From Candidatus Krumholzibacteriia bacterium (GTDB lineage: Bacteria > Krumholzibacteriota > Krumholzibacteriia > JAJRXK01), in NCBI GenBank assembly GCA_035268685.1, contig DATFKK010000021.1, positions 1 to 64,000 of the forward strand: DNA of 64,000 bases. The letters run 5' to 3'. The notes under the pieces were generated by a model, which ran no database searches, was not told where the DNA came from, and saw only the letters and a list, made by a program, of their open reading frames with translations. The position numbers were made by a program, and so were the translations under genes. Shown in pieces: positions 1 to 64,000 of this stretch (position 1 is the stretch's first letter; each line of letters opens with the position of its first letter).

Positions 1-134
1 TCGGTGTTCCTCTTCTTCTAGCGCGCCGACGGCCAGGGCGTCCGGTCGGCGTGGGGGATGACGCGCGGCGCTCTTGTCGCGATACTGGCGGGTGTGGGAA
101 CAGTGCACCCGTGTCCCGATCACGAGGTCCTCGC

Positions 135-773
135 ATGCCACGACCGAGACCCCGGCCCTCCGCCCGCATCGATGCCGACCCGGCCGCACCGGCTGCGATG
201 CCCGCGCCGTCGGCCGCGAGCGAGTGGTACGTGAACGACTGGCTCGACTTCAGGATCTGCAAGCCTCGGGGCTGGCACTTCGTCGTGAACGCCGACTACC
301 ACGAGCAGATGCGGAAGCAGGAGGACAATCCGTCCGCGGGAGGGGACCTGCTGGGCTACCTCCACGAACTGTCCGGAGACCCCCTCCTGGTGATCGCGAA
401 GTACGGAGCGCACGAGGACTTCGGGCCTCGTGAGGCCGTGTGCCCGGCGATCCACGTCTACGCCAGCCCCCTGGAGCGCCCCGATGTCCTCGCCGAGGCG
501 CGCGAGACCGAGCGGGCCTTCCGCCGCCTGCACCACGGCTACGAGCGGACCGCGGCGGTCCGGCCGATGAAGGTGGGAGGAGTGCCGGGAGCCGGCTTCG
601 CCTACCGCTACGTGATGGGCGAGGATGCGATGCTCCCCGTGCACGTCCAGGCGCGGATGGCCCACGGACGGGCCATGCACTTCTCGATCGGCATGTCCGG
701 CCCTCCCGACGGACCCGAGCGGGCCGACACGGAGTTCGCCATGGCCTGGGCCTCACTGCGGATCGGGGCCTGA
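135..773 (+). CDS. hypothetical protein, about 212 aa
   Basis: I do not recognise the family. The first 28 residues are Pro/Arg/Ala-rich and look disordered. A compact, mixed-composition domain follows, starting near EWYVNDWLDF. The start at 135 is preceded by a GAGG ribosome-binding site 7 nt upstream; a longer in-frame GTG/ATG extension to about 51 lacks such a site, and an internal ATG at 198 is another option. There is no signal peptide or membrane segment. The stop lies 6 nt before the alpha/beta hydrolase gene, so the two are probably co-transcribed. The middle contains charged helical stretches (MRKQEDN, AREAVEAR-like). Function unknown. Confidence 0.6.
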   Translation: MPRPRPRPSARIDADPAAPAAMPAPSAASEWYVNDWLDFRICKPRGWHFVVNADYHEQMRKQEDNPSAGGDLLGYLHELSGDPLLVIAKYGAHEDFGPREAVCPAIHVYASPLERPDVLAEARETERAFRRLHHGYERTAAVRPMKVGGVPGAGFAYRYVMGEDAMLPVHVQARMAHGRAMHFSIGMSGPPDGPERADTEFAMAWASLRIGA

Positions 774-779
774 GCACCG

Positions 780-1760
780 ATGAAGATCGCCCTCGTCGTC
801 GTCGCCGCCGCTCTGTTCGTGATCGTGGCCACCGTGGTGCTGTTCCGGTCGACCCGGGCCGACCTGCCGGCGCCGGCGAGCATGGCCACCCTGCCCGACG
901 CCCTCGACATCCATCTCGCCGCGCGGGAGGCTCGCTTCGACGACCTGCGCGCGGGCGCCGAGAAGAAGATCGTATGGCACGATCCGACCACGAAGCGTCG
1001 AACGCCGCTGGCCATCGTCTACCTCCACGGTTTCTCGGCGACCCGGCGCGAGGCGTTCCCGTTGGCCGAGACGGTCGCCGATTCGCTCGGCGCCAACCTC
1101 TTCCTCACGCGGCTGAGCGGACACGGGCGCGACGGTGAGGCCATGGCCGAGGCCACGGTGGCCGACTGGTTGGCCGACGTGCGCGAAGCGATGGCGGTGG
1201 CCGCACGGCTCGGGGAACGCACGGTGCTCGTGGGTCTGTCGACCGGTGGGACCCTGGCGGTGTGGGCCGCGACACGGCCGGACTGGAAGGACCAGCTCGA
1301 GGCGCTCGTCCTGATCTCACCGAACCTCGGTCCGCGCGACGTGCGGGCCGGGCTGCTGCTGTGGCCGGGCGGACTCACGCTCACCCGATGGATCCAGGGC
1401 CCGGAGCGCGCGTGGGAGCCGCAGAACGAGCAGCACGCTGCGCACTGGACCACGCGTTACCCGGTCGAGGCGGTGGCCACGATGATGCGCCTGGTGACGG
1501 GGGTACGGCGGCTCGATCCGAGCGAGATCGTCACGCCGGTGCTGCTGCTGCATTCCGACCGCGACACGGTGATCCGTGTGGATCGGGCGATCGACGTCTT
1601 CGACAGAATGGAATCCGACCGCAGCGAACGGGTCGTCGTCTCCGGCGTGGGCGACGAGGACGGGCACGTCCTCGCCGGTGACGTCCTGTCGCCGGGGACG
1701 ACCGATCAGGTCGTCCGCGCGATCGTCGGGTTCGTGCGCGGGGACTCGACGCGGGACTGA
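780..1760 (+). CDS. membrane-anchored alpha/beta hydrolase
   Basis: A serine hydrolase of the carboxylesterase / monoacylglycerol lipase type, 326 aa. Residues 3-22 form one hydrophobic segment that would anchor the enzyme facing the periplasm. The oxyanion-hole motif HGFSATRRE is at about 83-91. The nucleophile elbow is G152-L-S154-T-G156. The acid is probably Asp259 or Asp261 in HSDRDTV, and the catalytic His is H295 in DGHVLAG. Spacing and length fit the family; the substrate is not predictable. It follows the upstream hypothetical gene after 6 nt and ends only 4 nt before the convergent chemotaxis operon, leaving no room for a conventional terminator. Confidence 0.85.
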   Translation: MKIALVVVAAALFVIVATVVLFRSTRADLPAPASMATLPDALDIHLAAREARFDDLRAGAEKKIVWHDPTTKRRTPLAIVYLHGFSATRREAFPLAETVADSLGANLFLTRLSGHGRDGEAMAEATVADWLADVREAMAVAARLGERTVLVGLSTGGTLAVWAATRPDWKDQLEALVLISPNLGPRDVRAGLLLWPGGLTLTRWIQGPERAWEPQNEQHAAHWTTRYPVEAVATMMRLVTGVRRLDPSEIVTPVLLLHSDRDTVIRVDRAIDVFDRMESDRSERVVVSGVGDEDGHVLAGDVLSPGTTDQVVRAIVGFVRGDSTRD

Positions 1761-1764
1761 GCGG

Positions 1765-2451
1765 TCAGAACAGTTCGATCTCGCCCTGGTCCATGTGTTC
1801 CTGGCCGACACGGCGGTGGGTTCCGGCCCACTCCTCGCGCATCTTCCCGATCGCCTCGCCCAGCTCGAGAAGCCGTTCGGCGAAGCGCCGCATCTCGTCG
1901 GCGTCGGCGTCACGCAGGTTCACGGCCGTGTCCTGGATCTGCTCGCTCAGGTCGTCGAGACGGTCGAGGCGGCCGAGGATCTCGTCGGCGAGCTGGTTGA
2001 CGAGGTCGTCGACCTGCAGGGACTGCAGGACCACCGAGAGGGCATCGCCCATGCGGCGGCCCAGGTCGTGGACGTGTTCACCGTCGAGCTCCGCCGGCTC
2101 GACCTCGATACCCGAGCGCGACGCCAATGTGGCCAGACGTTCCCGCAGGTGGCGACGGATCTCCGACGGGCCCCGCTCGTCGTCGAGGTCGGTCATCACG
2201 GCCTGCAGGATGTCGGCGGTGTCCTGGACGAAGTGCTTGAGGCCGGCCCGCGCCAGGCGGCGGTCGACGTCCTCGTGGCCGAGGACGGACTCGATCAGGC
2301 GTTCGGTGGCGTCGCTGGTGAGCGAGCGGATCTGCTCGAGCGATTGGCGCACGCCGCGGGTCTGGTCGCCGGTGGCCGGCTGGAGTTCCTCGCTCAGGGT
2401 GGCGAAGGCCACCGATGGCGAGCGCCGGTGGTCGTCAGAAGAGTTCGGCAT
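1765..2451 (-). CDS. CheZ-like chemotaxis phosphatase candidate
   Basis: A 228-aa, almost wholly helical, soluble protein that ends the chemotaxis operon. The stretch [15 protein letters not shown] (about 144-158) places Asp149 and Gln153 in the DxxxQ spacing of the CheZ active site, which corresponds to the E. coli motif F-Q-D-L-T-G-Q. Helical, charged sequence follows, and the last nine residues are MDQGEIELF. This acidic, Phe-ending tail resembles in character the CheY-binding C-terminal peptide of CheZ. The ATG overlaps the end of the receptor gene by 17 nt. The family call rests on motif and context, not on whole-length similarity; it could be a diverged helical adaptor. Confidence 0.5.
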
Positions 2452-3700
2452 CGCCCCAGTCCATCTGCTGCTGTTCCACCGGTTGGTGGGACAAGGTGTC
2501 GAAGAGTCCGTGCTTCGCGCGAAGGGTCCGGGCGAGCTGCTCGACGGTGGCCTCGGCCTGGCCCAGGCTCGTCGGATCGGACAGTTTCCAGGTCTCGTCG
2601 CTGAAGGTCTCGGCCGCGTACAGGCGCAGGAGATTGGTGCGTTGGCTCACATGCTCGATCAACTGACGCACCATGTCCTCGAACTGCAGGGCCGTGATCG
2701 CCAGACCGACCTCGTTGCCGATGTTGCCGGCGATCGCCTCGACCTCGGCCATGGTCGACTTGGCGTGTTCGTTGATCTCGTGCAGGTCCTGCAGCATGGT
2801 GTCGATCTCGGACTTCGAGGCCAGGGCCGACTGCATGTCCTCGCCGGCCATGGTCTCCATGATCTCTCGAGCCTGGTTGATCGAGGTGTGCGAGCCCTCG
2901 ACCAGTGAGCGGATCTCGTCGGCGAAGCCGTGGCTGTCGGCGGCGAGCTTGCGGACTTCGTCGGCGACCACCATGAAGCCCCGCCCGGCGCTACCGGCAC
3001 GCGCGGCCTCGATGTTCGCGTTCAGCGCGAGCAGGCGGGTGCGCTCGGCGATGTTCTGCACTTCACCGATTCGTCCCGCCACCTGGTCCATCTGTCCGCT
3101 GATGTCCTGGATCCGGCGGACCATGTCCTGACTCTGCTGTGAGATCGCCGAGATCTGGTCGACGAAGGCGCCGACGAGGCGGTTGTTCTCCTGGGCGAAC
3201 TCCTCGAGGCTCACCCGGCGGGATCCGTCGTCGCTCTCGTCGCTCATGATCGAGCGTACCTTCGTCAGCTGCATCTGGGTGCCCTCGTTCATGCCCGTGA
3301 AGCTGGCGCCGAGCTTGCCGACCGCGTCCCCGATCAATCCGCGGACCTGCTCGAGCTCCTGCTGGACCAGCGACACCTGCTCGATCTGCGGGCTCATCAG
3401 CTCCCAGAGGAGCATGAACGTAGCGGGACAGAAGCCTTCGTGGTCGTGATCGTCGGCCTTCACGCGCGGTCGTCCGTCGGGTTCGTCGGCGCCCGATCCG
3501 ACGTGTGAGATCCATCCTCCGAATGCCAACGTGGCCACCCCGCTTCCGCCGGCGGCCACCAGCCAGGTGGGGCTCCCGAACAGGAACAGGAGCAGCGGCG
3601 TCGCACCGAGTACGACCATGAGCGAGAGGCGGATCCACCGTCCACGAACGGACGCGTCCGCAACGGCGAAAGGGGAGGGATGGGGTGGCCAGCGCAACAT
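2435..3700 (-). CDS. methyl-accepting chemotaxis receptor with CheZ-like C-terminal motif
   Basis: About 421 aa from the ATG at 3700, which has GAGGT about 9 nt upstream and lies just beyond the receiver-stub stop; an in-frame ATG at 3754 is less likely. Two closely spaced membrane segments (about 25-45 and 47-67) leave no periplasmic sensor domain. The cytoplasmic hairpin tip is classical ([20 protein letters not shown], then [15 protein letters not shown]). After it comes an extra helical region with [15 protein letters not shown], in which D342 and Q346 make a CheZ-type DxxxQ. The protein ends in MDWGDAELF, almost the same tail as the downstream CheZ-like protein. It may sense membrane or cytoplasmic signals. 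Confidence 0.85.
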
Positions 3701-3704
3701 GATG

Positions 3705-3995
3705 TCAGACCTCGATGGATCGGAAGGTCGTCGTCGAGTCCAGGGTGCGTGCACGGTCGAGGATCGTGGCGCACATCGAACCCAGGGGGGGCGGTTCGTC
3801 GGTCGCGGCCGGGCGATGGGTGGATGCAGACATGTCCCGGACGGAACTCGTGGCCCCGTCCTGGGCCAGGGTCGCCGACCCGGTGTGCTTCGTCTCGATC
3901 AGGTCCGTCGCACCGTCACCGACGGAATCCCGCGTCTCCCGCAGTATCTGTCGAACCAGGGCCGAGTCGTCGACGATCAGGACACGTGTGGTCAT
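3705..3995 (-). CDS. truncated receiver-domain protein (CheB-position stub)
   Basis: A 96-aa product (three residues longer if the GTG at 4004 is used). Only the first strand and helix of a response-regulator receiver are recognisable: [16 protein letters not shown], with the acidic pair. What follows is low-complexity Thr/Ser/Ala-rich sequence with no phospho-acceptor Asp, no Thr/Lys signature and no CheB esterase domain in any frame of the interval. The sequence up to the break is CheB-like, and CheB is the expected partner next to CheD. A GAGGG box lies upstream, and the stop is 5 nt before the receptor ATG, so the frame looks maintained. It could be a decayed cheB or a small adapted protein. 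Confidence 0.5.
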
Positions 3996-4009
3996 CGTGT
4001 TCACGTCCC

Positions 4010-4660
4010 TCAGAAGAGCTCGACGGCGCCGCCGACGGGTTTGCGATCGATCGTGCGGCGGTAGTTCTCCTCGCGCTTCACGACCTCGCTCTCGACCTGC
4101 TTCAGTCTCTTGACCTGCACCCTCCCCGAATGGGGTTCGTAGTAGAGCTTGCGCGGGAAGCGATCGCCGACGTCCTCGGCCGAGACACGGAAGCCCTCGA
4201 TCTGCAGGAACTCACGCACGAAGGCGATGTTCTTGCCGCCGATGTCGGCCATCGAACTGAGGATCTTTCCGCCGCCGAAGATCTTGACCTCGAGCCGATC
4301 GCGACTCCCGCCGTGCTTGAGGATGTCGTTGATCATGTTCTCCATCGCGTAGGTGCCGTACCGGTTCGCGGCCGACGCGCTGCGCGCCACGTGGCGGGCC
4401 AGGCTCGCCGGGTCGTCGTTGGCGGGCAGCATGAAGTGGTTCATGCCGCCGACACCCAGCACGGTGTCGCGCACGCAGGCCGACACGCAGGAACCGAGCA
4501 CCGTCATGATCAGGTGATCCTCGGTCGTGACGTAGTACTCGCCCGGATTCAGCTTCGCGGCGAAGCGACCGTAGCGGCGGTCCCAGTAGAAGCCGATGTG
4601 TTCGAAACCCCGCAGTGGGCGCGGCGGACTCGGAGCCGGGGCAGTGGCGTGCGCGTTCAT
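4010..4660 (-). CDS. cheD: chemoreceptor glutamine deamidase CheD
   Basis: CheD deamidates specific Gln residues in chemoreceptors and, with CheC-type partners, tunes adaptation. The 216-aa protein has the catalytic Cys58 in [12 protein letters not shown] and the conserved His75 in GGMNHFMLP. The family block [14 protein letters not shown] and the glycine-rich KIFGGGKI are also present. It has an unusual N-terminal extension ([12 protein letters not shown]) and a C-terminal extension of about 30 charged residues that ends in GGAVELF, echoing the ELF ends of the two downstream operon products. The start ATG overlaps the stop of the CheW-fusion gene (ATGA), so the two are translationally coupled. 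Confidence 0.93.
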
Positions 4661-6309
4661 CGGTGGACCGCCTTCCGATCGCGGCTGCGGCCGGGAATCC
4701 GGGTGGGGCGGTCGTCGATCAGGGTCTTGATCTCCCTGGCCGTGTCCGCACTACGGCCGGCGAGATCGCGGGCCTCGGCGGCGACCACCGCGAAGCCAGG
4801 GCCCCGCTCGCCGGCTCGTGCGGTCTCGACGGCGGCGTTCAGCGCCAGCAGGTTGGTCCGGAATGCGATGTCGTCGGCTGCGCTCGTGATGCTGGCCGCT
4901 GCCTGGCGCGTGGGCTCGACCACGGAGTCGAGCAGACGGTTGACCCCCGCGGCCAGGTTCTTCGTGGAGCCGACGTAGCGGTCGGGATCGATGCGTCGGT
5001 CCAGCCGTCCGGCCACGGCGTTCTCGATCAGGGCCTGGATCTCCCGTTCGGCGTCGACCTGGTCGCTGACGTCGCTCCACTCGTTGCAGATGCCCAGATA
5101 CCGGCCTTCGTCGTCGAGGACGGCGGTCACGTTCAGGTCGAAGACCAGTGGGCCGACCTGGACGCGGGCGCGGTGGGGGAGGCTCGACGGATCGCGCAGC
5201 AGCGCGCGCACCCCTTCGAGATCGGCGTGGAAGGCGTCGATGTCGAAACCGACGAGACGATCGATGTCGAGTTGCGGACACACGCGCTTCAAGGCGGCTT
5301 CGTGGCGACGAAGGGTACGGACGGTGGCCTGGTTCACGTAGGTGATGTTCAGCTCGGGGTCGCAGATCACGATGTTCGTGCTCGCCCCGTCGACGGCGGC
5401 GCGCAGCCGAGTCGCCTCGATGTCGGCCGCACGTTGCCAGCGGTCGGGCTCGGGTCCGGGCACGCTGAGCGACGCGACCAGTCCGGCGATCTCGGTCGCG
5501 AGCGTGCGCAGGTGGGCCGGGCGGAGGCCGACGGCGTGCAGGGTCGGGGCCCAGTCCCGGACCAGTTCCTCGAGCCGGTGCGGATGGTCCAGGGCCTCGG
5601 CGGCCAGACCCACGGCCGTACGGAGGCGCTCGACGGCGACCGGCTCGACGTCGACGGCGGGAGCCACCGCACGGACCCGTTCCACCAGGTGTCCGGCCAG
5701 AGTTCCGAGGCGGTCCGTCGGGACCACGTCGAACGAAGCGGTGTCGAGCAAGCGCGACGGATCGAGCAGGACGAGCATGCGGTCGTCGACGATCCCCAGT
5801 CCCGAGACGACATCGAGGTCGGCACTCGCCCCGAAGTCGGGCGCGGGCTCGATCGCTTCGCGGTCGAGATCCCGGACGTCGTTCACCGCGTCGACGACCA
5901 CGCCGATCACGCGCTCGCCGATCGCGTCGGCGTGTACGCGCAGGACGATGTTCACCGTGGTCGGTCCGTAGACCGTGGGCTCCAGGCCGAAGCGGGCACG
6001 GAGGTCGACGATCGGCACGATCGTTCCCCGTAGCTCGATCACGCCCTTCACGAAGTCGGGGGTGTTCGGCAGGGGCTTGGCGTCCTCCCAGCCCTTGATC
6101 TCCTGTACGTGCACGATGTCGACGCAGTACTCCTCGCCGGCGAGCACGAAGGTCAACACCTTCATGTCGTCTTCACGTCGGACCATGGGGCCGCGTTCGT
6201 CGAATGCCCGCACCGAGGCCATCGGGTCCTCGTGGCGTCCGGCGACCACGGAGCGGTCGACGCGAGAGTCCGTGCCGTGGGGGCGGGAGCGTGCGACGTC
6301 GATCATCAT
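4657..6309 (-). CDS. CheW-PAS-half MCP signalling fusion
   Basis: A 550-aa cytoplasmic protein. Residues 49-190 are a CheW coupling domain ([20 protein letters not shown], then [16 protein letters not shown]). Residues 200-300 are helical. Residues 303-415 are a PAS domain of the MCP/Aer2-like type ([19 protein letters not shown], ending [12 protein letters not shown]). Residues 416-532 carry the N-terminal helix, the hairpin tip ([18 protein letters not shown]) and a short descending helix. The chain then switches to an Arg-rich 18-residue tail and stops, so the descending helix is incomplete. No membrane segment is present. It would couple a PAS signal to a CheA encoded elsewhere. The first in-frame ATG lies 4 nt after the cheY stop. 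Confidence 0.85.
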
Positions 6310-6313
6310 CGAA

Positions 6314-6676
6314 CTACCCCAGCACCTTCTTGATCACCGCGAGTAGCTGCTCGGGGTTGAAGGGCTTGACCAGCCAACCCGTGGCCCCGGCCTGACGGCC
6401 GTCGCTCTTACGGCCGTCCCCCGATTCGGTGGTGAGCACCAGCATCGGCGTGAACTTGTAGCTGGGCAGCTGACGCAGCTCCTTGATCAACGTGATGCCG
6501 TCCATGTTCGGCATGTTCACGTCGGTCAGGACCAGGTTGAAGTTTCCGGTCTTGGCCAGGTCGAGGGCCTGCACGCCGTCTTCTGCTTCGGTCACGGTGT
6601 GGCCGGCGCTCTGGAGCGTGACCGTCACCATCTGGCGCAACGAGCGCGAGTCGTCGACCGCGAGAATCGTCGCCAT
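6314..6676 (-). CDS. cheY: CheY-type single-domain response regulator
   Basis: A 120-aa stand-alone receiver. The acidic pair is D8-D9, the phospho-acceptor is D52 in [12 protein letters not shown], the switch Thr is T82 or T83 in LTTES, and the conserved Lys is K104 in VKPFNPEQ. There is no output domain. It is the first gene of the chemotaxis operon and most resembles the CheY regulators that sit with CheA-MCP clusters, so the partner kinase must be encoded outside the window. The SD-like GGGAGAAG lies about 8 nt before the ATG. The CheZ-like protein and the motif-bearing receptor at the far end of the operon are plausible dephosphorylation partners. Confidence 0.95.
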
Positions 6677-6812
6677 GGTCTACTCTTCTCCCGATTGCGG
6701 GGTGATCGTGGCCGGGGGATCCGTCCCCGCGGCCCGCGCGAACGCCGGCTCGAACCCGAGCGTGGCGAATGTCGAAGCGAGACGTCCGCGTCTCCTTGGT
6801 CTCGTCCGGTGG

Positions 6813-6840
6813 GTATCGGAGGGCGTCCGGGAAATCTTGA
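6813..6840 (-). promoter_or_regulatory. FliA/sigma-28-like promoter for the chemotaxis operon
   Basis: On the minus strand the sequence reads TCAAGATT, a 12-nt spacer, then TCCGATAC. The known sigma-28 consensus is TAAAGTTT-N11-GCCGATAA, so six of eight -35 bases match and the CCGATA core is intact; the spacer is one longer than usual. The predicted transcript starts about 130 nt upstream of cheY. No good sigma-70 element is visible in the same interval for this strand. Confidence 0.35.
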
Positions 6841-6865
6841 ACCCGGATCCTCCTCCCGAGGGGCG

Positions 6866-6893
6866 TTGACGTGGAGGTCGGAGCCCTTAGAGT
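6866..6893 (+). promoter_or_regulatory. sigma-70-type promoter for the SpoIIE-like phosphatase gene
   Basis: TTGACG (6866-6871), a 16-nt spacer and TAGAGT (6888-6893) place a start near 6900, about 60 nt before the ATG at 6963, which has GGGAGA upstream. This is one of several TTGnCn/TAnnnT pairs in this window. Confidence 0.5.
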
Positions 6894-6962
6894 CCGAACG
6901 CCGGAACCGGCGGGGCCTGGGTCGCCGTCGCACCCGGCAATTCCTTCCGGGAGACCGCTGTC

Positions 6963-9395
6963 ATGTCCGACGAGCGAGCGATCGACACTCCCTTGCAGAT
7001 GATCGGAGGCCGGGTCCGCCGTCGACCGACCTCGCCGGAGGCGAGCGCCGCTCTGCGTCGGCTCCGACGCCTGGGTGCGGCGGCCCTGATCATGCTCGCC
7101 GGGGGGTGGCTGCCGGGGATCTGGAGCCATCTCGTCGGCGCGTCCGCCGGTGCCGTCCTGATCGTCGAACTCGTCCGGATGCATCGTCCGCACGTGCTGG
7201 CCCCGCGGGTGTGGACCGCCGGCCTGGCGATCGCGGGGGCACCGCTGCTGGTTCCGGGAGCCTCGGACGTCGGCCGCGTGCTGTTCTCCACGGCGATCGT
7301 GGTGTTCCTGCTGCTGCGGCGACACCGTGTCCTGGGTGTTCTTCCGTCCTGGCACCGGGCGCTGGTCTTCGGCGGGTGTGTCGGTGCGATCGTACTGATG
7401 GTCCTCGTCCCCGATCTGCGTGAGGTCCGCGGCTGGTTCGGCGAGATCCTGCACGGTGTGCACGGGAGTGCCCGGCTGACGCTGGTGGTGGCCGCGGCCC
7501 TGACCGCGGTCCATCTGTTCCTGGGCATCCGCCTGCACTTCCTGCGACTGCGTCCGAAGCTGGCCGTGGCCGGCTTCCTGATCGCGGCCGTACCCGTGGT
7601 CCTGCTGGCCGCGTTGGCGGTGGTGGTCGTCTACGGCGTGGTGGGCAGTAGCACGAGTTCCCACGCACAGTCGGTGCTCGCCGGCTGGCTCGACCGTGTG
7701 GCAACGGGAGAACTGCACGGTCCGGGACCCTTCGAGGAAGGTTTCGGCGCGGTCGGAATCGCGGCGGAGATCGAGAGCCCGGCTCCGCCGCCCTGGCGCG
7801 ACGAACTGGCCGACGCGATCGAGCACTCCGGCTTCGGCCCCGTTCCGGCGGGCCTGTGGGTCCGTCGGAACGGCGAGATCTGGGCCGTGCGGACCGGCGT
7901 GGACGAGGACGGGCAGCGCGTCCTGCTCGGCGGCCGACGGCTCGGACCGAAGAGCATCCAACGCCTGGCCGACCAGCTCGGCTGCGAGGTCGACCTGATG
8001 GGAGCGGTCGAGGATTCCGATCTGCATCTGACTCTCGGCGGGTCTCGTTCCGGCGGGATCCCGATCGGCGAGGGCGAGGGCCGCCTGCGGGCGAAGCCCC
8101 GGTCGGTGGACACCACGACGGAGTCTTCCCCGTGGACCGAGCAGTGGAGGATCTTCGGGGGAGCGACCTTCGAGGTCCACGATCTCGGAGGGGGGAGCCT
8201 CGACGCGACGGGTGCCCTGATCCGGCTACGGACCCGGCCCTCCGACCTGGTGGCGCTGGTCACCTCGGACGCGAACGTGGTGAATCAGATCGTCGGGGTC
8301 GCGCTGCTGGTGATCGCGGCCCTGTTCCTCATGCTCGAGGCCCTGGCGCTGTACTTCGGTCTGCGGATCGTGGGAGGGATCACCCTGGCCGTGAGCGGAC
8401 TGCACCAGGCGATGCGGCGACTGGCCCGGGGCGATCTCGATACCCGCGTCGACCTGCCCAACCAGGACGAATTCGGTGACCTGGCCGAGGGCTTCAACGA
8501 CATGACCCGGGCGATCCACGTGGCACAGGACCAGATCGTCGAGAAGCAACGACTCGAGCAGGAGATCGCGACCGCCCGCCGGATCCAGATCCGTCTGCTC
8601 CCCGAGTCGCTCCCCGAAGTGGAGGGCTACGAGATCGACGGCGGCAGTACGCCGAGCAAGCAGGTCGGTGGAGACTACTTCGACTTCATTCCGCTGCCCG
8701 ACGGCCGGCTGGGCGTGGCCGTGGCCGACGTCAGCGGCAAGGGCATTCCGGCCGCGCTGCTCATGAGCAACCTCCAGGCGAGTCTGCAGGGACAGCTCCT
8801 GCACGAAGCGCAGGTGTCCGAGGTCGTCGAACGCATGAACGACCTGCTGGCCCGCAGCACCGACACGCACATGTTCGCGACCTTCTTCTACGGCGTGCTC
8901 GAACCCGCGACCGGTCGCGTGGTGGGGGTGAACGCGGGTCACGATCCGCCCCTCGTGGTGCGGGCCGACGGCACACTCGAGACCCTGCCCGCCGGCGGTC
9001 TGATCCTGGGGATGCTTCCCGGGCAGCGCTACACCGAGTGCAGCACGGTGCTCGCTCCGGGCGACAGCATGATCCTCTACACGGACGGGATCACCGAGGC
9101 GATGGGGCCGGGAACGCGGATTCCGGGACTGGACCTGCGGGCCCTGCCCGCGTCGACCGAGCCCACGATCGAGCGGCACGACCGCTCGATCGACGACGAG
9201 AACGGCGACGACGAAGAAGAGATCGTCACCAACTTCTTCGGCGAGGACCGGCTCCGCGAGATCGCGGTGGCACGACGCCACGAGAGCGCGGCGTCGATTC
9301 GCCGGGCGATCCTCGACGCGGTCTCTCGGCACGTGCGTGACGTTCCTCAGTCCGACGACGTGACGTTGGTGGTGATCAAGCGCCGGGCAGCCTGA
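6963..9395 (+). CDS. membrane SpoIIE/RsbU-type PP2C serine phosphatase with HAMP
   Basis: 810 aa. About six hydrophobic segments lie between residues 38 and 228. A roughly 210-residue non-membrane domain (230-440) follows, then a last membrane helix (443-468), a HAMP linker (467-520) with GDLDTRVDLPNQDEFGDLAE, a short coiled coil (520-545), and a PP2C-type phosphatase domain (555-807). Metal-binding motifs are all present: VGGDYFDF, VADVSGKGIPAALLMS, NAGHDPP, YTDGITEA and SDDVTLVV. Such proteins dephosphorylate STAS-type anti-anti-sigma factors or similar phosphoserine partners; none is adjacent. An acidic insert (RSIDDENGDDEEE, about 741-753) interrupts the domain. It is divergent from the chemotaxis operon. 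Confidence 0.9.
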   Translation: MSDERAIDTPLQMIGGRVRRRPTSPEASAALRRLRRLGAAALIMLAGGWLPGIWSHLVGASAGAVLIVELVRMHRPHVLAPRVWTAGLAIAGAPLLVPGASDVGRVLFSTAIVVFLLLRRHRVLGVLPSWHRALVFGGCVGAIVLMVLVPDLREVRGWFGEILHGVHGSARLTLVVAAALTAVHLFLGIRLHFLRLRPKLAVAGFLIAAVPVVLLAALAVVVVYGVVGSSTSSHAQSVLAGWLDRVATGELHGPGPFEEGFGAVGIAAEIESPAPPPWRDELADAIEHSGFGPVPAGLWVRRNGEIWAVRTGVDEDGQRVLLGGRRLGPKSIQRLADQLGCEVDLMGAVEDSDLHLTLGGSRSGGIPIGEGEGRLRAKPRSVDTTTESSPWTEQWRIFGGATFEVHDLGGGSLDATGALIRLRTRPSDLVALVTSDANVVNQIVGVALLVIAALFLMLEALALYFGLRIVGGITLAVSGLHQAMRRLARGDLDTRVDLPNQDEFGDLAEGFNDMTRAIHVAQDQIVEKQRLEQEIATARRIQIRLLPESLPEVEGYEIDGGSTPSKQVGGDYFDFIPLPDGRLGVAVADVSGKGIPAALLMSNLQASLQGQLLHEAQVSEVVERMNDLLARSTDTHMFATFFYGVLEPATGRVVGVNAGHDPPLVVRADGTLETLPAGGLILGMLPGQRYTECSTVLAPGDSMILYTDGITEAMGPGTRIPGLDLRALPASTEPTIERHDRSIDDENGDDEEEIVTNFFGEDRLREIAVARRHESAASIRRAILDAVSRHVRDVPQSDDVTLVVIKRRAA

Positions 9396-9441
9396 TCGTG
9401 GCGTATGCGGAGGTGCACCGTACGCGGATGCGCGGTCCGGC

Positions 9442-9831
9442 TCAGTGCCGGTCCGGTCGGTCCTCGCCGAGATCCAGTTCCTCTCGGACCAGCAACAACA
9501 CGGCACTGTTCGGAACGATCAGGTAGTTCTCGCCCTCGAACTTGATCTCGACCGAGGCCTTCTTCAGGAACAGTGCCGTGTCGCCTTCGCGCGCCTGCAG
9601 CGGCACGTAGCGCGCCGAGGGCTCGCGCTTCTTCCACGGTTCGTCGTGGTCCATGGGCTCGGGCACGGGGATGCCCGGCCCCACCTTGATCACGCGACCG
9701 GACCGGACCTGCTGGTCGCTGACGGCCGTGGCCGGGAGGACGAGGCCGGTGTCCGTCCGTTCCTCGCCCTCCACGGGTTTGACCAGCAGCCGGTCGCCGA
9801 CGACCAGCATGTGCTTGCGGATCGAGGCCAT
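9442..9831 (-). CDS. Cpn10/GroES-like co-chaperonin homologue
   Basis: 129 aa, with the GroES fold signature throughout: VGDRLLVKPVEGEERTDTG at the start, GRVIKVGPG in the middle and SVEIKFEGENYLIVPNSAVL near the end. Between them is an insert of about 25 residues (IPVPEPMDHDEPWKKREPSA) not found in canonical 95-aa GroES. The mobile loop region is TDTGLVLPATAVSDQ. No groEL accompanies it; its upstream neighbour is a peptide transporter whose stop is 3 nt before this start, so they probably share a transcript. A second ATG at residue 8 could be the true start. It may be a specialised Cpn10 paralogue rather than the main GroES. Confidence 0.8.
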   Translation of the reverse strand: MASIRKHMLVVGDRLLVKPVEGEERTDTGLVLPATAVSDQQVRSGRVIKVGPGIPVPEPMDHDEPWKKREPSARYVPLQAREGDTALFLKKASVEIKFEGENYLIVPNSAVLLLVREELDLGEDRPDRH

Positions 9832-9834
9832 GGC

Positions 9835-11322
<1,488 letters not shown>

Positions 11323-11382
11323 GGAACGGCTTTCCTGACGGGGTCGGCCGGCTGACGTGGCCGGATCGAGGACACTCGCGGC

Positions 11383-11411
11383 AGTCTATCCCACCGATCG
11401 GTGCGGGGCAA
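11383..11411 (-). promoter_or_regulatory. sigma-70-type promoter for the POT transporter gene
   Basis: On the minus strand: TTGCCC (11406-11411), exactly 17 nt, TAGACT (11383-11388). The predicted start is near 11376, about 54 nt before the ATG. An 8-bp inverted repeat (ATCCCACC at 11388-11395 and GGTGGGAT at 11426-11433) brackets the promoter and could be an operator. Confidence 0.5.
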
Positions 11412-11457
11412 CGCTGCGAAACCTTGGTGGGATCAGCGGTTGCGTGATCCAGTGGGT

Positions 11458-12042
11458 TCACTCCGTCGGCGCGATCCAGGCGTCGACGCGACGGACGAGG
11501 CGTGGGTCGTCCAGCCGGGGACGCAGGGTCCGGAGTCGTTCGACGAGACTGTCGCGGACGGCTCCGGTCACTGACGACGGCCGCGAGGGAGTGCCCAATC
11601 GTTCCAGCAGGGATTCGACCTCGCGGGTGACGGGATCGATCGAGGTGGCCTCGTCGACGCTTCTCGGCGGCGCCATTCGCCGGACTTCAGGTGCCCGGAG
11701 CGCTTCCCCGGTCGTTCCCGGGTCGCCCACGTTCGGATCCGCTGGCGGTTCGACCTCGTGCAGGAAGAACAGTCCGGCCAGGCCCGCGGCCACTGCGAGC
11801 GGCGCCGCGATCCGCCACCACGGAAGGCGATCCCGGTGACGGCGAACGCGGATGCGGTCCACGACCGCCTTCCGATCGAGTTCGGCCGCGACGTCGTCCT
11901 CGCCGTGCTCGCGGTCATCGCTCGCCCGCACCAGATCGTCGACACGCTCGGCCCACGCATCGGCGGGTCCGTCGCCGGTGGGGCGGGCCTCGTCGCCGCC
12001 GAGGCCCTCGGCGATCTCACGTTCGGAACGATTCCGGTTCAC
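11458..12042 (-). CDS. membrane-anchored anti-sigma factor candidate
   Basis: 194 aa from the GTG at 12042, which has GGAGGAG upstream and overlaps the sigma-factor stop (GTGA). The first about 95 residues are charged and soluble. One membrane segment follows (IAAPLAVAAGLAGLFFL, about 98-114), and the C-terminal half is Pro/Arg-rich and would lie outside the cytoplasm. This layout is typical of single-pass anti-sigma proteins co-encoded with ECF sigma factors. I see no zinc-binding ZAS motif (HxxxCxxC), so the sigma-binding mode would be different. The assignment rests mainly on topology and operon position. Confidence 0.6.
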   Translation of the reverse strand: MNRNRSEREIAEGLGGDEARPTGDGPADAWAERVDDLVRASDDREHGEDDVAAELDRKAVVDRIRVRRHRDRLPWWRIAAPLAVAAGLAGLFFLHEVEPPADPNVGDPGTTGEALRAPEVRRMAPPRSVDEATSIDPVTREVESLLERLGTPSRPSSVTGAVRDSLVERLRTLRPRLDDPRLVRRVDAWIAPTE

Positions 12043-12698
12043 GGCGTGCCCTCCTCCGGTGCTCGCGGATCGCCGTAGCGTTCCGCCAGACGGATCGCGA
12101 TCCGCGCGCGGGCGCGGGACAGTCGGGAGAGGACCGTTCCCAGCGGCAGATCCAGCGCGGTCGCGATCTCCGTCGTGCTCATCTCCTCGACCGCGCGCAG
12201 CCGCAGGACCAGGGCCCAGCCCGCGGGGAGATCGGCGAGCGCGCGCTCGACCTCGGCGAGCATCTCGGCGTCGTCCACGGCCCGCGGGGCGTCGGCCGGG
12301 ACGGCGATCGCTTCCAGCCACGGCTCGGCGTCGTCCACCTCGTCGCGCCGCGACGCGCTCCGGCGACGGTCGAGCGCGAGGTTCACGCCGATCCGCGCGA
12401 CCCAGGGTTCGAAGCATCGCTCCGGATCGAAGTCCTCGAGCCGTTCCCAGGCGCGGACGAAGGTGTCCTGCACCAGATCGTCGAGCGCGTCGTCGTCGCC
12501 GGCGACGTACCGCCGCAGACGCATCCGGAGCCACGACGACAGACGCAGGACGACCGCGCCGTAGGCATCGGGGTCGCCGCCGCGAGCCCGCAGGACGAAG
12601 TCGTGCAGATCGGTGTCGTCGGTCGCGGCCACGGTCCGGCTCCGGTAGTTCGACGCATGGCCCTCCGACCGGGAGTACGCCGTGCGCCGTGGTTCCAT
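12039..12698 (-). CDS. ECF-type RNA polymerase sigma factor
   Basis: 219 aa from the ATG at 12698, with AGGA 8 nt upstream; a GTG at 12632 nearer to the conserved domain is a possible alternative. Region 2 includes LRRYVAGDDDALDDLVQDTFVRAWERLEDFD. Region 4 includes VERALADLPAGWALVLRLRAVEEMSTTEIATALDLPLGTVLSRLSRARARI, with its helix-turn-helix around the last half. The linker is about 40 residues. The anti-sigma gene overlaps its stop. An ECF-like GAAAC-N16-CGTC pair upstream suggests autoregulation. ECF factors typically answer envelope or oxidative stress; the signal cannot be read here. Confidence 0.9.
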   Translation of the reverse strand: MEPRRTAYSRSEGHASNYRSRTVAATDDTDLHDFVLRARGGDPDAYGAVVLRLSSWLRMRLRRYVAGDDDALDDLVQDTFVRAWERLEDFDPERCFEPWVARIGVNLALDRRRSASRRDEVDDAEPWLEAIAVPADAPRAVDDAEMLAEVERALADLPAGWALVLRLRAVEEMSTTEIATALDLPLGTVLSRLSRARARIAIRLAERYGDPRAPEEGTP

Positions 12699-12748
12699 TC
12701 CCGTCATCCTGCCACCGGGACGCCGCGACGACCAGCGGCGAAGCGGGC

Positions 12749-12773
12749 GACGCTGGAATCGGGTGTGCGTTTC
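12749..12773 (-). promoter_or_regulatory. candidate ECF autoregulatory promoter
   Basis: On the minus strand GAAAC (12769-12773, within GGAGAAAC), 16 nt, then CGTC (12749-12752). This matches the general ECF pattern of an AAC-type -35 and a CGTC -10. It lies about 45 nt upstream of the sigma-factor ATG. Confidence 0.4.
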
Positions 12774-12782
12774 TCCTAGAAT
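12753..12782 (+). promoter_or_regulatory. sigma-70-type promoter for the DUF72 gene
   Basis: CTGGAA (12753-12758), 18 nt, TAGAAT (12777-12782). The -10 box is strong and the -35 weak. The start would be near 12789, 66 nt before the DUF72 ATG. It overlaps the candidate ECF promoter read on the other strand. Confidence 0.4.
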
Positions 12783-12854
12783 CGCGCTCCGACGCGGCCG
12801 TCGTGTTCCCGCCGGCGCGACGTGTTCCGCGGAGTCTCGCCGAAAGGAGGGCCC

Positions 12855-13748
12855 ATGGCGCAACCACGCCGTGCCCCGTTGCCTCGCAACGCCGCCGAGG
12901 AAGCCCCCATCCGCTTCGGATGTTCCTCGTTCTCGTCCGACGACTGGGTCGGTCCGTTCTATCCCGCCGGCACCCAGCCCCGTGACTTCCTGCGGGTCTA
13001 CGCCCAGCACTTCGACACCGTCGAGGTCGACGCCACCTACTACGCGATTCCGAAGGCGAGCATCGTCGACGGATGGGTCGACAAGACCCCCGAGGGCTTC
13101 CTGCTCAGCGCGAAGTTCCCGAAGTCGATCTGCCACGCGGGCGAGGGGCCACGGCCGGACGGCGGGAAGGTCCTCGTTCCCGAACACACCTTCGGCGAGC
13201 GCGACGCCTTCCTCGACGTGATGTCCCGCATGGGCGATCGACTGGGACCGCTGGTGCTGCAGTTCCCGTACTTCGGCAAGGCGGTCTTCGCCGACCCCCG
13301 TGAATTCCTCCAGCGTCTCGACCACTTCCTCGACGAGTTGCCCGGCGAGTTCGAGTACGCCGTCGAGATCCGCAATCGCTCGTGGGTCGGTCCCGACCTC
13401 GCGCACCTGCTGCGCCGCCATCGGGTGACCATGGTGCTGGTCGACCAGGCGTGGATGCCGCACGCCGACGAGGTCGAGCAACGTTTCGACCCCGTCACCG
13501 GCCCGCGGATGTACGTGCGTCTGCTCGGCGACCGCAAGGAGATCGAGGCGATCACGAAGACCTGGGACACCGAGGTCATCGACCGGCGCGAGCGCTTGCA
13601 GCGCTGGGCCACGTTCCTGAGCCGGCACGTCCGGCAGGGCCGGAACGCGCTGGTGTACGTGAACAACCACTATGCCGGTCACGCGCCGACCACGGTTCGA
13701 CGGCTGATGGAGATGGTCGACCGCGAGATGCAGGAGAGCGGCGACTGA
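12855..13748 (+). CDS. DUF72 (YecE-like) family protein
   Basis: 297 aa from the ATG at 12855, which has a strong AAAGGAGG 6-8 nt upstream; an in-frame ATG at 12822 is not needed. The family pattern is clear: IRFGCSSFSSDDWVGPFYP, then YAQHFDTVEVDATYYAIP, then GFLLSAKFPKSICH, LVLQFPYF, YAVEIRNRSWV and a C-terminal NNHYAGHAPTT. DUF72 proteins have a TIM-barrel fold and no settled biochemical function. The protein is soluble. It stands alone, divergent from the sigma-factor operon. Confidence 0.93.
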   Translation: MAQPRRAPLPRNAAEEAPIRFGCSSFSSDDWVGPFYPAGTQPRDFLRVYAQHFDTVEVDATYYAIPKASIVDGWVDKTPEGFLLSAKFPKSICHAGEGPRPDGGKVLVPEHTFGERDAFLDVMSRMGDRLGPLVLQFPYFGKAVFADPREFLQRLDHFLDELPGEFEYAVEIRNRSWVGPDLAHLLRRHRVTMVLVDQAWMPHADEVEQRFDPVTGPRMYVRLLGDRKEIEAITKTWDTEVIDRRERLQRWATFLSRHVRQGRNALVYVNNHYAGHAPTTVRRLMEMVDREMQESGD

Positions 13749-14153
13749 CGGGAGTTCGCCGAGCGGGCTGCGTGCGGGGCCTTACTTACTCCTTTTGTTC
13801 ACGTCTGCGCCGGCGAATCCGGCCGCAGGGGCGAGAAGTGGGCACGGGATGTGTCGCAACCGCAGCGGCTTCGGGTACACTTCGAAGTGGGATGGTGGTG
13901 AATCGGCGAGATCACGCCGTCCCGGACGCGGGGTCTGTGGCTGCACGGTTCCTCGTATGGTCGCAGAGCGGGAGACGCGGACCGGTGTCGGGAATGAGTC
14001 GCTTCCCGGTGTCGTTCCGGCTCCCGCCCCGCGTCGAGATCCCCACCCGCTCGCCGGCTCCGATGGATCACAGAACCCCGTCTTGTGGCCGGGCGGGCCT
14101 CTGCTAGCGTGCCGGCGGTCTTTCGCGGGTACCCTCTTGCCGGAGGTGGGGGC
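13749..14153 (+). other. 405-nt intergenic region without a supported gene
   Basis: Open frames across it on both strands are Arg/Pro/Gly-rich and lack ribosome-binding sites, so I call no gene. It contains an unusually AT-rich patch (13781-13800). A TACACT -10-like box (13876-13881) sits inside a CTTCG/CGAAG inverted repeat. The likely promoter of the downstream aminotransferase is at 14083-14110. A small RNA or a long leader is possible but not shown. Confidence 0.5.
14083..14110 (+). promoter_or_regulatory. promoter for the lysine aminotransferase-like gene
   Basis: TTGTGG (14083-14088), 16 nt, TAGCGT (14105-14110), with a TGC extended -10 just before it. The start would be near 14117, giving a leader of about 37 nt with GGAGG before the ATG. 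Confidence 0.45.
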
Positions 14154-15491
14154 ATGGCCACCGACTCCACGATCTCCGTTCCCCGGGTGCGTCCCGAACA
14201 CGTCCACGACGTCATCGGCGGGTCGATGCTCGCCGACGGGATGCCCTTCGTCGTCGACCTCGACGAGAGCTCGGGCAGCCGATTGCACGACGCGCTGAGC
14301 GGTCGCGACTACCTCGACTTCTTCAACTACTTCGCGACCCAGCCTCTCGGTCACAACCATCCGGCGATGGTCGATCCCGAGTTCGTGGCCCACCTCGGGC
14401 GGGTGGCGATCACCAACCCGAGCAACAGCGACTTCTACACCGAGGAGATGGCGGCCTTCGTGCAGACCCTGCACGACACGGCGCAGCCCGCGTCGTTGCC
14501 GCACCTCTTCTTCGTGGCCGGCGGATCGCTCGCGGTGGAGAACGGCCTCAAGGCGGCCTTCGACTGGAAGTTCCAGAAGCGGGCCGCCCGCGGTCTGCCC
14601 GACGACGAGAACCTGTCGATCCTGCACTTCCGCCACGCCTTCCACGGCCGCAGTGGATACACAATGAGCCTGACGAACACGGATCCGCACAAGACCAAGT
14701 GGTTCCCGAAGTTCGACTGGCCGCGCGTGGACGCGGCGCCGATCACCTTCCCGCTCTCCGATCATCTCGCCGAGGTCGAAGAGGCCGAGCAACGTTCGCT
14801 CGCGCAGATCCGCGAGGCGGTGGAGCGCGACGGCGATCGCATCGCCGGGCTGATCATCGAGCCGATCCAGGGCGAGGGCGGCGACAACCACTTCCGGCCG
14901 GAGTTCCTGCAGGCCCTGCGCGCGGTGTGCGACGAACACGAGATGCTGATGATCGTCGACGAGGTGCAGACGGGAACCGGCACCACCGGACGGTGGTGGG
15001 CCTACCAGCACCACGGCATCGAGCCCGACGTGCTGTGCTTCGGCAAGCGCATGCAGGTGTGCGGGATCCTGGCCGGTGCAAGGCTCGACGACGTCGAGGG
15101 GGTGTTCCGGTCGAGCAGTCGGATCAACTCGACCTGGGGTGGCAACCTGGTCGACATGGTCCGCGCCACGCGCTATCTGCAGGTGATCGAGGCCGAGCAA
15201 TTGGTGGAGAACGCGGCGACGGTCGGCACACACTTCCTGCGCGGACTGAACACGTTGCAGGACGAGTTCGGGGGGCTGTTGTCGAACGTTCGCGGGCGGG
15301 GACTGTTCATCGCGTTCACCCTGCCCGATCGCGTCACGCGCGGAAGCGTCCTCGCCCGGTGCCAGGAGGAAGGTCTCCTGCTGCTTCCGTCGGGGCCTCG
15401 GTCGATCCGGGCGCGGCCGCCCCTGAGCGTCACCGTCGACGAGGCCGACGAGGCGGTGTCGATCCTGCGCAGGGTCCTCGCGCGTGTGTGA
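14154..15491 (+). CDS. lat: L-lysine 6-transaminase-like class III aminotransferase
   Basis: 446 aa from the ATG at 14154, with CCGGAGG upstream. PLP-dependent class III aminotransferase: Asp269 in MLMIVDEVQTG holds the pyridine nitrogen and Lys298 in VLCFGKRMQVCGI is the Schiff-base lysine. The wording FGKxMQVCGI, the opening RVRPEHVHDVIGGSMLADG and the NPSNSDFYT block are those of lysine epsilon-aminotransferases, which form 2-aminoadipate semialdehyde from lysine and 2-oxoglutarate. The enzyme would serve lysine catabolism or alpha-aminoadipate formation. No dehydrogenase or saccharopine gene is next to it, so the pathway is not shown locally. Confidence 0.88.
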   Translation: MATDSTISVPRVRPEHVHDVIGGSMLADGMPFVVDLDESSGSRLHDALSGRDYLDFFNYFATQPLGHNHPAMVDPEFVAHLGRVAITNPSNSDFYTEEMAAFVQTLHDTAQPASLPHLFFVAGGSLAVENGLKAAFDWKFQKRAARGLPDDENLSILHFRHAFHGRSGYTMSLTNTDPHKTKWFPKFDWPRVDAAPITFPLSDHLAEVEEAEQRSLAQIREAVERDGDRIAGLIIEPIQGEGGDNHFRPEFLQALRAVCDEHEMLMIVDEVQTGTGTTGRWWAYQHHGIEPDVLCFGKRMQVCGILAGARLDDVEGVFRSSSRINSTWGGNLVDMVRATRYLQVIEAEQLVENAATVGTHFLRGLNTLQDEFGGLLSNVRGRGLFIAFTLPDRVTRGSVLARCQEEGLLLLPSGPRSIRARPPLSVTVDEADEAVSILRRVLARV

Positions 15492-15518
15492 TCGTGATCG
15501 CGTGGCGGCGGTACGGAC

Positions 15519-15893
15519 TCAGACCCCGTGTCGCCGCCACAGCAGGATCGCCAGCACGACCATGATCCACTCGAAGACGTAGGGTCCGATCGCGCCACCG
15601 ATCGAGAAGCCGCTGCGTACGAGCACGATCGTGCGGAACAGCACCAGTCCGCCGTAGAGGAAGGTGGCGAAGCCCAGGGCCGGGCCGTGCCAGGCCGGGC
15701 GCAGGGCCGCCATGGCGAAGAAGACCGCGAAGGCGGCCTCGATCCCGCCGTACACCGCCACGTACTCGGCCTGACCCTTCCAGCCGTCGAGCTCGAAGCC
15801 GAGGAATCGGGCAGTCTGCTCGGGGCGGATCGTGCACCAGACCGCGAAGACCGTGTAGGCGACGGCGTTGAACCAGAAGTAGGCGAGGGTCAT
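15519..15893 (-). CDS. small four-helix membrane protein (DUF4345-like)
   Basis: 124 aa with four predicted membrane helices: about 3-20, 43-62, 70-88 and 100-119. The segment GQAEYVAVYGGIEAAFAVFF resembles the DUF4345 pattern in which a YGG motif follows the first loop, but I hold this only loosely. The ATG at 15893 has GGAGG 6 nt upstream and overlaps the stop of a 27-codon reading frame. It probably forms one transcript with the SpoU methyltransferase gene upstream. Function unknown. Confidence 0.7.
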   Translation of the reverse strand: MTLAYFWFNAVAYTVFAVWCTIRPEQTARFLGFELDGWKGQAEYVAVYGGIEAAFAVFFAMAALRPAWHGPALGFATFLYGGLVLFRTIVLVRSGFSIGGAIGPYVFEWIMVVLAILLWRRHGV

Positions 15894-15973
15894 GCGGGCC
15901 TCCGGGGCGCTGGGGGCACCGATCCGGTCTTCGTCGGGGCGACGGTCGAGACGATCGCTCGCCGCGCGACCAT
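15890..15973 (-). CDS. possible 27-aa coupled small ORF
   Basis: ATG at 15973 preceded by a G-rich SD-like stretch. The 27 codons are Arg/Pro/Ala-rich, and the TGA overlaps the ATG of the DUF4345-like gene (ATGA). Position and coupling are the only support; it fills the 100-nt gap after the SpoU methyltransferase gene. It could equally be chance. Confidence 0.22.
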   Translation of the reverse strand: MVARRAIVSTVAPTKTGSVPPAPRRPA

Positions 15974-15994
15974 GGTCCTCGGCCCCCCTCCGCG

Positions 15995-16534
15995 TCAAGG
16001 CTCCGGCGGGTCGAGCCCGATCGTGCCGCCCGCGCCGTGGACGGGCTGGAAGCCGAGACGGCGGCGCACCGCGTAGGCCGCCACGCCGAAGGCCACGGCC
16101 ACGTTGAGCGATTGCTTGGTGCCGAACATGGGAAGGTGGGCGGTGGTGTCGCAGGCCATGCGTGTGGCCTCGCTCACGCCTTCGGTCTCGTGACCGACCA
16201 CCAGGGCGACGGGCGGGCGGAGCTTCAGCGTCTCCAGCTCGACGCTCGCCGGCGCGCGCTCGAGCGCGATCACCTGGAAGCCTGCCGAGCGCAGCGCCTC
16301 GCAGGCCTCGCGAGCCTTCGACCAGTACTCCCACGGGACCGCCTGCTCGGCGCCGAGAGCCGTCTTGCTGATCTCGGCGCGCGGAGGATGGGCGGTGAAA
16401 CCGCAGAGCACCAGACGGTGCACGCCGGCACCGTCGGCGCTGCGGAACATCGAGCCGACGTTCCAAAGGCTGCGCACGTTCTCGATCACGCCGACCACCG
16501 GTGGCAGCGGCGCGCGTGGGCGTCGGGGATCCAT
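15995..16534 (-). CDS. SpoU/TrmH-family RNA 2'-O-methyltransferase
   Basis: 179 aa, a minimal SPOUT domain. Motif 1 is VVGVIENVRSLWNVGSMFRSADGAGV with the conserved Asn and Arg. Motif 2 is VALVVGHETEGVS. Motif 3 is LPMFGTKQSLNVAVAFGVAAY, which forms the knot and binds S-adenosylmethionine. There is no extra RNA-binding domain. It methylates a ribose 2'-OH in tRNA or rRNA; the exact site cannot be predicted from the core domain. The ATG is at 16534, and a TACACT box lies only 8 nt upstream on this strand. It heads a short minus-strand operon with the DUF4345-like gene. Confidence 0.9.
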   Translation of the reverse strand: MDPRRPRAPLPPVVGVIENVRSLWNVGSMFRSADGAGVHRLVLCGFTAHPPRAEISKTALGAEQAVPWEYWSKAREACEALRSAGFQVIALERAPASVELETLKLRPPVALVVGHETEGVSEATRMACDTTAHLPMFGTKQSLNVAVAFGVAAYAVRRRLGFQPVHGAGGTIGLDPPEP

Positions 16535-16632
16535 GGGGCGGAGTGTACGGTGGCCGTGGGGGTGAGGCCACCGCGGTCCCGTGTTACCTTCTCGCTCTCC
16601 GTCGAACTCCCCCTTCCGCCCGGCCGTGTCCC

Positions 16633-17706
16633 ATGATCCAGAGTCCTTCTGCGAAGCCGCATCCGCGCGCCGTCGGCATGATCTCCGGCGGCCTCGACAG
16701 CACCCTGGCCACTGCCCTCGTGCAGAGGCAGGGCGTCGACGTGGTCGCCGTGAACTTCTCCACCGGCTTCTGCCGGGCCGACCACAAGCGCCAGGTGCGG
16801 CGTCCCGGTACCGACCCCTCGAAACTGCGGAACGAGGCCCTGCGCCTCGGCGCCGACTTCGAGGTGCCCGTGCACGTGATCGACATCGCGGGGGACTACC
16901 TCGACGTCCTGCGCCACCCGAAGCACGGCTACGGGAAGAACGCCAACCCCTGTATCGACTGCCGGACGATGATGATGGGCCGCGCACGCACGTTCATGGA
17001 GGAGATCGGCGCCGATTTCGTGTTCACCGGCGAGGTCCTCGGGCAGCGACCCAAGAGCCAGACCCGCCGCGCCATGAACATCGTGGCCGAGGAGAGCGGT
17101 CTCGGTGATCGCCTCGTGCGGCCGCTGTCGGCCCGCGCGCTTGCGCCCACCCTGCCCGAGCGCGAGGGCTGGCTGGATCGCGCGGAGCTGTTGGCCCTCA
17201 CCGGACGCGACCGCAATCCGCAGCTGCGTCTGGCCCGCGAGCTGGGTCTCGACGACACACCCCAGCCGGCGGGTGGATGCTGCGCGCTCACCGACGAGGG
17301 CTACTCGAATCGCGTGTTCGACCTGTTCCAGCACGGACGCCGCGAAGACGTCGACCACGACGACCTGCTCCTGTGCAAGGTCGGCCGTCACTTCCGCCTT
17401 TCGGCCAACGCCAAGCTGGTGGTGGCACGCTTCGAGGACGAGAACCGCTTCCTGGAGACCTGGAGCGGCGAGCGCCCTCGCCTGCACGTCCGCGACCACG
17501 TCGGGCCGGTGGCGGTCTTCGATCTCGCTCCCGGCGCGCCGCTCGATCCCTTCGACCTGGAACGCGCGGCGGCGATCACCGCGCGCTACTCGAAGGGCAA
17601 GCGCGAGCCGGTGGTCACGGTCGAGGTCGAGGGCGGCGACGGCCCGCGGGCGCTGCGGGTGGAACCCCTCGCGCCCGAGGCCGTCGAGGCCTGGATGTTG
17701 CGATGA
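16633..17706 (+). CDS. PP-loop tRNA-thiolation enzyme with NFACT-R-like C-terminus
   Basis: 357 aa. The PP-loop ATP pyrophosphatase motif SGGLDST is at 18-24. MnmA/ThiI-type cysteines are C107 and C110 in NANPCIDCRTMMM, then FTGEVLGQRPKSQ at 131-143 as in thiouridylases. After residue 210 comes PAGGCCALTDEGYS and a domain with VGRHFRLSANAKLVVARFEDEN, which resembles the NFACT-R_2 (DUF814) RNA-binding module. Such proteins are proposed tRNA thiolases distinct from MnmA and ThiI. The next gene encodes a TusA-type sulfur carrier and overlaps by 4 nt (ATGA), strongly supporting a sulfur-transfer role. The modified base is not known. Confidence 0.82.
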   Translation: MIQSPSAKPHPRAVGMISGGLDSTLATALVQRQGVDVVAVNFSTGFCRADHKRQVRRPGTDPSKLRNEALRLGADFEVPVHVIDIAGDYLDVLRHPKHGYGKNANPCIDCRTMMMGRARTFMEEIGADFVFTGEVLGQRPKSQTRRAMNIVAEESGLGDRLVRPLSARALAPTLPEREGWLDRAELLALTGRDRNPQLRLARELGLDDTPQPAGGCCALTDEGYSNRVFDLFQHGRREDVDHDDLLLCKVGRHFRLSANAKLVVARFEDENRFLETWSGERPRLHVRDHVGPVAVFDLAPGAPLDPFDLERAAAITARYSKGKREPVVTVEVEGGDGPRALRVEPLAPEAVEAWMLR

Positions 17707-17942
17707 GCGCCGGCCGAGGACGGACCCTGGACACCCGGGGCGACCTGTGCCCGCAGCCGATCATCGATCTGGCCGCGGAGATCACGGCGCTGCCGGCCGG
17801 AGCCGAACTCGTGGTGCTGAGCGACGACGCGGCCTTCCCCGCCGACGTCCGGGCATGGTGTGCCGGGACCGGGCACGATCTGCTCGCGCTCGACCGGCAC
17901 GACCGCGAGTTCACCGCCCGCATCCGCAAGCGGGAGTCCTGA
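17703..17942 (+). CDS. TusA/SirA-family sulfur carrier
   Basis: 79 aa, the usual size of a TusA fold. The invariant CPxP motif is C16-P-Q-P19 in LDTRGDLCPQPIIDL; Cys16 would carry the persulfide. The TusA-typical acidic strand follows (AELVVLSDDAAFPADV). Its ATG overlaps the stop of the PP-loop thiolase, so the pair is translationally coupled and presumably forms donor and acceptor in one thiolation reaction. There is no cysteine desulfurase nearby. Confidence 0.9.
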   Translation: MSAGRGRTLDTRGDLCPQPIIDLAAEITALPAGAELVVLSDDAAFPADVRAWCAGTGHDLLALDRHDREFTARIRKRES

Positions 17943-18025
17943 TCCGGAGTCCGTCCTGGCGGCGTCGGGTGGCGTCGTCGAGGAATTCTCGACCGGGTGC
18001 GGTCGACCAGGGACGGGACCAGGAC

Positions 18026-19417
18026 ATGCAGAAGAATTCGCTCTCGTTGTGCATGATCGTCAAGGACGCCGAGGACACCGTCGGACGCGCGATCAAGAGT
18101 GCGCTGGCCGTCGTCGACGAGGTCGTCGTCGTCGACACCGGATCCACCGACAACACGCGGCTGATCGTGGAGGGCTACGGTGCCCGGGTGATCGATCACC
18201 ACTGGCACGACGACTTCTCGGCCGCGCGCAACGCCGGCCTGTCGGCGGCCTACGGCGACTGGATCCTGATCCTCGACGCCGACGAGGTGCTCGAGACGAT
18301 CCGTCCCGTGGAGATCGGGCGGCTGCTGGCCGACGAGGACGCCGTGGCCTACTACGCGCGGCTGCGTGACGAGAGTTCGGGGCGCGGTTCGACGGTGCAC
18401 GACAAGGTGCGCCTGTTCCGCAACCATCCCGACATCCGCTTCCGTTATCCGATCCACGAGCAGGTCACGCCGTCCATCGCGCAGATCGCCCAACGCACGG
18501 GCGGGGAGTTCCTCCCGAGCCCGTTGTCGATCGTCCACTACGGCAGTCCCGACGACGACGACAAGAGCACCCGGGCCCGCAATCAGCGCCTGCTCCACCG
18601 TGCCATCGACCAGTACCCCGACGAACCCTACTTCCGCTACCGCCTGGCCTGCGAGATCGCGGTGCACCTCGAGGAGAAGGTTCTGCCGGTGAAGGGTTTC
18701 CGGCAGATGATGTCGGAACTGCAGGCCGCGATCACCCAGGTGCGCGGTTTCGACGAGAGGCGGCGCGCCCATGTCGGCTACGGCCCGGATCTCTACGCCC
18801 GCACGGCCGCGGCCGAACTCGCAGACGGCCGCCCGCTGGACGCTCTGGACACCTGCGCCGAGGGACTCGACCGATTCGGAGAGGGATCACTCCTGCGCTT
18901 CACCCAGGGTCGGGCCCTGCTCGCCGCCGCCGAGGTCCAGCCGGGCGAGGCGGCCGACGAGTTCCGCGCGGCCGGTGCTGCTCGCATGCACCTGATGCTG
19001 GAGCGCGATGCGAGTCTGGAGCCGGCACCGATCGGCAATGCCTACTTCGAGGTCTACCCGCACCGTTATCTCGGAGCGGCCGCTCTGGCCGCCGGCGAGA
19101 TCGTCGAAGCGCGCGATCACTTCCGGACGGCCCTCTCGAACGATCCCGACTACACGGGAGCCCTGTGTGGACTCGCCCGCGTCGCCGAGGCCGAGGGGCG
19201 TGTTCGCGACGCGCTGCAGGTCTACCTCAAGGCACTGTCGATCAACGAGGACGAGATCGACGCGTGGATCGGCGGAGCCGAGGTCCTGATCGGGCTGGGT
19301 TTCGACGACAACGCGCGGTCGTGGCTGCAGAAGCTGTCGAACTCCGTGCCCGAGGAGCCGCGGGTCGAGCAGTTGTTGACGCGCATCGAGGGTGTGCCGG
19401 CGGTGAGTCGGGCCTGA
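18026..19417 (+). CDS. family 2 glycosyltransferase with TPR C-terminus
   Basis: 463 aa, soluble. The N-terminal GT-A domain (5-about 210) begins LSLCMIVKDAEDTVGRAI, with VVVDTGSTDNT and the metal-binding DxD in LILDADEVLE, in the manner of WaaE-like enzymes that add sugars to lipopolysaccharide core or similar acceptors. The C-terminal half (about 240-455) is helical with TPR-type repeats, clearest at about 360-440 (ALAAGEIVEARDHFRTAL, then GLARVAEAEGRVRDALQ). GT2-TPR fusions of this kind are common in soil and marine diderms. The acceptor is unknown. It lies 83 nt after the TusA gene and may be independent. Confidence 0.88.
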   Translation: MQKNSLSLCMIVKDAEDTVGRAIKSALAVVDEVVVVDTGSTDNTRLIVEGYGARVIDHHWHDDFSAARNAGLSAAYGDWILILDADEVLETIRPVEIGRLLADEDAVAYYARLRDESSGRGSTVHDKVRLFRNHPDIRFRYPIHEQVTPSIAQIAQRTGGEFLPSPLSIVHYGSPDDDDKSTRARNQRLLHRAIDQYPDEPYFRYRLACEIAVHLEEKVLPVKGFRQMMSELQAAITQVRGFDERRRAHVGYGPDLYARTAAAELADGRPLDALDTCAEGLDRFGEGSLLRFTQGRALLAAAEVQPGEAADEFRAAGAARMHLMLERDASLEPAPIGNAYFEVYPHRYLGAAALAAGEIVEARDHFRTALSNDPDYTGALCGLARVAEAEGRVRDALQVYLKALSINEDEIDAWIGGAEVLIGLGFDDNARSWLQKLSNSVPEEPRVEQLLTRIEGVPAVSRA

Positions 19418-19424
19418 GCCGCGC

Positions 19425-20291
19425 TCAGGACGTCACCGTGACGCCGGTCATCTCTGCACTCACGCTCCACAGTCGTTCCTGGGCGTCCACGTCGCGGGCC
19501 CGGGGTACCGGATCGACCCGGCGCCGGTCGACGAAGTAGCCACCGTTGTGCACCTCGATCCCCGGCGCCTCGGACAACCACACCGCGGTGTCGGCTCCTC
19601 GCTCCGGAGACCGGATGAACGGCCGCACCAGCTTCATGCCGAGGCGCAGCCATCCGCCGTTGTTCGCCGCGAAGCCGGTGCCCACGAAGCCGGGGTGCAT
19701 GGAGTAGGTGGTCACGCCACGCCCGTCGATCCGGCGGGCAAGGCCGGCGGTGAACATGACGTTGGCCAGCTTCGAATCGCCGTAGGCCCGCATCATCGAC
19801 CAGTTGCGCTCGTTCTGCAGGTCGTCGAAGTCGAGCCGACCGCGTTCCTGTGCGCGCGAGGCAACGTTGACCACGCGCGCCGGTGCGCTCTCGATCAAAC
19901 GGTCGAGCAACAGGTTCGTCAGGAGGAAGTAGCCGAGGTGATTGAGCGCGAAGGTCATCTCGAAGCCGTCGGTCGAGAGGCGGCGATCCCGGAAGATCGC
20001 GCCCGCGTTGTTCAGGAGGACGTCCAGGCGCGCATGATCGGCCAGCACGGCGGTGGCCAGTGCGCGCACTTCGGCCTGTGAGGACAGGTCGGCAACGCGG
20101 GATTCGGCCGACCCCTGCTCGGCCTCGACGGCCGCCACGACGGCGCGGGTCCGTCGGGGATCGCGTCCGACCACGATCACGTGTGCACCGCGCCGGGCGA
20201 GTTCGAGTGCGGCCGCGCGGCCGATGCCGTTGGTGGCGCCCGTCACGAGGACGGTGCGCGAGGGGTTCCGATCCGAATCGCCCGCGATCAA
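19425..20291 (-). CDS. short-chain dehydrogenase/reductase (retinol-dehydrogenase-like)
   Basis: 288 aa. The Rossmann nucleotide motif is TGATNGIG near residue 18, NNAG is near 94, the catalytic Ser is in VVNVASRAQ, and the YxxxK pair is in YGDSKLAN. The SMHPGFVGTGFAANN stretch after the active site is typical of the retinol dehydrogenase / protochlorophyllide-reductase-like SDR subgroup, which usually prefers NADP(H). The substrate is unknown. The ATG overlaps the wecB stop (ATGA), so the two are expressed together, though no shared pathway is obvious. Confidence 0.9.
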   Translation of the reverse strand: MIAGDSDRNPSRTVLVTGATNGIGRAAALELARRGAHVIVVGRDPRRTRAVVAAVEAEQGSAESRVADLSSQAEVRALATAVLADHARLDVLLNNAGAIFRDRRLSTDGFEMTFALNHLGYFLLTNLLLDRLIESAPARVVNVASRAQERGRLDFDDLQNERNWSMMRAYGDSKLANVMFTAGLARRIDGRGVTTYSMHPGFVGTGFAANNGGWLRLGMKLVRPFIRSPERGADTAVWLSEAPGIEVHNGGYFVDRRRVDPVPRARDVDAQERLWSVSAEMTGVTVTS

Positions 20292-21433
20292 GGGATCTCC
20301 GATCCGACGAGGGTCTGCACGATGCGTTCACAGGCCCTTCCGTCGCCGTAGGGGTTCGACCGGTGGTCCGGCCGTGCCGCGACGCCGCGCGCGCGGAGTT
20401 CGCGGAAGCGCTCGACGATCCGTTCGTCGTCGGTGCCGACCAGATGCGCCACGCCGGCTTCGACCCCTTCGGGCCGTTCGGTCGTCTCGCGGGTCACGAG
20501 CACGGGGGCGCCGAAGCTCGGTGCCTCCTCCTGGATGCCTCCCGAGTCGCTGACCACGATCGTCGCGCGCTCGAGCAGGCCGACCATGGTGGTGTAGCCG
20601 ACCGGCGGGACCAGATGGATCCGCGGGTGGTCGCCCAGGGCCTCGTGCACCGCTCCCTGGACGTTCGGGTTCAGGTGCACCGGATACACCAGGCGCAGGT
20701 CCTCGTTCTCGTCGGCGATGCGTCGGAGGGCCCGGCACACGCGTCGGAGTGGCTCTCCGAAGGACTCGCGGCGGTGTCCGGTGACGACCACGAGGGGCTC
20801 GTCGCCGATGCCGAGGGGGTCGAGCAGTCGCGCCGTGTCCGAGGCGATGCGGTCGCGTCGCTGGTCGCGCAACCAGTACAGGGCGTCGATCACGGTGTTG
20901 CCCGTCACGTGGATCCGTTCCTCCGCCACACCCTCGGTGCGCAGGGCCCGCGCCGCGCGCTCGGTCGGGGGGTAGTGGAGGCTCGCCAGGCGCGACACCA
21001 GGCGTCGGTTCATCTCCTCGGGGAAGGGGTTCGTGGGATCGTCGGTCCGCAGGCCGGCCTCGACGTGGGCCACCGGGACACGATGGTGGAAGGCCGCCAG
21101 ACCCGCTGCGAAGGCCGTCGAGGTGTCCCCCTGGACCACGAGCACGTCCGGCCGGTGCTCGGCGACTGCCGCCCCCACCCGCGCGACGACACCCGAGACC
21201 ACGTCGTCGAGGGTCTGGTCGGGGCGCTGCAGATCGAGATCGACGTCGGGTTCGAGGGCGAAGAGCTCGAACACGGGTCGCAGCATCTCCCGATGCTGCC
21301 CCGTGCTCAGCAGCGTCACCCGGGCCGGGACTCCGTCGGCGCGCAGCGCCAGGACCAGCGGCGCCAGCTTGATCGCTTCCGGGCGTGTTCCCACCACGAC
21401 CACCACGTGGGTCGATTTCTCGTGCGTGCTCAA
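20288..21433 (-). CDS. wecB: UDP-N-acetylglucosamine 2-epimerase (non-hydrolysing)
   Basis: 381 aa from a TTG at 21433 with GGGAGGA upstream. The family blocks are GTRPEAIKLAPL, VQGDTSTAFAAGLAAF, PVAHVEAGLRT, TGHRRESFG and DSGGIQEEAPSFGAP followed by TERPEGVEAG. The enzyme interconverts UDP-GlcNAc and UDP-ManNAc for surface polysaccharides. It is not in a larger polysaccharide cluster here, although glycosyltransferase and rml genes are scattered through the window. Confidence 0.95.
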   Translation of the reverse strand: MSTHEKSTHVVVVVGTRPEAIKLAPLVLALRADGVPARVTLLSTGQHREMLRPVFELFALEPDVDLDLQRPDQTLDDVVSGVVARVGAAVAEHRPDVLVVQGDTSTAFAAGLAAFHHRVPVAHVEAGLRTDDPTNPFPEEMNRRLVSRLASLHYPPTERAARALRTEGVAEERIHVTGNTVIDALYWLRDQRRDRIASDTARLLDPLGIGDEPLVVVTGHRRESFGEPLRRVCRALRRIADENEDLRLVYPVHLNPNVQGAVHEALGDHPRIHLVPPVGYTTMVGLLERATIVVSDSGGIQEEAPSFGAPVLVTRETTERPEGVEAGVAHLVGTDDERIVERFRELRARGVAARPDHRSNPYGDGRACERIVQTLVGSEIP

Positions 21434-21573
21434 GCTGTCCTCCCGAGGCAGCTGTGGATCGGGCGTGGGCCGAGACGACGGCCCGTTGTAAGTTGATCCG
21501 GATCGCAAACCCGGTGCCGGGCGCCCCGGGAGAGGGCCGCGGCCCCGAGATCGTCCCATCAGCCGGAGTCCAG

Positions 21574-23139
21574 ATGCCGGATCGGAACGAATCACAGCAC
21601 GGATCGCTCGAAACCGCCAGCGGCGGACGTGCCCTCGCCGACCACTTCCTGCCCGGCGAGCGCAACATTCCGCGGACGCAGCGGATCTTCACCAACCGCA
21701 ACCTGCGGATGGAACGGATCGAGGCGATCGGTTTCGACATGGACCACACCCTGGCCCTTTACGACCGCGCGACCTTCGAGCAGCTCACCTTCGACATGGC
21801 GGTCGAGACGCTGATCCGCGACAAGGGCTATCCCGAGGTCCTGCGCGAGGTCCGCTACCAGCCCGACTTCATCATTCGTGGCCTGGTCGTCGACAAGAAG
21901 CTGGGCAACCTCCTGAAGATCGACGCGCACGGCTACGTGGCGGTGGTCTACCACGGCACGCGCAAGCTCGACCGCGAGCAGCGGTTGCGGGCCTATCGGA
22001 ACCTGCGCGTGAACCTGCGCAGCGAGCGCTACCAGAGCTTCGACACGCTGTTCAGCATGCCCGAGGGCTCGCTCTTCGCCGCCGTGGTCGATCTCAAGGA
22101 GAGCGACCGAACGGGGGCGATGAAGAAGGTCCGCATGGCGCAGATCTTCGACGACGTCCGCGATTCCGTGGACACCGTCCACCGCGACGGCTCCCTGAAG
22201 AGCGTCATCATGGACGATCTGCCGCGCTACTTCATCGAGGACCCCAACCTTCGACCCACACTGCTGCGCTTCCGTGCCCTGGGCAAGCGGCTCTTCCTGT
22301 TGACCAACAGCGAGTACGAGTACACCGAAGCGGTCATGCGCCATCTGCTCGGCAACGCGCACGAGGACTGGAAGGACCTCTTCGACCTCGTGATCTGCTC
22401 GTCGGCCAAGCCGGGCTTCTTCATGGACGGCCGCGAGGCCGAGCCGGTGCCGACCCCCGACTGCGCCCACGAGGAGGACTTCGTGTTCCTGGGCGGCAAC
22501 GCCAGCTTCATCGAGAATTTCCTGGGCGCGAACGGCGATCAGGTCCTCTATTTCGGCGACCACACCTACGGGGACATCCTGCGCAGCAAGAAGACGGTGG
22601 GCTGGAGGACGGCCATGATCGTGTTCGAACTCGAGCACGAGGTGAGGATCCAGGAGCGACGGTCGCACCTCGCCAGCGAGGTGCGCGATCTGATCGCCCG
22701 CACCCAGGACCTGGCCCGGGACCGCGACCAGTTGATGCTGTTGATGCGAGCACTCGAAGGCCTGGATTCTGGAGCGCCCGTGACCCAGGAGGTCCCCGAG
22801 TGGGCGCACGGCTACACCGCGCGGGAGGTCCGGGACTTCCTCACCCTGACCGAGGACGAGCGGTCGGTGCGGGTGGCCGAACTCCAGAGCACGCTCGACG
22901 GACTGGATTTCCTGGTGGCGCAGACCGGCTCGCGGGCCCGGATCCTGGAATCGAGGATCCGCGACTCCTACAATCCCCAGTGGGGCTGGCTGTTCCGCGA
23001 GGGCAACAAGGTCAGCCGCTTCGGGCGGCAGGTGAAGGAATTCGCGTGTATCTACACGTCGCGTGTGGCAAATTTCCTGAACTACCCCGGCAACTTCTAT
23101 TTCATCGCCCCGGAGGAACGCATGCCCCACGAGTGGTAG
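21574..23139 (+). CDS. HAD-IG-family 5'-nucleotidase
   Basis: 521 aa. The HAD nucleophile motif is IGFDMDHTLALY (near residue 50), followed by a large cap. Motif II is LFLLTNSEYEYT and motif III/IV is VLYFGDHTYGDIL. The length and the pattern (QRIFTNRNLRMERIEAIGFDMDHTL at the start, NYPGNFYF near the end) match the eukaryote-like cytosolic purine 5'-nucleotidase family (HAD superfamily subfamily IG) found in some bacteria. It would hydrolyse purine nucleotide monophosphates. A coiled-coil-like stretch lies around 360-400. The ATG has GGAGT upstream. It is divergent from wecB. Confidence 0.9.
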   Translation: MPDRNESQHGSLETASGGRALADHFLPGERNIPRTQRIFTNRNLRMERIEAIGFDMDHTLALYDRATFEQLTFDMAVETLIRDKGYPEVLREVRYQPDFIIRGLVVDKKLGNLLKIDAHGYVAVVYHGTRKLDREQRLRAYRNLRVNLRSERYQSFDTLFSMPEGSLFAAVVDLKESDRTGAMKKVRMAQIFDDVRDSVDTVHRDGSLKSVIMDDLPRYFIEDPNLRPTLLRFRALGKRLFLLTNSEYEYTEAVMRHLLGNAHEDWKDLFDLVICSSAKPGFFMDGREAEPVPTPDCAHEEDFVFLGGNASFIENFLGANGDQVLYFGDHTYGDILRSKKTVGWRTAMIVFELEHEVRIQERRSHLASEVRDLIARTQDLARDRDQLMLLMRALEGLDSGAPVTQEVPEWAHGYTAREVRDFLTLTEDERSVRVAELQSTLDGLDFLVAQTGSRARILESRIRDSYNPQWGWLFREGNKVSRFGRQVKEFACIYTSRVANFLNYPGNFYFIAPEERMPHEW

Positions 23140-23197
23140 GCGCACGGGAGACGTGAACTCACCGACGTCTGCTCGTCGGGCGCGTCATGGAACGACC

Positions 23198-23746
23198 ATG
23201 GGCCCAACGCTGCTCCGACCCGTCCTCGTCCTCGACGCCGGCTACCAGGCCGTGAACGTCGTGCCGATGCGGCGGGCACTTCGTCTGATCGCCACGGGCA
23301 AGGCCGTGGCGGTGGAAGAGGATCCGGCGATCGTCCTGCGCAGTGAGCGGGCGAGCCTGAACTGCCCGCGGATCATCCGCTTGTTCATCGCGGTCGCGCA
23401 CCGCGTGTACCGGACCCTGCAGGTCCGATTCAACAAACGCAACGTCATGGCACGGGACCACCACCGGTGCCAGTACTGCGGCAGCGCCGAGCGCTTGACG
23501 ATCGACCACGTGGTACCGCGCAGCCGCCGGACACGGGAGCATCCGCGGGGCGGACCGACCAGCTGGGACAACTGCGTGACCGCGTGCCTGGCCTGCAACC
23601 TGAAGAAGGGCGATCGCACGCCCGACGAAGCGGGCATGGAGTTGCGGTCGAAGCCCACGAAGCCGCGTTGGTTCCTGCCGCTGGTCCACCGCACCGCTCG
23701 CAACGACGGCTGGGCCGAGACGTGGGGTCGTTACCTCGGGATGTGA
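23198..23746 (+). CDS. HNH endonuclease domain protein
   Basis: 182 aa from the ATG at 23198; a GTG at 23153 would add 15 unconserved residues. The HNH core lies at about 90-150: zinc ligands in HRCQYCG, the nuclease motif LTIDHVVPRSR, then WDNCVTACLACNLKKGDRTP with the second CxxC. The N-terminal part (VLVLDAGYQAVNVVPMRRAL) is the standard lead of a widespread chromosomal HNH family. Many such proteins are encoded as single genes outside mobile elements and their substrate is unknown. No methylase or phage gene is nearby. Confidence 0.92.
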   Translation: MGPTLLRPVLVLDAGYQAVNVVPMRRALRLIATGKAVAVEEDPAIVLRSERASLNCPRIIRLFIAVAHRVYRTLQVRFNKRNVMARDHHRCQYCGSAERLTIDHVVPRSRRTREHPRGGPTSWDNCVTACLACNLKKGDRTPDEAGMELRSKPTKPRWFLPLVHRTARNDGWAETWGRYLGM

Positions 23747-23755
23747 GCCGCCTGG

Positions 23756-25612
23756 TCAGCGTACCAGCGTGAGCTTGCGGGCCGGTCCGAGCGTCGCGTC
23801 GCCGAGGAGCCGCACCAGGTACACGCCGCTGGCGACCTCGCTCCCGGCGTCGTCGGTGCCGTTCCAGATCACCCGGTGGGTTCCGGCGTCGAGACGGCCG
23901 CGGTCGAAGGTCCGCACCCGCCGTCCGCGCAGGTCGTGCACCACGAGTTGCACCGGCTGACGGCGGTCGAGCGAGAATTCGATCACCGTGCGCGGATTGA
24001 AGGGGTTCGGGGCCACGCGCTCGATCCGGCCCGACGATCGCTGCGGCGGGGCAGAAGTCGGAACGACCGGTTCGACGAGCGTGCGGAAGTGGTCGAGTGC
24101 GATCCAACCCTCGGCCGACTCGTCGATCACCTCGACGCGGACTTCGGCTCCGCGGAGGTCGCGCACGTCCCACCAGTCGGAGGTCATGCTGCGGGTCCCG
24201 CTCGGGATCGTGCTGCGCACGACGGCCAGGGACTCGGGGTCGGCCGACACGCGCTGCACCAGCTCCACCCTGCAGCCCGGGTCCTCGGTTCCCGCGATCC
24301 GGAAGGTGATCAGTGAATCCGTGGGCTCGATCGTGAACCAGCGCGAGGTGAGCGTGCCCACCGGTTCGTCGCCGAGCTGAGCTCCCAGCGCGCCCGCGAC
24401 ACCGAGCGGGCCGTTGTAGAACTCCCGGCTGCTGACGTAGCCGTGGCCGAAGGCACCGACCTCCGGTTCACCACGCTCGAGCTGGTTGTCGCCGAAGGTC
24501 GGAGCGGCCAGGAACGCCGTGCCCGTCTCCTCGATCCAGTCGGGCCCGAGCGGATCGGTCGGGACGACGACGGGTTCGCCCGTGTCGGGGTCGAAGCGCA
24601 TCGTGTCGGCTCGCAGCGTGTAGAAGATCTCGCCCGCCTGCGGATGGGTGGGTAGGTGGACGGCCGGCAGGTGGCGTGTGTAGATCCAGCTGTCCGGGGC
24701 CACCCGGTGGAACTCCGCGGCGATTCCGAAGTCGAGTTCCTGCGCGGTCGTGAAGTCCCATCCCGACGCGAAGTCCTCGCTCTGGATGTACTGCACGCCC
24801 TGGACGCCGAAGAGCGTGAAGAACATGGTCCAGGTCCCCTGGTGCTCGACCATCTGCACCGACTCGATGTCGCGCCACACGCCCTGGGTGCTGTTGCTCA
24901 CGGCCAGCGGGCCGACGTCCACCCAGTTCTGGCGGTCGGTGCTCTCGAAGTGGTGCACGACACCGCGACGGCCGGCGCCGACCGTGCTGTCGGGCACCAG
25001 GGCCGTGTGCAGCAGGTGGAAGGTGCCGTCGATCTCGAGGAAGAAGGGATCGCGGAAGGAGCTGAGCTCGGGCACCGCCAGGTCGGGCGACCACAGGTAG
25101 ACCGTGGAGTCCGGTTCGAGGATCGGATTCGCGGGGAGCTTCTGCCAGTCGAAGAGATCGACGGCGTCGGCGCGACCGGTGCGCTGCAGGAACTGGTCGT
25201 CACGGCCCGTGTAGTACATCGTCCAGCCGTCGTCGTCCTCGTTGCGGATCACCGTGGGTGCCCAGGTGTTGCGCGCGTCGAAGCTCCCTTCCTCGGACTC
25301 GATCACCGGAGGCAGGATGGACCACCGCCGGAGATTCGCGCTCGTCGCGTGTCCGAGCTGTTGCTCGCTGGAGGTTCCGGGAGCACCGACCTCGCCACGG
25401 ATGTAGAAGGCGTGCCAGGTCTGCGTGCTGTCGTCGTAGACCAGGGAGTGGTCCTTGATCGTGCGTCCCGGATCGAGGAGATACGGCCCTTCGAAGTCGA
25501 AGAGCACCCGTTGGGCGGTGGCCGTCGTCGGGACCAGGCACACGGCGAGCAGCAGGGCCGCCGTGCACGACGTCCACGGCCACGGGCGCCGGGAGGGGAC
25601 GTACGAAGACAT
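23756..25612 (-). CDS. secreted glycosyl-hydrolase-like protein with FlgD/T9SS-type tail
   Basis: 618 aa from the ATG at 25612; an ATG at 25645 is an alternative. A signal peptide is clear (hydrophobic core AALLLAVCLVP, cleavage near TATA-Q). The main domain has five-bladed-propeller-like features of GH32/43/DUF1861-type proteins: DHSLVYDDSTQTWHAFYI, TWAPTVIRNEDDDGWTMYYTG and SFRDPFFLEIDGTFHLLHT. The last about 90 residues hold NPFNPRTVIEFSLDRRQP, VHDLRGRRVRTF and WNGTDDAGSEVASGVYLVRL, which is the FlgD-like Ig / type IX secretion style tail of FCB bacteria. The protein is probably exported to the surface. The catalytic residues could not be assigned, so it may bind rather than cleave glycans. 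Confidence 0.8.
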   Translation of the reverse strand: MSSYVPSRRPWPWTSCTAALLLAVCLVPTTATAQRVLFDFEGPYLLDPGRTIKDHSLVYDDSTQTWHAFYIRGEVGAPGTSSEQQLGHATSANLRRWSILPPVIESEEGSFDARNTWAPTVIRNEDDDGWTMYYTGRDDQFLQRTGRADAVDLFDWQKLPANPILEPDSTVYLWSPDLAVPELSSFRDPFFLEIDGTFHLLHTALVPDSTVGAGRRGVVHHFESTDRQNWVDVGPLAVSNSTQGVWRDIESVQMVEHQGTWTMFFTLFGVQGVQYIQSEDFASGWDFTTAQELDFGIAAEFHRVAPDSWIYTRHLPAVHLPTHPQAGEIFYTLRADTMRFDPDTGEPVVVPTDPLGPDWIEETGTAFLAAPTFGDNQLERGEPEVGAFGHGYVSSREFYNGPLGVAGALGAQLGDEPVGTLTSRWFTIEPTDSLITFRIAGTEDPGCRVELVQRVSADPESLAVVRSTIPSGTRSMTSDWWDVRDLRGAEVRVEVIDESAEGWIALDHFRTLVEPVVPTSAPPQRSSGRIERVAPNPFNPRTVIEFSLDRRQPVQLVVHDLRGRRVRTFDRGRLDAGTHRVIWNGTDDAGSEVASGVYLVRLLGDATLGPARKLTLVR

Positions 25613-25716
25613 CGGGTGGTCGGGGCGGTCGAAGAGATGCATCATGCCGGGTGTCCGTCTCTGGAGCCGAATCGGTGGCGGATCTCGTCGCCGGGGCGCG
25701 AACGGGGGAGTCCCCA

Positions 25717-26874
25717 GTGTATCGACGAAGTCCACGGGGGGTCAATTCGGTCTGGCTCGCGGTGCTCCTGTTGCTGATCGCCGGGCGGGTCGGGGCGACG
25801 GGCCTCGAGGAACGACTGGATCGTTCGCGATCGCTCGAGGCCGAGCTCGCGCGGCTCTCGGCCATGGTGGAGGACGGCCGTGCGGTCGAGGTCGAACCGG
25901 TGCTCGACGAGCTCGCGGAGGAGGTCCGGGCCGATCCGCGATGGCAGAACCTCTGGGGGACGGTCCTCGCGGCGGGCGGCGACCACGCCGCTGCGGTGGA
26001 GCGCTACACCCGGGCCATCCGGCTGGATCCCTCTCTCGTCGAACCCCACCTGAACCTCGCCGTCTCCCTGATCCGGATCGGTGCGACCGGCCGGGCCCTC
26101 AGCGAATTCCGGCAGGCGGCAGAACTCGATCCCGAGCGGGTCGACGCCCATCTGGGTCTCGGTCGCGAGCTGGTGCGTCTGGGTCGGTTCCGGGCCGCGC
26201 TCGATCCCCTGCAGCGGGCGAGGGAGCTCGCGCCCCGGGATCCCCGTGTGCTGCGGGTCCTCGGCGAGGCCGCGGTCGGGGTGGATCGCACGGACCTGGC
26301 GCTGGAGAGCTGGCGGGCCGCGGAGCGGGTCGCCCCCGATGCGACCATCGCGCGTCGGATCGCCGAGCTCGTCGTCGACACCGAGCCGGCCTCGGCGATC
26401 GAGGCCTACGACCGCTGTGCCGAGCGTGACCCCGCCGCCATCGACTGCCGCGAGGCCGCAGCGGCATTGCTGCTGCAGGCCGGGAGTCCGGAGGAAGCGA
26501 GGGAACGGCTCGCGCCGGTCGTCGAGGACCTCTCGTCGGTCGCGCTGCAGAACCTGTATCTGGCCACGCTGCGGGCCCGGGGGCCCGAAGCCGTCACCGC
26601 CCTGCGCGAGCGGCGCGAACCGGCGACCGGCGCCGGTTGGGGCGTGCTCGCACTGGCCCTGCGCGAGACCGACCGCCCCGACGCGGCCAGGGCCGCCGTC
26701 GAGCGAGGACTCGTCCTCGACCCACGAGACGCCGACCTCCACTCCCTGCACGGTGTGTTGCTCGCCGAATCCGGCGATTCCGGGGCCGCCCGCACGGCCT
26801 GGAGGCGCGCGCTCGAGATCGACCCCGACCATGCCGAGGCCCGCGCGAACCTCGACGCGACGGGCGGTCCCTGA
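25717..26874 (+). CDS. exported TPR-repeat protein
   Basis: 385 aa from a GTG at 25717 with GGGGGAG 6 nt upstream; a longer frame to 25651 is open but lacks a site. A signal peptide is evident (core VWLAVLLLLIAG, cleavage near VGA-TG). The rest is a series of TPR units, clearest at about 85-118 (GDHAAAVERYTRAIRLDPS), 119-152 (GRALSEFRQAAELDPE), 153-186 and 305-380 (AARAAVERGLVLDPRDAD, then AARTAWRRALEIDPDHAE). It should be a periplasmic or outer-membrane-facing scaffold. It is divergent from the secreted glycosidase-like gene with about 100 nt between them. Confidence 0.85.
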   Translation: MYRRSPRGVNSVWLAVLLLLIAGRVGATGLEERLDRSRSLEAELARLSAMVEDGRAVEVEPVLDELAEEVRADPRWQNLWGTVLAAGGDHAAAVERYTRAIRLDPSLVEPHLNLAVSLIRIGATGRALSEFRQAAELDPERVDAHLGLGRELVRLGRFRAALDPLQRARELAPRDPRVLRVLGEAAVGVDRTDLALESWRAAERVAPDATIARRIAELVVDTEPASAIEAYDRCAERDPAAIDCREAAAALLLQAGSPEEARERLAPVVEDLSSVALQNLYLATLRARGPEAVTALRERREPATGAGWGVLALALRETDRPDAARAAVERGLVLDPRDADLHSLHGVLLAESGDSGAARTAWRRALEIDPDHAEARANLDATGGP

Positions 26875-26899
26875 GCGGCCGCGGAGCCGGGTCCACGGG

Positions 26900-26928
26900 T
26901 TTACAAGGCCTGTGCCGTGACGTAACTT
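26900..26928 (+). promoter_or_regulatory. promoter for the beta-propeller lipoprotein gene
   Basis: TTTACA (26900-26905), exactly 17 nt, TAACTT (26923-26928). The start would be near 26935, about 87 nt before the ATG at 27022, which has CGAGGT upstream. Confidence 0.5.
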
Positions 26929-27021
26929 CCAGTGTCTTGCCATCCGAGCCGTCCCCCGGACGTTCGCGCGAGTTCGCGTGCCCGGGGCCGGCAGGGCCGT
27001 CCATTCCGAGGTTTCACGACG

Positions 27022-28299
27022 ATGCTGGACCGAATTCTCCACGGGTCGCCGCTGCGCCGCACGGCCGTGACCGTGGCTCTCGTCGGTGCGGTCGTCGCGG
27101 CCGGCACCGGCTGCGACGAGGTCATCGAGGAAGACTGCTTCGAACAGCAGGGCACCCTGACGCAGGTCACCACCGACACGCTGACGGTCGACCACTTCGA
27201 TGCCGCCCTGGCCCCCGACGGCACACGCATCGCGTTCTCCACCGACTACTGGACCGGTCTCGACCGTTTCCAGAACGCCGGACTCAAGCAGCAGGGTCAG
27301 CGGGACATCGGCGTGATCGACGTCCCGGGGCCCGACGAGAATCGTCCGCCGACGGATCGCCTGGAGAACATCGGAAACGCCCGGCGCGTCGATTTCACGG
27401 GCGTCATCGACGTCACCGGACAGCAGATCGACACGGTCAACTCCTTCAAGAGCGAGGTCGTCTGGGTCGACAACCAGACGCTGGCCGTGACCATGACCAA
27501 TTTCTTCGGCTTCGATCGGATCTTCCTGGTCGAACTCGGTCCTCGGACCGACCTCGACGAGATCAGCGCGATCCAGCGCGGGGTCGTGGAAGAGGAATTC
27601 CTGGCCGAGAACAGCGAGAACCGGCGGATCCAGTACTTCTACCGCACTCCGGCCGTGTCGCCGAACGGGGAATGGATCGCGTACTCACGGTTCTTCCTCG
27701 ATCTCGGAGCCAATCTGTTCGACGACGCCGACGACGAGTTCTCGCAGCCGGCCATCCACGCCTACAACCTCAACGACGGGCGGATCGTCCGGGTGACGAA
27801 CGGCTCGTTGCGCGAGGACCAGCCGACGTGGTCACCCGACGGCCGGTCGATCGCCTTCACCGCGAACCTCGGAACCGCGGGTCAGCCCGAGATCTACCGC
27901 GTGGCCTTCGACCCGGACGCTCCGGCCGAGGTCCGCGCACAGGGGGATCCCTTCACCGATGGTCGAATCCGCCTGACGAACACCGTCGACCAGCTCAAGC
28001 TGCCCGAGAGCAGCATGGATCCCACATGGTTGCGCAACGGTCAGATCGTGTTCACCAGCACGCAGCGTCCGCCCTGCACGTCGCAGCGGATCCGGAACCT
28101 GTGGATCATGAACGGGGACGGATCGAGCCGCCGGCCGTTGGTGGTCAGCAGACAGGACGACAACTTCCCCTTCGCGGCCAACTACGACTTCAACGATCCG
28201 ATGGCCGACGGCATGATCGTCTTCAGCACGCGCCGGAATCCGGACGACTCGTTCGAGGGTCAGAAGATGGACCTCTGGGTCCTGCGCGGTGGATTCTGA
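27022..28299 (+). CDS. TolB/PD40-like beta-propeller lipoprotein
   Basis: 425 aa. The N-terminus has a hydrophobic core (AVTVALVGAVVAAG) followed by GTGCDE; the Cys is a likely lipidation site although the -3 residue is atypical. The mature protein contains PD40 / WD40-like propeller repeats: AALAPDGTRIAFSTD, PAVSPNGEWIAYSRF, PTWSPDGRSIAFTAN and a last unit near GMIVFSTRRNPDDSF. These resemble the TolB C-terminal propeller but the TolB N-terminal domain is absent. It is probably a periplasm- or surface-facing binding protein. The stop overlaps the start of the aldolase gene by 11 nt. Confidence 0.82.
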   Translation: MLDRILHGSPLRRTAVTVALVGAVVAAGTGCDEVIEEDCFEQQGTLTQVTTDTLTVDHFDAALAPDGTRIAFSTDYWTGLDRFQNAGLKQQGQRDIGVIDVPGPDENRPPTDRLENIGNARRVDFTGVIDVTGQQIDTVNSFKSEVVWVDNQTLAVTMTNFFGFDRIFLVELGPRTDLDEISAIQRGVVEEEFLAENSENRRIQYFYRTPAVSPNGEWIAYSRFFLDLGANLFDDADDEFSQPAIHAYNLNDGRIVRVTNGSLREDQPTWSPDGRSIAFTANLGTAGQPEIYRVAFDPDAPAEVRAQGDPFTDGRIRLTNTVDQLKLPESSMDPTWLRNGQIVFTSTQRPPCTSQRIRNLWIMNGDGSSRRPLVVSRQDDNFPFAANYDFNDPMADGMIVFSTRRNPDDSFEGQKMDLWVLRGGF

Positions 28300-28978
28300 T
28301 CGGCACGTCTCCGAGCGGCGTCTGCGCGACGAACTGGTCGAGGTCGGGCGCTGCATGCGGGATCGTGGCCTCGTCGTCGCGACCGAGGGGAATCTGAGCG
28401 TCCGGCTCGACGCCGAAAGGGTTCTCGCCACGCCGGCTGGGGCCGACAAGGGCCGCCTGCGCGCCGCCGATCTGGTGGAGGTCGATCTCGCGGGACGGGT
28501 GATCGGGGCCGGGCGTGCGAGCACGGAACTCGACATGCACCTGGCGATCTACGGCATTCGACCCGACCTGCAGGCGATCTGTCACGCCCACCCCCCGCAC
28601 GCGACCGCGTTCGCCGCCGCCCATCGGGCGCTCGACGCCTGCGTCCTGCCCGAGGTCGTCTGCACGCTCGGTGCCGTTCCACTGAGCGCGTACGGGACCC
28701 CGAGCACCTCCGAGGTCGCCGACGCGGTCCGAGCCGTCTTCGCCGATCACGATGCCTGTCTGCTGCGCAATCACGGGGCGGTCGCCGCTGCCGCCGGTCC
28801 CACCGCCGCCATGTACGTGATGGAGACGGTCGAACGCCTGGCGCAGGTCACGTGGTTGGCCGAGAACCTCGGTGGGGTCCGCTCGCTCGGCCGCGAAGAG
28901 GTCGATCGATTGCTGTCGATCCGCGGGGTCTACGGCGCCGAGCGTCCGGTGCCGCCGTGCCGTGCCTGCGACGACTGA
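28289..28978 (+). CDS. class II aldolase (fuculose-phosphate aldolase-like)
   Basis: 229 aa from a GTG at 28289 overlapping the lipoprotein stop. Class II aldolase/adducin fold: substrate loop VATEGNLSVRL, then TPAGADKGRL and the catalytic acid in STELDMHLAIY. Zinc ligands are in AICHAHPPHATAF, and a third His is in LLRNHGAVA. The acid corresponds to Glu73 of E. coli FucA. Members cleave L-fuculose-1-phosphate or related ketose phosphates, or act in methylthioribose salvage. No kinase or isomerase is adjacent, so the substrate is open. Its 3' end overlaps the convergent glycosyltransferase gene by 49 nt. Confidence 0.87.
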   Translation: MDSDRHVSERRLRDELVEVGRCMRDRGLVVATEGNLSVRLDAERVLATPAGADKGRLRAADLVEVDLAGRVIGAGRASTELDMHLAIYGIRPDLQAICHAHPPHATAFAAAHRALDACVLPEVVCTLGAVPLSAYGTPSTSEVADAVRAVFADHDACLLRNHGAVAAAAGPTAAMYVMETVERLAQVTWLAENLGGVRSLGREEVDRLLSIRGVYGAERPVPPCRACDD

Positions 28979-30198
28979 ACCAGATCCTCGAGTTGCCGCA
29001 CGATCGCCGGCCACGAGTAGTGGTGTTCGACGTGGTGGCGTGCGCGTCGTCCGAGCTCGGCCCGTGCCCCGGCGTCGTCGAGCAGGTCGGCGACGGTGTC
29101 CGCGAAGTTCGTCGGATCGCCGACCACCCGACAGGCCTCACCCGTCGGATCGATCCCCTCGGCCCCGATCGGCGTGGTCACGACGGCCGCACCGCGGCCC
29201 ATGGCCTCGAGGACCTTGATCTTGATCCCACCGCCCGAGAACAACGGCGCGACGAAGACCTGCGCGCGACGGAACGAGGCGCCGAGATCGTCGACGAAGC
29301 CGGGGATCTCGACTCCGGGGCCGGCGTGACGACGGATCGCTTCGGGTGGGTTCGCACCGACGATCTCGGCCACCACCGCGGGGTGGCGTGCACGGACGCG
29401 GGGCAGGATGTCGGCGAGGAGACGCTCCGCGCCCTCGGCGTTCGGCGGGTGGGCGAAGCTGCCCACGAAGAGCACCCGAGGAGCGCCGGTCCGACCGCCG
29501 GGGTCGACGGGCGGGAAGGACTCGACCTCGGTGCCCAGGGGCACGGTGGCGAGGTTGGTGGCCGCGGTCATGGCCTCGAGCACGCGGCGGTCGCCCTCGG
29601 TGACGCAGGTCACGGTGTCGGCCCAGTGGACGACCGACGTCTCGTGGCGGGCCCAGTCCGCGAGATCTCGTCCGCACCGGCGGCGCCGACGCCGGTCGGT
29701 GGCCGCGGCGGCGCGGCGTAGACGGACCAGGCTGCCCAGTTCGTGGGTGTTGAGGACGACGTGAGGTCGTTCCCCGTCCCTCGCTTCGACGACGGTGCGC
29801 GCACAGGGGGCCATGAAGCCGTATTCGACCTGCACGACGTCGGGATTCCACCGGCTCAGTTCGGCCCGCAGCCGTTCGTGCATGGCGGCGCGATCGTACT
29901 TGGCCACCATGAGCGGGCGGCCGTCACGGGCAGCACGCAGGGCGTGCAGGGCGCGGTCGGCCATCAATCCCAGGCGCGACGCCCCGGAGGCCTGCTCGCT
30001 GCGGAAGTCCACCGTCCGGACGTCGACTCCGGCCTCCACCAGCGAGGACTCGAGGCCGGTCTCGCGCTCGCGGCGGTAGCACAGCAATCGGGTGTCGTGG
30101 ACCCGCGCCAGCGCGCGGCACAGCTGCAGGACCGCGGTCCCGCCGCCGTGACCGATGGCCGGGTGCGGCAGGTAGGGGGAGACGACGAGCCAGCGCAC
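28930..30198 (-). CDS. family 1 (GT-B) glycosyltransferase
   Basis: 422 aa from a GTG at 30198. The N-terminal half opens with WLVVSPYLPHPAIGHGGGTAVLQL, typical of GT4 enzymes. The C-terminal nucleotide-sugar half has APRVLFVGSFAHPPNAEG, then VEIPGFVDDL and the E-x7-E block with FSGGGIKIKVLEAMGRGAAVV. It is soluble with a possible peripheral membrane contact. It follows the two DUF507 genes at 6 nt and so ends a three-gene operon. Acceptor unknown; a role in surface polysaccharide or glycolipid synthesis is likely. Confidence 0.9.
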   Translation of the reverse strand: MRWLVVSPYLPHPAIGHGGGTAVLQLCRALARVHDTRLLCYRRERETGLESSLVEAGVDVRTVDFRSEQASGASRLGLMADRALHALRAARDGRPLMVAKYDRAAMHERLRAELSRWNPDVVQVEYGFMAPCARTVVEARDGERPHVVLNTHELGSLVRLRRAAAATDRRRRRRCGRDLADWARHETSVVHWADTVTCVTEGDRRVLEAMTAATNLATVPLGTEVESFPPVDPGGRTGAPRVLFVGSFAHPPNAEGAERLLADILPRVRARHPAVVAEIVGANPPEAIRRHAGPGVEIPGFVDDLGASFRRAQVFVAPLFSGGGIKIKVLEAMGRGAAVVTTPIGAEGIDPTGEACRVVGDPTNFADTVADLLDDAGARAELGRRARHHVEHHYSWPAIVRQLEDLVQSSQARHGGTGRSAP

Positions 30199-30204
30199 GT
30201 GGTG

Positions 30205-30489
30205 CTAGGGCAGCACGTAGCCGCGGCGCACCGCGATCTGGTCGCGCGCGCGCTCGAGTTCGATGCTCCACCCCGTGCTCCCGGGGTCGAGTTGCGGCTT
30301 GGTCTTCTGCACGAACTCCACCGCCTCGCGCTGGATCTCGTCCTCGCGAGCCAGATCACGGGTGATCACGTTGGCCACCAGGTTCGCCAGGTCGTCCTCG
30401 TCGATCGTCAGGTCGACGAGCTCCTCCTCGGCGAGACGGTCGGTGATCGCCAGGGCGATCGCATCGATGCGTTCCTCGTTCAGACGCAC
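30205..30489 (-). CDS. DUF507-family protein B
   Basis: 94 aa, all-helical and strongly acidic in the middle. The pattern RLNEERIDAIALAI at the start and the C-terminal ARDQIAVRRGYVLP match DUF507, a family of unknown function. It is a paralogue of the gene 15 nt upstream: both share an N-terminal amphipathic helix, a DD/EE-rich centre and a closing RRG[FY]xL motif. The tandem arrangement suggests a heteromeric pair. Soluble, no signal peptide. GGAGAGG precedes the ATG. Confidence 0.75.
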   Translation of the reverse strand: MRLNEERIDAIALAITDRLAEEELVDLTIDEDDLANLVANVITRDLAREDEIQREAVEFVQKTKPQLDPGSTGWSIELERARDQIAVRRGYVLP

Positions 30490-30504
30490 GGTAGCCTCTC
30501 CGGG

Positions 30505-30780
30505 TCAGAGCGTGAAGCCGCGGCGCCGGGCGATCTCGTCGCGGAACCTTCGGCGCAGGGTCTCGTGGTCCATGGATTGCGAGTCGATCTCGCGGGCGTG
30601 CTCGTTCAAGAGGGCGTCGACCTCGCGGTCGATGTCGTCCTCTTCCTCGAGGTCGTCGAGGATCACGCTGCCCACGGTCACGCGCAGCGCTTCCTGCCGG
30701 TCCTGCAGCGTCACGCCCGGGTGCTCGTCGAGCATCTTCACGATCTGGGCGGCCAGGTCCTTGACCTTGTCCTGCGACAT
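30505..30780 (-). CDS. DUF507-family protein A
   Basis: 91 aa from the ATG at 30780; a GTG two codons earlier is possible. The N-terminal helix is VKDLAAQIVKMLDEHPGV, the central acidic stretch is LDDLEEEDDIDREVDALL, and the protein ends FRDEIARRRGFTL. DUF507 has no assigned function. It leads a three-gene minus-strand operon with a second DUF507 gene and a GT1 glycosyltransferase, and is divergent from the moxR-bat operon. Confidence 0.78.
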   Translation of the reverse strand: MSQDKVKDLAAQIVKMLDEHPGVTLQDRQEALRVTVGSVILDDLEEEDDIDREVDALLNEHAREIDSQSMDHETLRRRFRDEIARRRGFTL

Positions 30781-30835
30781 GCGCACGGCGTCGACCTCGG
30801 GCGTCGGGGGTGGATTCGGTGGGGTGGGGGATGCG

Positions 30836-30864
30836 TTGCCAGCAGCCCGGCCCCGCCCTAGTCT
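30836..30864 (+). promoter_or_regulatory. candidate promoter for the moxR-bat operon
   Basis: TTGCCA (30836-30841), exactly 17 nt, TAGTCT (30859-30864). The transcript would start near 30871, leaving a leader of about 170 nt before the GTG of moxR. A TAGACT -10-like box is read on the other strand at 30860-30865, so the -10 region is nearly symmetrical. Confidence 0.45.
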
Positions 30865-30918
30865 AGCCCTTCCGGGCGCTCGGGTGGGTCTCGCCCGCCC
30901 GCGGAGGCGCCCGGCGCC

Positions 30919-30946
30919 ACGCTAGCGGTGCCCGGCGCGGTGGCAA
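30919..30946 (-). promoter_or_regulatory. candidate promoter for the DUF507 operon
   Basis: On the minus strand TTGCCA (30941-30946), 16 nt, TAGCGT (30919-30924). The start would be near 30912, about 130 nt upstream of the first DUF507 gene. The same -10 sequence appears in front of the lysine aminotransferase gene. Confidence 0.4.
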
Positions 30947-31044
30947 GCATTTTATGCCGCCCTCGTCTCCGACGGAACCCCCGCCCCGTGAGGCGCGTAA
31001 TCCAGCGTCGACCGGTCATGCGCACAGAAACGGGAAGGAACACG

Positions 31045-32031
<987 letters not shown>

Positions 32032-32053
32032 ACCGCCAACCCCGGAGTCCGCC

Positions 32054-32974
32054 TTGAGCGAGTCCGATCGCCGCAACGCCGACGATTCGGTGCGTGGGAT
32101 CCCTCCCGATCTCATCGCCCAGGTGCGTCGTCTGGAGATCCGTACGCGACGGATCGTGCAGGAGCTGTTCGGCGGTGAGTACCACTCGGTGTTCAAGGGG
32201 CAGGGCAACCAGTTCCGCGAGGTGCGCGAGTACCTGCCCGGTGACGACGTGCGGGCCATCGACTGGAACGTGACCGCACGGATGTGCGATCCCTACCTGA
32301 AGCAGTTCGAGGAGGAGCGCGAGCTCACGGTGATCGTCATGGCCGACCTGTCGGCCTCGGAGCGCTTCGGTAGCGCGCACCGCTTGAAGTCGGCCGCCAT
32401 GGCCGAGCTGGGGGCACTGCTGGTGTTCTCGGCCCTGGGCAATCAGGACAAGGTCGGCTTGATCCTGTTCACCGACGAGATCGAGCTCTACGTGCCGCCG
32501 CGGAAGAACCGCTCGCACGGATTGCGCGTGATCCGTGAACTGCTGTACCACCCTCCGCGGGGACGGGGCACCGATCTCGGACTGGCACTGGACACGCTGA
32601 ACCGCGTGCAGAAGCGCAAAGCGGTGGTCTTCCTGCTCAGCGACTTCCTCGACCGCGGCTACGACACGGCGTTGTCGATCGTGGCGCGCAAGCACGACCT
32701 GGTGGCCATGCAGCTGGTGGATCCGCGCGAGCGTGCCCTGCCCCCGGTCGGTCTGGTGCGGCTGTACGACGCCGAGACCGGACGCGATGTGCTCGTCGAC
32801 GCCGGCGACCGTCGGGTGGTCGAGGCCTACGCCGGACGGACCGAGCGCTGGCAGTCGGAGTTCGAGCGGCAACTGCGACGCGCCGGCTGCGATCTGGTGA
32901 CCGTGGACGTGAGCCGGTCGGTGGTCGAGCCGCTGCAGCGCTTCTTCCGGCAGCGGGGGCGTGCACGACGATGA
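32054..32974 (+). CDS. DUF58 (VWA-like) protein
   Basis: 306 aa from a TTG at 32054. The DUF58 signature is FGGEYHSVFKGQGNQFREVREYLPGDDVRAIDW at about 37-70. A VWA-like fold follows, with a partial MIDAS-type MADLSASERFG and TDLGLALDTLNRV. It has no membrane segment, unlike many DUF58 proteins, and is a standard neighbour of MoxR. It probably works as an adaptor between the MoxR ATPase and the membrane VWA proteins BatA and BatB. The next start overlaps by 4 nt. Confidence 0.9.
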   Translation: MSESDRRNADDSVRGIPPDLIAQVRRLEIRTRRIVQELFGGEYHSVFKGQGNQFREVREYLPGDDVRAIDWNVTARMCDPYLKQFEEERELTVIVMADLSASERFGSAHRLKSAAMAELGALLVFSALGNQDKVGLILFTDEIELYVPPRKNRSHGLRVIRELLYHPPRGRGTDLGLALDTLNRVQKRKAVVFLLSDFLDRGYDTALSIVARKHDLVAMQLVDPRERALPPVGLVRLYDAETGRDVLVDAGDRRVVEAYAGRTERWQSEFERQLRRAGCDLVTVDVSRSVVEPLQRFFRQRGRARR

Positions 32975-33819
32975 CGAGGGCGTGGCTCTGCGTCGCGGCG
33001 GTGGCCCTCGCGGGCGTGGCACGGGCGGGGACGCTCGAGCCGGCGGAGCCCCAGCTCGGGGAGCGTGCCACGCTCCGCCTGGAGACCGCTCCCGCCGACA
33101 GCACCGAGATTCCCACCGGCACCGGTGTGGTCCTGCGCGAGACGGTCGATCCGCGCACCTACCGCGTGGTCGCGGTGCGGGTGGGCGACGCTGCGATCGC
33201 CCTGCCGGCCACCGGGGACACGCTGCGCTGGGCGGTAAGCCCGCGTCTGGCCCAGGCCACGCCCGACAGCCTGCGACCGATCGAACGCGTGGGGGACATC
33301 GGCCCCTCGTGGTGGATCCACGGGCTGGCCGCGTTCGCCGTGCTCCTGTTGATCCTCTCCCTGTGGTGGCGCCGCCGCCGCCGGAGCCTGCCGGGCGCTG
33401 CTCCCTCCGTGCCCCTGGATCCTCCGCACGAGGTGGCCCTGCGGCGCCTGGACGAGATCCGGGATTCCGGGTGGATCACCGCCGGGCGCTTCGACGACGT
33501 GTACGTGCACGCCAGCCAGGCCCTGCGCGGCTACGTGAGCGGGCGCTACCGTGTCCCCGCACTGGACTGGACGACCGACGAGACCATCGAGCGTCTGACG
33601 GGCGCCGGATACGAGCGATCGGAGGTGGCCGACGTCGATCCGCTCCTGCGCGCCGCCGACTCGGTGAAGTTCGCGGCGCGACGCCCGACGGAGCACCAGG
33701 CCGAGCGGTGGATCGACGACGCCCGGGCGTGGATCGAGCGTACCGCGGTTCCCGTGGTCTACAGCACACCCGACGCGATCCGGGCCGCGGAACGTCTGCG
33801 CGACGGGAGGGATCGGTGA
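32971..33819 (+). CDS. DUF4381-like membrane protein of the Bat operon
   Basis: 282 aa. A signal peptide (LCVAAVALAGVARA) leads a periplasmic domain of about 90 residues, then one membrane helix (WIHGLAAFAVLLLILSLWW, about 112-130), a basic stop-transfer stretch and a C-terminal cytoplasmic helical domain of about 140 residues (GRFDDVYVHASQALRGYVSGRY). This architecture matches the DUF4381-type component between DUF58 and BatA in MoxR operons. Function unknown. Start and stop both overlap neighbouring genes. Confidence 0.75.
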   Translation: MTRAWLCVAAVALAGVARAGTLEPAEPQLGERATLRLETAPADSTEIPTGTGVVLRETVDPRTYRVVAVRVGDAAIALPATGDTLRWAVSPRLAQATPDSLRPIERVGDIGPSWWIHGLAAFAVLLLILSLWWRRRRRSLPGAAPSVPLDPPHEVALRRLDEIRDSGWITAGRFDDVYVHASQALRGYVSGRYRVPALDWTTDETIERLTGAGYERSEVADVDPLLRAADSVKFAARRPTEHQAERWIDDARAWIERTAVPVVYSTPDAIRAAERLRDGRDR

Positions 33820-34805
33820 TGGAGTTCGCCCGCCCGCTCGTCCTGCTCGCGATTCCGATCGCCCTGTTGATCGTCGCGGCGGCTGCGCGTTTCGCTCGCG
33901 GGGGGAGCGCGGTTCGTTTCAGCGACCACGGCCTGCTCCGCGGAGTCGGCCGCGGCTGGCGCGCCCGCCTGCGGCCCTGGACCACCGTGGTCCGCGCGGT
34001 CGCGATCTGCCTGCTGCTGGTGGCCTTCGCCGGCCCGCGTCTGGCCCACGACCGCGAAGTGATTCGGGGAGAAGGGATCGACATCGCCCTGGTGCTCGAC
34101 ATCAGTGGCAGCATGCGCGCGCTCGACTTCGAACCCGACGACCGGCTGGCCGTGGCGAAGCGCACGATCCGTGACTTCGTCGACGGCCGGAAGCAGGACC
34201 GTATCGGGCTGGTGGTCTTCGCGGCCAAGGCCTTCACCCAGTGTCCACTGACTCTGGACTACGACGTGCTCGTGCGCTTCCTCGACGAGGTCGACGTCGG
34301 GCTCATCGAGGACGGCACGGCCATCGGACTGGGCATCGCGACGGGGGTCAAGCGCCTGGCCCGCAGCGAGGCGCAGAGCAAGGTGCTGGTGTTGCTGACC
34401 GACGGGGTGAACAACGTGACGACCGTCGATCCGCTCACCGCTGCCGAGGCGGCGCGCGCGCTGGGTGTCCGCGTCTACACGATCGGTGTCGGGAAGGAAG
34501 GCCTCGCTCCGTATCCGGTGGATCATCCGATCCTCGGTCGTCGCTACACCCAGATCGAGACGCGTATCGACGAGGACCTGCTGCGACAGGTGAGCGAGCT
34601 CACCGAGGGTCAGTACTTCCGCGCGCAGAGCGGTGAGGGCCTGCAGCGGATCTTCGACACCATCGACGAACTCGAGAAGTCCGAGATCGAGACCGAGGTC
34701 TTCACCAACTACCAGTCGTTGGCGGCGTGGTGGATGATCCCCGGCCTGCTGCTGCTGCTGCTCGAGACCGTTCTGGCCGCCACCTTGTTCCGCGTGCTGC
34801 CCTGA
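33819..34805 (+). CDS. batA: BatA-type VWA membrane protein
   Basis: 328 aa. Membrane helices are at about 6-25, 57-71 and near the C-terminus (WWMIPGLLLLLLETVLAATLF). The VWA domain between them has a complete MIDAS: D94-x-S96-x-S98 (DISGSM), a Thr in GTAIGLGIATG and the Asp in LLTDGVNN. Bat proteins were named from Bacteroides aerotolerance and act in the envelope; the metal-dependent adhesion site probably binds partner proteins. The ATG overlaps the previous stop. Confidence 0.92.
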   Translation: MEFARPLVLLAIPIALLIVAAAARFARGGSAVRFSDHGLLRGVGRGWRARLRPWTTVVRAVAICLLLVAFAGPRLAHDREVIRGEGIDIALVLDISGSMRALDFEPDDRLAVAKRTIRDFVDGRKQDRIGLVVFAAKAFTQCPLTLDYDVLVRFLDEVDVGLIEDGTAIGLGIATGVKRLARSEAQSKVLVLLTDGVNNVTTVDPLTAAEAARALGVRVYTIGVGKEGLAPYPVDHPILGRRYTQIETRIDEDLLRQVSELTEGQYFRAQSGEGLQRIFDTIDELEKSEIETEVFTNYQSLAAWWMIPGLLLLLLETVLAATLFRVLP

Positions 34806-34820
34806 GGAGGCCGAGCCAAG

Positions 34821-35828
34821 TTGCGCTTCGCCCATCCCGAACTCCTGTGGCTGCTGCTCGCCGTGCCGCTCGTGTGGGCGATGCTCTGGTCGACGCGCGT
34901 CCGCGCGGAACGGCGGTTGCGCGACTTCGTCGGTCCGTCCGTCCAGAGCGCGCTCGGTGTCGGCGGGCGCGACGGAAGGAGGGTCGCACGGGCGGCCCTG
35001 CGTCTGATCGCCCTGGCCCTGGTGGTGATCGCGGCGGCCCGGCCGCAATGGGGCGCGAGTGAGATCGAGGTCGAGCAGGAGGGGATCGACCTGGTCGTCG
35101 CGCTCGACATCAGCCGCAGCATGCAGGCCGAGGACGTCCGGCCCAGCCGGCTGGACCGCGCGAAGCTCGAGATCGCCGAGCTGGTCGAATCGCTCGACGG
35201 CGACCGGGTCGGACTGGTCTTCTTCGCCGGTGCGGCGTTCCCGCAGTGTCCGTTGACGGTGGACTACGCCGCCGCACGGCTCTTCCTGAACCAGGCCGAC
35301 CCCACCATGATCGGTGCGCAGGGAACCGATCTGTCCTCGGCGCTGTTCACCGCCCTGGAACTCTTCGACGACGAGGGAGGCCGTTCGCGCGTGGTCCTGG
35401 TGGTGACCGATGGCGAGGACTTCGGAGACGATCTGGACCCCGCGCTCGAGGCCCTGCGGGAGCAGGGCGTGACCCTGTACGCGGTGGGGATGGGCACGTC
35501 GGAGGGGGCGCCGATCCCCGAGTACGACGATTCCGGCCGTCAGCAGGGATTCGTCCGCGATCGAGACGGCGAGGTCGTCATGAGCCGCTTGCAGGAAGCC
35601 GAGCTGCTGCGCCTGGTGTCGTCGACCGAGGGTGCCTACGCCCGTGCCGACCGCGGAGGACTGGACGTGGAACGTCTGCGATCGGAGATCTCCACCATCG
35701 AGGGTTCGGCGATCCGCGCCCAGCGCATCGTCAGCTACCGCGAGCGCTACGCCTGGCCGCTCGCGGCCGCGGTGATCCTGTTGCTGGTCGAGGGCTTCCT
35801 TCGCGACCGGAGGAGGCAGGAGCCATGA
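34821..35828 (+). CDS. batB: BatB-type VWA membrane protein
   Basis: 335 aa from a TTG at 34821. It is a paralogue of batA with the same layout: helices at about 7-24 and 58-73, a MIDAS at D96-x-S98-x-S100 (DISRSM), TDLSSALFTAL, VVTDGEDFG, and a last helix near WPLAAAVILLLVEGFL. BatA and BatB are thought to form a membrane complex with BatC-E. The start of batC overlaps the stop by 4 nt. Confidence 0.92.
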   Translation: MRFAHPELLWLLLAVPLVWAMLWSTRVRAERRLRDFVGPSVQSALGVGGRDGRRVARAALRLIALALVVIAAARPQWGASEIEVEQEGIDLVVALDISRSMQAEDVRPSRLDRAKLEIAELVESLDGDRVGLVFFAGAAFPQCPLTVDYAAARLFLNQADPTMIGAQGTDLSSALFTALELFDDEGGRSRVVLVVTDGEDFGDDLDPALEALREQGVTLYAVGMGTSEGAPIPEYDDSGRQQGFVRDRDGEVVMSRLQEAELLRLVSSTEGAYARADRGGLDVERLRSEISTIEGSAIRAQRIVSYRERYAWPLAAAVILLLVEGFLRDRRRQEP

Positions 35829-36664
35829 GGAGCGTCCTCGTCGTCGTCGTGCTGATCGTGGCGTCGTGTCCCCGGCCGGTCCAGGCCTGGGATCCTCTGC
35901 AGCGCGCCGAGCGGGCCGCCCATCAGGCCCAGGAGTCCTTCGCACGCGGCGACACGCTCGGCGCGCTGGAGTCCATGCTCCGCGCCCAGGCGCTGGCGCC
36001 GGAGGATCCACGGATCCGGGCGGGCCTGGCCGAGACCCTCTACGACGGTGGTGAGTTCGAGGCCGCCATGCGCCAGTACGCTCCCCTCGCCGATCCCGAG
36101 GCCCCCCTGCCGCGACGGCTCCGGGCCCTGTACAATGCGGGCAATGCCGCCTTCGAGCAGCAGGACTACGAGCGGGCGCTGCAGTTCTACACCGAGGCGC
36201 TGGTGCAGGGCGACTCGGAGCCCGATCCCGATCTACTGCACAACCTCGAGCTGGCCCAGCGGTTGCGGGATCAGCAGGAGCAGCAGAGTCAGCAGTCGGA
36301 GGAGCAGGGCGAGGACGGCGAGCCGCAGGACGGCGAGCAGCCGCCACAGGACCAGCAGCAACAGGACTCCCAGGGCGAGCAGCCCCCGCCGGAGGACCAG
36401 CAGCAGGATCCGCAGCAGCCCGAACGGTCCGACGATCCGCAGCAGGCACCGCCGGACTCGACCCAGCAGCAGTCGCCGCCCCCGGATCCCGAGGAGGCGG
36501 GTGCCGACAGCACGCAGATGCCGCCCCCGCCGCGGCCCGAGCAGATGACGCCGGAGGAAGCCATGCGTCTGCTCGAGGCCCTGGACTTCGACGAACAGGA
36601 GCTGCGCGAGTCGATCCAACGACGCCTGCGCGGTGACCGGGAAGAGGACGAGAATGACTGGTAG
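35825..36664 (+). CDS. batC: BatC-type TPR protein with Gln/Pro/Asp-rich tail
   Basis: 279 aa. Signal peptide 1-21 (LVVVVLIVASCPRPVQA). TPR helices run from about 25 to 145 (SFARGDTLGALESMLRAQAL, then NAGNAAFEQQDYERALQFYTEAL). Residues about 150-245 are an extreme low-complexity stretch of Gln, Pro, Asp and Glu. The protein closes with a short helical segment (TPEEAMRLLEALDFDEQELRESIQRRL) of the kind seen at the end of BatC proteins. The tail would be an extended periplasmic linker. batD begins 11 nt before its stop. Confidence 0.88.
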   Translation: MRSVLVVVVLIVASCPRPVQAWDPLQRAERAAHQAQESFARGDTLGALESMLRAQALAPEDPRIRAGLAETLYDGGEFEAAMRQYAPLADPEAPLPRRLRALYNAGNAAFEQQDYERALQFYTEALVQGDSEPDPDLLHNLELAQRLRDQQEQQSQQSEEQGEDGEPQDGEQPPQDQQQQDSQGEQPPPEDQQQDPQQPERSDDPQQAPPDSTQQQSPPPDPEEAGADSTQMPPPPRPEQMTPEEAMRLLEALDFDEQELRESIQRRLRGDREEDENDW

Positions 36665-38408
36665 ACGATGGCTGCCGTTCTTCCTGGCTCTGCTGGCGCT
36701 CACGTCGCCGGCGCGGGCGGCCGTCGAGGTCGGGGCCACGCTCGATCGCGAGCGCGTGCCGGTCGGCGAACAGGTGGTGCTGACCGTCACCGTCACCGGC
36801 GAGGCCCGACGCGTGAGCCCTCCGGATCTTCCCTCGTTGCCGGATTTCCGGGTCTTCGGTGGAGGACAGTCGCAGCGTTTCAGCTTCGTCGACGGGCGGG
36901 CCTCGGCCGAGCACAGCTTCACCTACTACTTGCAGCCGGAGCGCGAGGGCAACTTCACGATCGATCCGATCGCCGTCCGCGCCGACGGACAGGTGGTGCG
37001 AACCCCTTCCCTCGAGCTCGAGGTGGTGGCCGCGGGGACATCGCCGGTGCCGGCGTCTCCGGATCGATCGGATCCGCAGGACGAGTCCGAGCGCGATGCC
37101 TTCGTCACCATGTCGGTCGACCGCGACTCGGTGGTGGTGGGTGAGCAGGTGGTGCTGACCTTCGGCTTCCATCGCGCCACGCGGATGTCGGCCTTCGAGA
37201 GCCCCGAGTACACGCCGCCGCGTACCGAGGGCTTCTGGCGCGAGGACCTTCCCCCGGAACGCCACACCACCCGGGTGATCCGCAGCCGTCGCTACCAGGT
37301 CACCGAGATCCAGTACGCGCTGTTCCCGACCCGCGCCGGTGACCTCACCATCGGCGAGGCGATCGTGCGGTTGCCCGAGGACACCTTCGGTTCGTTCTTC
37401 CGGCGCGATCGCCGGCAGCCGCGCGGGCCGCGCGTACTCCGTGCCGATCCCATCACCGTGCACGTCGACCCTCTCCCGGAGCCGCAACCGCAGGACTTCA
37501 CGGGCACGGTGGCGCGCGATCTCACGCTCGACGCCACCGTCGACCGGCGGACGCTCGACGAGGGCGAGGCGGTCACGCTCGGACTGCGGCTCGCCGGCAG
37601 CGGGAACCTGCCGGGTGCGGCCGTGCCGTCGCTGGAGGGCCTCGAGGAGTTCCGTGTGCACGATGCGGGTGGAGGTGCGGACAGTCGGCCCCAGGGGGGT
37701 CGTCTGCAGGGGACGCGCCTGGTCGAGTCGTTGCTCGTTCCGCGCACGGCGGGGCGCGTGGTGATCCCTTCGATCGAATACACCTACTTCGACACCGGGC
37801 GCCGCGACTACGTCACCCTGCGCACCGAGCCGATCGCGCTGGAGGTGCGCGCCGTCGAGGGGAGTGGTGGCGGGAGCGGCGTCTTCGTGGGCGGGCGCAA
37901 GAGCGAGATCGAGTTGCTCGCGCGCGACATCCTGCACATCGCCCCGGTCCCGGGGAGCCTGTCGCCGTGGGCCGGGCCCCTTCCGCACCGTGCCGTGTTC
38001 TACGCGGCCCTCGGCGTCCCGGCCCTGGCGTGGGCGGTGAGCGCGCGCGTCTCGCGGCGCCGGCGGGAGCTGATGCGCGATCCGCGTCGCCTGCGCGCCC
38101 GCCGTGCACTCGAGCGGGCGCGGAAGACGCTCGGGGCCCCGGGCGTCGACGAACACGCGGTCGTGGGCGCCGTGCACGGCTGGGCGGCCGATCGTTTCGA
38201 TCGTGCCGCGTCGGGCCTGACCCACGACGACGTCGTGGAGCTCGCGACGCGTCACGGGGCCGATCCGGCCCTGACGCGCGAACTCCGGGCACTGCTCGAC
38301 CGCTGCGACGCCGCGCGCTACGCCCCACTGGGCGGAACGGCCGCCGACCTCGTCGAGCAGACCCGTGGACTCCTGGCCCGGCTCGAGGAGCAGACCCGTA
38401 ATGCGTGA
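36654..38408 (+). CDS. batD: BatD-type oxygen-tolerance protein
   Basis: 584 aa. Signal peptide (FFLALLALTSPARA). Large beta-rich periplasmic part with repeated Ig-like units (VEVGATLDRERVPVGEQVVLTVTV, and again MSVDRDSVVVGEQVVLTFGF and ATVDRRTLDEGEAVTLGLRL at about 140 and 295). One membrane helix lies at about 442-462 (AVFYAALGVPALAWAVSA). A cytoplasmic helical tail of about 120 residues follows. The repeated VGEQVVLT phrase shows three related Ig units. Matches the BatD/oxygen-tolerance family. Confidence 0.9.
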   Translation: MTGRRWLPFFLALLALTSPARAAVEVGATLDRERVPVGEQVVLTVTVTGEARRVSPPDLPSLPDFRVFGGGQSQRFSFVDGRASAEHSFTYYLQPEREGNFTIDPIAVRADGQVVRTPSLELEVVAAGTSPVPASPDRSDPQDESERDAFVTMSVDRDSVVVGEQVVLTFGFHRATRMSAFESPEYTPPRTEGFWREDLPPERHTTRVIRSRRYQVTEIQYALFPTRAGDLTIGEAIVRLPEDTFGSFFRRDRRQPRGPRVLRADPITVHVDPLPEPQPQDFTGTVARDLTLDATVDRRTLDEGEAVTLGLRLAGSGNLPGAAVPSLEGLEEFRVHDAGGGADSRPQGGRLQGTRLVESLLVPRTAGRVVIPSIEYTYFDTGRRDYVTLRTEPIALEVRAVEGSGGGSGVFVGGRKSEIELLARDILHIAPVPGSLSPWAGPLPHRAVFYAALGVPALAWAVSARVSRRRRELMRDPRRLRARRALERARKTLGAPGVDEHAVVGAVHGWAADRFDRAASGLTHDDVVELATRHGADPALTRELRALLDRCDAARYAPLGGTAADLVEQTRGLLARLEEQTRNA

Positions 38409-39162
38409 GCCGGCCCTGGTCCTGGTGCTGGTCGTGGGGTTGGTGGGTCCGCCGTCCGCAGCCGCCATGGATCCGCCGCCGAGCATGGAGGCCGGGCGGG
38501 TCGCGTACGAGGCCGGTGATTTCGGAGCGGCCGTCGAGCACTACCGCGACGCTCTCGCCGCGGGCGCCGACCATCCGATCGTGCACTACAATCTCGGCAA
38601 CGCCCTCTTCAAGTCGGGAGAGCTGGGCGAGGCGATCGCCAGCTACGTGCGGGCCCAGCGGCGGGCTCCACGCGACGATCGCATCCGCGCCAACCTCCGC
38701 GTGGCGCGCGCCCAGATCCGCGACCGTGAACTCGCCGACGAGAGCCTTCCGGCGGTCTTCGTCCCCGTACGATGGCTCTACGACCGGTTCTCGCTGAACG
38801 AGTGGTGGATCCTGACGCTCGTCGTCTTCGGGCTGATCGTGCTCGTGTCCGTCGCCGGTCAGTGGGAGCGCCTGGATCCACCGTGGGTGCGGCGGCTCGT
38901 CCTCGGACTGACGGTCGTGGCCGGAGTCTCGGCCACCATGGGCGTCGTGCGGTACCGGACCGAGGTCGCGCGGACCGGGGCCGTGGTCGTGGAGCAGGAG
39001 GTCGAGGTGCGCAGTGGGCCCGGTTCCGACTACAGTCTCGCCTTCCGGGTCCACGAGGGCCTGCAGGTCGAGGTCTCGGAACGGCGTCCCGACTGGGTCC
39101 GCATCGATCTCGGGGGCGAACTCGTCGGCTGGGTTCCGACGCGATCGCTCGAAGTGTTGTGA
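38401..39162 (+). CDS. batE: BatE-type TPR and SH3-domain membrane protein
   Basis: 253 aa. Signal peptide (LVLVLVVGLVGPPSAAA). Two TPR units lie at about 33-100 (AYEAGDFGAAVEHYRDALAA, then NLGNALFKSGELGEAIASYV). Two membrane helices follow (WWILTLVVFGLIVLVSVAG and LVLGLTVVAGVSATMGVV). A bacterial SH3 domain ends the protein (VEVRSGPGSDYSLAFRVHEG to WVPTRSLEVL). This order is the canonical BatE. It overlaps the batD stop and closes the operon, 24 nt before mutM. Confidence 0.9.
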   Translation: MREPALVLVLVVGLVGPPSAAAMDPPPSMEAGRVAYEAGDFGAAVEHYRDALAAGADHPIVHYNLGNALFKSGELGEAIASYVRAQRRAPRDDRIRANLRVARAQIRDRELADESLPAVFVPVRWLYDRFSLNEWWILTLVVFGLIVLVSVAGQWERLDPPWVRRLVLGLTVVAGVSATMGVVRYRTEVARTGAVVVEQEVEVRSGPGSDYSLAFRVHEGLQVEVSERRPDWVRIDLGGELVGWVPTRSLEVL

Positions 39163-39186
39163 CCCCGTCCCGGTTCCCGGCCATCC

Positions 39187-40059
39187 ATGCCCGAACTCCC
39201 CGAAGTCGAGAACGTCGCGCGTGAACTGCGCCCCGCCCTGTGCGGCCGGCGTCTGCTCGCCCTCGACTGCCACTTCCCCGGCGTGTTGATCGCCGGCGGT
39301 GGGGTCGAGATCGACCCGTGGCGTCCGCGCCGTGTCGTCGCCGTGCACCGCCGGGGCAAGCTGTTGTTGCTCGATCTCGAGGGGGACCTGGGGATGAGTG
39401 TCCATCTGCGGATGACCGGAAGGCTCTCGCTGGAGGATCCGTCGACACCCCGGCGCCCGCACACGCACGTCACCGCGGCCGTCGACGACGGGCGCGAACT
39501 GCGCTTCGTCGACCCCCGGCGGTTCGGAAGGGTCGAGGTGGCCACGCGGCAGCACCGGGCGGGCACACCGTTCCTGCGATCCCTGGGTCCCGAGCCGCAG
39601 GATCTCGACGCCGACGCGTTGGCGGCGCGTCTGGCCGCGCGACGGGGGCCGGTGAAGTCGGTCCTGCTCGACCAGCGGCTCGTGGCGGGTCTCGGGAACA
39701 TCTACGTGGACGAGATCCTCCACCGTGCGGGCCTGCACCCGCGGCTCGAGGCCGATCGCCTGCTCGCGCCCGAGATCGTCGGCCTGGTCGAGGCCATGCG
39801 CGCCGTCCTCGACGAGGCGATCGAGAGTGGGGGAAGCACGATTCGTGACTATCGTAGTCCGGATGGCCGCGCCGGGGAGTTCACGGCGCGGCATCGCGTG
39901 TTCGGGCGTGCCGGCGAGCCCTGCCTCGTCTGCGGCACCCCCGTGCGCAAGGTCCGTCTGTCCGGACGGGGCACCCACTTCTGTCCGCAGTGTCAGCCTC
40001 GCCGCCGCCGTCGGCCCCGGCGGCGCACGGCTCGTCGTCCGAGGGGAGGAACACCGTGA
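39187..40059 (+). CDS. mutM: formamidopyrimidine-DNA glycosylase
   Basis: 290 aa. After Met removal the catalytic Pro is followed by Glu (PELPEVENVAREL). Lesion-recognition and DNA-binding blocks are HLRMTGRL, RFVDPRRFG, VAGLGNIYVDEILHRAGLHP and GGSTIRDYRSPDG. The zinc finger is CLVCGTPVRKVRLSGRGTHFCPQC. It removes 8-oxoguanine and other oxidised purines. The C-terminus is extended by about 20 very Arg-rich residues beyond the zinc finger. mutY is also in this window, so two arms of the GO system are present. The next gene overlaps by 4 nt. Confidence 0.95.
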   Translation: MPELPEVENVARELRPALCGRRLLALDCHFPGVLIAGGGVEIDPWRPRRVVAVHRRGKLLLLDLEGDLGMSVHLRMTGRLSLEDPSTPRRPHTHVTAAVDDGRELRFVDPRRFGRVEVATRQHRAGTPFLRSLGPEPQDLDADALAARLAARRGPVKSVLLDQRLVAGLGNIYVDEILHRAGLHPRLEADRLLAPEIVGLVEAMRAVLDEAIESGGSTIRDYRSPDGRAGEFTARHRVFGRAGEPCLVCGTPVRKVRLSGRGTHFCPQCQPRRRRRPRRRTARRPRGGTP

Positions 40060-42188
40060 GTTCCGACACGCACGACCGATCCACGGAGGGCGCGGCCCTC
40101 GGAGGGCGCACCGTCCCGTTCTGGCTACCGGCGATGATCGCGGGGACGGCGGCCGCGCTCCTGCGGCTGCTCTACGTGTTCGACTTCCGCGACAGCATCG
40201 CCTTCGCGTTGCCGATCATGGACGAGGCGATCCACGACATGTGGGCGCGCGGCCAGTCCACGATGTTCCACGAGGGTGTGCCCTACTTCCGGGCCCCGCT
40301 GTACATGTGGTTCCTCGACGCGATCTACGCCCTGGATCCGGGTTACCTGTTGCCCCGGATCGCGCAGGCGCTGTTGAGCGCGCTCACCGTGTCGTTCGTG
40401 GCCGACCTCGGCCGTCGGCTGGCGGGTCCGGTGGCCGGACTCGCCGGGGGATTGCTGCTCGCGGTGTACTGGCCGTCGATCTACTTCGCGGGCGAGTTGT
40501 TGATCGTCACCTTCTTCGTGGCGCTCCTCGTGGCCTCGCTGTGGTGCTTCGTGGTCGGGACGTCGGCGGATCGGCCGTGGCTGGTGTGGGCAGCGGCGGC
40601 GCTCCTGGGTGTCGCCTCGATCGCACGGCCTACGGCGCTGACCTTCCTTCCCGCCCTGCCGCTGCTGGCCTGGTGGGCCTGGCCCCGTCTCGAAGCACCC
40701 CGTCTGAACGCGCAGCGCGGCCGTCACCTCGCGGCGATGCTCGCGTTGGTCCTCCTGCCCGGGCTCGTGCTCACGGTGCGCAACCAGGTCGTGGGTGACG
40801 ACTGGGTGTTCATCGCCAGCCAGGGTGGTGTCAACTTCTACATCGGGAACAACCCGGAGAGCGACGGGCAGCGGGCGGTGGTGCCCGGGACGCGCGGGAC
40901 ATGGCTCGGTGGCTACGAGGACACGATCGCGCGGGCCGAGGATGCACGTGGACGCGAGCTGAAGCCGAGCGAGGTCAGCCGCTACTACTACGAACAGGGG
41001 CTGCGCTACTGGATCGACGAGCCCGTCGACGCGTTGCAGCTCTACGGCCTGAAGCTGCGCAAGCTCCTGGGTGCATCGGAACGGCCCAACAACAAGAACC
41101 TGCACTTCTGGCGGGCGCAGAGCGACATCCTGCGTTGGCCGATCTACCCCGGTTTCGCCCCGATCCTGGCGCTGGGACTGGTCGGGATCGTTCTCTGTCG
41201 CCGCCGCGTCGAGGCGACCCCGCTCTGGGCCTTCCTCGCCCTGTACGCCGTCGGTCTGCTGCTCTTCTTCCTCAACGAGCGCTTCCGCCTGCCGGTGGCC
41301 ACGATCCTCGCCGTCTTCGCCGGGATCACGGTGGCGCATCTCATAGCCCTCGCCCGGTCGCGGCAATGGCGGGTCGGCGCGATGGTGCTGGCCACGGTGC
41401 TGGTGATCTGGGGAACGAGCTCGGCCGACCGGATCGGCTTCCACAACGATCGTGTCGACGTCGACGCCTTCAGCCGGTCGACCCTGGGGAACATGTACCT
41501 GCGCAAGGGCGAGTACCGCGCGGCGCTGTCGGAGTACCAGACCGCGTTGGACATCTCCCGGCGGTATCCCCTGGAGCACTTCGAGGAGGTCGAGCGCATG
41601 GTTCGCAAGAACATGGTGCGTGCCCTCTTCGGGCTGGGCGAGTACGCCGCCGCCGACCAGCACCTCGACCGTCTGGAGTCGGAACGGGCCCGGGATCCCG
41701 AACTGTGGGTGCTCCGGGGTCGCCAGCAATTGTGGCGGCATCGCTTCGACCACGCGTTCCGGGAGTTCGAGCGGGCACTCGAAGCCGGCCACGTCACTCC
41801 CGAGTCCCTGCTCGGCCTGGCGTGGTGTCAGTTCGAGGGAGGCGGCTACACGGCGGCGCAGCGGACCTTCCAGCAGGTCCTCGAACTGGACCGCGGCAAC
41901 GCCGAGGCGATGGCCGGACTGGCCAACGTCGAGTTGAACGGTCGCCGGAACGTCGAGCGGGCCAAGCGCATGGCGATCGACGCCCTCGAGCGTGACTGGG
42001 ACACCCCCCGTGCCCACCATGTGCTCGGCCAGGTCTATCTGCGCGAACAGAACACGCCGCGGGTGATCTACCACTACCGCGAGGTGATGCGGCTCGATCC
42101 GAACAATCATGACGTGTCGATCATGCTCAACCGCATGGGCCTCGACCACGAGCACCCCTCGGGGACGGATCGCCCCACCGACTTCTGA
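40056..42188 (+). CDS. GT39/PMT-like membrane glycosyltransferase with TPR domain
   Basis: 710 aa from a GTG at 40056 with GGGGAGGA upstream. The first about 460 residues carry 10-12 membrane helices. The first loop contains an acidic motif (IMDEAIHD) as in GT-C enzymes that use lipid-linked sugars, then [23 protein letters not shown]. The C-terminal about 230 residues are a soluble TPR array ([24 protein letters not shown]-type and [21 protein letters not shown] units). The same fold layout is found in O-glycosylation enzymes. It sits between mutM and uvrA, overlapping mutM, with no obvious functional link. Confidence 0.82.
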
Positions 42189-42223
42189 GCGGGTCGTGAC
42201 CGGGCGCGCGAGACAGGAGATCC

Positions 42224-45118
<2,895 letters not shown>

Positions 45119-45141
45119 GCCACCGAGCGAGGAGAGACCTG

Positions 45142-46056
45142 ATGGCCGCCGTCCACTACGTGCACGAATCGCTGTCGGCGATCGACCTGGGCGACCACGT
45201 CTTCCCCACGGAGAAGTACGAGATCCTGGCGCGCCTCGTGCGCGAGGAGTTGGGTGTGGATCCGGTCCGGATCCATCCCTGGGACGACGTGGTTCCCGAG
45301 GACCTCGAGCGGGTGCACACCCCTCGCTACGTCGAGGACCTGCGGCTCGCCCGCCGGACCTGGGCCACGGTGAAGAGCGAGCTCCCGGTCGACCGTAACG
45401 TGATCGCCGGTTTCGCGCAGATGGTCGGCGGGAGCATCGCCACGGTGCGTCTGGCCGCCGAGCATGGTGTCGCCATGCACCTGGGGGGCGGATTCCACCA
45501 CGCCTTCCCCGACCACGCCGAGGGATTCTGCTACCTGCACGACATGGCGATCGCGGTGGAGCGGCAGCGCGCCGAGACGGGACTCGGGCGTGTGTTGTTC
45601 GTCGACGTCGACGTGCACCAGGGCAACGGAACGGCCGTCGTGTACGCCGACGACCGGGAGACCTTCACCTACTCCATCCACCAGACGAACAACTACCCGC
45701 TGAAGCAGCGGAGCGACTTCGACCACGGACTCGACGACGGCGTGGGGGACGAGGAGTACCTGGGACTCCTCGCACGCGACCTCGAGATCCTGGACGAACG
45801 CTTCGCCGAACCCGAACTGGTGTGCATCGTGGCCGGCGTCGATCCCCACGCCGACGACGCACTGGGTGGACTCGGGCTGACCGCCGAAGGTCTCGCGCGG
45901 CGCGATCGCATGGTGCTCGGGAGGTACGTGGGCCGGGGGACTCCGGTCGCCGTGTTCCTGGCCGGAGGCTACGCGCCTTCGGCCGAGACGACCGCGCGAC
46001 TGCACCTGCAGACCGTGCAGGCGGTGGAAGAGGCGGCCGGACCTCCGTCGGTCTAG
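45142..46056 (+). CDS. histone deacetylase-family (acetoin utilisation/AcuC-like) hydrolase
   Basis: 304 aa from the ATG at 45142, with GGAGAGA upstream. The zinc hydrolase motifs of class I/IV HDAC-like enzymes are present: [21 protein letters not shown] with the tandem catalytic His, [15 protein letters not shown] with two zinc ligands, [10 protein letters not shown] with the third, and FLAGGYAPS. Bacterial members deacetylate small amines, acetylated proteins or acetylpolyamines. The protein is soluble. It ends tail-to-tail with queD, overlapping by 4 nt. Confidence 0.92.
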
Positions 46057-46421
46057 TCGCGTCGACCCTCGTAGGCGCAGCGGGCCGTGCAGGTCTCGTG
46101 GACGACCACCCGCGCCAATCCCTCCAGACGCGGCTGCAACCGCTCCCAGATCCACGCGGCCAGGATCTCGCTGGTGGGGTTCTCGAGCCCCTCGATCTCG
46201 TTCAGGTAGTGATGGTCGAGTCGCTCGTGCAGGGGGGCGAAGGCTTCCTTGATGTCGGCGTAGTCGATCAGCCAGCCCTTCGACACGTCGATCGGTCCCT
46301 CGACCTCGACGTCCACGCGAAAGCTGTGCCCGTGCAGCCGGGCGCACTTGTGGCCCTCGGGAACCCGCGGGAGGCGGTGGGCCGCTTCGAAGTGGAAGGT
46401 CTTCACCAGACGGACGTGCAT
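46053..46421 (-). CDS. queD: 6-carboxytetrahydropterin synthase / PTPS-family enzyme
   Basis: 122 aa. Zinc ligands are H15 in [10 protein letters not shown] and H30/H32 in RLHGHSF. The catalytic Cys26 lies in [11 protein letters not shown]. The Asp-His pair is D69-H70 in ERLDHHYLN, and the pterin-binding Glu109 is in VVHET. The position of Cys26 four residues before the HxH motif and the short length favour QueD, the queuosine-pathway enzyme, over eukaryotic-type PTPS. No other que gene lies in the window. Confidence 0.92.
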
Positions 46422-46623
46422 CGGTGTCTCCGGGGGCGAAGGACTCTCAGGATCCCGGTCGCGGGGTCGCGACCGCCACAGTGTGAGGCCGGGTGGGGGG
46501 TGGCGCCAGGTCCGAGCCGGCTCGCGGGCGATCGGTCCGGGGATTGCTCGCCATTCCCGATCGTACTCCGCGGTGCCCGTGGAGTCCGCTTTCGACCCCT
46601 GCCGGCGCGCGATCTGGAGTCCC

Positions 46624-48504
46624 ATGGCCCCGTCCACGGAAAGCCCGGCCCCCGCCGACCGGAAGGATCTTCCGGTGCGGGAGGCGCTCGCGTCGCTGCG
46701 GGACGTCCTCGAGACCCTGGCGGCTGCGCAGAAGGAGGGCGAGCAGGCTCTCGAGGCGGCGACGCAGCACCTGGCCGACGAGCAGCGTGCGCGTGAGGCC
46801 GCCGAGGAGCGCGCCCGCTCGGCCCGATCGAGCGCGGCGGTGCGCCCGGCTCCGTGGGAGTCGAGGGAACCGGCGTCGAAGGGGTCCATCGGATCGCCCG
46901 CGACGAACGAGCCCCGGGGGAGTGGTGGAACCACGGGGGCCGAGGCGCGTCGCGTCTACGCCGGACTCCAGCGTCACGCCCAGACCGTCGATCGTATCGA
47001 GAGTGCCGAGGGCCTGCAGGAGTTCCTGTGGGAATTCGCCCGTTCGCGTGGCGTGCGGGGCATGCGGTTGCAGGAGCGGGGGCGATCGCTGTTCGCCGAG
47101 GACGCCTTCGGCTTCGCGAACTTCGAAGGGGCCCGCAGCGGCCGGCTTCGCAAGGTGGTCGTTCCCTTCGATCCCGACGCGCTGTTCGGTGCCACGGCCC
47201 AGGACCGCGCCGTCTACTCGGGTCCGCGGCCCCACCGCGGGCTGCCCGTCGACCTCGTTCTGGTCATGGGCAAGAAGGCGCCCCCCTGGTGCGTGGTGGT
47301 TCCACTGCCGTACCGCAATCGGTGGGGCACCTTCCTCTACTTCGACGTCGTCGACGGCGACATCGAGAGGCTCCTCGAGATCGAGATGATCGCGCGGCTC
47401 GCCGTGTTGCAGTCGAGGGCGGCACGGGTGCGTCCGCACGAGCCCGCCGAACGCGTGCGGGCGTTCCGGGTGGCCACGCTGCGCGAGCGCAAACGCCGCC
47501 GCGCAGAGAAGGGGAAGGCGGCGAGTACGGAGGCCGAGCGAACGTCACCCGAGAGCGACGGCGACGAATTCGATCCGTTGTCGCGGAAGCGATCCCGGAA
47601 GGGACCGGATCTCCGTGACCCGGTGGGCGAGGACCGCTTCGACGACGACGGCAATCTCGTGCATCCGCTCGACGGCAACGAGATCCTCGCCCGCATCGGG
47701 GATCTGCCTGCGATGCCCCACGTGGCGGCACGGCTCATCACGCTGCTGAACGATCCCCAGACCGAGATCACCCAGCTGCAGGAACTCGTTTCGACCGACC
47801 AGTCCATCGCCGTACGGCTGATGCAGATCGCCAACAGTTCGCTGTACGGGAGCCTGCGCGAGGTGGGCACGATCGGTGAGGCGATCATGCGCCTGGGTTT
47901 CACCGCCATCCGCTCGTGGCTGCTGGCCACGGTCACGCGGCAGGTCTTCGTCGGGGAGGATGCCCGCGAGCACACCATGGTGCTGTGGCGACAGTCGGTG
48001 CTCGGTGCCCTGGGTGCCGAGTTGATCGCCGCGCGCAGCCGCGCCATGGACTCCGAGACGGCCTTCGTCGGCGGTCTCATGCAGAACATCGGTCTGCTCG
48101 TGCTCGCCCGCAGCCACGCCGAGATCTTCGAGGAGATCGACCTCCGCAGTCGCGCTGCCGAGCAGGGCTACGTGGATCTCGAACGACGTCTGCTCGGCTT
48201 CGACCACGCCGACGTGGGTGGAATCCTGTTGCAACGCTGGGGACTCGCGCCGGAACTGGTGAGCGCCGTGTCGGCCCACCATCGACTGTCGAGCGTCACG
48301 GGTGAGGACAGGACCTTCGCCGCCGTCATCGCGCTGGCCGAGGATCTCGCTCTCCGTCTCGGCGGCGGCCCGACCGAGACGCGGGACGATCCCCTCGCCG
48401 ATACCGAGGCGGCTCGCATCCTCGGGATGGACGAGGAGGCCATCGCGGCCGTCTCCGAGGAAGTGGCCGAGCGCGCCCTCGACCGCGAACTGTTCTCGGT
48501 CTGA
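46624..48504 (+). CDS. HDOD-domain signalling protein with N-terminal coiled coil
   Basis: 626 aa. Residues about 15-75 are a predicted coiled coil ([20 protein letters not shown], then [15 protein letters not shown]). About 100-270 is a GAF-like or unknown regulatory region ([20 protein letters not shown] to [20 protein letters not shown]). A charged Lys/Arg linker follows. Residues about 345-560 are the HDOD domain, with [59 protein letters not shown] and an [16 protein letters not shown] region. HDOD proteins are HD-like but lack the metal-binding dyad and serve as regulators of motility and related signalling. The ATG has GGAGT upstream. Confidence 0.87.
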
Positions 48505-48512
48505 TCCGCCGG

Positions 48513-49073
48513 TCACTCCGGGCGATCGAAGTGCAGCCGGCAGCGGGCCTCGTAGGTCTCGCCCGCACCGACCTCGATCCGCTCCGTCGAGGACGTCAGC
48601 CGCTGGGAGAAGTGTGCGTGGTCGCCGCACACCATGCAGATCGCCAGCTGCTTGGACACGTACTCGGACACGGCCATCAACTGCGGCATGGGCTCGAAGG
48701 GTTCGCCCCGGTAGTCGAGGTCGAGACCCGCCACGATCACCCGCCGGCCGGCCCCCGCGAGTTCGGTGGCGACGCCCACCAGGCGCTGGTCGAAGAACTG
48801 GGCCTCGTCGACCCCGACGACGTCGGTGTCTTCGGCGACCGCCTGCCGGAGTTCGTCGGCGTCCAGCACCGCCCGGCTCTTCAACCGGATCTGGCTGTGG
48901 GTGACGATGTGTTCCTCGTCGAAGCGGTCGTCGAGCCGCGGCTTGAAGATCTGGACCGCCTGGCGTGCGATCACGGCGCGTCGGAGCTGACGGATCAGTT
49001 CCTCGCTCTTGCCGCTGAACATGCAGCCCGTGATCGTCTCGATCCAGCCTCCGGAGCCGGGCCTCGGGTTCAT
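48513..49073 (-). CDS. tdk: thymidine kinase (type II)
   Basis: 186 aa. P-loop GCMFSGKSEEL near residue 16. The lasso and Walker B region is VVGVDEAQFFDQ. The catalytic Glu is in DEAQFF. The zinc-binding CMVCG near residue 145 and a second Cys near the C-terminus complete the fold. It phosphorylates thymidine for salvage. A TTGCCC/TACCCT promoter lies 30-60 nt upstream and GAGG precedes the ATG. It converges on the HDOD gene with an 8-nt gap. Confidence 0.96.
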   Translation of the reverse strand: MNPRPGSGGWIETITGCMFSGKSEELIRQLRRAVIARQAVQIFKPRLDDRFDEEHIVTHSQIRLKSRAVLDADELRQAVAEDTDVVGVDEAQFFDQRLVGVATELAGAGRRVIVAGLDLDYRGEPFEPMPQLMAVSEYVSKQLAICMVCGDHAHFSQRLTSSTERIEVGAGETYEARCRLHFDRPE

Positions 49074-49103
49074 GGTCGACCTCTTCGGGTGCGGGGGCCG
49101 AGC

Positions 49104-49132
49104 AGGGTACCCGGGGTGGGCCGGGCGGGCAA
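49104..49132 (-). promoter_or_regulatory. sigma-70-type promoter for tdk
   Basis: On the minus strand TTGCCC (49127-49132), exactly 17 nt, TACCCT (49104-49109). The start would be near 49097, giving a leader of about 24 nt. The -35 box is the same as in front of the POT transporter gene. Confidence 0.5.
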
Positions 49133-49166
49133 GGGGGATCGGCGGTCGGCCGGGAGCGAACCCCTG

Positions 49167-49175
49167 TGTTACACT
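49167..49175 (+). promoter_or_regulatory. extended -10 promoter for the btpA-rmlA-rmlB run
   Basis: TGT followed directly by TACACT (49170-49175) gives a TGn-extended -10. No -35 is visible at the expected distance. The start would be near 49182, about 70 nt upstream of the BtpA-family gene. Confidence 0.35.
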
Positions 49176-49258
49176 CGCCGGGTTTGGCCCGGAGTCGACC
49201 GGTTCGGTCGCGGCTCCCGCACTCCGACCCGGGAACGGGTGTTTCCACCGTGGAATCG

Positions 49259-50104
49259 ATGACGCGCGACGAGTACCGGTCGTGGATGGATCCGCCGGTG
49301 TGGGGTGTGATCCACCTGCCGGCGCTCCCTGGCGCCCCGGACTACCTGGACGATCCCGATCGCCCCCTGCGCCGTGCGCTGGAGGACGCGAGTCACCTCG
49401 CGCGGGTGGGATTCACCGGCGTCGTCGTGGAGAACTTCGGCGACGCCCCCTTCCACGCGACGGCGGTCGAACCCGTGGTGGTGGCGGCGATGGCCCGCGT
49501 GGTGGCCGCCGTTCGCGAGCGTCATCCGGAGATGCGGGTGGCGGTCAATTGCCTTCGCAACGACGCGCTGTCGGCGCTGGCGATCGCGACGGCCTGTCAA
49601 GCCGACGCGATCCGCGTGAACGTGCACGTCGGGGCGGCGGTCACCGACCAGGGCCTGATCGAGGGGCGCGCGGCCGAGGTCCTGCGTGCACGGAGGTCAT
49701 GGGGCGGCAGCGGCGTCAGGATTCTCGCCGACGTCGCCGTCAAGCATGCCGCTCCGCTCGCCGCGCGCAGTCTCGCGGACGAGGCCGCCGACGCCCGCAC
49801 GCGGGGCCGCGCGGACGCGCTCCTGCTCACCGGGCGCGCCACCGGCGCCGAAGCCGACCCCGGCGACGTCGTGGAGCTGCGCGACGCCGTCGGTGATACC
49901 CCACTGCTGGTGGCCAGCGGTGTGACGGCCGATTCGGCTCCGGCCTGGATCGAGCGCGTCGATGGCGCGATCGTCGGCAGTGATCTCATGCACGGAGGCC
50001 GCGCCGGAGCCGGGGTCGATCCCGACCGAGCGCGTCGCTTCCTCGCGGCCTGGACACGGGCCGCCTCGCTCCGTACCCCATCCCACGGGAGTTCGCATCG
50101 ATGA
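49259..50104 (+). CDS. BtpA/SgcQ-family TIM-barrel protein
   Basis: 281 aa from the ATG at 49259; a GTG at 49250 is also possible. The family marks are WGVIHLPALPGAPDYLDD at the start, HLARVGFTGVVVENFGDAPF, MRVAVNCLRNDALSALAIA, ADAIRVNVHVGAAVTDQGLIEG and a C-terminal DGAIVGSDLMHGG. BtpA was named for a factor that helps photosystem I stability in cyanobacteria, but most members are in non-photosynthetic bacteria and are probable sugar-phosphate or nucleoside enzymes. No photosynthesis gene is in the window. rmlA starts inside its stop codon (ATGA). Confidence 0.9.
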   Translation: MTRDEYRSWMDPPVWGVIHLPALPGAPDYLDDPDRPLRRALEDASHLARVGFTGVVVENFGDAPFHATAVEPVVVAAMARVVAAVRERHPEMRVAVNCLRNDALSALAIATACQADAIRVNVHVGAAVTDQGLIEGRAAEVLRARRSWGGSGVRILADVAVKHAAPLAARSLADEAADARTRGRADALLLTGRATGAEADPGDVVELRDAVGDTPLLVASGVTADSAPAWIERVDGAIVGSDLMHGGRAGAGVDPDRARRFLAAWTRAASLRTPSHGSSHR

Positions 50105-50829
50105 AGGGCGTGATCCTGGCCGGAGGTCTCGGAACCCGGCTCTATCCCCTCACCAAGATCACCAACAAGCACCTGTTGCCGGTCTACGACAAGCCCATGA
50201 TCCACTACCCGATCCGGGCGCTGGTGCAGGCGGGGATCGAGGACGTGCTCGTGGTGACCGGCGGCAACAGCGCCGGTGACTTCCTCGAGTTGCTGGGCAA
50301 CGGGCGCGAGTTCGGTCTGCCGACCATGAACTTCACGTACCAGGAGGGCGAAGGCGGGATCGCCGATGCCCTGCGTCTGGCCCGTCACTTCGCGGAAGAC
50401 GAACCGATCTGCGTGATCCTCGGCGACAACGTCTTCGAACGCAGCATCCGCCACGCGGTCGAGGGCTTTCGCCAGCAGGCCAAGGGCGCGCGCATCCTGC
50501 TGAAGAAGGTGCCCGACCCCGAGCGCTTCGGTGTGCCCGTGATCGAGGGTGACAAGGTCGTCCGGATCGAGGAGAAACCGAAGCAGCCCAAGAGCGACTT
50601 CGCGGTCGTGGGCGTGTACATCTTCGACAACCGAGTGTTCGAGGTGATCGAGACCCTCAAGCCCAGTGATCGCGGCGAACTCGAGATCACCGACGTGAAC
50701 AACTGGTACATCGAGCGCGGCGAGATGCAGTGGAGTGAAATGGAAGGCTGGTGGACCGACGCCGGGACCTTCGAGTCGCTGCTGCGCGCCAGCAAGCTCG
50801 TCGCCGAGACGGGTGCCAACAATCCCTGA
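50101..50829 (+). CDS. rmlA: glucose-1-phosphate thymidylyltransferase (short form)
   Basis: 242 aa. The nucleotidyltransferase signature is VILAGGLGTRLYPLTKITNKHLLPVYDKPM. Further blocks are VVTGGNSAGDFLELLGNG, YQEGEGGIADALRLA, VILGDNVFE, FGVPVIEGDKVVRIEEKP and RGELEITDVNNWYI followed by GWWTDAGTFESL. It is shorter than the standard 290-aa RmlA and lacks the C-terminal extension, as in many short homologues. It makes dTDP-glucose for RmlB, the next gene 30 nt downstream. Confidence 0.93.
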   Translation: MKGVILAGGLGTRLYPLTKITNKHLLPVYDKPMIHYPIRALVQAGIEDVLVVTGGNSAGDFLELLGNGREFGLPTMNFTYQEGEGGIADALRLARHFAEDEPICVILGDNVFERSIRHAVEGFRQQAKGARILLKKVPDPERFGVPVIEGDKVVRIEEKPKQPKSDFAVVGVYIFDNRVFEVIETLKPSDRGELEITDVNNWYIERGEMQWSEMEGWWTDAGTFESLLRASKLVAETGANNP

Positions 50830-50859
50830 TCCACCGCCCGGCGGGCGGGAGGTGCAGTC

Positions 50860-51882
50860 TTGAAGATCCTGGTCACCGGCGGCGCCGGTTTCATCGGCGC
50901 GAACTTCGTGCTCGAGATGCTCGCGACCCACGACGACCTCGAGATCGTGAATCTCGACGCTCTCACCTACGCGGGCAATCTCGAGAACCTCCGCTCGGTG
51001 GAGAACGACCCCCGCTACCGTTTCGTGCGCGGGGACATCTGTGACGCCGACACGGTGGCGGCGGTGCTCGACGACAGCGTCGATGCGGCCGTGCACTTCG
51101 CGGCCGAGAGCCATGTCGATCGTTCGGTGGAGGGGCCGGACGTGTTCCTGCGCACCAACGTCATGGGGACCCAGGTCCTGCTCGAGCGGATGCGCGCACT
51201 CGGCCGGGGTCGCTTCGTCATGGTGAGCACCGACGAGGTCTACGGGAGCCTCGGACCCGACGGAGCCTTCACCGAGGCCACGCCACTGGCTCCCAACAGT
51301 CCCTACTCGGCCAGCAAGGCCTCGGCCGATCTGTTGTGCCGCGCCTACCACCACACCTTCGGGGTGGACGTGGTGATCACGCGGTGCAGCAACAACTACG
51401 GGCCCTATCAGTTCCCCGAGAAGCTGATCCCCTTGATGATCGCCAACGCCATGGAGGACCGGGAACTCCCGGTGTACGGCGACGGCCGCAACGTGCGCGA
51501 CTGGCTGCACGTACGGGACCACTGCCGGGCGATCGACGTGGTCCTGCGTCGTGGACGAAGCGGCGAGGTCTACAACATCGGGGGCGACAGCGAACGCGAG
51601 AACATCCAGGTGGTGCGCGCACTGCTCGACCATCTGGACAAGTCGCACGATCTGATCACCTACGTGACCGATCGGCCGGGGCACGATCGGCGCTACGCGA
51701 TCGACGCCACGAAGATCCGCCAGGAACTCGGCTGGGCGCCGCGGATCGTGTTCGAGGACGGTCTCGGCGAAACCATCCGCTGGTATCGCGACAACGGTCC
51801 GTGGCTCGAACAGGTTCGCAGCGGGGGATACCGCACCTACTACGACACCATGTACGGTGATCGTTCGCGCTTCGCGCGTTGA
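50860..51882 (+). CDS. rmlB: dTDP-glucose 4,6-dehydratase
   Basis: 340 aa from a TTG at 50860, with GGGAGGTG upstream. NAD-binding motif TGGAGFIG near residue 6. The dTDP-glucose dehydratase blocks are HFAAESHVDRSVEGP, VMVSTDEVYGSLG, the catalytic YSASKAS with Tyr and Lys, and RCSNNYGPYQFPEKLIPLMI. It forms dTDP-4-keto-6-deoxyglucose. rmlC and rmlD are not present here, so the final sugar may be something other than rhamnose or those genes lie elsewhere. Confidence 0.95.
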   Translation: MKILVTGGAGFIGANFVLEMLATHDDLEIVNLDALTYAGNLENLRSVENDPRYRFVRGDICDADTVAAVLDDSVDAAVHFAAESHVDRSVEGPDVFLRTNVMGTQVLLERMRALGRGRFVMVSTDEVYGSLGPDGAFTEATPLAPNSPYSASKASADLLCRAYHHTFGVDVVITRCSNNYGPYQFPEKLIPLMIANAMEDRELPVYGDGRNVRDWLHVRDHCRAIDVVLRRGRSGEVYNIGGDSERENIQVVRALLDHLDKSHDLITYVTDRPGHDRRYAIDATKIRQELGWAPRIVFEDGLGETIRWYRDNGPWLEQVRSGGYRTYYDTMYGDRSRFAR

Positions 51883-51895
51883 CTCCGGGACGGAG

Positions 51896-52312
51896 TCAGA
51901 CTGGGCTCGGGACCGAGAGGGCGGACCCCTCGATCTCGGTCCCGCGCACGTCGAGCCAGGCGGCCGCACTCAACAGTCGGTCGAACACGCCGACTTCGAC
52001 GGGCAGCTGTTTCGAGAACTCCTGGTACAGCAGGAGCTTCGGCAGGATCTCGTGGTCGGCGCAGACGAGCGCCGAACGGCGGAGCCGGTGCGGGTGGTCC
52101 TGGGACTCCTCGACGACACGATAGAGATCGGGAACCTGGATCAGGCACTCGTTCGCGTCACGGAGATCGAGGACCTCGTTGAAGCCCACGCCGACCGAGG
52201 GGTCGGTGGCCACCGAGCGCACGTGATCGACGAGGTCGTCGGGACCGAGCACTCCACTGGCACGTGAGCAGACCAGACGCAGACCGTGGTCGACGTCGTA
52301 CCGGATGGGCAT
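51896..52312 (-). CDS. hypothetical protein, possibly STAS/SpoIIAA-like
   Basis: 138 aa, soluble. The opening (RYDVDHGLRLVCSRASGVLGPDDLVDHV) and the line FNEVLDLRDA resemble small SpoIIAA/STAS-like proteins, where a strand-helix alternation encloses a conserved Asp-Leu-Arg. The match is weak and there is no obvious phosphorylatable Ser motif. It has a strong AGGAGG ribosome-binding site 6 nt before the ATG. It converges on rmlB with a 13-nt gap. A TATACT -10 box lies about 60 nt upstream. Confidence 0.6.
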   Translation of the reverse strand: MPIRYDVDHGLRLVCSRASGVLGPDDLVDHVRSVATDPSVGVGFNEVLDLRDANECLIQVPDLYRVVEESQDHPHRLRRSALVCADHEILPKLLLYQEFSKQLPVEVGVFDRLLSAAAWLDVRGTEIEGSALSVPSPV

Positions 52313-52374
52313 GCGATTCCTCCTACCGCAAAGGGCCGGGACGGATGGAGGAGGAAGCCTTCATCGTCGGGAAC

Positions 52375-52380
52375 AGTATA
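52375..52380 (-). promoter_or_regulatory. -10 box for the 51896-52312 gene
   Basis: On the minus strand TATACT, five of six matches to the -10 consensus. No clear -35 is seen 16-18 nt upstream. It is the most AT-rich point of the 137-nt gap; I see nothing else in that gap. Confidence 0.4.
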
Positions 52381-52450
52381 GGAATTCCGGGGTCCGGTGC
52401 ACGCCGATCCACGCGAAAAGATCGCTGAAAACCGTTGTCGATACGTGAGA

Positions 52451-53743
52451 TCAGGCGGCGGGCCCGTAGCGCCGACTCCGCTCGAGTCGCGCCAGGGCCT
52501 TGCGCACGATGCTGCCGACGCGGTCGCCGAAACCGTCTCGCGCACCGTCGCCGAGCATCAGCTCGAGGTGACGCTGTGCTTCCTCGTCGCCGATGTCACC
52601 GAGCAGGTGGGCCGCCTCGGCCCGGACGTCGGGTGACCCGTCGTACAGCGCGCGGATCAACTTGCCCTGGGCGCTGCGCCCGATCCCTTCGGCCAGGGCA
52701 CTGCAGGCGTTGATGCGTACGTGGGGGTCGTCGTCGGCCAGGGCGCGGTCGAGGGCGTCGAGGACCTCGCGGCCACCGAGCTTTCCGAGGGCCAGCACGG
52801 CCTCCTGGCGCACGTCCGAGTTCTCGTCGTCGAGCAGGGAACGGACGCGTCGTACGGCCTGCTGGTCGCCGATCTCGCCGAGGGCGTGGGCGGCCTCCTC
52901 GCGGATGATGGGGTCACGGCTGCGCAGCAGGCCCAGCAGCGCGATCAACGCGCGGTCGGGACGGATCTTCCGAAGGGCGATGACGACGTCGCGGTGGAAG
53001 CTCTCCGAGTCACGGTGCAGCATGTCGATCAGACACCGGACGGCGGCACGACTGCCGAGATCGCCCAGGGATGCGATGGCGTCGCCGCGAACCGGCGCCC
53101 GGCGCTCGTGCACCACGCAGTTCACGAGGACCCGTTCGGCCCGGCGCGCGGTGTCGGGACCGAACTCGGGTTCGAGCGAGGGATCCGCGAGACGGTGCAG
53201 TGCCCTCACCGCGGCCAGCGGGTCGGGGTACGACAGTGTCTGCACGAGCGGAGAGGCGAGGAAGCGCACCAGGGCACGACCGTCGACGTGGCTGCGGTGC
53301 GCGGCCAGACCGTCGGCCGCCCGGCGACGGATCGAGCTCGAACCGTGATCCATGAGGCGGATCAGCAGTCGGGTCGAATCGTCGTCCCGCACTTCCGACA
53401 GCACGTCGACCAGCCAGCGGGTCGATGTCTCGTCCTGGAGCAGACGATCGATCCACGGCAACAGGCCGGTGAGTCCCCGCCGTTGCACCACCGCGGCGGC
53501 CACGTCGAGGGCCTCGGGGACCTCACTGGTCCAGGCCCCGTCGAGGAAGGTCATGAGATCGTCGTCGGACCACAGGCACAGCTCGGTGAGCGTCTGCTCG
53601 GCCACGGCCGGTTCGGCGTGCAGGGCATCGGCCAGCGCCCGGTAGGCGTCGCCCACCCGGAGCCCGTCGTGCAACGACGCGCGCATCCGGTCGAGGAATC
53701 CGCGGACCTGTCCGCGCAGTGGCTTTCGTCCGAAGTCGATCAT
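52451..53743 (-). CDS. HEAT-repeat protein
   Basis: 430 aa, all-helical and soluble. The C-terminal about 200 residues hold a run of PBS-lyase-type HEAT repeats about 31 residues long: DSESFHRDVVIALRKI, RDPIIREEAAHALGEIGDQ, ENSDVRQEAVLALGKLGGR, DDPHVRINACSALAEGI and GSPDVRAEAAHLLGDIGDE. The N-terminal half has weaker repeats. Such proteins are usually scaffolds. A TTGACA/AATCCT promoter ends only a few nt before the ATG at 53743, with no ribosome-binding site, so translation may be leaderless. Confidence 0.85.
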   Translation of the reverse strand: MIDFGRKPLRGQVRGFLDRMRASLHDGLRVGDAYRALADALHAEPAVAEQTLTELCLWSDDDLMTFLDGAWTSEVPEALDVAAAVVQRRGLTGLLPWIDRLLQDETSTRWLVDVLSEVRDDDSTRLLIRLMDHGSSSIRRRAADGLAAHRSHVDGRALVRFLASPLVQTLSYPDPLAAVRALHRLADPSLEPEFGPDTARRAERVLVNCVVHERRAPVRGDAIASLGDLGSRAAVRCLIDMLHRDSESFHRDVVIALRKIRPDRALIALLGLLRSRDPIIREEAAHALGEIGDQQAVRRVRSLLDDENSDVRQEAVLALGKLGGREVLDALDRALADDDPHVRINACSALAEGIGRSAQGKLIRALYDGSPDVRAEAAHLLGDIGDEEAQRHLELMLGDGARDGFGDRVGSIVRKALARLERSRRYGPAA

Positions 53744-53752
53744 GGTACGTTG

Positions 53753-53781
53753 AGGATTCGAAAATCGGGCGAGGGTGTCAA
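53753..53781 (-). promoter_or_regulatory. promoter of the HEAT-repeat gene, possibly leaderless
   Basis: On the minus strand a perfect TTGACA (53776-53781), exactly 17 nt, AATCCT (53753-53758). The predicted start lies about 3-4 nt before the ATG at 53743, so there is no space for a ribosome-binding site. Confidence 0.45.
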
Positions 53782-53803
53782 CCTCGTCGCACGGGAGAGG
53801 GTC

Positions 53804-54520
53804 ATGGATGACGGAAATCCGACACCGGTGCTGGGGTGGAGCCTCGATCCGTCGGTGGTCGATCGCGTCCGCGCATGGGCGATCGAGGTCGACGGTGTCG
53901 AGGTCCGCGACGAAGGTCGCGCCCACGAAAGCCTCGAAGCGCTCGCCCGCGCGCGCGGAACCGCGGCGACCTCGGTCGCCATCGGCGAGGTCGAGGGCAT
54001 CGACGCCGCGCGCCGGCTGTACCGGGCCTTCGGGGTGGATCCCACCCGGCACCGGCCGAGCAGTGAAGCGCTGATGCGCCGCGCGCGCAAGGGGCAGTCG
54101 ATCTACCGCCTGAACGAAGTGGTCGACGTGGGCAACTGGGTCTCGCTGGAGTGGCTGCTTCCGCTCGGTCTGTACGATCGCGATCGCATCGTCGGCGACG
54201 TCGCCGTCGTCCGCGTCGGCCGTGCGGGCGAGGAGTACGAGGGCATCCGGAAGGGAGCGGTGCACCTCGACGGGCGGCTGTGCGTGGCGGACCGCGAGGG
54301 TCCATTCGGGAGCCCGACCAGCGACAGCGCACGCACCTGTATCCGCGCTGCCACGCGCCGGGTGGCAGCGATCCTGTTCGGTCCCCACGACGTGGATCCC
54401 GCGCGACTGCGAGCGGCCGGCGAGGCCCTCGCCACCCGACTCGTCGACCACGCCGGAGGCCGGATCCTGTTCAGCGGCCCCGTGACCGGAACGAACGACG
54501 GATCCATGCCGCTCCGATGA
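53804..54520 (+). CDS. stand-alone B3/B4 tRNA-synthetase-like domain protein
   Basis: 238 aa from the ATG at 53804, with GGGAGAGG upstream. The fold signature of the B3/B4 domain of phenylalanyl-tRNA synthetase beta subunit is present: YRAFGVDPTRHRPSSEALMRRARKGQ, YRLNEVVDVGNWVSLEWLLPLG and GGRLCVADREG-like turns. Free-standing members (COG3382) are proposed editing or RNA-binding proteins. No catalytic synthetase domain is attached. It is divergent from the HEAT-repeat gene, and its last 50 nt overlap the convergent MFS gene. Confidence 0.8.
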   Translation: MDDGNPTPVLGWSLDPSVVDRVRAWAIEVDGVEVRDEGRAHESLEALARARGTAATSVAIGEVEGIDAARRLYRAFGVDPTRHRPSSEALMRRARKGQSIYRLNEVVDVGNWVSLEWLLPLGLYDRDRIVGDVAVVRVGRAGEEYEGIRKGAVHLDGRLCVADREGPFGSPTSDSARTCIRAATRRVAAILFGPHDVDPARLRAAGEALATRLVDHAGGRILFSGPVTGTNDGSMPLR

Positions 54521-55619
54521 CCGCGCTCACGACCATGCAGGCCGCGGCCAGCACGAAGGGCGCCCTGATCCCCGCCCCGGCCACGGCGAAGCCACCGGCC
54601 ACCGGGATCGTCGCGCTCGCCAGTCCCAGCGCAGCCTCGTGCACGCCGGCCTGTGCTCCCCGCGACACCGGCGCGTGGAGCGAGTAGTAGAGACTCGACT
54701 GGTAGGCGAAACCGAGCCCGGCCCCGAGCAGGGGCGCGAAGGCCATGAGCGTCACGAAGGAGTCGACTCCCGTGACTGCGATCGCGCCGGCGGCCAGCAC
54801 GACCTGCATGCCGACGAGCGGGATCGCGCGGTAGTGCCAGCTGCGGAGATTGCCGACCGTCACGAACAGCAGCGTCTGGGCCAGGAACACCGACCCGAAG
54901 AAGATCCCGAAGTCACGTCCGCCGATCCCGACGCCCAGGAGGACCTTCGGCAGGTGATGGTTCACGGTCGCGGCCACGCCGAACGAGATCCCGTTGGCGA
55001 TCCACGCGGCGCGGCGGAAGGCCTGCTGGGTCCGGGGTGGGGGAGCCCCGCCCTCCTCGGCGATGGCCTCGCTGTGATCTCCGGGGCGCTCCATGCGCGG
55101 CAGGGCCAGCGCCGAGGCGGCGAAGGACGCGGCGGCCACGAGCGGGACACTCTCGGCCCCGATCACGTCGAGCAGGAGGCCGCCGAAGAGGAGCCCGAGC
55201 CCTTTGCCCGTGCTCCAGCTCACGTTGAAGAGACGGGTGAGGCCGTGCAGGTCACGGCCGGCGGCGACCTCGGAGAATCCGGCCTGTACCGAGGGCCAGA
55301 AGAATCCCAGGCCCACGCCCACCGCCGCCACGAGGGTCAGGATCATCGGGATCGGACCCACGGCGGCCAGGGAGGCCGTGGCGAGAACGGCGAAGCTCAG
55401 CCCCACCCGGATCGGTCCCCGCCGCGGAAAGCGGTCGCTCACGCGTCCCGCCATCAGCGCGACGAGTCCGTAGGGCGCGGCGTACATGAGCGGCACCAGG
55501 CCGATCACGGCCGACGACGCCCCGAGATCGAGCAGCCGGTACGGCAGGCTCAGCATGAGCAGGTAGAGGCCCAGGTCCGTGAACATCGCGGCCAGGCCCA
55601 GTCGGTGTCGAGCGTGCAT
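54471..55619 (-). CDS. major facilitator superfamily transporter
   Basis: 382 aa with about 12 membrane helices. The MFS loop 2-3 motif is seen as GRVSDRFPRRGPIRVG, and the segment FFWPSVQAGFSEVA follows. A central cytoplasmic loop (EEGGAPPPRTQQAFRRA) divides the two halves. It resembles drug or metabolite exporters but the substrate cannot be inferred. The 3' end overlaps the B3/B4 gene by 50 nt. Confidence 0.88.
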   Translation of the reverse strand: MHARHRLGLAAMFTDLGLYLLMLSLPYRLLDLGASSAVIGLVPLMYAAPYGLVALMAGRVSDRFPRRGPIRVGLSFAVLATASLAAVGPIPMILTLVAAVGVGLGFFWPSVQAGFSEVAAGRDLHGLTRLFNVSWSTGKGLGLLFGGLLLDVIGAESVPLVAAASFAASALALPRMERPGDHSEAIAEEGGAPPPRTQQAFRRAAWIANGISFGVAATVNHHLPKVLLGVGIGGRDFGIFFGSVFLAQTLLFVTVGNLRSWHYRAIPLVGMQVVLAAGAIAVTGVDSFVTLMAFAPLLGAGLGFAYQSSLYYSLHAPVSRGAQAGVHEAALGLASATIPVAGGFAVAGAGIRAPFVLAAACMVVSAVIGAAWIRRSFRSRGR

Positions 55620-55690
55620 CCCGGCAGCATCGCACTCCCGGGCGTCGGCTCCAAGCACCGCTTCGACCCGCCGAACGTCCGCTTCTTGCC

Positions 55691-55719
55691 TTGTCCCGGC
55701 GTCGGTGCCGTGGTACCCC
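55691..55719 (+). promoter_or_regulatory. candidate promoter for the FadL-SGNH operon
   Basis: TTGTCC (55691-55696), exactly 17 nt, TACCCC (55714-55719) with TGG just before it. The -10 lacks the final T. The start would be near 55726, about 70 nt upstream of the GTG. Confidence 0.35.
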
Positions 55720-55797
55720 TTGGTGCTTCATGATCACTTCATGTACGGGCCCTGGTCACGAGGACCGGCCCGCGTTCGTGCACTCCTGGAGGTCGAC

Positions 55798-57057
55798 GTG
55801 AAGAAGTGCATCTGGGTCGCCGCGCTCGCGGCGTGCGTGATCGCCGGCGATGCGCGTGCCGGTGGCTTCAACGTCTACGAGATGGGCGCACGCGCGACCG
55901 CCCTCGGCGGGGCCTTCACCGCGACCGCCGACGACGGCTCGGCCCTGTTCTACAATCCGGCGGGGCTGGCCTGGCTCGAAGAGGGCTGGCACACGAGCGT
56001 GAACGTCTCGTTCATCCTGCCCGAGTCCAGGTACGAGAAGTCGCCGGGTGTCGTCGGCTATCCCGGCGACGACACGGCCGAGACCGAGGCCGCGGTCTTC
56101 ACGCCCGGCGGGATCTACGCCTCGTACCATCCGAACGAGGAATGGGCCTTCGGCTTCGGCGTGTTCACGCCCTTCGGCCTCGGTGTCGAGTGGGCCGACC
56201 CCGACGACTTCGCCGGTCGACCGCTGGCCACCAACTCGCAGATCCAGGGGATCTACATCAGCCCCATGGTCACGTGGCGTCCGGTGCCGAGCTTCGCCGT
56301 GTCCGCCGGCGGCCACGCGGTGGTCACGCATCTCGAGCTGGAGCGGATCGTCACCGGGGGGACCGACCTCGCGCAGAACCTCGCCGACTTCGAGCTGTCG
56401 GGCTGGAGCGAGATCTCCTTCGGGCCCGCCTTCGGCGTGATGGTGCGCCCCAACGACCAGTTCAGTCTGGGTCTGAACTTCAAGGGCGGGGTGACCAACT
56501 CCTTCGAGGAGCAGGACGCCGACCTCGACTTCCGGGGCAGCACGGCGCTCGATCGTGCGCTGAAGGTCTCGGGCGACCTCGACTACCCCTCGATCCTGTC
56601 GGCGGGAATCCGCTTCATGGCCACCGAACGGCTCGCCCTGATGTTCGACTTCGTGTGGTTCGACTGGAGCGTGTTCGACCAGGTCGAGCTGAGCTTCGAC
56701 GATCCGAGCTTCGACACGGTTCTCGAGGAGAACTACGACGACGGCCAGCAGTGGCGTTTCGGCGTGGAGTACTTCTGGAACGAGTCGACGCGCCTGCTCG
56801 GCGGCTTCGTCTACGACCAGACCCCACAGCCGGTCGAGAGCATCTCGGCGCTGCTGCCCGACGCCGATCGCCGCGACTACAGCCTCGGCATCAGTCGTCG
56901 CGGCTGGGGTGGTGAGTGGACGCTGGCCTACATGCTCGTCGACTTCCTCGAGCGCGACACCTTGATCGACGGAGTGGGGCAGAATCCCGACGGCTTCGAC
57001 GGAGCGTACCGTTCGATCGCCCACATCCCGACCGTCGGCTTCAGCCGCAACTTCTAG
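55798..57057 (+). CDS. FadL-family outer-membrane transporter
   Basis: 419 aa from a GTG at 55798 with TGGAGGT upstream. Signal peptide (KKCIWVAALAACVIAGDARA). The N-terminal plug region holds MGARATALGGAFTATADDGSALFYNPAGLAWL, including the NPAG box of FadL proteins. The rest alternates short beta-strands and ends with an aromatic terminal residue (GFSRNF), as expected for a beta-barrel inserted by the BAM complex. It carries hydrophobic molecules, classically long-chain fatty acids, across the outer membrane. Its neighbours are an SGNH lipoprotein and an acyl-CoA synthetase. Confidence 0.93.
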   Translation: MKKCIWVAALAACVIAGDARAGGFNVYEMGARATALGGAFTATADDGSALFYNPAGLAWLEEGWHTSVNVSFILPESRYEKSPGVVGYPGDDTAETEAAVFTPGGIYASYHPNEEWAFGFGVFTPFGLGVEWADPDDFAGRPLATNSQIQGIYISPMVTWRPVPSFAVSAGGHAVVTHLELERIVTGGTDLAQNLADFELSGWSEISFGPAFGVMVRPNDQFSLGLNFKGGVTNSFEEQDADLDFRGSTALDRALKVSGDLDYPSILSAGIRFMATERLALMFDFVWFDWSVFDQVELSFDDPSFDTVLEENYDDGQQWRFGVEYFWNESTRLLGGFVYDQTPQPVESISALLPDADRRDYSLGISRRGWGGEWTLAYMLVDFLERDTLIDGVGQNPDGFDGAYRSIAHIPTVGFSRNF

Positions 57058-57071
57058 GGGAGGACACGACC

Positions 57072-58496
57072 GTGCGTATTCGAATGGACCGTATCGTTTC
57101 CGTCCTCGCAGTGGGACTCTTCACCCTGGCGGGCTGTGGTCCCGACGACCCCTCGGCGCCGTCTCGGATCGCGGGCCAGATCCCGGACGCGCGGATCACC
57201 GCGATCGGGAACAGCCTCACCGCGGGCTTCCTGAACAATGGTCTGGTGGTGACCGGTCAGCGCGCCGGCTACGCCAACGTCGTCGCCCGGCAGATCACCG
57301 GCCGGGACATGAGCCTGCCCCTGATCGACCTGCCCGGTCTGGGATCGAGCACCGATCCGGACACCGGAGCACCACTCGGCACCGCCTACGTGACACCGAC
57401 CGGTCAGATCGCATTCCGTGAACTGCCGACCACGGATCCACGGGACCTCCTCCTGGCCGCGGCCCTGCCCGTGCCCTACGACAACGTGGGCGTACCCGGT
57501 GCGCTGACCGCCGACGTGCTCGAGACGACTTCGGCGATCAATTCGGTGAGCCCGGGGAATCTGTTCTTCGACCTCATCCTGCGCAACTCGGCCCTGCCGC
57601 CGGGGGACACGACGCAGCTCGACCAGCTCGAATCGCTGGTCGAGAACGGTCTGCCGGGGACGTCGCTCGTCATGTACTGGGTCGGGAACAACGACGTGCT
57701 GGGTGGAGCCCTCGGCGGGGATCCGGTCGAGGGAGTGAACGTGACGCCGCCTTCGGCCTTCGCATCGCTCACCGATGCCGCGCTGGCGCGGATCGACGCG
57801 CTGGACGTGCCGCAGGTCGTGGTACTCAACGTTCCCGATGTCACGGCGATTCCGTTCGTGACGTCGATCGCTGGCCTGCTGTCCCAGGGTGGCCTGACGC
57901 CGGCGGATCTGAACACCGCGGAGGAGAACGTCGCCTTCGTCCTGCTCACGGCACAGACGCTGCTGTTCGAGGCCGATGGCAGTGTGGACCTCGACTACGT
58001 GACCGGTGCCTCGGCGACGCCCGAGACCCTGCCCTCGAATCTGACGCTGACGCAGGCGGAGGTCGTCGTTCTGCAGCAGACGGTGGCTGCGTTCAACGAT
58101 CACCTCGCCACGGCGGTCGACGCCGGCGGACGCGACTGGGCGCTGGTGGATGCCAACTCGCTGCTCTCGGGCCTGCCGCTCGACCCGACGGCGCCGCTGA
58201 ACAGCCTGTTCCCGCTGGTGCCTTCACCGGCCGGTGGCCTGGTGCAGAACGAGGGCAGTGCCTTCAGTCTCGACGGGGTCCACCCGAGCGAGCGCGGATA
58301 CGCCCGCCTGGCGAACGCGGTGCTGGAATCCCTGAACACGACCTACGGCACCGAGTACCCGCTCGTCGATCTGGCCGGTGTGGAGAACACGATCGGTTTC
58401 GAGGACTTCGGTGGGGCGGCCGGGCGAACGGCTCCGACCGTCGACCCCGAGGCGGACGTCTTCCGGGCGGTGGTGGAGTTCGTGCAACAGCGCTGA
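57072..58496 (+). CDS. SGNH/GDSL-type esterase lipoprotein
   Basis: 474 aa from a GTG at 57072 with GGGGAGGA upstream. A perfect lipobox LAGC puts the lipid on Cys22. Block I GNSLT (46-50) has the nucleophile Ser48. GNND (205-208) is the block III Asn region. DGVHPSERG (401-409) gives Asp401 and His404 of block V. About 190 residues, mostly of low similarity to anything I know, separate blocks III and V. It probably hydrolyses lipid esters at the outer membrane next to the FadL porin encoded 14 nt upstream. Confidence 0.88.
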   Translation: MRIRMDRIVSVLAVGLFTLAGCGPDDPSAPSRIAGQIPDARITAIGNSLTAGFLNNGLVVTGQRAGYANVVARQITGRDMSLPLIDLPGLGSSTDPDTGAPLGTAYVTPTGQIAFRELPTTDPRDLLLAAALPVPYDNVGVPGALTADVLETTSAINSVSPGNLFFDLILRNSALPPGDTTQLDQLESLVENGLPGTSLVMYWVGNNDVLGGALGGDPVEGVNVTPPSAFASLTDAALARIDALDVPQVVVLNVPDVTAIPFVTSIAGLLSQGGLTPADLNTAEENVAFVLLTAQTLLFEADGSVDLDYVTGASATPETLPSNLTLTQAEVVVLQQTVAAFNDHLATAVDAGGRDWALVDANSLLSGLPLDPTAPLNSLFPLVPSPAGGLVQNEGSAFSLDGVHPSERGYARLANAVLESLNTTYGTEYPLVDLAGVENTIGFEDFGGAAGRTAPTVDPEADVFRAVVEFVQQR

Positions 58497-58524
58497 GCGC
58501 GACGCCACGCTCGATCGAGACGAG

Positions 58525-58555
58525 GGGAGCTGACCGGCCGGTCAGCTCCCTTCTT
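58525..58555 (+). terminator. perfect 26-bp palindrome, probable bidirectional terminator
   Basis: Positions 58525-58550 are perfectly self-complementary: a 13-nt arm starting GGGAGCTGACCGG and its exact complement, followed on the plus strand by TTCTT. It lies 28 nt after the SGNH gene stop and overlaps the last codons of the convergent acyl-CoA synthetase gene. A strong hairpin would form in either transcript; the T-run favours plus-strand termination. Confidence 0.65.
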
Positions 58556-60332
58556 CGTACATCGATTCGATGACGTCTGCGTAGCGTTCCGAAACCACCT
58601 TGCGCTTGACCTTCATGCTCGGCGTGAGGTGACCGTCGTCCTGGGTGAACTCGTGGTCGAGCGCCCGGAAGGTCTTCAGCTGCTCGAAGCTCGCCAGGCG
58701 CTGATTCACCGCGTGCACGACATCGGCGTAGATCCGCTGGACCTCGGCGTGGTTCACCAGGGCGCTGCGGTCGGACGCGTCGAGGCCGTGCTCGGCCGCG
58801 GTGGCCTCGAGCGCTTCGAAGTTCGGCACCAGCAGCGCCACCAGGTAGCGGTGGCGATCGCCGATCACGACGGCCTCGGCCACGTGCTTGTCGAGTTTGA
58901 GCTCGTTCTCGATCGGCTGCGGGGCGACGTTCTTTCCGCCCGCGGTGACGATGATGTCCTTCTTGCGATCGGTGATGAACACGAAGCCGTTCTCGTCGAT
59001 GTGGCCGATGTCGCCGGTGTGCAACCAGCCGTCGATGATCGTCTCGGCCGTGGCCTCGTCGTGCTTCCAGTAGCCCTTCATCACGTAGGGGCTGCGGGTG
59101 AGGATCTCGCCGTCGTCGGCGATCTTCACCTCGACGCCCGGTACGGGCGGGCCCACGCTGCCGGGACGGAACTTCTCGAAGGTGTTGACCGAGATCACCG
59201 GCGAGGTCTCGGTCAGGCCGTAGCCCTCCAGGATCGGTAGTCCGGCCGAGTAGAAGAACTCGGCGATCTCCTTGGCGAGCGGCGCGCCGCCCGACACGAA
59301 GAAGCGCAGACGGCCGCCGGTGCGCGCGCGCAGCTTCTTGAACACGAGCGCGTCGCCGATCCGGCGCTGGAACTCGACGGTGGCCGGCACCGGGCGTCCC
59401 TCGACGTGGGCGTCGGTGTACTCGCCGCCGATGCGCCGCGCCCACTCGAAGATCCGGCGCTTGAGGGCGCCGCCGGCGTTCGCGTTCTCGATCACCCGCG
59501 CGTAGATCTTCTCGTACAGTCTCGGCACCGACACCATGAGTGTGGGGCGGACCTCGCCCATGTCGGCGGCGACGGTCTCGATCGACTCGGCGTAGTTGAT
59601 GGACACACCGGATCCGATCATCAGGTAGTGGCCGGCCATGCGTTCGAGGATGTGGGACAGCGGGAGGAACGAGAGGCAGACGTCGGCCGGAGTGACGTCG
59701 AGGACCTGCAGCCCGGCGGTGACGTTGCCCGCGATATTGCCGTGGGTGAGCATCACGCCCTTCGGCTGTCCGGTGGTGCCGCTCGTGTAGATGATCGTGG
59801 CGAGATCATCGCGTCCGACGGCGTCGGAGCGGCGGTCGACCTCGTCCTTCCTCGATTCCACGTTCCGGCGCCCGAGGTCGCGTAGGCGCTCGAGCGTGAG
59901 GCCGTTCGCGCGGTCGGCCGGTTCGAACGACACGACCAGCCGGATCGAAGGGACCGCCGTCTCGATCCCGTCGAGCTTGGCCACCTGCTGTGCGGTGGAG
60001 CAGAACACCGCCACCGGCTCGCAGTCGCCGAGGATGTACTCGATCTGCGGTCGCAGGAGCGTCGGGTAGATCGGAACGAGCACCGCGCCGATTCGTTGCG
60101 TGGCGATGTCGACGAGCGCCCACTCCAGGCGGTTCTCGCTGAGCAGTGCGACACGGTCTCCCGCCTCGACACCGTGGACGAGCAGAGCGGCCGCGCATTC
60201 GCCGACCGCACGGTCGAAGTCCTCGGTGGAGACACTCACCCAGCGGCCGTCGCGCTTGTACCGGAACATGTCCGACCTGGGTCGGTTCGAGACGGCGTCC
60301 CGGTACAACTGGGTCAAGGTGGTGAATTCCAT
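58542..60332 (-). CDS. long-chain acyl-CoA synthetase
   Basis: 596 aa. The AMP-binding signature is IYTSGTTGQPKGVMLTH (181-197). Further conserved blocks are LPLSHILERMAGHYL, PRLYEKIYARV, LRFFVSGGAPLAKEIAEFF, GYGLTETSPVISVN, the adenylate-binding TGDIGHIDENGFVFITDRKKD and the C-terminal Lys in SMKVKRKVV. It activates fatty acids for beta-oxidation or lipid synthesis and fits with the FadL porin and esterase next door. Cytoplasmic or membrane-peripheral. AAGGGAGC precedes the ATG. Confidence 0.95.
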   Translation of the reverse strand: MEFTTLTQLYRDAVSNRPRSDMFRYKRDGRWVSVSTEDFDRAVGECAAALLVHGVEAGDRVALLSENRLEWALVDIATQRIGAVLVPIYPTLLRPQIEYILGDCEPVAVFCSTAQQVAKLDGIETAVPSIRLVVSFEPADRANGLTLERLRDLGRRNVESRKDEVDRRSDAVGRDDLATIIYTSGTTGQPKGVMLTHGNIAGNVTAGLQVLDVTPADVCLSFLPLSHILERMAGHYLMIGSGVSINYAESIETVAADMGEVRPTLMVSVPRLYEKIYARVIENANAGGALKRRIFEWARRIGGEYTDAHVEGRPVPATVEFQRRIGDALVFKKLRARTGGRLRFFVSGGAPLAKEIAEFFYSAGLPILEGYGLTETSPVISVNTFEKFRPGSVGPPVPGVEVKIADDGEILTRSPYVMKGYWKHDEATAETIIDGWLHTGDIGHIDENGFVFITDRKKDIIVTAGGKNVAPQPIENELKLDKHVAEAVVIGDRHRYLVALLVPNFEALEATAAEHGLDASDRSALVNHAEVQRIYADVVHAVNQRLASFEQLKTFRALDHEFTQDDGHLTPSMKVKRKVVSERYADVIESMYEEGS

Positions 60333-60355
60333 GGGAAGCTCCCTTGCGCGCAGCG

Positions 60356-60385
60356 TTGCTCGGACGGATCACAATCTTGTACTGT
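60356..60385 (+). promoter_or_regulatory. promoter for mutY, possibly leaderless
   Basis: TTGCTC (60356-60361), 18 nt, TACTGT (60380-60385). The predicted start falls at or next to the ATG at 60393, and no ribosome-binding site is visible before that ATG. Confidence 0.4.
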
Positions 60386-60409
60386 CCCCTCGATGTCACG
60401 GACTGTCAA
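60381..60409 (-). promoter_or_regulatory. promoter for the acyl-CoA synthetase gene
   Basis: On the minus strand a perfect TTGACA (60404-60409, inside the mutY 5' end), exactly 17 nt, GACAGT (60381-60386). The start would be near 60374, 42 nt before the ATG. Its -10 shares five base pairs with the mutY -10 read the other way. Confidence 0.45.
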
Positions 60410-61520
60410 CCAACAGAGCAACGATGCGGGCGCGGCGCGTCCCGGCCCACGGCGGGCCCGGGCACTGGCCGAGGCGCTCGTGGAATGGTATCGCCGGGTG
60501 GCGCGCGATCTTCCGTGGCGCCGGACGCAGGACCCGTACGCGATCTGGGTCAGCGAAGTGATGCTGCAACAGACGCGGGTGGAGGTCGTGACGGGTCGCT
60601 GGGCGCCCTTCCTGCAGCGTTTCCCGGACGTGCGGTCGCTCGCCGAAGCCGATCCGGCCGAGGTGCTGGCCGCCTGGGCGGGTCTCGGCTACTACCGACG
60701 CGCCCGACAGCTGCACGCGGCCGCACAGCGGATCCTCGAAGTGCACGGCAGTCATCTTCCCACCGACAGTGCGGCCCTGCGGTTGCTGCCGGGCTTCGGC
60801 GCGTACACGGCCGGTGCGGTCTCGAGCATCGCCTTCGCCGAGCGCGTCTGCGCCGTCGACGGGAACGTCGAACGCGTCCTGTCGAGACTGCTGGGACTCG
60901 AGGGGGACCCGAAGCGTGCACCGACCGCCGGTGTGATCCGTGAGGTCGCCACGGCACTGGTGGCCGAGGAGTCTCCCGCCGAGGTCAACCAGGGGCTCAT
61001 GGAGCTCGGGGCGACGGTCTGTACGCCGCGGTCGCCGCGGTGCGGCGCGTGTCCGTGGTCGGGCGCCTGCCGGGCCCGAGCCTCGGGACGCCCCGAGGAT
61101 TTTCCCCGCACGGCTCCGCGACGCCGCTCGATCGAGGTCGCCTGCTACGCGGCCGTGGTCGGATCGCCCCGCGGACTCCTCTGGCGCCGTCGCCCGGAGG
61201 GCGAACCGAACGCCGGACTCTGGGAACTGCCGACGACGCCCTGGCATCCGGGGAAGGCGGACGTCGCGGCGGCGCAGGACGCCCTCGAGGACCTCGGGCA
61301 CGGTCTCGATCGCCGATGGCGCGTGGGAGACGCGCTGGCGCGGGCCAGGCACGGGATCACGCACCATCGCATCACGGTGGTGGCCCACCGGGTCGAGGAC
61401 CTGGGCACGGCGCGCTTCGATCCGGGGAGCCTCCGGCTCGGGCCGCCGCACGAGGCCGAGACCTGGGGTCTGACGGCGGCCACCACCAAGCTGCTCGGTC
61501 GGCTGCCGACGTTGCTCTGA
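60393..61520 (+). CDS. mutY: adenine DNA glycosylase
   Basis: 375 aa. The catalytic Glu is in WVSEVMLQQTRVEVV, the helix-hairpin-helix is LPGFGAYTAGAVSSIAF, and the catalytic Asp is in CAVDGNVERVLSRL. The [4Fe-4S] cluster is C-x6-C-x2-C-x5-C in VCTPRSPRCGACPWSGAC. A C-terminal NUDIX-like domain (about 240-370) senses the 8-oxoG partner base (LWELPTTPWHPGKADVA). It removes adenine mispaired with 8-oxoguanine. A hairpin terminator follows immediately. Confidence 0.96.
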   Translation: MSRTVNQQSNDAGAARPGPRRARALAEALVEWYRRVARDLPWRRTQDPYAIWVSEVMLQQTRVEVVTGRWAPFLQRFPDVRSLAEADPAEVLAAWAGLGYYRRARQLHAAAQRILEVHGSHLPTDSAALRLLPGFGAYTAGAVSSIAFAERVCAVDGNVERVLSRLLGLEGDPKRAPTAGVIREVATALVAEESPAEVNQGLMELGATVCTPRSPRCGACPWSGACRARASGRPEDFPRTAPRRRSIEVACYAAVVGSPRGLLWRRRPEGEPNAGLWELPTTPWHPGKADVAAAQDALEDLGHGLDRRWRVGDALARARHGITHHRITVVAHRVEDLGTARFDPGSLRLGPPHEAETWGLTAATTKLLGRLPTLL

Positions 61521-61521
61521 A

Positions 61522-61557
61522 CCCCGGTTGCCGCTCCCGGCACGGGGTCCTTTATTG
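61522..61557 (+). terminator. intrinsic terminator after mutY
   Basis: A hairpin of ten base pairs (CCCCG, a two-nt GT bulge, TGCCG; four-nt loop CTCC; then the complement through GGGG at 61547) is followed by TCCTTTATT. It starts 1 nt after the mutY stop. Confidence 0.65.
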
Positions 61558-61607
61558 GAAAGGTTGCTTCGAACCCGCAACTGACTCCTGCACAAGGAAT
61601 TGCCCGG

Positions 61608-64000
61608 ATGAGTGAGGATCTCTCCGCAGCCGGCGCCACCGCCGAGAGCTACGCCGACTACCACCCGACCCACCCGGTCCGCTTCGTGACGGCGGCCAGC
61701 CTGTTCGACGGCCACGACGCGGCCATCAACATCTTCCGCCGGCTGCTGCAGCGCGGAGGTGCCGAGGTCGTCCATCTCGGCCACAACCGCAGTGCCGAGG
61801 AGGTCGTCGACGCGGCCCTGCAGGAGGACGCGCAGGGGATCGCGGTCAGCAGCTACCAGGGTGGCCACGTCGAGTACTTCCGGTACATGAAGGATCTGCT
61901 CGAGCAGAAGGGCGCGCCGCACGTCCGTCTGTTCGGTGGTGGCGGAGGGGTCATCGTCCCCGACGAGATCCGCGAACTCGAGGCCTACGGAATCGAGAAG
62001 ATCTACACTCCCGACGACGGTCGCCGCATGGGTCTGGAGGGGATCATCGGTCACATGATCTCGCGCAGTGACTTCGTGCCGCCGAAGCCCGAGGCAGTGG
62101 AGCCCGGCGACGTGGCCGGGCGCTGGATCGCGGTCGCCCGCACGATCACCCTGGCCGAGAGCACCGACGACGACCGGAGCGAGTTCGAGGCCTCGCTCGA
62201 GCGTCTACGTCGGCTGCCCCGGCCCGCGACCCAACCCGTGCTGGGCATCACCGGCACCGGGGGAGCGGGCAAGAGCTGCCTGACCGACGAACTCGTCCGC
62301 CGTTTCCTCCGCGACTTCGACGACAAGACGGTGGCCGTGCTCTCGGTCGATCCCTCCAAGCGCCGCACCGGCGGCGCTCTCCTGGGAGATCGCCTGCGCA
62401 TGAATGCCGTCCACCACGAGCGCGCCTTCATGCGCAGCCTGGCCACGCGCGAACACCGCGGAGAGCTGAGCGCAGCGATCCAGGACGCGATCGAGGTGGT
62501 CAAGGCGGCCGGCTACGACCTGGTGATCGTCGAGACCAGCGGCATCGGCCAGAGCGACGCCGGGATCGTGGACGTGTGCGACGTGCCCATGTACGTGATG
62601 ACCAGCGAGTTCGGCGCGGCCAGTCAGCTCGAGAAGATCGAGATGCTCGAACTCGCCGATCTGGTCGCCGTGAACAAGTTCGACCGGCGCGGCAGTGCCG
62701 ACGCCTTCCGCGACGTCTGCAAGCAGTACAAGCGCGAGAACGACATCGATCCCATGACGCCGAACGAGGATCTGTCGATCTACGGCACCATGGCCTCGCG
62801 CTTCAACGACGAGGGCGTGAACGCGCTCTACTCCGCGATGATCGAGAAGATCGCCGCCGCGACCGGGGTCGACTGGAAGAGCACGCTCGAGGTCCCGCGG
62901 CTGCAGGTGACCGACGTCCGCGATCAGATCGTGCCGCCGCGCCGGACCGCCTACCTGGCCGAGATCGCCGAGTCGGTGCACCGCCGCAAGCAGAAGACCG
63001 ATCGCCAGAGCGACGTCGCGCGCCGGGTGCAGCACCTGCGGGCCGCGCTCGACGAGCTCCCCGCCGACGATCCCGCGCGCTCGTCCCTGCAGCAGAGGCT
63101 CGAGGTGGTCGACGCGGAACTCGACGACGACGTCCGCCGCCAGCTCGAGGACTGGCCCCGTCTGCGCGAGCAGTACTCGGGCGACGAACTCGTCGTGGAG
63201 ATCCGCGACAAGGAGATCCGCAACGACCTGTCGACCACGTCGCTGAGCGGCACGAAGGTGCCGCGCGTGGCCCTGCCGCGCACCGAGGACCACGGTGAAC
63301 TCGTGCGCTTCCTGCGCGAGGAGAACGTTCCCGGTCGTTGGCCCTTCACCGGCGGCGTCTTCCCCTTCAAGCGCACCACGGAGGACCCGAAGCGGCAGTT
63401 CGCCGGTGAAGGACCACCCGAGCGCACCAACCGTCGCTTCCACTACCTGTGTCTCGACGATCCGGCCAAGCGCCTGAGCACGGCCTTCGACTCGGTCACC
63501 CTGTACGGCGAGGATCCCGCCGAACGTCCCGACATCTACGGCAAGGTGGGCGAGAGTGGGGTGTCGATCTGCTCGGTCGACGACATGAAGAAGCTCTACA
63601 GCGGCTTCGATCTCAGCGATCCCATGACCAGCGTGTCGATGACCATCAACGGTCCCGCGCCGATCATCCTCGCCATGTACATGAACACCGCCATCGACCA
63701 GGCCTGCGAGCGCTGGCTGATCGAGAACGGGAATCTCGACCAGGCGATGGCGAAGCGCGACGCGCTGTACACCGACCAGGGTCTCGAGCCGCCGCGCTAC
63801 CACGGCGAGCTGCCGAAGGGCAACGACGGCGTGGGGCTCGGATTGCTCGGGATCAGCGGTCGGGACGTCGTCCCGCCCGAGGTCTACGCAGAACTGAAGG
63901 AACGCACGCTGAGCACGGTGCGCGGGACCGTCCAGGCCGACATCCTCAAGGAGGACCAGGCCCAGAACACCTGCATCTTCTCGGTGGACTTCGCCCTGAA
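61608..64000 (+). CDS. icmF: fused acyl-CoA mutase (IcmF type), 3' truncated by the window
   Basis: 797 complete codons, cut by the window end. Residues about 22-150 are the B12-binding domain: the cobalamin loop is FDGHDAAINIFRRLLQRGG and the glycine-rich segment is VRLFGGGGGV. Residues about 208-480 are the G-protein chaperone domain (MeaB type), with the P-loop GITGTGGAGKSCLTDEL, VSVDPSKRRTGGALLGDR, VETSGIGQSD and VAVNKFDRRG. The acyl-CoA mutase substrate domain begins at about 540, with RWPFTGGVFPFKR and YGKVGESGVSICSVDDMK. It interconverts isobutyryl-CoA and n-butyryl-CoA or a related pair. AAGGA lies 9 nt before the ATG. Confidence 0.93.
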   Translation, partial: MSEDLSAAGATAESYADYHPTHPVRFVTAASLFDGHDAAINIFRRLLQRGGAEVVHLGHNRSAEEVVDAALQEDAQGIAVSSYQGGHVEYFRYMKDLLEQKGAPHVRLFGGGGGVIVPDEIRELEAYGIEKIYTPDDGRRMGLEGIIGHMISRSDFVPPKPEAVEPGDVAGRWIAVARTITLAESTDDDRSEFEASLERLRRLPRPATQPVLGITGTGGAGKSCLTDELVRRFLRDFDDKTVAVLSVDPSKRRTGGALLGDRLRMNAVHHERAFMRSLATREHRGELSAAIQDAIEVVKAAGYDLVIVETSGIGQSDAGIVDVCDVPMYVMTSEFGAASQLEKIEMLELADLVAVNKFDRRGSADAFRDVCKQYKRENDIDPMTPNEDLSIYGTMASRFNDEGVNALYSAMIEKIAAATGVDWKSTLEVPRLQVTDVRDQIVPPRRTAYLAEIAESVHRRKQKTDRQSDVARRVQHLRAALDELPADDPARSSLQQRLEVVDAELDDDVRRQLEDWPRLREQYSGDELVVEIRDKEIRNDLSTTSLSGTKVPRVALPRTEDHGELVRFLREENVPGRWPFTGGVFPFKRTTEDPKRQFAGEGPPERTNRRFHYLCLDDPAKRLSTAFDSVTLYGEDPAERPDIYGKVGESGVSICSVDDMKKLYSGFDLSDPMTSVSMTINGPAPIILAMYMNTAIDQACERWLIENGNLDQAMAKRDALYTDQGLEPPRYHGELPKGNDGVGLGLLGISGRDVVPPEVYAELKERTLSTVRGTVQADILKEDQAQNTCIFSVDFAL

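Follow-up and report, generated by a model that had tools for sequence, protein, structure and literature searches.

Two overlapping genes near one end of a contig from a Candidatus Krumholzibacteriia bacterium raise the question of whether a chemoreceptor can itself terminate the signal that its array sends out. The window analysed here comprises 64,000 nucleotides (GenBank assembly GCA_035268685.1, contig DATFKK010000021.1), in which an initial annotation had described a chemoreceptor (P0001) with a CheZ-type DxxxQ motif and a CheZ-like C-terminal tail, followed by a soluble 'CheZ-like' neighbour (P0002). CheZ dephosphorylates CheY by means of Asp143 and Gln147, the very residues that it needs for water orientation. 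Translation of the open reading frames (ORFs) placed the receptor's Asp–Gln pair (D342, Q346) and ELF terminus, as well as those of the neighbour (D149, Q153; GEIELF), where they had been reported.

Both genes belong to a short minus-strand che operon encoding CheY, a CheW–Aer2-like fusion, CheD, a CheB remnant, P0001 and P0002. The candidate substrate is a single-domain CheY (6314–6676, minus strand; Pfam Response_reg, 1.8e-27) in whose sequence D8/D9, the phosphoacceptor D52, an Asn at D+2 and K105 can be read. The fusion of CheW with an Aer2-like PAS receptor (4657–6309, minus strand; Pfam CheW, 1.8e-35; Aer2, 1.2e-68) ends within the hairpin, covering only positions 33–96 of the 172 in the MCPsignal profile, while the F7-type CheD (4010–4660, minus strand; NCBIfam PRK13487, above cut-off) has a C-terminal ELF tail of its own (GGAVELF). 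The CheB remnant (3705–4004, minus strand; NCBIfam CheB match in two stretches) consists of the beginning of the receiver followed directly by the C-terminal part of the methylesterase, the middle being lost. P0001 (2435–3700, minus strand; 421 amino acids from an ATG at 3700) and P0002 (1765–2451, minus strand; 228 amino acids) overlap by 17 bp, and neither cheA nor cheR adjoins the cluster. Degradation of this F7-type cluster, affecting the middle of CheB, the Aer2 hairpin, cheA and cheR, could reflect either decay after horizontal gain or a collapse in the assembly. Divergent from the operon and adjoining it lies a SpoIIE-type PP2C phosphatase with a HAMP domain (6963–9395); a serine phosphatase has also been reported in F7 stage 1 clusters.

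P0001 is organized as two predicted membrane helices, a receptor hairpin, a helix bearing DxxxQ, a linker and the ELF tail. Modelled helices span residues 16–40, 45–69, 92–153, 165–365 and 379–403, the first two making up the predicted transmembrane region, which is hydrophobic by eye. A Pfam search recovered the methyl-accepting signalling hairpin (PF00015; residues 188–324; 2729–3139, minus strand) and found no HAMP or ligand domain. The CheZ-type signature A337-L-Q-F-E-D342-M-V-R-Q346 (2663–2692, minus strand) aligns with FQDLTGQ of CheZ, and the C-terminal tail ending in GDAELF (2438–2467, minus strand) is predicted to be disordered (pLDDT <50 at 416–421).

The McpA family profile, of which P0001 forms one row, retrieved it from its own genome at an E value of 4.9e-119. 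A Vibrio relative found by tblastn covers residues 121–421 (4e-22), is preceded by cheB within a complete CheY-CheA-CheW-MCP-CheR-CheD-CheB cluster, and carries both ALQFTDIIVQ and GEVELF; VCA1088 and CttP/PA0180 are McpA-like receptors of F7 systems, the Vibrio gene occurring in the same neighbourhood (PMC7184735, PMC7534058). The last five residues of P0001, D-A-E-L-F, are non-aromatic at position 2 and so lack the x-[HFYW]-x-x-[HFYW] tether, the definition by which the conserved C-terminus of McpA-like receptors is tether-less (PMC7184735). P0001 is a full-length McpA-like receptor, of the same kind as CttP/PA0180 and VCA1088, from a che cluster of F7 type. The receptor hairpin of the initial annotation is borne out (MCPsignal, 8e-26), in a known family whose C-terminus had already been published as strikingly conserved, its role unclear (PMC7184735). 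The papers found describe these proteins as receptors only and make no mention of a CheZ-type site; within the open-access literature searched, we found neither a receptor with CheZ activity nor an McpA-like receptor linked to CheZ or to a phosphatase.

Is the motif a property of one receptor or of the family? A motif-baited scan of a genome collection returned 80 loci, nearly all of them McpA-like receptors in full F7-type clusters of Gamma- and Betaproteobacteria; the Magnetococcales, the Mariprofundaceae and an Acidobacteria MAG contributed isolated cases. Since these loci were baited with the motif, conservation of the Asp–Gln pair was counted only in an unbaited set, in which a full-length family profile searched against 369 gammaproteobacterial genomes gave matches in 94 genomes, with 118 sequences read. 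Baited sequences had gone into the building of this profile; members without Asp or Gln should still appear in the search, because of the 404 positions in the model only about 9 belong to the motif, and the cut-off of 1e-50 lies far below typical scores. D342 and Q346 were each present in 118 of the 118 sequences, with no substitution such as Asn or Glu, and the terminal Phe (F421) in 117/117. These three are the sole invariant columns outside the hairpin, in a post-hairpin region with a median entropy of 3.1 bits, and they are joined by the near-invariant Q339 (117/118) and F340 (115/118, the remainder Tyr). The relaxed signature [AS]xx[FY][QE]DxxxQ was present in 92 of the 118 and the exact AxxFQDxxxQ in 9. 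The occurrence of the signature exceeds chance: among the 6,521 ORFs (1.13 million residues) of the retrieved loci, the relaxed form was present in 72 McpA-like proteins, whose loci had in part been baited by the motif, in 6 true CheZ proteins and in 1 sequence elsewhere. The 51 other receptor ORFs in this material all lacked it, and no further receptor ORF read from the genome that contains the window has the motif. At the level of sequence, the receptor with a CheZ-type site is real, and it holds across the McpA-like family.

The likeness to CheZ extends beyond the pair itself. A second conserved CheZ motif, AxxF(Y)Q, lies immediately N-terminal of DxxxQ (PMC7750401), and the McpA consensus reads [AS]-L-Q-F-[EQ]-D-x-x-x-Q; P0001, with ALQFED, has Glu for Gln and shows this motif only in relaxed form, and P0002 has Val and Asp there. 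Alignment by HHalign of an McpA C-terminal profile with 30 CheZ sequences gave an E value of 9.2e-5, with Asp on Asp and Gln on Gln; the TFF-tailed subgroup gave 1.4e-4 and a second receptor subfamily 9.1e-5, against 0.06–0.27 for reversed profiles, 0.01 for the best column-shuffled profile and 0.09 and 0.18 for other receptors. Masking the motif raised the E value to 0.011–0.06, so the likeness is mostly motif-borne, which leaves room for convergence or for a role in binding only. When 6,543 ORFs were ranked with a CheZ HMM, an McpA-like receptor (L100) came directly after the true CheZs (E = 0.002), and the Pfam CheZ model matched this receptor in its own genome at 3.3e-4; the same model weakly matched 4 of 48 McpA-like members, and other helical families matched more of them. 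For P0001 and P0002 there was no Pfam CheZ (PF04344) match at E values up to 1, and PDB sequence searches with P0002 and with the C-terminal profile returned no CheZ. The distance from the Gln to the C-terminus is 61–80 residues in McpA and mostly 64–72 in CheZ. McpA and CheZ thus share a genuine likeness, most of which resides in the motif, and homology and convergence are inseparable here.

Related combinations occurred elsewhere in the material. A second chemoreceptor subfamily (L275–L279, L145) has QFQD[VI]xRQ together with an [IV]ELF tail, and one of its receptors matches Pfam CheZ at 1.2e-4, under the curated cut-off. McpA-bearing genomes also encode small proteins (L133–L138) that look like divergent CheZ: their N-terminus is rich in Lys and Ala, they contain VAQEFQD[LI]AGQ, and their C-terminus is FliM-like (for example, LSQKDVDSLLNDL). 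In an Acidobacteria genome, a 227-amino-acid ORF (L141, 725–1408, minus strand) has a FliM-like start (MDQSEIDALLAGG) and MQFQDITRQ, possibly a CheY docking peptide and a CheZ-type site in reverse order.

The claimed CheZ-like motif and tail fared differently. Signature, spacing and profile alignment all bear out a CheZ-type DxxxQ; the CheZ-like nature of the tail was rejected, as its anchored profile score against the VDDLLxSLGF tail of CheZ fell under the permutation mean, a fraction of 0.88 of the permutations scoring at or above the tail itself. The tail has company within its own systems instead: a [DE][IV]ELF C-terminal peptide was present in 18 of 24 CheD proteins read from McpA-bearing clusters, and tail types co-vary by cluster, IELF McpA occurring with WEEF Aer2 and, in the few TFF cases, ITFF McpA with DFTRF/DFVRF receptors. 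In F7 clusters an unnamed protein of about 196 amino acids shares this ELF tail with CheD and McpA (loci among L014–L102, for example, L029:2579–3169 and L087:2299–2892). The shared ending makes a docking partner within the system, common to the ELF-tailed proteins, likely, and it recalls the CheR/CheB tether peptide.

P0002 also bears on what the C-terminal part does. It carries D149-x-x-x-Q153 (1993–2007, minus strand) within S-L-Q-V-D-D149-L-V-N-Q153, and its tail MDQGEIELF (1768–1794, minus strand) aligns with McpA tails. The McpA HMM (hmmsearch, E = 1.3e-22) matched it in two segments, model positions 62–111 and 297–396 of 396, which correspond to the N-terminal helix and the C-terminal third of McpA with the hairpin absent; reversed and shuffled controls gave 0.006 or worse. 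Pfam found no MCPsignal in P0002, searches of Pfam, NCBIfam and PHROGs yielded no useful match, and tblastn against plasmids yielded none. Asp, Gln and tail are kept, while Val replaces the conserved Phe at D−2. By these matches P0002 is a McpA relative with the hairpin lost, and the designation 'CheZ-like' is withdrawn. Parallel cases come from the Rhodocyclaceae (L066, about 178 amino acids) and the Mariprofundaceae (L089), in which the receptor tip is absent, and from L080, in which it is degenerate, motif and tail being kept in all three. Retention of motif and tail after loss of the kinase-control tip makes it likely that this module has a job of its own.

A search of relatives covered 98 genomes, and the window's own was the only one with an McpA-like receptor (E ≤ 1e-45) and likewise the only one in which P0002 had a match (E ≤ 0.001). 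This confinement suggests that the McpA-like locus was gained horizontally, with cheA, cheR and most of cheB lost afterwards. The host has CheW-domain, CheR and CheX genes elsewhere, the CheX within another che cluster, and no CheZ was found in its genome at E ≤ 0.001. Of 50 genomes that encode McpA-like receptors, 46 have a true CheZ as well, which speaks against the family merely making good a missing cellular function; in stage 1 and 2 (F7/F6) genomes, cheZ goes with F6 (PMC7184735). The idea that the host needs P0001 for want of any CheY phosphatase is weakened by its CheX and by the CheZ of most McpA genomes. Since the cluster is degraded, the P0001 copy is perhaps poorly functional; the finding is the McpA-like family rather than the window copy, and P0001 alone is a poor test bed.

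AlphaFold monomers, from whose input three plasmid-record rows were left out, place D342 and Q346 of P0001 inside a helix (mean pLDDT 75.5, pTM 0.43) and show P0002 as helical (pLDDT 74.7, pTM 0.63), both tails falling below 50. The best 50 Foldseek matches of the two models included receptors and generic coiled coils and no CheZ. As monomers, the models fit the idea of a CheZ-type site.

We favour, at a probability of about 0.6 and from sequence, the reading that McpA-like receptors including P0001 are array-embedded CheZ-type phosphatases of phosphorylated CheY (CheY-P). Such a receptor would be anchored in the membrane, enter the receptor array through its hairpin and, on the C-terminal helix past that hairpin, present an active site of CheZ type. 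Once the receptor had dimerized, D342 and Q346 would insert into the catalytic pocket of CheY-P and position a water molecule for removal of the phosphate, acting like Asp143 and Gln147 of CheZ. The flexible ELF tail might concentrate a partner, CheY or else CheB, CheR or CheD, near this site. An off-switch for what is presumably CheY would thereby sit within the array, and P0002 would be a soluble, receptor-derived form that has lost the hairpin.

The same observations can be explained by docking without catalysis, in which the Asp–Gln face binds CheY-P or another receiver and the receptor serves as a CheY sink or a CheY-P-sensitive input. Invariance of the pair demonstrates selection rather than chemistry, P0002 keeps Asp and Gln with Val at the conserved Phe in a manner that might suit a binder, and most McpA genomes have a separate CheZ. 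Strict retention of exactly Asp and Gln in 118 sequences nevertheless fits catalysis better, and we consider docking unlikely, though the strongest of the alternatives. Somewhat less probable is an adaptation module, the ELF tail being a pentapeptide-type tether of the CheR/CheB kind that recruits CheB, CheR or CheD, with Asp and Gln serving packing or that enzyme. Within a cluster, McpA tails co-vary with the tether of Aer2, which speaks for it, as does the IELF peptide that likewise ends CheD and the protein of about 196 amino acids. In Pseudomonas aeruginosa, however, McpA shows no binding to any of the four CheR proteins, according to work cited in PMC7184735, and recruitment explains neither an invariant D-xxx-Q in a CheZ context nor the retention of motif and tail in proteins without a methyl-accepting hairpin. 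If the tail alone is meant, such a tether is compatible with the phosphatase reading.

A third alternative is structural coincidence, in which LQFEDxxxQ would be a packing motif of the membrane-proximal helix bundle that resembles CheZ by chance. The CheZ signal does reside mainly in 10 residues, and cross-matches are common among helical proteins. Yet it is two polar residues that are invariant, amid core positions that change; hardly any of the 6,521 ORFs outside McpA and CheZ has the extended signature; the distance to the C-terminus matches that of CheZ; and the pair recurs in a second receptor subfamily. We hold this explanation to be improbable, the least favoured of all those considered.

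A wider version of the phosphatase reading, to which we give slightly less than even odds, would take in the second receptor subfamily: both groups would be array-built CheY-P phosphatases providing the F7 off-switch and cross-talk in F6 arrays, and copies that shed the hairpin would have become free phosphatases. F7 systems, from which the chemotaxis machinery of E. coli descends, would gain an off-switch thought to be missing, and McpA within F6 arrays would offer a direct route of cross-talk between two chemosensory systems. Soluble CheZ-type enzymes could then derive from receptors, and a chemoreceptor would be a direct terminator of the signal, beyond sensing alone. Two published puzzles surround McpA, its strongly conserved C-terminus and the part it plays for F7 from a position within the F6 array (PMC7184735); both would be solved if the receptor had an active site of CheZ type.

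P0001 resembles the McpA-like F7 receptors (CttP/PA0180 of Pseudomonas, VCA1088/Mlp44 of Vibrio) in its membrane anchor and signalling hairpin; these adjoin cheB/cheD or precede cheY-cheA and, as in P0001, have a conserved C-terminus without the CheR pentapeptide. It differs from them in that relatives of its host lineage are without the family and its cluster has lost cheA and cheR. CheX, CheC and FliY phosphatases catalyse the same reaction on CheY-P as is presumed for McpA-like receptors, with an unrelated fold and an ExxN motif. CheZ (PF04344) shares with the McpA-like proteins DxxxQ on a long helix, together with AxxFQ (mostly in relaxed form, as in P0001), a flexible linker of similar length and a C-terminal Phe, whereas P0001 and P0002 show no family-level match and have another tail, and the McpA site forms one protein with a membrane anchor and a receptor hairpin. 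In E. coli, CheZ is held in arrays by short CheA and is likewise a CheY off-switch at the receptor array; there it is a separate protein, whereas the McpA phosphatase would be part of the receptor itself.
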